The notes under the pieces: generated by a model
What the model saw: only the letters and a program-made list of their open reading frames with translations
Told to the model about the DNA's origin: nothing
The model's database searches: none
Translations under genes and position numbers: made by a program
Origin: a bacterium
GTDB taxonomy: Bacteria; Verrucomicrobiota; Kiritimatiellia; CAIKKV01; CAITUY01
Direction: 5' to 3'
Length of the DNA: 37,189 nt
Assembly: GCA_037143175.1 (NCBI GenBank)
Contig: JBAWZF010000027.1
Coordinates: 1 to 37,189 of the forward strand
Shown here: piece after piece, positions 1-37,189 of the stretch
Numbering within the stretch: position 1 is the first letter of the stretch
Layout: each line of letters opens with the position of its first letter

Positions 1-324
1 TGTTTCGCCGGATTGGCGTGCGTGCGTTTCAACTATGGCTATGGGATGCTAGTGACACCGAAAGCAACCATGAAAAGCGCGCAAATGGCTGCGGTTAACC
101 AAGTGCTGACAGCGGATTTTGAGGTTTTTTGCATCATATGTATGGAACGGGTAAGAAATCGCTTTTCTGACAGTATTGGCACACGCCCGTTGAGACCGGA
201 CTGAAACATCGGGTTTCCTCTAGCGGCAGATCTTCGACATGGCTGTGAGCATGTGAAAATCCAGTGCGAAGGTCAAACCCGCATTTCGAATGTGGGTGCG
301 CATTTCTCTATCCAGACCCGCTTC
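1..324. other. Left edge, no identifiable gene
   Basis: I see no gene I can name here. On the plus strand the frame from base 1 is open to a stop at 202-204, so this could be the last ~67 codons of a gene entering from the left. The translated residues match no family I recognise and have no clear domain pattern. The rest, up to the MFS stop at 325, looks non-coding. Confidence 0.4.
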
Positions 325-1677
325 TTATCTCAGCGCCCCTTCTTCAATCGCACGTTCTTGCACAATGACACTTTCCGCAGGACGGATGTCACGAAGCGAA
401 CCCAGTCGCAATACTTCGGGCCAGCGTCGGGCGCAACCAATGACGGCGGCTACCGCCCCGACGCCACCAAAAACAACCGACCCCACTGCCCCGGCAATAC
501 GTGAGGATATTCCGGGAGCCACCCAACCCAGCCCTGAGGTCATGAGATCGAAGGCCCGCGCACTGACCCCCGACTCAAACCCTCCTAAATCGTCGGACAC
601 CACGATAAACACAGTATTCACCGCCGATACCCTCCCTCGCATATGATCGGGCGTCAATACCTGCACTAACGTGTGCCGGACAATAACGCTGATATTATCG
701 CTGGCTCCCACCAGAAACATGGCGACCATTGAGAGCCAGAACCACTGCGAAATCCCAAACATAATTGTGGCCGCTCCAAACAAGGCCACGGCCCAAAGCA
801 TCGCGCGCCCGGCATTCCGAATAGGCGGCATATGTGCGATCGTCATAGCCATCGCAATCGCACCCAATGCTTCCGCCGCGCGCAGAAAGCCCAACCCAAG
901 CCCCCCGACATGCAAAACATCCCTGGCGAAAAGGGGCAGCAAATAGGTCGCCCCGCCCACCATCATCGCAAACATATCCAGGGTGATTGTGGCCAGAATG
1001 ATCTTGTTATTCCGCACAAAACGGATCCCCTCCAGCATTCCCTGCAGCGAACTATCCACTGCCTTGCGAACCTGACCCTGTAATTTCAATCGGACAATGG
1101 CCAGCAGCCCTCCCCCGCGCAATAGAAAGGCCAGCGCCAAGGCGGGCGGCGTATAGTCATCAAGCCCCAACAGTAACCCACCCAGCACAGGGCCCACCAT
1201 GGAGCCGACCCGGTACAAACTGGTATTCCAGGCCATGGCATTACTGAAAAGGGAAACCGGAACAAGCTGCGATAGTATGGCGGAGCGCGCCGGTGTCCCC
1301 AGTGCCTGCCCAATCGAACTCAGTAATAAACACACATAGAACCATTGAGCAGGCGCCTTCCCCAAAGCCAACATCAACAGCCCGGCTGACGCCACCACTA
1401 CAGCCGTCTGGGTCATGATGATCAATTTTTGCCGATTGAACCGATCTGCCAGTTGCCCGGCAACAATGGAGAGTAACATCACGGGCAACGCTTTGACCAA
1501 CCCCATCCATCCAAGCGCCATGACCGTCTGGGTTTGAGCATAGAGATGAATCCCCACCGCCACCGTCTCAATCTGACCGGCCATTGTCAACGCCAGCCAG
1601 CCAGCAGAGAAAAGACGGTAGGCAGGACTGCGCCAAGCGCCATAGGGGTCGTGTGTTAGTTGCGATGGAGCCTTCAT
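325..1677 (-). CDS. MFS transporter (MFS_3 / EntS-like exporter)
   Basis: A 450-residue inner-membrane protein with about 12 hydrophobic helices. It belongs to the major facilitator superfamily, in the branch that includes the enterobactin exporter EntS and macrolide-type efflux proteins. The N-terminus (AWRSPAYRLFSAGWLALTMA) is typical of that branch. The loop between helices 2 and 3 carries GQLADRFNRQKL, a good match to the MFS signature GxLaDrxGrrx. The substrate cannot be read from sequence. The ATG at 1677 has no obvious Shine-Dalgarno, but it gives the family's usual N-terminus and I see no better start. A short TTATTGG repeat lies immediately upstream. The gene diverges from the CDF metal exporter, and nothing shows co-regulation. 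Length is normal, with a somewhat long hydrophilic C-terminal tail. Confidence 0.85.
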   Translation of the reverse strand: MKAPSQLTHDPYGAWRSPAYRLFSAGWLALTMAGQIETVAVGIHLYAQTQTVMALGWMGLVKALPVMLLSIVAGQLADRFNRQKLIIMTQTAVVVASAGLLMLALGKAPAQWFYVCLLLSSIGQALGTPARSAILSQLVPVSLFSNAMAWNTSLYRVGSMVGPVLGGLLLGLDDYTPPALALAFLLRGGGLLAIVRLKLQGQVRKAVDSSLQGMLEGIRFVRNNKIILATITLDMFAMMVGGATYLLPLFARDVLHVGGLGLGFLRAAEALGAIAMAMTIAHMPPIRNAGRAMLWAVALFGAATIMFGISQWFWLSMVAMFLVGASDNISVIVRHTLVQVLTPDHMRGRVSAVNTVFIVVSDDLGGFESGVSARAFDLMTSGLGWVAPGISSRIAGAVGSVVFGGVGAVAAVIGCARRWPEVLRLGSLRDIRPAESVIVQERAIEEGALR

Positions 1678-1690
1678 TAGCGGGCTATCT

Positions 1691-1712
1691 GTTATTGGTT
1701 ATTGGCTATTGG
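1691..1712. repeat. TTATTGG heptamer tandem repeat (3 units)
   Basis: Two exact TTATTGG units at 1692-1705 are followed by one variant, CTATTGG (1706-1712). The repeat lies just upstream of the MFS start codon. The same heptamer occurs on the opposite strand at 16019-16039. Confidence 0.7.
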
Positions 1713-1750
1713 CGCAAGGTAAAAAATGTCGATCCCATCTATTTGCACAA

Positions 1751-1780
1751 TTGACAGCCGGTAGATTCCAGCATTACATT
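1751..1780 (+). promoter_or_regulatory. Predicted sigma70-type promoter for the CDF gene
   Basis: A perfect -35 box TTGACA (1751-1756) is followed, after 18 bp, by TACATT (1775-1780), which matches TATAAT at 4 of 6 positions. Transcription would begin near 1787. That gives a leader of about 125 nt before the CDF ATG at 1913 and places the whole structured leader inside the transcript. Confidence 0.6.
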
Positions 1781-1794
1781 CCCTTTTTTAACGA

Positions 1795-1884
1795 CCTCTT
1801 GAGAAACCGGATCAAGCGACCTGTGAGCAGGTGCGGCTGGGCCTGAACGGCAGTGGGACTTACACCCCGCGGGACTATGAAGTC
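1795..1884 (+). promoter_or_regulatory. Candidate NiCo (czcD)-type metal riboswitch in CDF leader
   Basis: The leader shows a series of elements in the order expected for the four-way-junction NiCo riboswitch. A hairpin (ACCTG/CAGGT, 1819-1832 region) is followed by GCGGCTGGGC, then a minimal GCC/GGC hairpin ending in CGGCA. Next is a GTGGG/CCCGC stem (about 1854-1870), followed directly by GGGAC (1871-1875). From memory, the family has GCAGCCGGGC, CGGCAAC and GGGAC in the corresponding junctions. The 3' half of the aptamer also forms the 5' arm of a terminator, as in a transcriptional OFF/ON switch. The weak point is that I could not find a convincing closing stem P1, and the first junction is not a clear match. 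The position ahead of a CDF metal exporter strongly suits this class. It could instead be an unrelated metal-responsive leader. Confidence 0.5.
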
Positions 1885-1898
1885 TTGCGGGGTCTTTT
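1864..1898 (+). terminator. Leader terminator/attenuator hairpin upstream of CDF start
   Basis: A 13-bp uninterrupted stem pairs 1864-1876 (ACCCCGCGGGACT) with 1881-1893 (AGTCTTGCGGGGT). It includes two G-U pairs and closes an ATGA loop; CTTTTG follows. It ends only about 10 nt before the Shine-Dalgarno AGGAGG (1903-1908). It is therefore placed to end transcription before the gene unless an upstream structure captures its 5' arm. Confidence 0.7.
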
Positions 1899-1912
1899 GT
1901 TCAGGAGGCATT

Positions 1913-2878
1913 ATGCAGTCAGGTTCCGCAGACCTACACAAGCGCAAGGCAGGAGTAGCCGCGCTTTCGATCCTTTCTAATGCCACTCTCGTGGTGCTTA
2001 AGCTGCTTGTCGGCTTACTGATAGGTTCCGTATCCGTTCTTTCCGAGGCTATTCATTCGGCCGTTGATCTTGTCGCCTCTGTGATCGCCTTCCTCTCTGT
2101 TCGCACTTCGGCGAAGCCTGCTGACGTGCGCCATCCCTTCGGACATGGAAAATACGAGAACCTCTCAGGAGCTATTGAGGCACTTCTCATCTTTCTTGCC
2201 GCCATCTGGATCATTTTCGAAGCTGTTCATAAACTGATTGCCCCCCAACCTCTTGAGAAGGCAGGCATCGGCGTGATCGTCATGTCGGTCTCGGCCATCA
2301 CCAACTGGTTGATTTCCCGACGACTCTTCAGAATTGGAAGGGAGACGGATTCCATCGCCCTGCAGGCGGACGCCTGGCATCTCCGAACCGATGTCTACAC
2401 CTCCCTTGGTGTCATGGCCGGACTAGGCATCATTTGGAGCGGATACTGGGTGGTTCCAACATGGAATCTCAACTGGGTGGATCCGGTGGCCGCCCTCTGT
2501 GTGGCTATTTTAATCCTGAAGGCCGCCTGGGATCTGACCGCCGAGTCAGTAAAGGATTTATTAGATGCCCGTCTTCCGGATGAGGAAGAAGCGTGGATTA
2601 TTAATTATATCAGAGAGTTGCGCCCTTTAGTCCAAGGCGTGCATGACCTCCGAACCCGTAAGGGGGGGGCCATGAGGTTCGTGGAATTTCACCTCATTGT
2701 TCCAGAATCCATGACGGTGGCCGAGGCTCATGCCATCAGCGATAAAATCGAGGAGGCCATCACCGCCCGATACCCCGCCACGCATGTGACCACTCACATC
2801 GAGCCTTGCCGCCAGCCTTGCCCTGAAACATGCCTTCCAGGATGTTTTTTGACAGAGGAGGAGAGAAAAGGAGTCTAG
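1913..2878 (+). CDS. Cation diffusion facilitator (CDF) divalent metal exporter
   Basis: A 321-residue inner-membrane transporter of the CDF family (FieF/CzcD/MamM type), which exports Zn, Fe, Mn, Co or Ni by proton antiport. It has the typical six helices. The helix-2 site reads EAIHSAVDL, with HPFGHGKYENLS after helix 3 region, and the helix-5 site ALQADAWHLRTDVYTS carries the HxxxD motif. The C-terminal cytoplasmic ferredoxin-like domain has VQGVHDLRTRKGG and ends at HIEPC. The ATG at 1913 is chosen because AGGAGG lies 4 nt upstream. An in-frame ATG at 1853 would fall inside the leader hairpin region. The tail carries CX3CX3CX3C (Cys at EPC, QPC, ETC, PGC), which may bind metal. The structured leader suggests metal-dependent control. 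The metal itself cannot be decided from sequence. Confidence 0.92.
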   Translation: MQSGSADLHKRKAGVAALSILSNATLVVLKLLVGLLIGSVSVLSEAIHSAVDLVASVIAFLSVRTSAKPADVRHPFGHGKYENLSGAIEALLIFLAAIWIIFEAVHKLIAPQPLEKAGIGVIVMSVSAITNWLISRRLFRIGRETDSIALQADAWHLRTDVYTSLGVMAGLGIIWSGYWVVPTWNLNWVDPVAALCVAILILKAAWDLTAESVKDLLDARLPDEEEAWIINYIRELRPLVQGVHDLRTRKGGAMRFVEFHLIVPESMTVAEAHAISDKIEEAITARYPATHVTTHIEPCRQPCPETCLPGCFLTEEERKGV

Positions 2879-2950
2879 AGTTGCGACCCCTAGGCCCAAA
2901 GTCCAAGACTCCAGGCCTCGATTTTCGTCCTTGGACTCGCGACTTTTTTT
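2879..2950 (+). terminator. Rho-independent terminator after CDF gene
   Basis: Starting one base past the stop codon are two nested stems. AGTTGCGA (2879-2886) pairs with TCGCGACT (2937-2944), and AGTCCAAG (2900-2907) pairs with CTTGGACT (2930-2937). The 3' arms abut, and a run of seven T (2944-2950) follows. The internal AAAGTCCAAGACTCC sequence may be another degenerate heptamer repeat. Confidence 0.75.
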
Positions 2951-3048
2951 GTTCCCCTCCCCCACCCTTAGGCGTAATATTGTTCTAACTCGGGAGATTT
3001 CAACATGGATCTTGAATACGATTCCCTGGGGGATGAGATAAATCCTTC

Positions 3049-3170
3049 ATGATCCTTGACCTCACCATCCCTGGCGGAATCGGCGGACAAAAAGTAATGT
3101 AGGCAATCTTATCCTTTGACCCCGGCGTAAGGGCCACAGCAGATATTGTGGTAATTTGGCACAGAAGGTA
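3049..3170 (+). pseudogene. Remnant of a response-regulator receiver domain
   Basis: From 3049 the frame reads MILDLTIPGGIGGQKVM, a stop (TAG, 3100-3102), then in the same frame AILSFDPGVRATADIVV. This lines up with LILDLTVPGGIGGREVLKEILVLDPNAKAIV in the receiver domain of the hybrid kinase at 6053-7768. The phospho-acceptor Asp context (LDL) and the following loop are recognisable. The N-terminal acidic pocket and the final Lys/beta5 segment are absent, and the frame upstream of 3049 is full of stops. It is too short to fold as a receiver. The likely origin is a decayed duplicate of the neighbouring kinase's receiver or an older two-component gene. Confidence 0.65.
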
Positions 3171-3173
3171 GAC

Positions 3174-6056
3174 GTGAAAAACACAAAAAGAAAATCAGGT
3201 AATACCGCCCCCGACTTCCCCATCGTCGGCATCGGGGCCTCCGCCGGGGGATTGGCGGCCTTCGAAGCCTTCTTTTCTGGCATGCCCGCCGACATGAGCC
3301 CCGACATGGCCTTTGTCCTCGTTCAGCATTTAGCCCCAGACCACAAAAGCATCCTCGCCGATCTTATCCAGCGCTACACCCACATGCAGGTCTGTGAAGT
3401 TGAGGATGGAATGGTGATTCAACCCAATCATGCCTATATCATTCCGCCTAATCACGATATGGCTTTTCTAAACGGAACCCTCCAATTGCTGGCACCCTCT
3501 GCGCCGCACGGGCAGCGTCTACCCATTGACTTTTTTTTTCGCTCTCTCGCTCAGGATCTGCACGAGCGGGCCATTTGCATCGTCCTTTCGGGGACTGGCA
3601 GCGACGGCACCCTCGGGGTGCGGGCGGTTAAAGGTGAAGGAGGCATGGTCATCGTCCAGACCCCTTCCTCCACAGAATACGACGGGATGCCTTGCAGTGC
3701 CATTGCCACCGGTCTGGTGGACTACGAACTTCCTCCGGCGGAAATGCCCGCAAAACTTATCGCCTATGTTGCCCATTCCTTCGGAAAGCCCTCGCGAGTC
3801 ATACCCCTCCCGGAACCTAGGGACGATAATGCGTTAAAAAAGATTTTCATTCTCCTGCGGAACAAAACCGGTCACGATTTTTCCCAGTACAAGCAGAGCA
3901 CCATTATCCGACGTATTGAGCGGCGCATGGCCGTCCAACAGATTGAAACCATTGACGAGTACGTCCAGTTTCTACAAATTAAACAGGCAGAAATGGAATC
4001 GCTGTTCCGGGACTTGTTAATTGGCGTGACCAGTTTCTTCCGGGATCCGGAGGCCTTCAAGGCTTTTGAAACACTCGTCGTCCCACAGCTCTTTGCCGAC
4101 AAGCCAGCTGGAAGCGTAATCCGTGTATGGTCACCCGGCTGTTCTACCGGCGAAGAAGCCTTTTCCATCGCGATCCTCTTGCAGGAACGCCTGGAGGTAC
4201 TGAAACAGAGTTACCGGGTTCAAATCTTTGCCACCGATATTGATAACAAGGCACTTGCTGTAGCCCGGAACGGACTCTACCCTGCCAGTATCACTGCCGA
4301 CATCACGCCGGAGCGACTGTCGCGATTTTTCGTGTCCGAGCCCGATGGTAACACCTACCGAATCCATAAGGGTATCCGTGATATGCTGATCATTTCTGAA
4401 CAGGATGTGATCAAGGACCCCCCTTTTTCCAAACTCGACCTTATCAGTTGCCGCAACCTTCTGATCTACATGGGCGGAGATCTGCAAAAGAAACTTATTC
4501 CGCTGTTCCACTATGCACTGAATCCCAGTGGTTTCCTGTTCCTGGGCACCTCGGAAACGGTGGGTGAGTCTGTTGATATTTTTACTCCCCTCGACGGCAA
4601 GGCTAAGATATATAAACGCAAAACCGATTTACACAATTCGCATCGACTCCTGACCCGTAGCTTACCAGTCATGGCGTCGGCCACCTTCCATCCAACTACA
4701 GGTAAAAAGTTTGGCAGCAGGAAATTCTCGCTGCGAGCGCTGACCGAACAGGCCTTGCTACATCAGGTCGCTGCAGCCGGTGCCCTCGTCAATGAGCAGG
4801 GCGATATCCTCTACCTCCATGGCCGCACCGGTCTCTATCTCGAACCCACCCCGGGCGAAACGGGGGTCAGTAATATCCTGAAGATGGCTCGTGAAGGCTT
4901 ACAGCGCGAATTGACTATCGCGCTCCACAAAGCCACATCTGGCAAACAGGTTGTGCATTGCCCCAACCTGCGCGTCAAAACCAATGGCCATTTTTCCACC
5001 GTCAACCTGACCATCCGCCCCGTATCCGGTGGCCCCGAAACCTCATCCGATGCCCCGCTCTATCTGATCAGCCTTGAAGAAATCATGCCGACCGCCACCC
5101 CTTCTCTCGAAGGGGCTGCGCCGAGCCAGAGCGATCAACCGGCCGTTGGCAGCGAACAGACAGGCTCCAGTGAATCAGTAATTATAACTGCCCTTAAACA
5201 GAAGCTGCAGGACAAAGAAGATTTTCTTCAAAGTGCCAATGAGGAGTTGGAAACCTCAAAAGAGGAGTTACAATCCATTAATGAAGAGTTAGCCACGGTT
5301 AACACTGAACTTCAACTCAAGGTGACCGAACTGACACGAGCCAACAATGACATGAGTAACCTGCTGGCCGGTACCGGTATCGCCACCATCTTTGTGGATC
5401 ATGACTTGCACATCCTTCGCTTCACGCCAGCTACCACTAAGATTATCAACCTGATCCAAACCGATGTAGGTCGACCCGTTGGCCATATCGTCTCAAATCT
5501 GGTTGACTACAACCGGCTTCCGGCAGACACACAGGCCGTACTGGATAACCTGACCCCTAAAGATGTCGAGGTGCAATCCCTTGAAGGAAGCTGGTACTCG
5601 ATACGTATCCGCCCTTACCGTACCAAGGACAACGTGATCGAAGGGGCGGTCATCACTTTTGTAGATATTACGGCGACAAAAGATGCGGAACGAAACGCCG
5701 AAAGCTTTCGCCGCCTGGCGGCGCTAACACTTGATTCAAATGACGCCATCATCATTCAAGGCTTAACGGGTAAGATTTTGTCCTGGAATCCTCGCGCAAC
5801 GAGCATGTATGGCTGGAGCGAGTCCGAGGGGTTGACAATGAATATTCAAGACTTGATTCCTGAAAATCAGCGGCATGCGGCGTTATCTGTACTCAAGGAT
5901 CTCAGCCATTCAAAAATTATCCAACCCTATCGCAGCCAACGTATCTCCAAAACCGGACGGATCCTTAACGTCATGCTGACCGCCACCGCATTAGTCAATG
6001 GTTCCGGTCAAGCCTATGCCATTGCCACAACTGAACGGGAGGTCAATACAGAATGA
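3174..6056 (+). CDS. CheB-CheR fusion with coiled coil and two PAS domains
   Basis: A 960-residue soluble signalling protein. Residues ~15-200 form a CheB methylesterase domain with the catalytic triad present: Ser23 in GIGASAGG, His52 in QHLAP and Asp144 in GTGSDG. Residues ~225-480 form a CheR methyltransferase domain, with an N-terminal all-alpha part, the SAM site VWSPGCSTGEEAFS (~318-331) and ISCRNLLIYM. A long coiled coil (~670-725, NEELETSKEELQSINEELA) leads into two PAS domains (~726-840 and ~846-955). No kinase domain follows, and there is no receiver before CheB. This layout is common in two-component systems outside chemotaxis. I chose GTG 3174, which has AGAAGG 5 nt upstream; TTG 3156 in the same frame is the alternative. 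The stop overlaps the next start (ATGA), so the downstream kinase is probably its partner. Confidence 0.9.
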   Translation: MKNTKRKSGNTAPDFPIVGIGASAGGLAAFEAFFSGMPADMSPDMAFVLVQHLAPDHKSILADLIQRYTHMQVCEVEDGMVIQPNHAYIIPPNHDMAFLNGTLQLLAPSAPHGQRLPIDFFFRSLAQDLHERAICIVLSGTGSDGTLGVRAVKGEGGMVIVQTPSSTEYDGMPCSAIATGLVDYELPPAEMPAKLIAYVAHSFGKPSRVIPLPEPRDDNALKKIFILLRNKTGHDFSQYKQSTIIRRIERRMAVQQIETIDEYVQFLQIKQAEMESLFRDLLIGVTSFFRDPEAFKAFETLVVPQLFADKPAGSVIRVWSPGCSTGEEAFSIAILLQERLEVLKQSYRVQIFATDIDNKALAVARNGLYPASITADITPERLSRFFVSEPDGNTYRIHKGIRDMLIISEQDVIKDPPFSKLDLISCRNLLIYMGGDLQKKLIPLFHYALNPSGFLFLGTSETVGESVDIFTPLDGKAKIYKRKTDLHNSHRLLTRSLPVMASATFHPTTGKKFGSRKFSLRALTEQALLHQVAAAGALVNEQGDILYLHGRTGLYLEPTPGETGVSNILKMAREGLQRELTIALHKATSGKQVVHCPNLRVKTNGHFSTVNLTIRPVSGGPETSSDAPLYLISLEEIMPTATPSLEGAAPSQSDQPAVGSEQTGSSESVIITALKQKLQDKEDFLQSANEELETSKEELQSINEELATVNTELQLKVTELTRANNDMSNLLAGTGIATIFVDHDLHILRFTPATTKIINLIQTDVGRPVGHIVSNLVDYNRLPADTQAVLDNLTPKDVEVQSLEGSWYSIRIRPYRTKDNVIEGAVITFVDITATKDAERNAESFRRLAALTLDSNDAIIIQGLTGKILSWNPRATSMYGWSESEGLTMNIQDLIPENQRHAALSVLKDLSHSKIIQPYRSQRISKTGRILNVMLTATALVNGSGQAYAIATTEREVNTE

Positions 6057-7768
6057 AAAATGATTCATTCAACCCGGACTCAGTGCTCACCACAGAAACA
6101 CTTCGCCAACGGGCCGAAACTATGGCCCAAGAAAAGAACGACTCGTTTTCTCATGAGCTCAAATCCTTATCTCCTGAGCAATTACAAAAACAACTCCACG
6201 AGCTTCACGTTCATCAGATTGAATTGGAGATGCAGAACGAGGAACTGCGCCGGACCCAAGTGGAACTTGATGCGACCCGAGCACGCTATTTCGACCTCTA
6301 TGACCTCGCACCTATCGGCTATTGTTCTCTCAATAAACAGGGGGTGATCCTGGAGGCCAACCTCACCGCCGCCGTCCTACTGGGCCTACCCCGAGGTGCA
6401 CTACTCTCACAACCCATCTCTCACTTCATTCTTCTAGAAGATCAGGACATCTATTATCTACACCGCAAACTACTTTTTGATTCATGCTCATCACAATCCT
6501 GTGAACTGCGCATGATGAAGGGCAATGGTGCCATATTCTGGGCTCACATTACGGCAACCATCAAAACAACCTCTGATGCCCTCCCCATCTGCCGTATCGT
6601 TATTAGCGATATCACGGAACGCAAACACTCCGAGACCGAACTCCTGAAAATGCAGAATCTTACCAGCATCGGCACACTGGCAGGAGGAATTGCGCATGAC
6701 TTCAACAATATCCTGATGGGGGTTTTCGGAACCCTTTCCCTGGCCAAACATGAACTCCCCAAAGATCATCCGGCATTCAAACTTCTTGAGTATACCGGGA
6801 AATCCATGGATCGAGCCATCCGTCTTACCAAGCAGTTACTGACTTTCGCCAAGGGAGGAGAACCTGTCAAAGAAAGCCTCTGTCTCGGAACCGTGGTACG
6901 GGAGGTCGCTGAGTTTGATCTTTCCGGCAGCAATATATTACTCGTATATAAGCAGGCGCCTGATCTACGGGATGCGAATGTTGACAAAGGGCAGATCCAG
7001 CAGGTTATTTCCAACCTCACCATTAACGCCCGCGAAGCCATGCCCAATGGCGGACACCTGTTTATCACCCTGGAAAATTCAGACATAACAGAGGACACCA
7101 TTCCTCATCTTCACCAAGGGCATTACATCAAGATCTCCGTACAGGACGAGGGATCCGGAATAGACCCCAAACACATTGACCGGATATTTGATCCCTATTT
7201 CACTACTAAACAAACTGGCAGCGGGCTAGGGCTGGCAACTTCTTATTCTATCATCCAAAAACATGGCGGTCACATTTCTGCCGAGTCGGTACTTGGCAAT
7301 GGCGCCACCTTCACCCTCTATTTGCCCGTATCTAATGCACATAGGCCAGCACCTGAAATCCCGCAAAAGATTGAAACATGTATCTTTGAGCCATGCCGGA
7401 AAATTCTCGTACTTGATGATGAAGAGTTTATTCGTATGGTTATCCCGCGCTGGTTACGGAAGATGAAATGTCTAGTCGAGACATCGCACGACGGACGGCA
7501 GACCATCGAACTGTACCATCACGCGATGAAGTCCGGCACCCCGTTTGATTTGCTTATTCTTGATCTTACCGTGCCGGGAGGGATTGGTGGCCGGGAAGTG
7601 CTGAAAGAAATTCTGGTGTTGGACCCAAACGCCAAGGCCATTGTTTCCAGCGGGTATGCTGAAGATCCCGTCATGGCAAATTATACCCAGTACGGCTTTA
7701 AGGGAGTCCTCGCAAAACCCTATACCGAAAACCAACTCCAGGAACTTGTGGCAAAGGTGTTATCATGA
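6053..7768 (+). CDS. Hybrid histidine kinase (coiled coil-PAS-HisKA-HATPase-REC)
   Basis: A 571-residue soluble hybrid sensor kinase. It starts inside the stop of the CheB-CheR gene (ATGA overlap), so translation is probably coupled. Residues ~37-80 are a coiled coil (QIELEMQNEELRR), and ~78-195 a PAS domain starting at YFDLYDLAPIGY. The phospho-acceptor is His215 in GGIAHDFNN. The ATPase domain has the N-box (ISNLTINAREAM), G1 (DEGSGID), F-box (DPYFTTK) and G2 (GSGLGLA). Residues ~447-571 are a C-terminal receiver with VLDDEE, phospho-acceptor Asp504 in LILDLTVPGG and the conserved Lys in AKPY. No membrane segment is seen, so the signal is cytosolic or relayed by the CheB-CheR-PAS partner. 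No output regulator is in the window. Confidence 0.93.
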   Translation: MKNDSFNPDSVLTTETLRQRAETMAQEKNDSFSHELKSLSPEQLQKQLHELHVHQIELEMQNEELRRTQVELDATRARYFDLYDLAPIGYCSLNKQGVILEANLTAAVLLGLPRGALLSQPISHFILLEDQDIYYLHRKLLFDSCSSQSCELRMMKGNGAIFWAHITATIKTTSDALPICRIVISDITERKHSETELLKMQNLTSIGTLAGGIAHDFNNILMGVFGTLSLAKHELPKDHPAFKLLEYTGKSMDRAIRLTKQLLTFAKGGEPVKESLCLGTVVREVAEFDLSGSNILLVYKQAPDLRDANVDKGQIQQVISNLTINAREAMPNGGHLFITLENSDITEDTIPHLHQGHYIKISVQDEGSGIDPKHIDRIFDPYFTTKQTGSGLGLATSYSIIQKHGGHISAESVLGNGATFTLYLPVSNAHRPAPEIPQKIETCIFEPCRKILVLDDEEFIRMVIPRWLRKMKCLVETSHDGRQTIELYHHAMKSGTPFDLLILDLTVPGGIGGREVLKEILVLDPNAKAIVSSGYAEDPVMANYTQYGFKGVLAKPYTENQLQELVAKVLS

Positions 7769-7797
7769 GGGGAAATCAGGAAGCAGGAGTTGGTTTT

Positions 7798-10326
7798 CTA
7801 CAAGGTTTTTTCCGGCTCGGGGATTCTGAATCCTCGTGTGACCTGGCTTTCCTGCTGAAGGGTTGTCAGCACGCTAGAACCGAATAAAATGTAAGCGGTA
7901 GCCGCCGCCACCATCAGAAATTTACCCGTCCGCTTTAAGCCCAGCAGACCCAATGCACCGGCAATCCATAAAACACTGAACGCGATGGCTGTAATACTCG
8001 CACGGGTCGCACAGTCTAGCGCATAATGCCAGAATAGCACCCACCTCAACCACGAGGCCACGGGTACCTTCAAACCCTGTTTCCCGGCTTCCGCAATAGC
8101 CAGGTTCCGGGCAACATCTGCACTACTCCCGCCATAACGTTCCGCCCGTAACAGAACAGACACCGCCTCAGCTGATTTTCCGGCCAACAATAAGGCTGTT
8201 CCTTGATTGTAAAACAAATCCGCATTCCTGACACCAAGATCCACGAGTTTCTGGTAGGTGCCCGCCACCGTCAAAAAATCATTTGGAGACTCGGCTGAAC
8301 TCAGCCCGGTAAGTGATTCCGTCCAAATAAACGCTCGCTCCGCTGGAGTGGAGGCCATGACTTCATGCGCTCCAAGCCCTGTCAGCATGACAAGAACAGC
8401 CATCCGCACAAGACGTGAACGCTGGCGGTCATTGCGATAACCCTCCACAGCAGCAAGCATGGCCACCAGCTCTTTTGTATCTACAGCAATAGTGCTTGAA
8501 TTAAATGCCGCTTCAAAGTGACGCTGCATCATTCCGGAGAAACGCTTCGCCAGATCATATGGAATTCCCCGCCCAACCAAAAGTGTTTCTGCATCGGCTG
8601 GCGTCAGAGCGTCGGCCTGAATGTCGAACCGATCTGCAATATAGGAACGCAGAATATTACATATGCGCTCGTGCTCAAGTCTACCACGCCCCGGTTCTCC
8701 TGAATTAAGAATGGCTAGCTTGGCGCGAGAGAAAGCTTGGCGCTGCCGCTGAGCCCGCTTAAATACAGGCCCCTGTCTTCGACACCACGCCCCCAGCAGG
8801 CAAATGACAAACACCCCGGGGCCAATACCAGCATAGAGCACCAATCTTCGGAAATCACCCATCAGTACGACCGGCTCAGATCCGGCCATCCCCATGCGGA
8901 TACCGGCAGGCATCATCGCCAACTCCTTTTCACGGTGGAGTTGGTTTCCGGTATTCGTGGAACCCCCAATTATTTGAGACGCCGTAATCTCTGCTGCCTG
9001 CCGAACTTTCAAGGGAATGGATGATGATCTCGCCGTCTTATACTGACGCCATGTTACGTCATAATATGAGATTTCCACTGGAGGCAGTTCAAAGGAACCC
9101 GCCTTCCGGGGACGAATGGTATACACATACTGACGTTGCTCATTCTGTTTGATGGTTTGAACTGAATCATCATAGATTTCAAACTGTTCCAACAGCGCTG
9201 TCTGGAGTGATAGTTTTGGTGGCGTAATATTACGCATCTGAATGGCACCGGAAAGGGTTAGCGTCAGTTTGAGCGGATCCCCGACATTACAGGTCTGTGC
9301 ATCCAGCGCCGCTTCGACGGCCAGATTGGTGCCAATCGCACCAATGTAAGAATCGGGTCGATTTTCTTCGGGAGGCGGGATCACACGCACCGTGGCGGCA
9401 GGCCCCACCGCAAAGATGGGCCTGCCATTCGCCGTGCCATCGGCTTTGACCTCGATGGGTACTGACCCTTTGAATAGTAGGGGGCCAAACGTATAGGATC
9501 CTTCTGTCAGTGGCGCATAGGGAAGCGTGAGCGTGTATTCCCAGTAATTCTGACCATCCTGAATCACCCTCTTACTATCAAATTTGAAACGGGCAGGCCG
9601 CCCCTGCATATTCATCATTTGGCTGAAATCAAACGGATCAGCCTGCGTGGTGAACTCGTTCAAAGTAAATCCCGCCTGATTCTGACGAATGAGATGATCA
9701 TTCAGAAGTTTTTGAAAATCCGGCCCCTTGAGACCGTCCATTTCCTGCCCGTTGAGAAATGCCGCCTCAACATGGGGCGGGTCTGCAGGAAACAAAGGTT
9801 CAGCGTCCTGATAGGGCTTGGACAAACCCTTGATCCGCAAAACCACCTGGATGTCAAAGGGTTCGTCAACCAACACCGAAGCACGTGAGGCTGTTACAGA
9901 TGCGATCACAATATTCTGTCGCGTCACGCCGGTGACCGTAATGACAGCACCCGTGGCCGAGATGCGCGAACCGTTCACCGAAGCGGAAATGGGGCCCAGC
10001 GTAAACACTCCCTCCGCAGCGGGTGTCCATTTATAGGTGAAAACATGTCCGACAAAATCTTCACGCCTGACTTGGCCATTCACATAAACTGCAGAATGAT
10101 AGTTTAAGGGCTGATCCCCTACCAATTCAGCAGTTCCATTCTGAATCGCAGACAGGTCCGGCCTTAAGGAGTTATCCGCCCCATCCACACGGACCTCAAC
10201 CAGAAATGATTCGCCAAGATAGACACGATCGCGACTCGCCTTGATGGAGAGAGAAGGAGTAGCAGCAAAGCCGAAAGCGGCAGAAAAGATGATCAGGAAA
10301 ACGGCACAGGATATCCACTTTTTCAT
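7798..10326 (-). CDS. BatD-like protein with C-terminal TPR/BatE-like extension
   Basis: An 842-residue membrane protein, last gene of the Bat (Bacteroides aerotolerance-type) operon. It starts with a signal peptide (MKKWISCAVFLIIFSAAFGFA) and continues into a BatD domain of repeated Ig-like beta segments (from SIKASRDRVYLGESFLVEV), which lies outside the membrane. A membrane helix near residue ~500 is followed by a helical region. A second hydrophobic segment (RMAVLVMLTGLGAHEVMA) precedes TPR-like repeats (YNQGTALLLAGKSAEAV) and two more helices, matching the BatE layout. I take it as a BatD-BatE fusion without the usual terminal SH3 domain. The start at 10326 is chosen for the signal peptide, 4 nt after the upstream stop. 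The 18-codon longer frame would overlap the previous gene. Biochemical function is unproven in any family member. Confidence 0.82.
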   Translation of the reverse strand: MKKWISCAVFLIIFSAAFGFAATPSLSIKASRDRVYLGESFLVEVRVDGADNSLRPDLSAIQNGTAELVGDQPLNYHSAVYVNGQVRREDFVGHVFTYKWTPAAEGVFTLGPISASVNGSRISATGAVITVTGVTRQNIVIASVTASRASVLVDEPFDIQVVLRIKGLSKPYQDAEPLFPADPPHVEAAFLNGQEMDGLKGPDFQKLLNDHLIRQNQAGFTLNEFTTQADPFDFSQMMNMQGRPARFKFDSKRVIQDGQNYWEYTLTLPYAPLTEGSYTFGPLLFKGSVPIEVKADGTANGRPIFAVGPAATVRVIPPPEENRPDSYIGAIGTNLAVEAALDAQTCNVGDPLKLTLTLSGAIQMRNITPPKLSLQTALLEQFEIYDDSVQTIKQNEQRQYVYTIRPRKAGSFELPPVEISYYDVTWRQYKTARSSSIPLKVRQAAEITASQIIGGSTNTGNQLHREKELAMMPAGIRMGMAGSEPVVLMGDFRRLVLYAGIGPGVFVICLLGAWCRRQGPVFKRAQRQRQAFSRAKLAILNSGEPGRGRLEHERICNILRSYIADRFDIQADALTPADAETLLVGRGIPYDLAKRFSGMMQRHFEAAFNSSTIAVDTKELVAMLAAVEGYRNDRQRSRLVRMAVLVMLTGLGAHEVMASTPAERAFIWTESLTGLSSAESPNDFLTVAGTYQKLVDLGVRNADLFYNQGTALLLAGKSAEAVSVLLRAERYGGSSADVARNLAIAEAGKQGLKVPVASWLRWVLFWHYALDCATRASITAIAFSVLWIAGALGLLGLKRTGKFLMVAAATAYILFGSSVLTTLQQESQVTRGFRIPEPEKTL

Positions 10327-10330
10327 TCGT

Positions 10331-13039
10331 CTACCAATCTCTTTCGGTAGGCGACAGGGGAACGTAGGAATCCCGCTCACGCTTTTCCTGCTCGTGTTCC
10401 TTTTCGCGCTGCTTGGCCTTATCCAGAAGTCTCTTCAGCTCCTCAGGCGACATCTGCTCCTTTTTATCTTCCTGTTTTTGAGGCGGCTTCTGATCCTTCG
10501 GCTTATCTTGCTTCTGATCCTTCGGCGGCTGAGGTTCCTGCTTTTGCTGATCTTGTTGTTGCTGATTCTGCTGCTGGTTATCCTGCGACTTTTTATCCTT
10601 GGGTAGAAGCGCCTCAATTTCCTTCAGAACCGCATAGGCACTCCGCTGCTGCGCCAGACTATCCATCAACGCAGTGTTGATCGCACTTTCAGCCGCAGTT
10701 TGCAAACTGATGGCCTTATCTGCCAGATCAATAATCTTTTTACGATCCTCGGGAGACAGGATCTGCTCCACCTCATTCGTACCCTTTGCCGCGGCATTCG
10801 TAGATGTCTGCTGCACGGGCCGACTGATCCCCTCTGGAGGAACTTCCTGTTCAAATCGCTGCTTGAATATAGCGGTCAAATCGAGCGCTTCGACTTGCTG
10901 GGCCTTGATGCCCTGCTTGAGTTCGTCCGCGCCCGGCGGAACCCCTGTTATCATCGGACTTGTTAAAGTAATAGCGTTGGTCTGCCTCTGAATATCCTCC
11001 CGCAGGAGTTGCTGATACCCCGAAATGCCTTTCCACAAGGTGTAGACTGCAGCCTCAGCCTTGAGAGCAGGTGCATAGGACTCACGATCCAAGTTGCGCA
11101 GCGCCTTAGCAACTTCAAACATATTGTCCCTGATGGATTCCGCAAAGGCATTGACCTGAGCGATCTGTTGAGGGGCGTTTGTATTATTTGATTTTGACGG
11201 GGAAAGAGCCTGGAGCAGTTTCCCTTTGAGCGGGATCATCAGGTCGGCCGTCCGGTCCTGTTCTGCTGCTATTGATTCCAGGAAGTCAATCAAGGCCGGG
11301 GTTGTATTGGTGAAAGCCGCAGGGATATCCTGAATCAATTTCCGCTGCTGAAGAAGCATCAGATCCGCCAACGCGCCTGGCTGCGCCTGGCCATGTTCCG
11401 CCATAAGGCGGATGATTTTTGCCTGTTCCTCCACCTTGCCCGTCATACCCGCCACAACCGCCAGATTCTTTCGGCAATCGGCATTGTCAGGTTGTTGCCG
11501 TAATGCCTTTTGAAAAGCCATTCCCGCCTGTTTCATCGCCTGAACTCGACGTTCCGCCAGAGCGGGATCCGGCGGAGTAGCAGCGTTTTCCATCATGGGC
11601 GCAGAACCGGTCGCAAACAGGGCACACCCAAGATTATAGGCAGCCATTGCCCCCAAGTCCCCTTCCCCTCCTGTCAGACTCCGAAAGATATCACCCGCCT
11701 CTTCTGTCTTCCCGGCCTTGAGCAAGGCACAGCCCGCATTGTAGAGGTAGTCATCCCGATTAGCCTGAGCTGCCGTTTTGGCAGCCACCTGATAAGCCGC
11801 CGCGGAGCCTTCATAGTCACCCGCCAGGTAAAGCCGTTGGGCCACACGGGCGCCGTCCCGCCCCACAGGGACATGGGCCACTAAATTGCTAACCGGCAAA
11901 ATGGCCATTGCAGAATTGGTTTCAGCTTGAAGGGGAGATCCGGCCATCAACAATAACACAAGGGTAGTAACCGTTGCCGGCAAAGGTGGTGGCTTTATCG
12001 GAGCAGTTCCGTCATGTACAGCCTTAGCGACCGGTCGCGCCCGTCCTGCAATCCGTCCACGACTCAGAAAAGCGACAGCTAAAAATAGCAGCACCGCAGG
12101 GAAAAGAAATATCTGATAGCGTTCAACATATCGGCGCTGCGAGGACTCTTCAAGGTCACGGGCGGAGATTCGGCTCAAATGATTCCGATAGAGATCCCCG
12201 AGCTTGACGTTTGCCAAACCAACCGGGACATAAGCCCCCCCCGTGACTTCAGCGATCTCGCGCAGAAGACTGTTATTTAATTTCGACACTACTTCCTGCC
12301 CCTGATAACTCAGGGCCTGTTTTTTATCGGTTGAGGATGGGATAGTTGCCCCTTCACTACTCCCAAATCCCACTGTAAATACAACCACACCTTTCTCCTT
12401 GGCCTTAGTCGCAGCCTCCATGGCTTTTCCTGCCAGATCATCGCCATCCGTAATCAGGATAATCGCCTTATGAGCGCCGCCTTCATCTTCAAAGTTTTGA
12501 AGAGCTTCAGTAATAGCCCCGCCAATATCGGTTTCGCCAGCAGGCGCCGAGTCCACGCCCGTTCCTTCCAAGGTCTGAGCCATAAACCCATAATCTGTTG
12601 TCAGGGGGCACAACAAAACGGATCGGCCACGAAAAGCGAGAAGCCCAACCCGATCGCCTCGCAGTTCTTTGATCAGATCCAGCAGATCCACCTTGGCGCG
12701 CCCCAGGCGGCTGGGATGAACATCACGGGCAAGCATGGAACGCGATACATCGAGCAACACCATCAAGTCGCGCCCACGTTGATACACGGTCTCATCTTGC
12801 ACACCCCATTGTGGCCTAGCAGCAGCTATCAGTGTCAGGATAAGCCCAGGCATGAGCAGGGAAAGCTGCCATAACCGCCGGGCCGTAGCAGGAGCTGGCG
12901 CCAATTTAGCGGCCATTGCCGCTGAAACCAACGACTGGTCGCTCCTCCGTCTCTCGGCAAGGACATGCCAGGCCACCCCGATGACCGGAACGATCCATAT
13001 CAGGAAGAGAACCCCGGGATATTGAAATTGCACATTCAT
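10331..13039 (-). CDS. BatB-BatC fusion: membrane VWA domain plus TPR
   Basis: A 902-residue membrane protein. Two N-terminal helices flank a basic segment ending at ARPQWG, the usual BatA/BatB entry. A von Willebrand A domain follows, with an intact metal-ion site: DVSRS (97-101), later Thr in AGETDIGGA and Asp in ITDGDD. A helix near residue 313-330 closes the BatB part. A second hydrophobic stretch (TVTTLVLLLMAGSPLQA) opens the BatC part, with TPR-like repeats (YLAGDYEGSAAAYQVAA; YNAGCALLKAGKTEEAG) and long helices. The end is a Gln/Lys/Pro-rich, highly charged low-complexity tail of about 80 residues, also typical of BatC. The start overlaps the BatA stop by ATGA. In most genomes BatB and BatC are separate genes; here they are one frame with no sign of frameshift. 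Confidence 0.85.
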   Translation of the reverse strand: MNVQFQYPGVLFLIWIVPVIGVAWHVLAERRRSDQSLVSAAMAAKLAPAPATARRLWQLSLLMPGLILTLIAAARPQWGVQDETVYQRGRDLMVLLDVSRSMLARDVHPSRLGRAKVDLLDLIKELRGDRVGLLAFRGRSVLLCPLTTDYGFMAQTLEGTGVDSAPAGETDIGGAITEALQNFEDEGGAHKAIILITDGDDLAGKAMEAATKAKEKGVVVFTVGFGSSEGATIPSSTDKKQALSYQGQEVVSKLNNSLLREIAEVTGGAYVPVGLANVKLGDLYRNHLSRISARDLEESSQRRYVERYQIFLFPAVLLFLAVAFLSRGRIAGRARPVAKAVHDGTAPIKPPPLPATVTTLVLLLMAGSPLQAETNSAMAILPVSNLVAHVPVGRDGARVAQRLYLAGDYEGSAAAYQVAAKTAAQANRDDYLYNAGCALLKAGKTEEAGDIFRSLTGGEGDLGAMAAYNLGCALFATGSAPMMENAATPPDPALAERRVQAMKQAGMAFQKALRQQPDNADCRKNLAVVAGMTGKVEEQAKIIRLMAEHGQAQPGALADLMLLQQRKLIQDIPAAFTNTTPALIDFLESIAAEQDRTADLMIPLKGKLLQALSPSKSNNTNAPQQIAQVNAFAESIRDNMFEVAKALRNLDRESYAPALKAEAAVYTLWKGISGYQQLLREDIQRQTNAITLTSPMITGVPPGADELKQGIKAQQVEALDLTAIFKQRFEQEVPPEGISRPVQQTSTNAAAKGTNEVEQILSPEDRKKIIDLADKAISLQTAAESAINTALMDSLAQQRSAYAVLKEIEALLPKDKKSQDNQQQNQQQQDQQKQEPQPPKDQKQDKPKDQKPPQKQEDKKEQMSPEELKRLLDKAKQREKEHEQEKRERDSYVPLSPTERDW

Positions 13040-14067
13040 AGGATATTCTTGCCTAACCAGGCGTTAATGACAGCCCCCAACACCAGCAAACTCAGACCAG
13101 CGATCAGAAAAGCGGGAAAATGCTCGTCGTACTTATTGAAAAGCTCGGTGTTAATCGTTGTCTTTTCAAGTTTACTGATGGCGACCATAGTCTGATCCAA
13201 CCCCTTGGCGTCCGTGACGTTGAAATATTTCCCACCGGTAGTGGAGGCGATCGAGCGCAGTTGCTCCTCATCCAGCCTCACTTCCGCATTGACGACCGTT
13301 TGACGTCCGAATATGTCACGTGCCAGAAACGGCGCACGACCCGTGGTGCCAACCCCAATGGTATAAATCTTGATCCCCATGGTTTTGGCAGCCTTGGCCG
13401 CCTCCTCAGGCTTGATAAGGCCGGTGTTGGATTCGCCATCTGACAGCAAAACCATAATTTTTGATTTTACCCCGGCCTCATCCAGCCGGCTGCAACCCGT
13501 AGCCAGCGCATCACCGATGGCCGTCAACATCTCCTCCTGATTCAGCAACTGCCCCTCTTTGCTGAACTGCTCGCGGGCAATCTCAACACCCTTCAGACTA
13601 TGCAACAGGGCAGAGTGATCCAGGGTCAACGGAACCCGACTGGACGCAAACCCGCCGAAGGTCACCAGTCCGATTAAATCCCCCGGGCGTTGTTGCACAA
13701 ACTTACCGAAGGTCTCCTTGACCACATCCAGGCGGGTACGCTGCTTGTCCTGCGTGGCAAAGTCCAGTGCCTGCATGGAGCCCGAGCAATCAACCACCAT
13801 CTGAATGGCAATGGCATCCGACGTCCGCAACGTTCTTGAAAAAATGGCCTGGGGCCGGGCCAGGGCGATAATCAAAAGCGCCAGTCCGGTCAATACCAAC
13901 AGGGGAGCCACGGGCAGGATCCGTGTCCGCCAGGTTTGCCGCTTTTCCGGCAAGCGCTGAAACGCCGAAAACAGTAACGCCTGCCGTACTCTGCGCCGCA
14001 AAACAAACCACCCTGCGGCGGCAAGTGCCAAAAACAGAAGCAGATAATATGGACTACCAAGGTGCAT
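13036..14067 (-). CDS. batA: BatA-like membrane protein with VWA domain
   Basis: A 343-residue protein. Two N-terminal membrane helices (LGSPYYLLLFLALAAAGWFV and a second around 52-70) end at ARPQ. A von Willebrand A domain then has the metal-ion motif DCSGS (93-97), LITFGG-like and LLSDGESNTG segments. A C-terminal helix (FPAFLIAGLSLLVLGAVIN) anchors the domain at the membrane. The frame extends 29 codons further upstream, but those codons are mostly the TTGGAGA repeat array. The ATG at 14067 gives the standard BatA N-terminus and lies 1 nt after the stop of the preceding gene (TAG-C-ATG), so I chose it. It overlaps batB/C by ATGA. MoxR probably acts on these VWA proteins, as generally supposed for MoxR-VWA pairs. 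Confidence 0.88.
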   Translation of the reverse strand: MHLGSPYYLLLFLALAAAGWFVLRRRVRQALLFSAFQRLPEKRQTWRTRILPVAPLLVLTGLALLIIALARPQAIFSRTLRTSDAIAIQMVVDCSGSMQALDFATQDKQRTRLDVVKETFGKFVQQRPGDLIGLVTFGGFASSRVPLTLDHSALLHSLKGVEIAREQFSKEGQLLNQEEMLTAIGDALATGCSRLDEAGVKSKIMVLLSDGESNTGLIKPEEAAKAAKTMGIKIYTIGVGTTGRAPFLARDIFGRQTVVNAEVRLDEEQLRSIASTTGGKYFNVTDAKGLDQTMVAISKLEKTTINTELFNKYDEHFPAFLIAGLSLLVLGAVINAWLGKNIL

Positions 14068-14068
14068 G

Positions 14069-15067
14069 CTATATTGGAGATTGGAGATTGGAGATTGGAG
14101 ATTCAGAAGAATCCGTTTCAATGTAATTTTTTGCGGTGGACGTAGCGGCTCCAACTGAAGCTATATCCGGGTGAACACCGGCATACTTCACCAGATCTGC
14201 GGCCTGCATGAATTTACGTAAGCGCCTGACCACATCTGGTGAAAATCGAACATCAGAACTGACGGCGGCTAGAAATTCTTCAGTAGTTTGTTCCGGGGCG
14301 CGAATAGCGTGAGCCCGCTCAATATAAGTTCTTACAATCATCGTCAGTTCAAAATAAAACTCTTTAACCTGATTATGGCCAACCAAATCCCGGGCCATCA
14401 ATTCAGCCAGCTCGAATAGCGCACGTTCCCTTGGAGACATACGGCGGAGTTGAACGGCGCGACGTATTTTCCGGAACAACCGCCAGGCAAGATAGCCCAG
14501 TGCTGCGACGCCCAACGCGATAAGCGTGTATCCGATAAAGCCCTTAAGCCCCGGATAAATCCATACTGGCCCCCGGGCAGCGGCAATATCCTTGCCGGGC
14601 GCCTCCTTCTGAAGCGCTTCAGACGCCAATACCACCGGCTTTGTCGGGAACCACTGTGCTGCTCCACTTACAGGGTCTTTCCACGTAACGGCCATAGGGG
14701 CAATCCGATATTCATCTGAAATCTGAGGTGTTAGCCGTACGTTCCGGGTTCGCACCCATTTTCCCCCTAAAATTTTAGCTGGCCCATCATAATTACCCGA
14801 CACCGTGAATCCTTTCACGCGGGTTTCCAGAGGAGGGATTTTGACAGCCACATTCGTTGGTGAAGTGATGAGGAACGCCAGTAGGATATCACGATCAAGC
14901 CGAACCACGGGCGGGTCAAAAGACAAGGAAACCGAAACCGGACCCAGGGAGTTATCCGAAATCAGAGGACCGCTGGTGGGACCCTCAGAAAAAACGGACT
15001 GGCAGGCAACGATCAACAGTCCCAGCCCTAACCCGCCAACCAGATTATTGTGCAGGCTCGTTTTCAT
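14069..15067 (-). CDS. BatD-like/DUF4381-like membrane protein
   Basis: A 332-residue protein between the DUF58 gene and batA. It has a signal peptide (to about residue 28) and one short BatD-like beta domain (SVSLSFDPPVVRLDRDILLAF). A membrane helix follows (~172-195, GLKGFIGYTLIALGVAALGYLAW). The cytoplasmic helical domain contains ELTMIVRTYIERAHAIRAPEQTTEEFL, a pattern seen in DUF4381-type proteins of aerotolerance operons. The start overlaps the DUF58 stop by ATGA. The last dozen residues (ESPISNLQSPI) are encoded by the TTGGAGA heptamer array, so the original C-terminus has probably been replaced or extended by the repeat. Role: presumably a membrane partner of MoxR/DUF58; no enzymatic motif is seen. 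Confidence 0.72.
   Translation of the reverse strand: MKTSLHNNLVGGLGLGLLIVACQSVFSEGPTSGPLISDNSLGPVSVSLSFDPPVVRLDRDILLAFLITSPTNVAVKIPPLETRVKGFTVSGNYDGPAKILGGKWVRTRNVRLTPQISDEYRIAPMAVTWKDPVSGAAQWFPTKPVVLASEALQKEAPGKDIAAARGPVWIYPGLKGFIGYTLIALGVAALGYLAWRLFRKIRRAVQLRRMSPRERALFELAELMARDLVGHNQVKEFYFELTMIVRTYIERAHAIRAPEQTTEEFLAAVSSDVRFSPDVVRRLRKFMQAADLVKYAGVHPDIASVGAATSTAKNYIETDSSESPISNLQSPI
14074..14103. repeat. TTGGAGA heptamer array (4 units)
   Basis: Four exact TTGGAGA units (14074-14101) plus TT span the end of the BatD-like gene and abut the batA start. Because the unit is 7 nt, three units encode seven residues, giving the SPISNLQ-type periodic tail of the upstream protein. Confidence 0.85.
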
Positions 15068-15954
15068 CCCCGTGCCGCCCTCAACTGACGCTGCCGGAAC
15101 AACTTATGAATATCATCAATAAACGGTCGCTCCGTAGAGAGGTTAAGCGCATCGATTTTATTTTTCCGGAACATTCTGTTCAGCGCATCGGCCTCTTTTG
15201 CGGCTTTCTCCCTAAAGGCGTTCCGAAGAAGGGGCGAGGAGGTGTCCAGCAACTCAAGTTCCCCCGTTTCGGGATCCTGAACCTCAACCAACCCGACATT
15301 AGGCAATTCCATCTCTCGAGGATCGGCAATATTTACACAAACCACATCATGTCGCCGTCCTGTCACCCGCAGTTCACGCTCAAACCCACAATCCATAAAG
15401 TCCGACATGATAAATACTACCGACCGCCGTTTCTGGATCTGATTCAAATACCGGAGGGCACTTGCCAGATCGGTACCCCGCCGCGTCTCCTCGGCGGCAA
15501 GTACTTCGCGCACCAGCCTCATGACGGCAGTCCGACCTTTGCGCGGGGGAATGGAGGCCTCAATCCTGTCACTGAACAGAATTAACCCCACTTTGTCCTG
15601 GTTTTTGATGGCGGACAGGGCAAACAGGCAGGTCACCTCAGCCGCTAATTCCGCCTTGGCTCGCTGGCCGGATCCAAACGATTGGGACCCAGACACATCC
15701 ACCAGAAACATAACGGTTAACTCCCGTTCTTCACAGAAGCGCTTGATAAAAGGCACGCCCATCCGAGCGGTGACATTCCAATCAATGGAGCGAATGTCAT
15801 CCCCAGGAACATATTCCCGCACTTCGTCAAATTCGATCCCCTGCCCTTTGAATACCGAGTGATATTCACCGGAGAGATGCTCATCGACAAGCCGATTGGT
15901 AACCAAGCGGATCTTACCCACCTGCTTCATCAATTCTTTGACGTTAATAGCCAT
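15064..15954 (-). CDS. DUF58 domain-containing protein
   Basis: A 296-residue soluble protein of the DUF58 family, which is regularly encoded next to MoxR ATPases. The conserved block EFDEVREYVPGDDIRSIDWNVTAR (residues ~41-64) is the DUF58 hallmark. It is followed by a VWA-like fold with an intact metal-ion motif DVSGS (86-90) and a later SDFMD. There is no membrane segment, unlike many DUF58 proteins, so it probably works in the cytosol with MoxR (preceding gene, 90 bp away). The stop overlaps the start of the BatD-like gene (ATGA). Molecular function is not established for the family. Confidence 0.9.
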   Translation of the reverse strand: MAINVKELMKQVGKIRLVTNRLVDEHLSGEYHSVFKGQGIEFDEVREYVPGDDIRSIDWNVTARMGVPFIKRFCEERELTVMFLVDVSGSQSFGSGQRAKAELAAEVTCLFALSAIKNQDKVGLILFSDRIEASIPPRKGRTAVMRLVREVLAAEETRRGTDLASALRYLNQIQKRRSVVFIMSDFMDCGFERELRVTGRRHDVVCVNIADPREMELPNVGLVEVQDPETGELELLDTSSPLLRNAFREKAAKEADALNRMFRKNKIDALNLSTERPFIDDIHKLFRQRQLRAARG

Positions 15955-16018
15955 TTTAATGAGTTATCAGTGATTTGTTATGAGTTATTGGGTTATCTGT
16001 TCTGACCCCCTCATTACA

Positions 16019-16039
16019 AATAACCATTAACCAATAACC
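16019..16039. repeat. AATAACC heptamer repeat (3 units) in moxR-DUF58 spacer
   Basis: AATAACC-ATTAACC-AATAACC occupies 16019-16039. It is the reverse complement (in another phase) of the TTATTGG repeat at 1692-1712. Degenerate copies (GAGTTAT, GAGTTATTGGGTTAT) extend through 15961-15995, so nearly the whole 90-bp spacer is repeat-derived. Confidence 0.7.
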
Positions 16040-16044
16040 GTTTC

Positions 16045-17031
16045 TTACGGCACCGGGATCTCGTTCAGGATTTTGGCGATGATATCTTCGCTCTTCATGT
16101 TTTCGGCCTCAGCCTCATAGGTCAGAATCAAGCGATGCCGGAGAACATCATACGCAATCTCCTTGACGTCCTGCGGCGTGGCATAGGCGCGACCATGAAG
16201 CAAGGCATTGGCACGGGCGGCAATGTTCATATACAAACTGGCACGGGGCGAACCGCCATACTGGATAAGGTGTCCGATATCGAGTTTGTAATCCGCTGGC
16301 TTCCGCGTGGCAAAGACGATATCCAGAATATAATCAGCAACCTTCTCATCACAGTAAACCTGATCCAGAATATTGCGGATATCAAGAATCTGCTGCCCAG
16401 ACATCATGGAATTGATTTTGATATCCGATTTCCGGGTAAAGCGATGCATAATGCGGCGCTCATCATCCTTGGACGGATAATCCACACGGCACTTGAGCAT
16501 GAATCGATCAATCTGGGCTTCAGGCAACGGATAGGTTCCCTCCTGCTCCAGAGGATTCTGGGTTGCCATCACCATAAAAGGTTCGGGCAAGGGATAAGTT
16601 TTATCACCGATGGTCACCTGATGTTCCTGCATGGCTTCCAAAAGAGCCGATTGCACCTTGGCTGGGGCACGATTGATTTCATCCGCCAGCAAGAGATTGG
16701 TGAAAATGGGACCCAAACGCGGCGTAAAGGTGCCCTCACGCGGATTGAACACCATGGTTCCAATGACATCAGCAGGCAACAGATCCGGGGTAAAGCTGAT
16801 TCGCTGAAACTTAAGACCAAGCGCCATGGACATCGTCTTGATGGCCGTGGTTTTGGCTAACCCTGGAACGCCCTCTATCAAAAGATGCCCATTAGAAATG
16901 AGAGCAATGAGCATCCTGTCCAGTAATCGTTCCTGTCCGACAAGGACCTTATTGACCTCCTGCCGGACGGAATCAACAATTTCTTTTTGATCATTAATGA
17001 CGTTTGCTGTCGCAGTGATATCAGTACTCAT
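16045..17031 (-). CDS. moxR: MoxR-family AAA+ ATPase
   Basis: A 328-residue AAA+ ATPase of the MoxR family, first gene of the Bat operon. It carries Walker A GVPGLAKTT (54-62), Walker B LLLADEIN (113-120), a sensor-1 Asn in MATQNPLEQEGTYPLPEAQ, and arginine-finger and lid regions (DRFMLKCRVDYPS; GGSPRASLYM). MoxR proteins are thought to act as chaperone-like remodellers of VWA proteins, four of which follow in this operon. The ATG at 17031 has GGAG 8 nt upstream. A TTGACA (minus strand, about 17098-17103) lies ahead of the gene, but I cannot pair it with a well-spaced -10 box. It diverges from the outer-membrane barrel gene. Confidence 0.95.
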   Translation of the reverse strand: MSTDITATANVINDQKEIVDSVRQEVNKVLVGQERLLDRMLIALISNGHLLIEGVPGLAKTTAIKTMSMALGLKFQRISFTPDLLPADVIGTMVFNPREGTFTPRLGPIFTNLLLADEINRAPAKVQSALLEAMQEHQVTIGDKTYPLPEPFMVMATQNPLEQEGTYPLPEAQIDRFMLKCRVDYPSKDDERRIMHRFTRKSDIKINSMMSGQQILDIRNILDQVYCDEKVADYILDIVFATRKPADYKLDIGHLIQYGGSPRASLYMNIAARANALLHGRAYATPQDVKEIAYDVLRHRLILTYEAEAENMKSEDIIAKILNEIPVP

Positions 17032-17251
17032 GGTGTTTCTCCGGATAAGGCAACTCTTCCGTTCAACTCAATTTAGGGCTTGAAACCTTTTAACCCTGTC
17101 AAGTATGACATCTTTTTCTAGCACATTCTTCAATTTCTGCAAGATATTTACAATATTTTGCCAGGGATCAGAACTGACTGGCTTGTATTTTCCTTGCCTC
17201 CACGGGCGCAGGGTCGTACAAATAGGAATCAATGGAATGGGGGCTTTAATC

Positions 17252-18835
17252 ATGACAGTTACACGGCGCTGGAGTTTGATTTTTCTAACTTTTCTTACGC
17301 TGGATCTGTATACGACACAAGCCCAAGTGGCTAGATTTGAATCTTATGGTATTGAGTCCGTGCCAGATAATGCCAATGTTCGCATTGGTCCCTTTTTTTC
17401 GGACCTTTCGTTCTTCCAGTCGGCGGGCATACGCTACACGCGTAGCAGCGGCGCCGGAATGGATTACCTCTACAACGGGCATGCCCCCGGCGTCACCCCC
17501 ACCGCCGGGCAACCCACCCGTTACGGACAGATGAAAAAGGACGGCGTTGATCTCCCCCTGATCTCCCAGTTGACTGCGAGAAATTACCTGATTATCAGTA
17601 AATATCTTGCCGTTGATATTTCCTTTGCTTTGACCTACCGGGCGTTCCCTCTTGGCACAGAGGACAATACTTTCGATGTTGAGATTATCGACCCTGGTTT
17701 TTACGCCCATATGGGCTCATTCACCTTTGGCGCCACAAAGGATTCCTGGCTGGGTTCGTTCAATGGGCGGAACGCCCAGGCCTACACCGGCAAAGAAAGC
17801 TCCGGCTTCTCCGCCAATTTGTCTGCTGATTTTGAATTGACCCCCTTTATCCGGGGACGCGTATACGAGCGCCCGTCTTACCGCGTGGATTACGTGGACG
17901 CCCGGGGTTACGCGGATAATTTAAGCGGTCAGCGCTACCCGGTTTTTCAAAATCTGGCAGGCGTGGATCTGGACTGGCAGATGGCCCCGGACAAGAACCT
18001 TGGCTATACCTTCAGCCGTACTGACACGATTCCACAAGACAACAGCTACGATATCTCCCGAAGTGTGATCTATCACCAGATGCTCGATTATCGCCAACGT
18101 ATCAGTCCGCTCACCACCGTGGGCGCCAAAGCAGATTATTACTGGCGGGATTACCTCGCCTCACGCGGCTCGCAGTTTCAACAGGATTATCTGGGTTACC
18201 TGAATACAGATCTCACGGAAGACACCACTATGAATGTGTCTTTGGGTTACAGTCTGGCTGAATTAACCAGTGCCAGCACCTCCTCCTACGAAACCAACGG
18301 TACCTCTGATTCGATTATTGGCGGAATTGGACTTCAAACCCGGCTCACTGAAACCTTGAGCCACGGCATCGCGTACCACCGCTATCAGCGCGCCGGCTTT
18401 ATGGCCGGATATGAAATCACAGACGCCGTAAAGTATAACATCCAATATGCAAACGCCGAGTCCTGGTCGATTGGTTTTTCATCAGCCTACGAAACCGTTA
18501 CCCCGAAGCTGGCCAACGCCGCCGCCTACTCAGATTGGGCGAATCAAATTTCCGCCTCCCGCCCCCTGACACGCCGCTTGGTGCTAACCTTGGCCTCTGC
18601 CTACGTGATGCGTATGAATGACACTCCCGCCGAAGGTCAGATTGGAGACGGAGAGCTTTATCTGAGTAACGACTACGACACCTGGGCCTCTACGGCTGGA
18701 CTTATTCAAACCCTCACTGACAGGTTGAAACTTTACACTTATGTCGAACATCTGGAACGACTTAGCAGCAATGAATTGCTGACGGGCACTCGCGACACCA
18801 TCGGCATGACACTGGGTTACTATTATGACTTCTAA
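17252..18835 (+). CDS. Predicted outer-membrane beta-barrel protein, exosortase-associated
   Basis: A 527-residue protein with a signal peptide (VTRRWSLIFLTFLTLDLYTTQAQ). It then has alternating aromatic/hydrophobic beta strands throughout, ending in a terminal strand with Phe last (IGMTLGYYYDF), as in barrels inserted by the BAM machinery. Many strands have the Tyr/Trp-rich girdle pattern (YRQRISPLTTVGAKADYYWRD region). I do not recognise a named family. The gene overlaps the exosortase gene by 11 nt, so the two are almost certainly one operon, and outer-membrane barrels beside exosortases are known. Start: ATG 17252. ATG 17237 in the same frame has AGGAA 8 nt upstream and is equally possible. 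Role: probably surface polysaccharide or protein export. Confidence 0.75.
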   Translation: MTVTRRWSLIFLTFLTLDLYTTQAQVARFESYGIESVPDNANVRIGPFFSDLSFFQSAGIRYTRSSGAGMDYLYNGHAPGVTPTAGQPTRYGQMKKDGVDLPLISQLTARNYLIISKYLAVDISFALTYRAFPLGTEDNTFDVEIIDPGFYAHMGSFTFGATKDSWLGSFNGRNAQAYTGKESSGFSANLSADFELTPFIRGRVYERPSYRVDYVDARGYADNLSGQRYPVFQNLAGVDLDWQMAPDKNLGYTFSRTDTIPQDNSYDISRSVIYHQMLDYRQRISPLTTVGAKADYYWRDYLASRGSQFQQDYLGYLNTDLTEDTTMNVSLGYSLAELTSASTSSYETNGTSDSIIGGIGLQTRLTETLSHGIAYHRYQRAGFMAGYEITDAVKYNIQYANAESWSIGFSSAYETVTPKLANAAAYSDWANQISASRPLTRRLVLTLASAYVMRMNDTPAEGQIGDGELYLSNDYDTWASTAGLIQTLTDRLKLYTYVEHLERLSSNELLTGTRDTIGMTLGYYYDF

Positions 18836-21800
18836 GTCTTCCAAACATTCCATGCCGCCCGCACATCGGGCCGTACTTTTTTCGGTCTTTATTTTAGTCG
18901 CTGCGTGGATTTGGGCCAATCTACCCCGCCTCGCGGCCGGTCAAAACGGAGTCCTCTCCTTTTTTCTAGGCTCCCTTTTTGCCCTCGCACTCATTTTCAG
19001 GCCCAAACTTACCGATGAGGGCTTCAAATTGTCGGGTTTAAAACTTGGACTCATCGGCGCAACGGGAACGTTAATGGCAATTTTCGGAATGATCATTCCC
19101 ATCCATCAAGTGGAATGGCTGGGAATGCTTTTGATTTTATATGCGGCCCTGGCGTGGGCCTTGCCAAGACGCCACGGGAAAGACCTGCTCCTCGCCCTGT
19201 TTCTCATCTATTGGATTCATCCCCTGCCCAGTCAGCTCTTCGGTCCCATCCAATTGGGTATGCAGTCCCTGTCGGTCAAGATGAGTGAGGGCTTGCTTCA
19301 AGCCTTGAACGTCCGGGTCTGGGGTGATGATCTGGTGCTACGCGTCGGCACACGGGTGTTTGGGGTTCCCGAGGCCTGTAGTGGAATGAAAACAGCCATC
19401 ACGGTGCTCTTCTGCGGAATGGGCGTGGGTCTGCTGATGCGATTTGGCAAACGGGCAATGATCGGACTTCTCGGTGTAGGTATGGTTCAGGTTTTGCTTC
19501 TCAATGTCATCCGTATTTCCGGCATGGTCTGGTTCGGTAAAGATAAACCACCAAACTGGAATGAACAGGCCCTACACGACACCATGGGCATTTTCCTCCT
19601 GCTGGCCGTGGGCCTCATTCATCTGGACGCCGTCCTGCTTCGTCAGTGGCTTGCCTTCCGATACCGTAAAAAAACCCTTGCGGCTATAAATGATGAAGTC
19701 GGGGAGGATGAGGAAAAATTAAAGCGCTTGCCCTACTTCTGGCGCTTTGCCTTCCAGTGGTGGATACATTTGACCGTCTTGGCCATGGTCTTGATCGTGG
19801 CGTGGATATTTCATTCACGCCTGAACGTATCTCACCGCGCCGAGATGATTCGCGGTGTGGCACAGGGATTGGCCTCATATGATATGGAGACCTCCCAACG
19901 TGCTATTCAGGCGGCACTGATTTTGGCCCCCGAAAATAGTGAACTCCTGACAGATCTGGCTCGGATTAAAATCAACAGAGGAAAACAGGAGGAAGCCCTG
20001 CGCATTATCCAGCGCCGACCAGTCAAGGATCGTACTCTTGAAGAGCGGGTTCTTGAAGTCAGGGCCCTTCTGGAACTCAAACGAGTCCCCGAAGCAGCCA
20101 AAACGGTTGCTTTGTTTCCCGCTGAATCACGTCAACTTCCCGGAGTCGCATTGGTTCTTGCTGAATTTTATGCCGTTCTGGATAAACCGTCCGAGGTGGC
20201 AACCTATGTTGTTCTGGCAACAAGAGGCGTCGGAACTCAGGAACGTATTCGCCGCTTGTTCCCCTATATGGCAGCCCGGGATCTCTGGGATTCTGTCCGG
20301 CTTTCAGACTCGGATCTCCCCTATGCAACCACTCTTCAGGGTCTTATTGCCGTAGAAGCACGGCTCCGGGTGGGCGACATCACCAGTGCCGCCAATGTAC
20401 TTCGCCGGGCCATGAAAAATCGGGAACTGGAACCGGCTTTTTTAAATCCCACCATCCGGATCATGCGTGATCGCCCGGAGGCCGAATGGCAAAGCCTGTT
20501 TGAAACTCTCTTCAAGGCTAACCTTAAAACACTCCAGGCCCCCGAATTATCTCTGGCCATGGATGGAGCCTTTTCCATTGGCCGCCCCGATATTGGCTGG
20601 CTGGCCTTTACCCGTCTGACCACTGTAGCGCCGGATGACCCCATACTGCTGATTGCCCCCGCTGAATATGGTCGCAAATGGTTCCAATTCCGCCACGAGG
20701 TTATGGGGGTGGGTGGGTATGGAGAAGCTATGCTGGATGCCAAGCCCTTCTTCCAGATCTCTGCCGGCCAATCGCCTTGGAAAGAATTATGGGAACGCAT
20801 TCCCATGGCCGAAGAACTCGGCGGCCTCATTACGCGTGAGGGTTATGAACACCAACTTAAACTTTGCCTTGATGCCCTTAGCTCCATGGAATCCAAGAAG
20901 GCCCTCGATATGCGCCTTAAACTCCTCTGGGGCCGCGTACTGGGCGAACTGGGCCGTTGGGATGAAGCCCACGCCAAACTCCTTTTTTTCGAAAAACAGA
21001 CAAGCCAGCAGCATAATCTCTTCCTGGTCGCACACGCGGATCTATACAAGGCCCAAGGGGATTGGGAAATGTGTTACGAAACCCTTTCTGAATATGTGCG
21101 TTCCGAATCACACCCCCCGTTAACCGTCTGGCTCGATTTATCCCATGCGGCCATGTCGCTTGAATTTGGCTCCTACGCCATGCAATGCATGGAAGAGGCC
21201 CGTCACGATTACCCTGAGTCAGAAGAATGGTCTTTGGCGATGGCGGGCATGTGGAGTTTCTTCGGTTTCAGCGAAGAGGCGCTCTTTGTGGTGAATCACA
21301 TGAAACATGCACCGCACCCAGCTCTGCGGGCAAAATTACTTCTCGCTAGCGGTCGCGTGACCGAGGGCCAGAAGCTGGTTCGTGTGGAGAATCTCAGCGA
21401 TACCCCTATCCCGAAACAACAGACCGAATTGCTGCCTCCGGCAGAATGGGCACTGGAATGGCGCGGTGGGAAACTCGAAGACGAGGACTATGCACTCGAG
21501 CGAAAGGCTTTGAAGCCTAAACAGACCCCCTTCCTTAAATCGTTACAGGCAGCCAAAGCCTCATGGTTTGCATCCAAGGGACAAGGCACCACCTCGGATT
21601 TATCGAAGTGGACCATCGGCCGTGACTCACGGGAAAACGCCCTGGCTTTGGGCGAATTGACGTTGCTGCTGATGCGCCAGGGCCGAACCAATGAGGCGTT
21701 AATTGCTATTAACAAGGCTCTTGAATATCAACCTTCCTCCGGCCTGCTTAACCGACTCCACGTGCTGCTTAAAAAAGATGTTAATACCGTTAAAACAACC

Positions 21801-22850
21801 CTGGCCGCCCAGCCGCTCGACTCTGAGTTGTGGCTGGCGTATCTCGTTGCGCAAGTCCGGTCCACGACCAACTCCAATTGGGCCGATCGCGAGATTCAAA
21901 AAGCGGTCGATAACGACCTTTACCCGCCGGGCACATTGGTTCGGGCTGGCGACTTATTCCTAAGATACAACCTGACCAATGCAGCCAGTATTGCGGCCCA
22001 CGCAGCAATCAAAAACGGCCAAGGTTTACTTCCGGCGGATGTGCTGGGAGTGACAACCGCCATCAAGCTGCAGGATAATGCCTGGGCGTTACTGTGTGCC
22101 CGGGCCGGTACAGAACATGCCATCGAGCCTTGGCCATTCTACAAAATCATTATCGGGCTGAAAATCCGATCCGGAAAAGCAGATCCGGACATCATCCGTG
22201 CTCTTGAAGGACTTGCCTCGCACTACCCCGAAGAAAGTGTCTGGGCACAACGCCTGGGTGAATTGTACTTCCAAAAGGGACAAACTGATCGCGCCCTGGG
22301 AGTTTTGGAAGACGCCCTGGCCCGTGAAGTCGGAAATAAACAAGCATTGCCAAGAACCTACCTGCTGGCCGCAGAATCTGCTCGCCGCGAAGGAAATATC
22401 GCCCGCGCCATCAAAATCCTTAAATCCGCTTACGTGCGTTATCCCGCCGATTTGAACGTCTTGAATAATCTCATCTTCACCCTGGCGCAGGATCCCCTGT
22501 ATATCGCTGACGCTCTCTCTCTACTGCCCACGCTTCTTAGTAATGAAAAGAATGACTTTGCCATCCATGATACAGCGGCACTTGTCTATACTCGGGCAGG
22601 CAATCTTGCCGAAGCCGAAAAGCACATGCAGAAAGCCCTCTCCCTCGTGAAAAAAGGGGACTACGCCTGGCTGGAAGTGTACTTGAATGCAGCCGAGGCA
22701 CAAATCAAGCTGGGGAAATTGCGAGAAGCCCGAGAGAGTTTGTCGCTGATTTTGAAAACACAGGAACGTTCTTCCATCATCGATGCCCGCGCTCGCGAAC
22801 TGCAGGATGAACTCTCTCGTAAAGAACGGGAGCAAACGAAGTGGTTCTGA
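18825..22850 (+). CDS. Exosortase fused to a ~1000-residue TPR domain
   Basis: A 1341-residue protein. Residues ~15-280 are an exosortase/archaeosortase transpeptidase with about eight membrane helices and all three catalytic residues: Cys185 in PEACSGMK, Arg230 in NVIRIS and His251 in LHDTMG. These enzymes cleave C-terminal sorting signals (PEP-CTERM type) and pass proteins to the envelope. A further helix (~311-328, WWIHLTVLAMVLIVAWIF) leads into about 1000 residues of helical repeats of TPR type (AIQAALILAPENSELLTDLAR near the start, YVRYPADLNVLNNLIFTLAQ near the end), presumably periplasmic. Standard exosortases are about 180-500 residues. The long TPR fusion is unusual and may recruit substrates or a glycan machinery. 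The start overlaps the barrel gene by 11 nt. No sorting-signal substrate is visible in the window. Confidence 0.88.
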   Translation: MTSKSSKHSMPPAHRAVLFSVFILVAAWIWANLPRLAAGQNGVLSFFLGSLFALALIFRPKLTDEGFKLSGLKLGLIGATGTLMAIFGMIIPIHQVEWLGMLLILYAALAWALPRRHGKDLLLALFLIYWIHPLPSQLFGPIQLGMQSLSVKMSEGLLQALNVRVWGDDLVLRVGTRVFGVPEACSGMKTAITVLFCGMGVGLLMRFGKRAMIGLLGVGMVQVLLLNVIRISGMVWFGKDKPPNWNEQALHDTMGIFLLLAVGLIHLDAVLLRQWLAFRYRKKTLAAINDEVGEDEEKLKRLPYFWRFAFQWWIHLTVLAMVLIVAWIFHSRLNVSHRAEMIRGVAQGLASYDMETSQRAIQAALILAPENSELLTDLARIKINRGKQEEALRIIQRRPVKDRTLEERVLEVRALLELKRVPEAAKTVALFPAESRQLPGVALVLAEFYAVLDKPSEVATYVVLATRGVGTQERIRRLFPYMAARDLWDSVRLSDSDLPYATTLQGLIAVEARLRVGDITSAANVLRRAMKNRELEPAFLNPTIRIMRDRPEAEWQSLFETLFKANLKTLQAPELSLAMDGAFSIGRPDIGWLAFTRLTTVAPDDPILLIAPAEYGRKWFQFRHEVMGVGGYGEAMLDAKPFFQISAGQSPWKELWERIPMAEELGGLITREGYEHQLKLCLDALSSMESKKALDMRLKLLWGRVLGELGRWDEAHAKLLFFEKQTSQQHNLFLVAHADLYKAQGDWEMCYETLSEYVRSESHPPLTVWLDLSHAAMSLEFGSYAMQCMEEARHDYPESEEWSLAMAGMWSFFGFSEEALFVVNHMKHAPHPALRAKLLLASGRVTEGQKLVRVENLSDTPIPKQQTELLPPAEWALEWRGGKLEDEDYALERKALKPKQTPFLKSLQAAKASWFASKGQGTTSDLSKWTIGRDSRENALALGELTLLLMRQGRTNEALIAINKALEYQPSSGLLNRLHVLLKKDVNTVKTTLAAQPLDSELWLAYLVAQVRSTTNSNWADREIQKAVDNDLYPPGTLVRAGDLFLRYNLTNAASIAAHAAIKNGQGLLPADVLGVTTAIKLQDNAWALLCARAGTEHAIEPWPFYKIIIGLKIRSGKADPDIIRALEGLASHYPEESVWAQRLGELYFQKGQTDRALGVLEDALAREVGNKQALPRTYLLAAESARREGNIARAIKILKSAYVRYPADLNVLNNLIFTLAQDPLYIADALSLLPTLLSNEKNDFAIHDTAALVYTRAGNLAEAEKHMQKALSLVKKGDYAWLEVYLNAAEAQIKLGKLREARESLSLILKTQERSSIIDARARELQDELSRKEREQTKWF

Positions 22851-22859
22851 ATATTTTAG

Positions 22860-24008
22860 ATGAACACAAGCGCCTCTCTCCATCGTATCCGCAGCCTCCT
22901 GATCAAGGAACTTGCGCAAATCAAGCGTGACCGCAGTCTTCTCGGGATTCTTATTGTTGCGCCTATTTTCCAACTGCTGATTATGGGCTTTGCGGCCAAC
23001 ACCGACATCCGCGACATTCACCTCATCGTTCGCGACAACGATCACTCTTATCACAGCCGTGATTATGTTCAATCATTGGGAGCCTCAGGTTATTTCAAGA
23101 TTACGCCTGCGACCGGCGCTGAGCGGGACGATGAAGCGCTGCTGGTTTCCGGCAAAGCAGGCCTTATTCTCACCATCCCTCCAGATTTCGCAAAACACCT
23201 TCTCGGAGATCAATCGGTAGTTGTTCAAGTATTGGTGGATGGCTCTGACAGTAATTTCGGAGTCAACGGGTTGAGTATGCTCCAAAAGGCTACTCGCCTG
23301 TTTTCCACCCGGAATATCCGACTCATGACGGCTCAATTATCACGGCAAGGCATCAAACTGCCATCCGTTGAGGCGGAAACTCGGGCCTGGTATAACCCCC
23401 ATTTGCTCTCGCGTTATTACATGGTCCCCGCCCTCATGGGAGTGCTGCTGCTTGTCACCACGATGCTTGTCACCAGCATGTCACTCGTCAAGGAGCGTGA
23501 AGACGGCACCATGGAACAGCTCATTGTGACTCCGCTCCGACCTGCGGAACTCATGATTGGCAAACTTCTGCCTTTCGTCCTGATTGGCCTTATCGAGGTT
23601 ACCCTTGCCCTTGGCGTGATTCGAGGGGTCTTTGGCATTCCCCTGCGGGGCAACGTTCTGTTACTTTACGCCTTCTCTGGATTATTCCTGCTGACCACCC
23701 TCGGAATGGGCCTGCTGGTTTCCGCCCTCGTTAAAACGCAGCAACAAGCCATGATGGTGGCCGCCTTTTTCGTCCTGATGCCGTTTGTTCTTCTTTCCGG
23801 GTTTATCTTTCCCATCGAGAATATGCCAGCGGGCATTCAGGTTTTGGCCGCTTTCATCCCGCTTAAGTACTATCTTGAAATTGTTCGGGGACTATTTCTC
23901 AAAGGAACCGGTTTTAACGAGCTCTGGCACCCTGCCCTCATTCTCTTCCTGTGGGGCGTTGGCATTCTATCCATTGCTTCTCTAAAATTTAGAAAGCGAA
24001 TGGATTAA
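22860..24008 (+). CDS. ABC-2 type transporter permease (YbhR/YbhS-like)
   Basis: A 382-residue integral membrane permease of the ABC-2 family. An N-terminal cytoplasmic segment (LLIKELAQIKRDRSLLGILI) precedes the first helix. A large extracytoplasmic domain (~50-190) and five to six helices follow. The signature VKEREDGTMEQLIVTPLRPAELMIGKLLP lies after helix 2 and the motif LPFVLLSGFIFPIENMP before the end. It resembles the drug/lipid exporters YhhJ and YbhR/S. It starts 9 nt after the exosortase stop without a clear Shine-Dalgarno, so it may depend on coupling. No ATP-binding subunit is present in the window, which is unusual; the partner must lie elsewhere. Converges on speA with a 10-nt gap. 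Confidence 0.85.
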   Translation: MNTSASLHRIRSLLIKELAQIKRDRSLLGILIVAPIFQLLIMGFAANTDIRDIHLIVRDNDHSYHSRDYVQSLGASGYFKITPATGAERDDEALLVSGKAGLILTIPPDFAKHLLGDQSVVVQVLVDGSDSNFGVNGLSMLQKATRLFSTRNIRLMTAQLSRQGIKLPSVEAETRAWYNPHLLSRYYMVPALMGVLLLVTTMLVTSMSLVKEREDGTMEQLIVTPLRPAELMIGKLLPFVLIGLIEVTLALGVIRGVFGIPLRGNVLLLYAFSGLFLLTTLGMGLLVSALVKTQQQAMMVAAFFVLMPFVLLSGFIFPIENMPAGIQVLAAFIPLKYYLEIVRGLFLKGTGFNELWHPALILFLWGVGILSIASLKFRKRMD

Positions 24009-24018
24009 TCCCTAATCC

Positions 24019-25932
24019 TTATTGCTCGAAGTAGGTATAGCCCCGAATGCCTACCTTGTAGGCTTTGACAAAGGCATTCTTTTCCCTATGCGTGATCAAA
24101 CCGTTTTTGGCCGCCTTCTCCGCACGAGCCTTTATAGTATCCACCATGGCGTTCGGGCTGTATTCCATATATTCCAAAATCTCATCCACCCGGTCACCCT
24201 TGATCTGCGTCGCTTCATCAATCCGGCCTTTTTCATCAATCCGGACATGCAAAACATTCGTGTTCCCCAGCAGGTTATGCATGTCGCCAATCGTCTCCTG
24301 ATAGGCACCCGTAAGGAATATCCCCATGTAATACTCACGCCCATCCCACTCATGGAGCGGCAGGACATGTTTCACATCATGCAGGTCAATGAATTTATCA
24401 ATCTTCCCGTCTGAATCGCAGGTGATATCCGCCAGCACCGCCTTGCGTGTTGGTCGCTGATTAAGCCTGTGAATCGGCATGATCGGGAATAATTGATCGA
24501 TCGCCCAGAAATCGGGAATAGACTGAAACACACTAAAGTTACCGTAATAGACATCTGCTGTGGCCGCATCCAACCCCTCGAGCTCATCCGGGGTATACTT
24601 ACGCCCTCGAGTCATTTCCGACACTTTACATACCACATGCCAGAAAATAGTCTCCGCCAGCGAACGCTCCCGCAGCGAGATATTGCCGTGCAGGAACAGG
24701 GTTCGCAACTCATCACGGTAATAGACCGCATCGTGATAGGCTTCCTGCATATTGCGTGGCGAAAGGGAGTGACAGACTTCCATTAGGTTCTGCAGCATTT
24801 CATGGGAGTCGGACGACAACTTTTCAGGAATCCTTAGTGGCTCAAAACGGCGCACATCCAGAATGTTAAAAATCAAAACAGAGTGATGCGCCGCCGTGGC
24901 ACGTCCAGACTCGGTCACGATCGTCGGGTGCGGCACGCCGCATTCATCAAGTGTATTCATCACCGTCTCGACAACCACCGAGGCATATTCGGCTGTTGAA
25001 TAATTGGTGCTACACGCGAAATTGGTATGGGACCCATCATAGTCAACCGCCAAGCCCCCGCCCATATTAAGGATGCCCATGCCGGCCCCTTCACGCACCA
25101 GTTCAACATAGAACCGGCACGCCTCGCGCAAGGCATTTCTGACCCGTCGAATATCAGATACCTGACTTCCCAGGTGATAGTGGAGCATCTGCAGACAATC
25201 GAGCATCTTGCGCTGACGCAATCCATCAACCACCGCAATAATCTGACTGGCATCCAGCCCGAACTTACTGCGATCGCCCCCGGAGGAATCCCAATGTCCT
25301 CCCGCACGACTGGATAGTTTTGCTCGAATTCCCACAACCGGACGAACCTTAAGCCGCTCAGCTCGTTCCACAATTAAATCCAGCTCACTGGGCATCTCAA
25401 TGACTAACACCGTGCGGGTCCCCATCTTAAGCGCCTGCAAAGCAAGATCGACAAATTCTTCATCCTTGTACCCGTTGCAGATAACAAATGCGTCAGGATC
25501 CTTCATCAAGGCCAACGCCGCAATCAGTTCAGCCTTACTGCCAGCCTCAAGCCCATGATGATATTCACGTCCGTATTCAGCAATGTCCCTGACGACTTCA
25601 TCCTGCTGATTCACTTTGATGGGGAACACACCACGATATTGCCCCTGATAGGCGGCATCAAAAATAGCCCATCTAAAACTCTCATTAATCTCTTTGATGC
25701 GGGAGGCCAGGATGTTGGAAAAGCGGAGCAGAACGGGCATATCCAGGCCGCGGCTGTGACACTCATCAATCAAGTGCATCAGACTGACCTCGGTTGGGCT
25801 CTTGGGGCCATTGGGGCGTACAATCACTTCCCCTCCCGGGGTCACGTCAAAGTAACCTTGTCCCCAATTCCGGATCCCGTATAAGTCGGCGGAGTTTTCC
25901 GCCGTCCACCGCGTCAATGCTTCATGCTTCAT
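24019..25932 (-). CDS. speA: Biosynthetic arginine decarboxylase
   Basis: A 637-residue cytosolic PLP enzyme that converts arginine to agmatine and CO2, the first step of putrescine/polyamine synthesis. It is the alanine-racemase-fold (group IV) type. The PLP lysine is Lys106 in GVFPIKVNQQ. The glycine-rich phosphate site MGGGLAVDYDGS and the substrate-site NGYKD and VTESGRA are present. Length and full collinearity match E. coli SpeA (~630-660 residues). The ATG at 25932 has GAGGAG about 10 nt upstream. The gene lies 35 bp after lptD on the same strand, so the two may be co-transcribed, though no functional link is obvious. No agmatinase or agmatine deiminase gene is in the window. Confidence 0.96.
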   Translation of the reverse strand: MKHEALTRWTAENSADLYGIRNWGQGYFDVTPGGEVIVRPNGPKSPTEVSLMHLIDECHSRGLDMPVLLRFSNILASRIKEINESFRWAIFDAAYQGQYRGVFPIKVNQQDEVVRDIAEYGREYHHGLEAGSKAELIAALALMKDPDAFVICNGYKDEEFVDLALQALKMGTRTVLVIEMPSELDLIVERAERLKVRPVVGIRAKLSSRAGGHWDSSGGDRSKFGLDASQIIAVVDGLRQRKMLDCLQMLHYHLGSQVSDIRRVRNALREACRFYVELVREGAGMGILNMGGGLAVDYDGSHTNFACSTNYSTAEYASVVVETVMNTLDECGVPHPTIVTESGRATAAHHSVLIFNILDVRRFEPLRIPEKLSSDSHEMLQNLMEVCHSLSPRNMQEAYHDAVYYRDELRTLFLHGNISLRERSLAETIFWHVVCKVSEMTRGRKYTPDELEGLDAATADVYYGNFSVFQSIPDFWAIDQLFPIMPIHRLNQRPTRKAVLADITCDSDGKIDKFIDLHDVKHVLPLHEWDGREYYMGIFLTGAYQETIGDMHNLLGNTNVLHVRIDEKGRIDEATQIKGDRVDEILEYMEYSPNAMVDTIKARAEKAAKNGLITHREKNAFVKAYKVGIRGYTYFEQ

Positions 25933-25967
25933 GATGCCTATCTCCTCTACCCAATCACTTGTCGAAA

Positions 25968-28187
25968 TTAATCCCGCCGCATGGAGCCCAACTTCAAATT
26001 CGGGAAAGCCAGGAAGGACAGTTCAAACATCACACGATAGTCAGCCTCGCGCTTGCTCCCGTCATCCCGCGTATAAGCAGGCAGGTAACTCCCGCCCAAA
26101 GCGACCGACATGCAATCATACTTACGAGTTACCGAGAGGCCCTGCTCTTCGAGCGTGGACGTCTGGGCTTCAAACCGGTCGTAAACACCAAACTCCCAAC
26201 GTTTATTCGGGAGCCAGGCCAGATCGGTAATCAACAGGCTGCTGGAGTCGACGAGATAGCGATGTTCAATATTGGCACGCCACTCATCCACCTTAAACCG
26301 TGCCTGGGTATTATAGGTGTTGATCTGACTGGCATACAAATCGTACGTGCCATCCATATAGATCTGGCACCATTTCGCCAGGTTAAATTCGGCCTTCATC
26401 CCAACATTGGAAAAAGGCTCATCCTGATCGGCCTCCTCGAAACTGTAAGTGGTAAACACATCCAAATCAGCAATGTCGCTCACCGCCTTCTGACGTTTGG
26501 TCTGTAACCGGTTACGCAGTCCGAACCGCAAGTCATTCCGCCGATCCAACGCATCAATCTCATCAAATTGATAAAGCTGGGCAGGCCTGATATTAGGCTC
26601 CGGCACAAACGTATAATCCGTGTAAGGCTCCACCACGTGGCGCAATCCGGTACCAAACATATTTTCGTCATTATTCACCACCTTAAAGGCTCGGAATGAC
26701 GTCTCCAGCCCGATATTGAAGAGAGATCGCAGATCACTCCCCATGGAATCGGGAACTTGAGAAATGTTGGTTGAAGTCCCACTGGTGACGCCCCCGCTAC
26801 TGTTCGACGTCACCGTAGCCACAAGCTGAGTGACCGATCTCCAATTCACGGTCTCGGAATAATACGTTGCCCGATAGCCGGTACGCGGAGTCACGTTCAG
26901 AAACCCAAAGTGTCGGGTGGGATAATATAATTCATGACTTGTGTCCGCTCGACCAGCGGAATACTCCTCTGATCCCGACCCGTCAGGATACAATTTTTGC
27001 AGATAGGCTACCGAATTCCTGCCTTCATAATAAAATGGCGAATCGGCAATCTGACTTCGCTGAACATCCGCTTTAAATTCCGGCAGGCGATCCACCGCCT
27101 CATAAAAATCGTTCAGCCGCTTATAGGTGCTCAAACTATAGGTTGTATTTTCTTCACGATGAACAAACGTGGCGTAATTCTCAGGCTGGAAACTATTTCG
27201 ATATTCCCGCTCAAAGAAATCCTCAAGCACATATTGATCGCTTAGATAGGTGAAATCCGACAGGAAATAGTCCTTGGCGCCAAAGGTCTGCATATGATCA
27301 AGCGTCAGGCGATACCGTTGAGAATCAATCACTTCACTGCGCTTCCCCTTGTCAAAATCCTTCTGGACCCCCTGATCATCGGTATAGTACCCGTAGATAC
27401 GCCCTTTCCCGGTATCAGCATCATTCACCCAACCGATTTCCTGCCCAACGGCCGGCCCCCGCTCAGTACGGTAGTCCAAATGGGTGATCCCCCGCAGATT
27501 GGACGTCATCCAATACTTTGTGGACGTCAGCAGATAGGCACCCATACGACTCCGGTATCCAGCCTGCACGGACATGCCGACCGAACGATCACTCAGGGAA
27601 CTATACCAGTAGGGCAGATAGAACATCGGGATGCCACCAAACCGGAGCACCATATGACGGGCCACGAAATGATCATTGGGATACACCCGAACCCGCCTGC
27701 AATTCATGGTATAGTGATAATGGCCCGGCTCATTGGTACAGGTGGTCACCACCGCACGATTCAACAGGAAGTAATCATTAGTCTTGGTCGCCGATGCCGC
27801 CGTCATGTGGAACGGATCGTAATTTGCATCAAAGCCGCCCGTCGACCAGGTTCCGTCAGCAAGATTGTAAGTAAATGTTTCGCCGCGCCAGACCATGTTG
27901 GACTTAACAAACACCACATTACCGGTGGCCATGGCGGTCTCAGTGATTTTATCGAAAATGATCGTGTTAGCGGTCAGTTTCTCATCGCCACGAATGACAG
28001 TCACGCCGCCCGAGGCGATCATTTTTTTACCCCCCTGCTCAACATCTACCGTGGGCGCAGATACATCTACGGGGATCGTCGAAGTCGGAGAGAACCCGCC
28101 CAACAATCCAAAAGGATTCGAAGCCGCCTCCGCCATGCCGGCGAACGCGATTGCAATTATTGTAGTCCATACCCATTTCATCGGCAT
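25968..28187 (-). CDS. lptD: LPS-assembly protein LptD (OstA family)
   Basis: A 739-residue outer-membrane protein that inserts lipopolysaccharide into the outer leaflet. A signal peptide (MKWVWTTIIAIAFAGMAEA) is followed by the periplasmic OstA jellyroll (~35-150: GKKMIASGGVTVIRGDEKLTA; ATGNVVFVK). The LptD barrel then runs from about 180 to the end, with FGGIPMFYLPYWYSSLSDRS, the usual entry to the barrel domain. The length is close to E. coli LptD (784). Cysteines are few (TTCTNE, MNCRRV), so the disulphide pattern differs from E. coli. The start ATG 28187 has GGGAG 4 nt upstream. The gene shows that the organism is diderm and probably makes LPS. Confidence 0.88.
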   Translation of the reverse strand: MPMKWVWTTIIAIAFAGMAEAASNPFGLLGGFSPTSTIPVDVSAPTVDVEQGGKKMIASGGVTVIRGDEKLTANTIIFDKITETAMATGNVVFVKSNMVWRGETFTYNLADGTWSTGGFDANYDPFHMTAASATKTNDYFLLNRAVVTTCTNEPGHYHYTMNCRRVRVYPNDHFVARHMVLRFGGIPMFYLPYWYSSLSDRSVGMSVQAGYRSRMGAYLLTSTKYWMTSNLRGITHLDYRTERGPAVGQEIGWVNDADTGKGRIYGYYTDDQGVQKDFDKGKRSEVIDSQRYRLTLDHMQTFGAKDYFLSDFTYLSDQYVLEDFFEREYRNSFQPENYATFVHREENTTYSLSTYKRLNDFYEAVDRLPEFKADVQRSQIADSPFYYEGRNSVAYLQKLYPDGSGSEEYSAGRADTSHELYYPTRHFGFLNVTPRTGYRATYYSETVNWRSVTQLVATVTSNSSGGVTSGTSTNISQVPDSMGSDLRSLFNIGLETSFRAFKVVNNDENMFGTGLRHVVEPYTDYTFVPEPNIRPAQLYQFDEIDALDRRNDLRFGLRNRLQTKRQKAVSDIADLDVFTTYSFEEADQDEPFSNVGMKAEFNLAKWCQIYMDGTYDLYASQINTYNTQARFKVDEWRANIEHRYLVDSSSLLITDLAWLPNKRWEFGVYDRFEAQTSTLEEQGLSVTRKYDCMSVALGGSYLPAYTRDDGSKREADYRVMFELSFLAFPNLKLGSMRRD

Positions 28188-28260
28188 TATTCTCCCGAAA
28201 CTGGTGAAATAAAGGCTTCACCATACACCATCTCCCACCCCAACGCTAGCGCATTTCCCC

Positions 28261-29151
28261 TCATCCCAACCCGATCAGGATAATGCCCACCACAATCCCC
28301 GTGAGCGCAAACGCTTTCTGCCGGATATTCTTTTCTTTAAAAATCAAGGCACCCAAACTGAACGAAACCAGCACATTCCCGCGCCGCACGACGCTCAACA
28401 TGGCAATGAGCGAGCCCGGCAGGGCCAGGGCGTTGAAATAGCAGAAATCTGCCACCGCTAGTAGCAACCCAATCGCGGGAATGGTCCAACGCCATTGAAA
28501 GGGGGTATGCCGATGACGCTGCGGCCACCAGCATAATGCAAAAACAAGCCCCAGAATCACCACCAAATACAGGCTGAAGTAGGCCTGCACAACCATGGGA
28601 GCATAGCGGCAGAGCAGATATTTGTCATACAGAGAACTGACCGCCCCAAGAAAAGCCCCCATTAAGAGGAGCCCTACCCACCCGTTTCGAACAAACCGAA
28701 CCCCTTCTTTCTGCCCCACCACTGAAAGGGCGAAATACGAGCCCAGCGCAGTCAACATACCGCACCATCCAAGAAGTGAAAACCGTTCCGAAAAAATAAG
28801 CATAGCCCCCAGTAATGTTAAAACAGGCTGGGCGGCACGGATGGGCGCACCCAAGGTGATCGGAAGATGTTTATAGGCAAAATAGGCACACACCCAAGAC
28901 GAGGCTACAATTAACGATTTCAGCATCAACAGACCGTGTACGTGCCATGAAACTGACGCCACATAGGCCCGGCCCAGGGACTCCGGGCCCAACCACTGCG
29001 AAAGAATTGCAAGAACTGCAAATGGCAAGGCGGTTGATACTGTCGCCAGAAACAGGACGGGGAGAACGGCATTCTCCCTCAGAGACGCTTTTTTACATAC
29101 GTCATATAGTCCCAGAAAAACTGCTGATATAAGCCCCAGAATCAACCACAT
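28261..29151 (-). CDS. EamA/DMT-family transporter
   Basis: A 296-residue inner-membrane protein with ten predicted helices arranged as two five-helix repeats, typical of the drug/metabolite transporter (EamA) family. The N-terminus WLILGLISAVFLGLYDVCKKASL is the first repeat's helix 1. The second repeat starts around WVGLLLMGAFLGAVSSLYDKYLL and ends with SLGALIFKEKNIRQKAFALTGIVVG, matching the family's closing pattern. Substrate unknown. It lies 73 bp upstream of lptD on the same strand and could head that transcription unit. I see no strong ribosome binding site at the ATG. Confidence 0.85.
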   Translation of the reverse strand: MWLILGLISAVFLGLYDVCKKASLRENAVLPVLFLATVSTALPFAVLAILSQWLGPESLGRAYVASVSWHVHGLLMLKSLIVASSWVCAYFAYKHLPITLGAPIRAAQPVLTLLGAMLIFSERFSLLGWCGMLTALGSYFALSVVGQKEGVRFVRNGWVGLLLMGAFLGAVSSLYDKYLLCRYAPMVVQAYFSLYLVVILGLVFALCWWPQRHRHTPFQWRWTIPAIGLLLAVADFCYFNALALPGSLIAMLSVVRRGNVLVSFSLGALIFKEKNIRQKAFALTGIVVGIILIGLG

Positions 29152-29285
29152 AATGGGCGCAGGGTAGGTATAGGGCTATGAAAAGTCAATGATACTGCCC
29201 TCGAGAAAAATAATGACTTGATAATCAGCTGGTTATGTACAAACTTCCAACTCTTCAGAATTAAGGTTTAATAAGGAAAAGTGTC

Positions 29286-30644
29286 ATGGTGGTAAGGCTT
29301 GAAGATCTCGGTAAAACAGTACGTGAAACCCAATATGCTGTTCGTGGGCCTATTGTAGCACGTGCTGCCGAGTTGGAACGTGAAGGGCGTGAAATTATAT
29401 ACTGCAACATCGGGAACCCCCACTCTTTCGGCCAAAAGCCGCTGACGTGGATCCGGCAGGTTCTTGCGCTCGTTGCGTATCCGGATTTACTGAATACCGG
29501 AAAAGCCCTATTTCCCTCCGATGTGATCGAGATGGCCATACTGATTCTTCAGCAGACCAAACATGGGCTCGGCGCTTACACTGAAAGCAAGGGCCTCAGC
29601 TTTATCCGCGAAGCCATTGCTCGTTTCATCGAAAAACGTGACGGTATCAAAGCAGATCCCGAGACCATCTATCTTACAGACGGGGCAAGCAAAGGTGTCC
29701 AGGCTATTCTCGAAGTGCTCATTTCTTCTGAGCGCGACGGGATTATGATTTCTATCCCCCAATATCCATTATATTCAGCCACGATCACCCTGTATGGTGG
29801 ACGCCGGGTCGATTACTCCCTCGACGAGAGCACAGGCTGGAAACTGACGCTGGCCCAATTGGAGCATTCCTATCAAAAAGCCACTGCAGAGGGAACCCGT
29901 GTCCGGGCTATTTGTGTGATTAACCCCGGGAATCCTACCGGAGCGGTTCTGGATGAGAAAAACATCGAGATGGTTATCAATTTTGCCAGACAACACCATC
30001 TCGCCATCCTTGCCGATGAGGTTTATCAGGATAATATTTATCGGGCCTCGGATTCGTTTGTTTCGTTTGCCAAAGTCCTGGAAATGAACCACATCAAAGA
30101 TGTTTCGTTATTCAGCTTTTACTCCTGTTCAAAAGGACTTCTGGGCGAATGCGGAATTCGTGGTGGATATTTTGAATGCCGGAATATTCCAGACGATGTC
30201 CTGTTCGAAATCACCAAAATGCAGTCAGTATCGTTATGCGCCAATACCGTCGGGCAGGTGGCAACCTATTTGATGGTCACCGCACCTCAACCGGGCCAGC
30301 CTTCTTTTGACAGTTACACTCATGAACGCGCCGCTATTCTGGAATCCCTGCGCGTCAGAGCAAAACTGGTGGCAGACGGGCTCAACAAGATTCCAGGCAT
30401 TAGCTGTCAATCAGTTGCAGGCGCCATGTATGCATTCCCTCAAATCACCCTGCCAGCAGGAATGACGGATGACGAATATTGCATGCGCCTCCTGGAGGAG
30501 ACCGGCATCTGCGTAGTCCCCGGCTCCGGATTCGGCCAAGCGCCAGGCACGTTTCATTTCAGGACCACCATCCTGCCGCCAATCCACAAAATTGAAGCGG
30601 TGATTGAAAAGCTTGCACAGTTCCAGCTTAAGATCACGGGTTAA
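29286..30644 (+). CDS. Class I aminotransferase, alanine aminotransferase-like
   Basis: A 452-residue cytosolic PLP-dependent aminotransferase. It resembles eukaryotic-type alanine aminotransferase and glutamate:glyoxylate aminotransferase more than the usual bacterial AlaA. Matches include the N-terminal YAVRGPIVARAAELEREG and IYCNIGNPHSFGQKPLTWIRQV, then YTESKGLSFIREAIA and ICVINPGNPTG. The PLP lysine is Lys283 in SFYSCSKGLLGECGIRGGY. The C-terminal substrate-binding FHFRTTILPP is also present. The likely reaction is alanine + 2-oxoglutarate to pyruvate + glutamate. The ATG at 29286 has AAGGAA about 8 nt upstream. It is a single-gene unit, divergent from the EamA gene and followed by a strong hairpin. 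Exact substrate preference is not readable from sequence. Confidence 0.9.
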   Translation: MVVRLEDLGKTVRETQYAVRGPIVARAAELEREGREIIYCNIGNPHSFGQKPLTWIRQVLALVAYPDLLNTGKALFPSDVIEMAILILQQTKHGLGAYTESKGLSFIREAIARFIEKRDGIKADPETIYLTDGASKGVQAILEVLISSERDGIMISIPQYPLYSATITLYGGRRVDYSLDESTGWKLTLAQLEHSYQKATAEGTRVRAICVINPGNPTGAVLDEKNIEMVINFARQHHLAILADEVYQDNIYRASDSFVSFAKVLEMNHIKDVSLFSFYSCSKGLLGECGIRGGYFECRNIPDDVLFEITKMQSVSLCANTVGQVATYLMVTAPQPGQPSFDSYTHERAAILESLRVRAKLVADGLNKIPGISCQSVAGAMYAFPQITLPAGMTDDEYCMRLLEETGICVVPGSGFGQAPGTFHFRTTILPPIHKIEAVIEKLAQFQLKITG

Positions 30645-30663
30645 CCTGACCTGAGTCGGCATC

Positions 30664-30696
30664 AGCAAAACCCTGATATAGAATCAGGGTTTTGCT
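30664..30696 (+). terminator. Terminator-like hairpin after aminotransferase gene
   Basis: A perfect 14-bp stem pairs AGCAAAACCCTGAT (30664-30677) with ATCAGGGTTTTGCT (30683-30696) around a 5-nt loop. It lies about 20 nt past the aminotransferase stop. There is no T run after the stem, only AATT, so it may work as an mRNA 3'-end stabiliser as much as an intrinsic terminator. Confidence 0.65.
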
Positions 30697-30734
30697 AATT
30701 GCGCTAAAATCCATTTATTGCGACGATGTATATC

Positions 30735-30847
30735 AGTCAACGGTAGAGGTGGTGAGTCTCCCCCGATATTGCACCCCCCTGTGATAGATGACGTTAGCCG
30801 TTCCTCCGCAAGTAATGGCAGCGCATCCTCACCACCTCCCGTTGACT
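30735..30847. repeat. 113-bp inverted-repeat element, possibly a structured RNA
   Basis: AGTCAACGG-TA-GAGGTGGTGAG (30735-30756) is complementary to CTCACCACCTC-CCGTTGACT (30828-30847 region, arm starting near 30827). That gives 9 + 11 paired bases with one 2-nt bulge (TA). The loop is about 70 nt and contains no open frame. The element lies in a gene-free stretch between the aminotransferase hairpin and tRNA-Phe. It could be a non-coding RNA, a REP-like palindrome or a recombination site. I do not recognise it. Confidence 0.6.
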
Positions 30848-31007
30848 TTTCGTTTGGATATCAATTCATTATCCGATCTCAGCATTGATCCATTCTGCAG
30901 AACGCTCAGGCATTGCTTCCAGCAATTGGCCCTTACGCGGGAAGCCATCTATTGATCTAAATGCGTGTTTCGTTGATGTAAATCAATGAAATAGAAGGGT
31001 GAAAAGA

Positions 31008-31083
<76 letters not shown>

Positions 31084-31098
31084 ATTTAGGTCTTAACT

Positions 31099-31130
31099 AG
31101 TTTATTTTCAACGAGTTGGACTTTCGTCAA
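31099..31130 (-). promoter_or_regulatory. Possible promoter of tRNA-Phe
   Basis: On the minus strand TTGACG (31125-31130) lies 17 bp ahead of AAATAA (31102-31107); an alternative -10 is TAAACT (31099-31104) with a 20-bp gap. Transcription would begin roughly 10 nt before the tRNA 5' end. The -10 match is weak. Confidence 0.35.
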
Positions 31131-31431
31131 AAATCTTTCCTCTTTCCGGAAAAACGCTCCGTGACGGTTTCGTGACGGTTCGCAATAATTCATCCCTCGG
31201 AAAAGAGTTCGCATACAATACATTACGCACCCTCAGAATCAACCTTTTTTTAAGGTGATGGTTGATTTCTAAAACAATGCTGAACGAAAACCCTATATTC
31301 TCTACTGCACCGCTTTAAGAGATTCACGAACAACATCAGCCCATTCACTGATGACTGTTATCACCTGGGCCGAACAGTGGAAGCCTAAGGCTGCTCCGCT
31401 TTTGTAGCACCCTTCGTCTGCGAATAGCTCT
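31131..31431. other. Gene-poor stretch between tRNA-Phe and PQQ-propeller gene
   Basis: No supported gene. It contains a short direct repeat (CGTGACGGTT twice, about 31159-31180) and an imperfect hairpin (AATCAACC 31237-31244 with GGTTGATT 31260-31267) around a T-rich loop. The hairpin might end transcription from the PQQ-propeller gene, although it has no T tract in that direction. Confidence 0.5.
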
Positions 31432-32640
31432 TTATCGGCCAATACAATAGACGCCGCCAAGAGTTCGAATATAAAGGCGGGCACCCTCAAATACAGGTGA
31501 ACTACGAAAAGGCTCCAGTTGATTCCGGGCCACTTCCTTGCAGCCATCGTCCAGATCAAACACAACCGTTTCGCCGGTATCACTACTCACAAAAAGATAA
31601 TGTCCGGCCAGGGTTACGCTCGGATAAAAAGTACCCCCAAGATTCAATTTTTGCTCAGACAAAATCGTTCCAGAAACGGCATCCAAAATGCTAAAGTTCC
31701 CCTTCTGGTGAACAGCATAAAGCCGGTCTTTAAAAAGAACCGGTGAGGCGTAATAACGATCCGCCGCCATCTTGGTCTGCCATAAAGTCTCTACCTTGAC
31801 CGGCTCGATCTCGGCAGCGGGCAGACGAATCGCTTTCCCGCCATTTTCCACGAAGTAGACCTTGTTCCCCTCCAAAACCGGCGCGCAATAGTCCAACTTG
31901 GATACAGAACGCGCCAGTTTGACCCCGTCAGAAATGCGCAGAATATCGCCCTTGGGCGTAATCACCACATCCACATCGCCTATCTTGGCCGCAACAGAGG
32001 TGCCCCAGCCAGCAGGCGATTCTGTGGCCCATAACGTCTTCCCGGTAGCGAGATCCAGCGCCGTCATCTTGAGCACATGGACAAGCATCGTTTTCCCAAC
32101 CAGTACCGGGGAGGCGCTATGGCCCCAATCATGTGTGGACCGCTCCACAAGGCGACCCCATACCCTTGTTCCATCCAGGTCGTAACAGACGGCCACCCCA
32201 TTTCCAAAAACCGCATAGACGCGCTGACCATCCGTTACCGGCGAGGGCGAGGAAAAGCCCGTAACCCCATGGGTTTTGGGATTGGCGCTTAAATTGGTAT
32301 AGACTTGTTTGGCCTGCTCAATTTCGGCTGGAGACAGCACCTCCGCATAGGTATTAGTCTTCTGCCAGAGAATCTGACCATTGCTGGCATCAAGACATAT
32401 CAACGTCGAGGGCTCCTCACATACCAACAATCGATTTTTCAGTAGCAACGGAGTGGCGTTTGAAAAATGGAGTAGCTTAGTATTCCAAACGACATTGTTG
32501 GTTTTCGACCAGGAAAGTGGTGGATTTGCCGAAAGATAGCGGCCCGTCGCATCACCACGCCAACCTGTGGCATTCCCGGCATCCGAGGAAGAACCCATGC
32601 AAGACATCAGAACGAGGGCGGTAAAGGAAATAAATTTCAT
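31432..32640 (-). CDS. PQQ-like beta-propeller protein, probably periplasmic/lipoprotein
   Basis: A 402-residue exported protein with repeated PQQ-type propeller blades, recognised by recurring patterns such as LICLDASNGQILWQ, TALDLATGKTLWA and SILDAVSGTILSEQ. This is the fold of BamB and of PQQ dehydrogenases. I see no dehydrogenase metal or cofactor residues, so it is more likely a binding/scaffold protein. The N-terminus MKFISFTALVLMSCMGSSSD is a signal peptide. LMSC resembles a lipobox, with Met at -2 instead of the usual small residue, so lipidation is possible. The ATG at 32640 was chosen over a TTG three codons upstream. On the minus strand TTGACT (32673-32678) and CACAAT (32650-32655), 17 bp apart, may form its promoter, which would leave almost no leader. 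The MITE lies just upstream. Confidence 0.82.
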   Translation of the reverse strand: MKFISFTALVLMSCMGSSSDAGNATGWRGDATGRYLSANPPLSWSKTNNVVWNTKLLHFSNATPLLLKNRLLVCEEPSTLICLDASNGQILWQKTNTYAEVLSPAEIEQAKQVYTNLSANPKTHGVTGFSSPSPVTDGQRVYAVFGNGVAVCYDLDGTRVWGRLVERSTHDWGHSASPVLVGKTMLVHVLKMTALDLATGKTLWATESPAGWGTSVAAKIGDVDVVITPKGDILRISDGVKLARSVSKLDYCAPVLEGNKVYFVENGGKAIRLPAAEIEPVKVETLWQTKMAADRYYASPVLFKDRLYAVHQKGNFSILDAVSGTILSEQKLNLGGTFYPSVTLAGHYLFVSSDTGETVVFDLDDGCKEVARNQLEPFRSSPVFEGARLYIRTLGGVYCIGR

Positions 32641-32691
32641 AAGGCTCAAATTGTGTCGTTATCCGCGTTAACAGTCAAAGCAAGATTACCC

Positions 32692-32881
32692 CTGTTTTTG
32701 ACAGGGCAGACGCATCTAAATTCCGGGCCAATACGAGGAATTTCCGACAGAATGAACAAAATATACAAAATTGTTGAGGGATAGAGGCAGATACTTCACT
32801 TACCATTCTGAACATTCTGTGAATTCTGTCAAAACTCTTGATTTTGGGGTGGTATAGATGCGTCTGCCCTGCTGTTTTTGA
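32692..32881. mobile_element. 170-bp MITE with 10-bp target duplication
   Basis: The element itself is 32702-32871. Its ends are perfect 17-bp terminal inverted repeats: CAGGGCAGACGCATCTA (32702-32718) and TAGATGCGTCTGCCCTG (32855-32871). It is flanked on both sides by the exact direct repeat CTGTTTTTGA (32692-32701 and 32872-32881), a 10-bp target-site duplication. The interior has no coding frame but has a further inverted pair, GACAGAAT (32746-32753) and ATTCTGTC (32823-32830). These are the features of a miniature inverted-repeat transposable element. The CAGGG end and a duplication of this size suit the ISAs1 family, by recollection. It sits in the PQQ-propeller/oxidoreductase divergent spacer. 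Confidence 0.88.
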
Positions 32882-32890
32882 TTGGCTCCC

Positions 32891-32919
32891 TTGACGCCTC
32901 GCATGAATCGCGATATCTT
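32891..32919 (+). promoter_or_regulatory. Predicted promoter of the first Gfo/Idh/MocA gene
   Basis: TTGACG (32891-32896), a 17-bp gap and TATCTT (32914-32919, 4 of 6 matches). It begins just 10 bp beyond the MITE's right flank, so it is independent of the element. Confidence 0.5.
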
Positions 32920-32938
32920 TTTGCTCGTTTGTTTTAAG

Positions 32939-32964
32939 AGTGGTGAGCATCAGGTATCACCACT
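32939..32964 (+). promoter_or_regulatory. Palindrome between promoter and start (possible operator)
   Basis: AGTGGTGA (32939-32946) and TCACCACT (32957-32964) are perfect 8-bp inverted arms with a 10-bp centre. They lie about 20-45 nt after the predicted -10 box and 35 nt before the ATG. It could be a repressor site or a leader hairpin. Confidence 0.45.
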
Positions 32965-32998
32965 GAAAAACGTTTATAATCTGAAGCAAGGCATATTC

Positions 32999-34051
32999 AT
33001 GAGTACGCGTTCATTAGGTGTTGTCATCGTTGGATTCGGTGGCATGGGGTATCAGCATTCTCTTATGATCAGCCAAGTCTCCCGGCTGAAACTGCTGGGA
33101 GCTTACGATATCAAGGCTGAGGCCCAGGAAAAGGCTGCGAAAAGCGGAATCAAGGCCTATCCAAGTCTGGATGCTGTTCTGGCCGACCCGGCCGTCGAGA
33201 TCGTCTTGATCGCCACACCGAATGATACTCACAAAGACATTGCCATTAAGGCCATGAAGGCCGGCAAACATGTCATCTGCGAAAAACCCGTCTGCCTGGA
33301 CAGCACTGAATTGGCGGCTATTCTGGCCGTGGCTGCCGAAACCGGCAAGGTGTTCCAAGTCCACCAGAACCGCCGCTGGGACGAAGACTACCTGATCGTC
33401 AAAAAGCTCTATGACGAAAAATTAATCGGCGAGGTCTTTCATATTGAAACCCGGGTTCAGGGATCACGCGGTATTCCCGGCGACTGGCGCCGGCTGGAGG
33501 CCCAGGGCGGCGGCATGATGCTCGACTGGGGCGTACATCTTCTAGACCGTATCACGGTCATGATTCCCGGCCGGATCGTACAGGTCTTCTGCAAGCTGAA
33601 CTTTCCCACCGGTGAAGAGGTTGATGAAGGGTTTCATGTGTTTCTGACTTTCGAACACGGAAAAACGGTTATGGTTGAGGTTGGCACCCGTAATTTCCTG
33701 AGCCTGCCTTTGTGGTATGTGAGCGGCACCATGGGTACGGCGATCATTCAGGACTGGACCCTGAGCGGGCGCGTCATGACGCTGCAAACCATCGAGAACA
33801 TGGATGCCACCCCGATTGTGGCCGGAGCCGGGCTGACCAAAACCATGGCGCCCCGGATTGATGAGACGGCCACTGAGGCCCCCCTGCCACGCGTTAAGGC
33901 CGATGTGTGTGATTTCTACCGCAATGTCATCGACGTCATTGAGGGCCGCGCAAAGCCCGTCATCAAGAACGCCGAAGTCATGCGGGTCATGAAGCTGATG
34001 GAAACCTGTTTCCTGTCCGACAAAACCGGCCAGGTGATTCAGTTCGAATAA
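32999..34051 (+). CDS. Gfo/Idh/MocA-family NAD(P)-dependent oxidoreductase
   Basis: A 350-residue cytosolic oxidoreductase. The Rossmann domain opens with GVVIVGFGGMGYQHS (dinucleotide site GFGGMG) and continues to ATPNDTHKDIAIKAMKAGKHVICEKPV. The family's EKP motif, whose Lys is catalytic, lies around residue 97. The C-terminal alpha/beta domain has HQNRRWDEDYLIVKKL and GGGMMLDWGVHLLDRI, with the His that usually acts with the Lys. Such enzymes oxidise or reduce sugars, inositols and amino-sugars; the substrate cannot be told. I chose ATG 32999 (AAGG about 9 nt upstream, full Rossmann start). The frame is open for 39 more codons, but these overlap the promoter. Converges on a second family member. 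Confidence 0.92.
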   Translation: MSTRSLGVVIVGFGGMGYQHSLMISQVSRLKLLGAYDIKAEAQEKAAKSGIKAYPSLDAVLADPAVEIVLIATPNDTHKDIAIKAMKAGKHVICEKPVCLDSTELAAILAVAAETGKVFQVHQNRRWDEDYLIVKKLYDEKLIGEVFHIETRVQGSRGIPGDWRRLEAQGGGMMLDWGVHLLDRITVMIPGRIVQVFCKLNFPTGEEVDEGFHVFLTFEHGKTVMVEVGTRNFLSLPLWYVSGTMGTAIIQDWTLSGRVMTLQTIENMDATPIVAGAGLTKTMAPRIDETATEAPLPRVKADVCDFYRNVIDVIEGRAKPVIKNAEVMRVMKLMETCFLSDKTGQVIQFE

Positions 34052-34066
34052 TATCCTTGAGGGAGG

Positions 34067-35230
34067 CTACAGGCTGTCCACTTGAACCCAGGCTTTTCGC
34101 TCTATCGAAAGTTCGACGGCCTCCAGAATCTGGCAACAGGCGACACCCTCGCTGAAATCGGGGCTAGCGGGTTTGTTGTTCGCAATCGACTCAACAAACT
34201 CGTAAAGCTCATGCACAAAGGTGGTGTCATATCCAATGACATGGCCAGCCGGCCACCAGGCGCTCATATAGGGATGCCGCCCCTCACTCGCCTGAATCAG
34301 CCGGAAGCCCTGCGTCCCGGGCTCATCATCCGCACTGTAATAGCGAAGCTCGTTCATGCGCTCAAAGTCAAAACTGATGCTGCCCTTGCTGCCGTTGATC
34401 TCAAATCCCATGTCATTCCGGTGCCCCTGCGCAAACCGGGTCGCTTCAATCTGGCCAAGGCCCCCGTTCTTGAACTCGAACATAAACAAGGTCGCATCAT
34501 CAACAGTGACCTTGCCACGCGGAGCCCCGCTACCGGCCTTGCCGGAGAGCCCTTCCATACGCTCCACGATCGGACGTTCCGTCACGAAGGTTTTACTCAT
34601 GCCAATCACACTCGCAAATTCACCCACCAGATACCGGGCCGCATCAATCACGTGCGCCCCCAGATCACCTAACGAACCTGAGCCGGCCACCTTTTTGTCG
34701 AGCCGCCACACCAGCGGAAACTCGGGATCGACAATCCAATCCTGCAGGAAGCGTCCCCGGAAATGGTAGATCTTGCCCAGCTTGCCTGCCTCAATCAATT
34801 TCTTCGCAAGAACGATGGCAGGACAGAACCGGTAGTTGAAGCCCACCTGGTGTTTGATCCCCGCCTTTTGGGCTGCAGCCAGCATCTCACGTGCGTCCGA
34901 CAAGGTGAGCGCCAACGGTTTCTCGCAGAAAACATGCTTCCCTTCGGCGGCGGCCCGGAGGGCGATTTCCTTGTGGGCATTGCTCGGAGTGGTGATGTCG
35001 ACAATATCGATATCCTTGCGGGCGACCAGCTTTTCCCATGACGTCTCGGCGGATTCCCACCCGAATTTCGCGCGACTCTGTTCCACCCACTGGGGATCGC
35101 GACCGCAGATGGCTTTCATACCGATCTTGGCAGAAGGCTCAAAGAACATCCCCACGCGTTGCCAGCCACTGCTGTGCGCCTTGCCCATGAACTTGTAACC
35201 GATCAACCCTACATTCAGGACTTTTGCCAT
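34067..35230 (-). CDS. Gfo/Idh/MocA-family oxidoreductase (second copy)
   Basis: A 387-residue cytosolic oxidoreductase, distinct from its convergent neighbour. The Rossmann motif is NVGLIGYKFMGKAHS (GYKFMG in place of GxGxxG; this variant is common in the subgroup). TPSNAHKEIALRAAAEGKHVFCEKPLAL follows. The C-terminal domain has GFNYRFCPAIVLAKKLIEAG and GSGSLGDLGAHVIDAARYLVG, the latter with the GDLGxHxxD signature carrying the catalytic His/Asp. Members with this layout are often annotated as myo-inositol 2-dehydrogenase-like or glucose-6-dehydrogenase-like, but the substrate is unknown. The ATG at 35230 has a strong AAAGGAGA 8 nt upstream. The two genes end 15 bp apart and face each other, so they are not an operon. 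Confidence 0.92.
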   Translation of the reverse strand: MAKVLNVGLIGYKFMGKAHSSGWQRVGMFFEPSAKIGMKAICGRDPQWVEQSRAKFGWESAETSWEKLVARKDIDIVDITTPSNAHKEIALRAAAEGKHVFCEKPLALTLSDAREMLAAAQKAGIKHQVGFNYRFCPAIVLAKKLIEAGKLGKIYHFRGRFLQDWIVDPEFPLVWRLDKKVAGSGSLGDLGAHVIDAARYLVGEFASVIGMSKTFVTERPIVERMEGLSGKAGSGAPRGKVTVDDATLFMFEFKNGGLGQIEATRFAQGHRNDMGFEINGSKGSISFDFERMNELRYYSADDEPGTQGFRLIQASEGRHPYMSAWWPAGHVIGYDTTFVHELYEFVESIANNKPASPDFSEGVACCQILEAVELSIERKAWVQVDSL

Positions 35231-35322
35231 AGCCGATTCTCCTTTGCCACTTACTTCGTTATCGCTTCACCCCACACACCGGTGCCAGAATATGAAAATA
35301 CCATGCCCTTCGCTATTCAAAA

Positions 35323-36087
35323 TTATCGATCTTCAATTTTACCCAGAGCACGGAGCAACCCATCCAGAATGGTGATGGGATGCGGCGGACAGCCGGGGAT
35401 GTAGACATCCACAGGCAACACGCTCGAAGCTCCATTACAAGTCTGGGGCTGATCCACATAAGGCCCCCCGGAAATGGCGCAGGCGCCCACGGCTATGACC
35501 AACTTGGGGTCTGGCACCGCGTCATAGGTTTTTTTGAGAGCCAACTCCATGTTTTTTGTCACCGGCCCCGTAATCAGAATGCCGTCCGCATGACGCGGGG
35601 CCGCCACAAACTGTATACCGAACCGTCCCAAATCAAATACCACCGTCGTTAACACATTGCAGTCCGCCTCGCAGGCGTTACACCCGCCCGCGCTGACTTG
35701 CCTCAGCTTCAGCGAACGTCCGAACATTTTCCGCATTTTCTCATCCAGTGCCGCCCTTAGTACGGACTCTCCTGTCCCCAGTACTAACGCCTGACGATCC
35801 CGCGCTGCAAGTTTATGTTCTTTTGAAAAGGTGATCGCCCCCTTGGGGAAAGCCGTCTCGCATTCGCCACAAAAGAGGCAGCGCCCCATATCGAGCGTTA
35901 CTTTACCCTCCCGATACACCAATGCGCCGACCGGACATACAGAAACCAAGGCTCCACAGGAGGCATCCATACAGGCCTGATGGAGCACCGGGAGTCCTCG
36001 GAAACGTTTGGGCAAAACCGGCGCCTTTTTAGGATACCCGATCGTCCGATGCCCCTGCTTTATTCGTGCCGTAATGATATTTAACAT
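35323..36087 (-). CDS. Ferredoxin-NuoB fusion, small subunit of an Ehr/group-4-hydrogenase-like complex
   Basis: A 254-residue membrane-associated electron-transfer subunit. Residues ~1-105 resemble the two-cluster ferredoxin HycF/HyfH. Residues ~120-254 are a NuoB/HycG-type 20-kDa domain, with its cluster N2 ligands in GGCNACE, GACAISGG and PGCPPHP. The ferredoxin ligands are altered: the first site reads CMDASCGALVSVCP and the second CLFCGECETAFP. Each has lost one or more canonical cysteines, with Phe in place of the fourth Cys in the second site. The start ATG 36087 (MLNIITARIKQG) is chosen for GAGG upstream and family fit; it lies 7 nt after the large-subunit stop. Together with the large subunit it would form the quinone/proton-pump-coupling module of a membrane complex. 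Membrane subunits must lie outside this window. Confidence 0.82.
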   Translation of the reverse strand: MLNIITARIKQGHRTIGYPKKAPVLPKRFRGLPVLHQACMDASCGALVSVCPVGALVYREGKVTLDMGRCLFCGECETAFPKGAITFSKEHKLAARDRQALVLGTGESVLRAALDEKMRKMFGRSLKLRQVSAGGCNACEADCNVLTTVVFDLGRFGIQFVAAPRHADGILITGPVTKNMELALKKTYDAVPDPKLVIAVGACAISGGPYVDQPQTCNGASSVLPVDVYIPGCPPHPITILDGLLRALGKIEDR

Positions 36088-36094
36088 CTGCCCC

Positions 36095-37189
36095 TCACAA
36101 ATCATGCCCACAGTAAGAAAGGTTGAAACTCTTATTGCATAGCGGAAAATCGGAGATCTGCTGATTACGCATCGCCATGGACAGGCCCATCCAATTATGG
36201 AAGGAGGGATCCACCACCTTATACGTCACGAAACGGCCGGCTTCATCGGTCAACCCCACATGACAAATCTCGCCCCGCCATCCCTCAACCAGTGCCACCA
36301 CAAAGGCATTGGTGGCAGGCGCCTCTGGCAAATTCCACGTCGGTCCACCAGTCAGCATCTTGAGTTGCTCACGCACAAAATCTCCAGATCGCTGAATTTC
36401 CAGCCACCTGACATAGGCGCGCTCAAATACATCTCCCGTTCTCCCGGTTGAAACGGGAATCTGGGAGAAGCGGTAAATACCATAGGGGAAATCCTGGCGC
36501 ACATCGCACTCCAAACCACACGCACGGGCCGCCGGGCCTACCAGTCCGATTTCCAAGGCCGTCGCCACCAGCACCCGACCCGTTTCCTCAAATCGGCTCA
36601 TGACCGAAGGGGACTTCCACAGTAGATTCACGGCATTCTCCACATCTCGCAGACTATCATCCAGCCGTTTCAACAGGTTCTCGATTAACTCCGCATCCAC
36701 ATCGAACCCGACGCCACCCGGCCGGATCAGGCCACGCCCAAAACGGTTCCCGCAGAGGACCGCCGTCATGTTAAGAAAATCTCCACGGAGTCGGCCGCAA
36801 TAGGACGCCGTTGGCAAAAACCCGACATCTCCCGCCATGGCCCCGAGATCACCGGTATGATTGGCCAGTCGCTCCAATTCTTGCGCGATGCCGCGGATCA
36901 CCTGCGCCTGGGCCGGGACTTGGCAACCCGACAGCGCCTCAACAATCCGGCAATACGCCACCGAGTGCCCCACAGTCGTATCTCCCGCCAGCGTTTCAAT
37001 CGCATGAATCGTCCTTTTGTCGGGACCACCCCTCAGCATTCGCTCCACACCGCGATGTTGGTAACCCAGCGAGATTTCCAGATGAAACACCTGTTCTCCA
37101 TGACACTGGAATCTGAAATGGCCAGGTTCAATGATCCCCGCATGCACTGGCCCCACCGAGACCTCATGAACCTCTTCGCCCTCCACGCG
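36095..37189 (-). CDS. NuoD/HycE-like large subunit without NiFe ligands (partial)
   Basis: At least 363 residues; the N-terminus is cut by the window edge, and the frame is open at the end. The sequence begins at the NuoD domain (VHEVSVGPVHAGIIEPGHFRF), so a NuoC-like part may precede it. It matches the 49-kDa/hydrogenase large-subunit family throughout. In true group-4 hydrogenases two CxxC motifs bind NiFe. Here the first site reads ETLAGDTTVGHSVAYC and the C-terminal one VVDPSFHNWM, and neither has the CxxC pair. The tail FPLCNKSFNLSYCGHDL is like that of Ehr (energy-converting-hydrogenase-related) subunits. It is therefore probably not a hydrogenase. It is followed 7 nt later by the NuoB-like gene. 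Catalytic partner and substrate are unknown. Confidence 0.85.
   Translation of the reverse strand, partial: RVEGEEVHEVSVGPVHAGIIEPGHFRFQCHGEQVFHLEISLGYQHRGVERMLRGGPDKRTIHAIETLAGDTTVGHSVAYCRIVEALSGCQVPAQAQVIRGIAQELERLANHTGDLGAMAGDVGFLPTASYCGRLRGDFLNMTAVLCGNRFGRGLIRPGGVGFDVDAELIENLLKRLDDSLRDVENAVNLLWKSPSVMSRFEETGRVLVATALEIGLVGPAARACGLECDVRQDFPYGIYRFSQIPVSTGRTGDVFERAYVRWLEIQRSGDFVREQLKMLTGGPTWNLPEAPATNAFVVALVEGWRGEICHVGLTDEAGRFVTYKVVDPSFHNWMGLSMAMRNQQISDFPLCNKSFNLSYCGHDL

Follow-up and report, generated by a model that had tools for sequence, protein, structure and literature searches.

The NiCo (czcD) class of riboswitches is said to have been described by Furukawa et al. in 2015. The yybP-ykoY Mn2+ riboswitch is likewise a metal riboswitch, organized around a four-way junction, that precedes exporters. 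In the NiCo class metal binding prevents transcription termination (PMC7917058; PMC7689651), and in the 4RUM aptamer G45-G47, G87 and G88 coordinate or support the metals (PMC7689651). The ligand of the class is disputed, Co/Ni being set against Fe(II) and others (PMC7689651; PMC9971707); the preliminary description of the DNA studied here also called it debated.

That DNA is a stretch of 37,189 nucleotides, referred to as a whole as the window. We conclude that the leader of a CDF exporter gene within it is a divergent NiCo riboswitch, functional-looking and ordinary in kind, that belongs to the known class. With high confidence we hold that this NiCo (czcD) riboswitch controls the CDF metal exporter via transcription attenuation. 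The element had been placed at 1751-1908; all of its parts are present there, but the aptamer proper is shorter. The features are as follows:

1751-1780, plus strand: sigma-70-like promoter, TTGACA-18 nt-TACATT (consensus match only, 10 of 12 positions)
1798-1879, plus strand: NiCo (czcD) riboswitch aptamer, four-helix junction (RF02683 match and covariation)
1809-1813, plus strand: 5' strand of P1 with J1/2 (GGAUC), partner 1873-1876 (model alignment, folding)
1815-1838, plus strand: P2 hairpin with a two-step stem, 1815-1817/1836-1838 and 1819-1822/1829-1832 (covariation, folding)
1839-1841, plus strand: GGG at the P2/P3 junction (invariant in 8 leaders)
1841-1851, plus strand: P3 hairpin, GCC/GGC (covariation, folding)
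1853-1870, plus strand: P4 hairpin, GUGGG/CCCGC, with its 3' arm common to the terminator (covariation, folding)
1871-1875, plus strand: GGGAC, conserved and also within the terminator 5' arm (invariant in 8 leaders)
1864-1899, plus strand: intrinsic terminator, 13-pair hairpin 1864-1893 and U-rich tail (-23.0 kcal/mol)
1903-1908, plus strand: Shine-Dalgarno AGGAGG (sequence)
1913-2878, plus strand: CDF cation efflux transporter, FieF/YiiP-like, ATG at 1913 (Pfam, TIGR01297, structure match)

The promoter reported upstream of the leader is there, with TTGACA at 1751-1756 and TACATT at 1775-1780 (shuffles expect 0.2), and a sister locus in a related genome (L002) retains both hexamers at identical spacing despite a diverged spacer. 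The three segments described as unpaired were also all located: GCGGCTGGGC at 1833-1842, CGGCA at 1848-1852 and GGGAC at 1871-1875. Separately, the leader's 5' end and the Shine-Dalgarno region could form 9 base pairs with each other (CCUCUUGAG, 1796-1804, and UUCAGGAGG, 1900-1908); 8 of the 9 pairs are kept in L002 and the pairing is not kept in another relative, L109. This could possibly be a second, translational layer of control, or chance. On the minus strand an EntS/MFS_3-like MFS transporter gene (325-1677) adjoins the exporter gene and is divergent from it.

The NiCo model of Rfam, RF02683, matches 1798-1879 over its full length (model positions 1-96) with 31.7 bits and an E-value of 4.2e-5 in cmscan. 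When the whole 3.3-Mb genome was searched, the same site had an E-value of 4.7e-5 and the next-best match reached 16.9 bits (E 0.86). The curated gathering cut-off for RF02683 is 37 bits, which is an annotation threshold and not a structural feature, and a scan of the whole window with Rfam at that threshold returned tRNA only and no NiCo. The aptamer scores below the cut-off and routine annotation therefore overlooks the riboswitch. The covariance-model check suggested in the preliminary description thus gave a match that is significant and full-length, though sub-threshold.

Related leaders precede homologous CDF genes in other genomes of the window's class, namely G215 (L109, 69% CDF identity), G124 (L107, 59%) and G047 (L003, 56%). 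In G004 (L002) the RNA precedes a truncated CDF with 89% identity over its first 82 residues and a frame that is broken beyond. At this locus (G004:C11, reverse strand) an intact riboswitch is followed by 82 CDF codons, after which homology is lost; either the gene itself is broken or the assembly has a join at this place. Scanning genome contigs with the CDF protein added leaders from an actinobacterium (L038), Candidatus Zipacnadia (L045) and an uncultured member of the Lentisphaerae (L050). L050 and L045 score 47.0 and 40.6 bits against RF02683, both above 37, and a model made from three close sequences retrieves independent leaders immediately ahead of homologous CDF genes (L109, 52.6 bits; L050, 36.4; L045, 33.9). 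These data bear on the idea that the window holds a new metal riboswitch class that merely resembles NiCo, which the sub-threshold Rfam score and the P1 mismatch would favor. We regard this as extremely improbable; the alignment is full-length and includes all consensus helices except the outer part of P1, and leaders of the same CDF family exceed the NiCo cut-off and are retrieved by the window's own model. The preliminary description had left the choice between a divergent NiCo member and a related undescribed class, and it is the former that is borne out, by the full-length Rfam match, covariation, homologous CDF leaders above the cut-off and overlapping terminators. The latter finds no support, and the weak P1 is to be seen as local degeneration because P1 pairing is normal in other leaders from this CDF family.

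For covariation we used eight leaders (the window, L002, L003, L107, L109, L038, L045 and L050), aligned to a model from three of them. In this alignment, which was fitted to the structure and so biases the counts, 90% of cells are paired, compared with 33-42% in slid controls, and double-sided changes are found at 12 of 20 pairs, which none of 500 shuffles equalled. Helices P2, P3 and P4 have 92-98% of their cells paired and double-sided changes in each, the figure for P1 being 72.5%; RNAalifold, run on the same alignment, recovered P2-P4 by itself, counting 9 covarying pairs, but did not predict P1. Covariation of the stems in homologous leaders, a check set beforehand, was accordingly seen for P2, P3 and P4 (n=8). 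The GGG at 1839-1841 and the first two G residues of GGGAC (1871-1872) are invariant in all eight leaders and, with numbering taken from the Rfam alignment, would be equivalent to G45-G47 and G87/G88 of 4RUM, respectively. Between the window and its sister L002 the aptamer is identical at 73 of 77 positions (95%), the first 246 coding bases at 186 (76%) and the region upstream of the promoter at 27 of 51 (53%); in this comparison the leader RNA is under tighter conservation than protein-coding DNA.

The closing stem deserves separate consideration. It had been cautioned that P1 fits poorly, and indeed 3 of the 5 model pairs are possible in the window (C1813-G1873, G1810-C1875 and G1809-U1876, one of them G-U), with 2-3 of 5 forming in its near relatives. 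The first two of these pairs are unvarying in the eight leaders and hence uninformative on covariation, and the outer P1 pairs are disrupted in five of the eight, the window included. A mismatch of the first junction, raised in the same caution, does not hold, as GAUCA aligns with GAgCA of the model and is kept in relatives. At the base of P2, the window, L002 and L109 have A-U, L038, L045 and L050 have G-C, and L107 and L003 have A.C. A longer alternative closing helix was also noticed by eye (UGAGA near 1801-1805 with UCUUG of the terminator 3' arm; GAGAC/GUCUC in L109), but we make no claim for it, since its pairing in the window is weak and neither L107 nor L003 has an evident counterpart.

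The gene downstream encodes a CDF protein by Pfam (PF01545, 2.2e-51; PF16916, 3.2e-25) and by TIGR01297, which it matches above cut-off. Its closest solved structures are FieF/YiiP (2qfi, FieF, 8.5e-51), and its metal-site residues are by alignment H48, D52, H156 and D160 (HxxxD/HxxxD, an HD/HD pattern); those of FieF are D45/D49/H153/D157. The protein also carries a Cys-rich C-terminal tail, EPC-x3-C-x3-C-x3-C (residues 299-311, window 2807-2848), which is found across the CDF subfamily whether the riboswitch is present or absent and is a possible extra metal site. After the CDF stop there is a long imperfect hairpin followed by T7 (2877-2946, plus strand) that is probably the terminator of the gene. 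Further on, a short remnant on the plus strand (3049-3099; MILDLTIPGGIGGQKVM and a stop) resembles part of a response-regulator receiver domain and lies just 5' of a CheB-CheR-PAS hybrid gene (3156-6056).

Taken with the weak P1, the FieF-like character of the exporter raises the possibility of a NiCo sub-variant that has lost or replaced its closing helix and whose metal threshold or specificity has shifted, for example towards Fe(II) or Zn(II). P1 is disrupted in the window, L002, L107 and L109 but complete in L003 (UUAG/CUAA), and at the P2 base all five have CAAGC in place of CAGGC. However, no metal-site guanine and no other helix is altered, P1 of the Rfam model is likewise short and weak, the HD/HD residues of the transporter indicate no single metal, and about five such sequences are present in this analysis. 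We consider it unlikely that the near-absent P1 and the altered P2 base set a different threshold or specificity in the window and closely related leaders. If they do, the sub-variant would be a natural comparison set for the debate over Co/Ni versus Fe(II) as ligand.

We favor control of the ordinary NiCo kind, acting through the terminator. The claim that the 3' part of the fold overlaps a 13-bp terminator hairpin was confirmed; the pairs of 1864-1893 are perfect, the hairpin (-23.0 kcal/mol) is followed by CTTTTG and it lies upstream of the Shine-Dalgarno. The segment 1864-1876, which is the terminator 5' arm, encompasses GGGAC together with the 3' arm of P4 and the 3' strand of P1; since it belongs to both structures, aptamer and terminator are mutually exclusive. 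When the growing transcript was folded by energy, P3 and P4 were present by 1871 and the terminator was dominant by approximately 1890-1895; once the terminator is able to form, forcing P2-P4 costs about 6 kcal/mol. Against control of this kind stand the sub-threshold score, the incomplete P1 and the A-U base of P2, and also metal-free folding, which prefers an alternative CCGG/CUGG pairing over P1 and the P2 base by about 4-6 kcal/mol, a price that the ligand would therefore have to pay. In seven of the eight leaders a terminator hairpin lies on the P4 3' arm and/or GGGAC, the exception being L050; this layout is the one that PMC7917058 and PMC7689651 give for the class. A hairpin this strong by itself could be a plain constitutive terminator or attenuator, or a chance hairpin, with no ligand sensing involved. 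This we judge to be highly improbable, given that (i) distantly related lineages share covarying helices and unvarying junction guanines, (ii) the terminator nearly always overlaps the same aptamer strand and (iii) a genome-wide E-value of 4.7e-5 together with a location at the start of a CDF gene is not to be expected of a chance match.

Our working model for the NiCo riboswitch is as follows. Transcription would start near 1787. In the absence of metal, 1881-1893 would capture 1864-1876 (the P4 3' arm and GGGAC) to give the 13-bp terminator, and transcription would halt at the U tract ahead of the CDF gene. When a transition metal ion is abundant it would be bound by the junction guanines at 1839-1841 and 1871-1872 and P1-P4 would be stabilized; this would withhold the terminator 5' arm, allow read-through into the exporter gene and so permit the exporter to pump metal out. 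The model builds on observed features, namely the sequence match, the covarying helices, the conserved metal-site guanines, the overlap of aptamer and terminator and the recurrence of this overlap in relatives; from these we infer metal binding and the ON-with-metal direction as most likely, and Co/Ni, Fe(II) or another metal may be the ligand.

The NiCo element is rare in the window's class, as the window's own model gives matches with E-values of 0.01 or below in 4 of 346 genomes, G047 being a fifth and weaker case. Many other CDF homologues among those scanned are without a NiCo leader, and leader-bearing genes are scattered over the CDF tree, where 7 changes compare with a mean of 7.4 after shuffling, for which reason we claim neither a single origin nor a history of transfer. 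Most weak NiCo matches in 58 relatives (L004-L026) have no CDF homologue downstream and look like chance. By eye, the leader of a Megasphaera CDF gene (L058, approximately 1840-1915) which is not among the eight, contains a NiCo-like aptamer whose P2 is compact and which a 15-bp terminator overlaps; it was missed by both covariance models used.

The window leader leaves the understanding of the NiCo class unchanged. It widens the range of a recognized metal riboswitch to include lineages in which it is hidden by the Rfam cut-off, and adds divergent natural sequences, with a weak P1 and an A-U P2 base, ahead of FieF-like exporters; such leaders could help settle which metal the class senses. 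With regard to known systems, the window gave no Rfam match to yybP-ykoY and its conserved segments, unlike those of that riboswitch, are of the NiCo type. The leaders L050 and L045 share with the window the same aptamer and the same CDF family (53-55% protein identity) but differ in having a better conserved P1 and CAGGC and, in L050, no evident terminator. Compared with NiCo/czcD itself (RF02683, 4RUM), the window differs in that P1 is cut to 2-3 pairs, the P2 loop is short, the P2 base is A-U (CAAGC...GCU) in place of G-C and the host belongs to a Verrucomicrobia-related class, whereas it shares the match to the full model, helices P2, P3 and P4, the GGG and GGGAC junction segments, the position ahead of a CDF exporter and a terminator that uses the P4/GGGAC strand.
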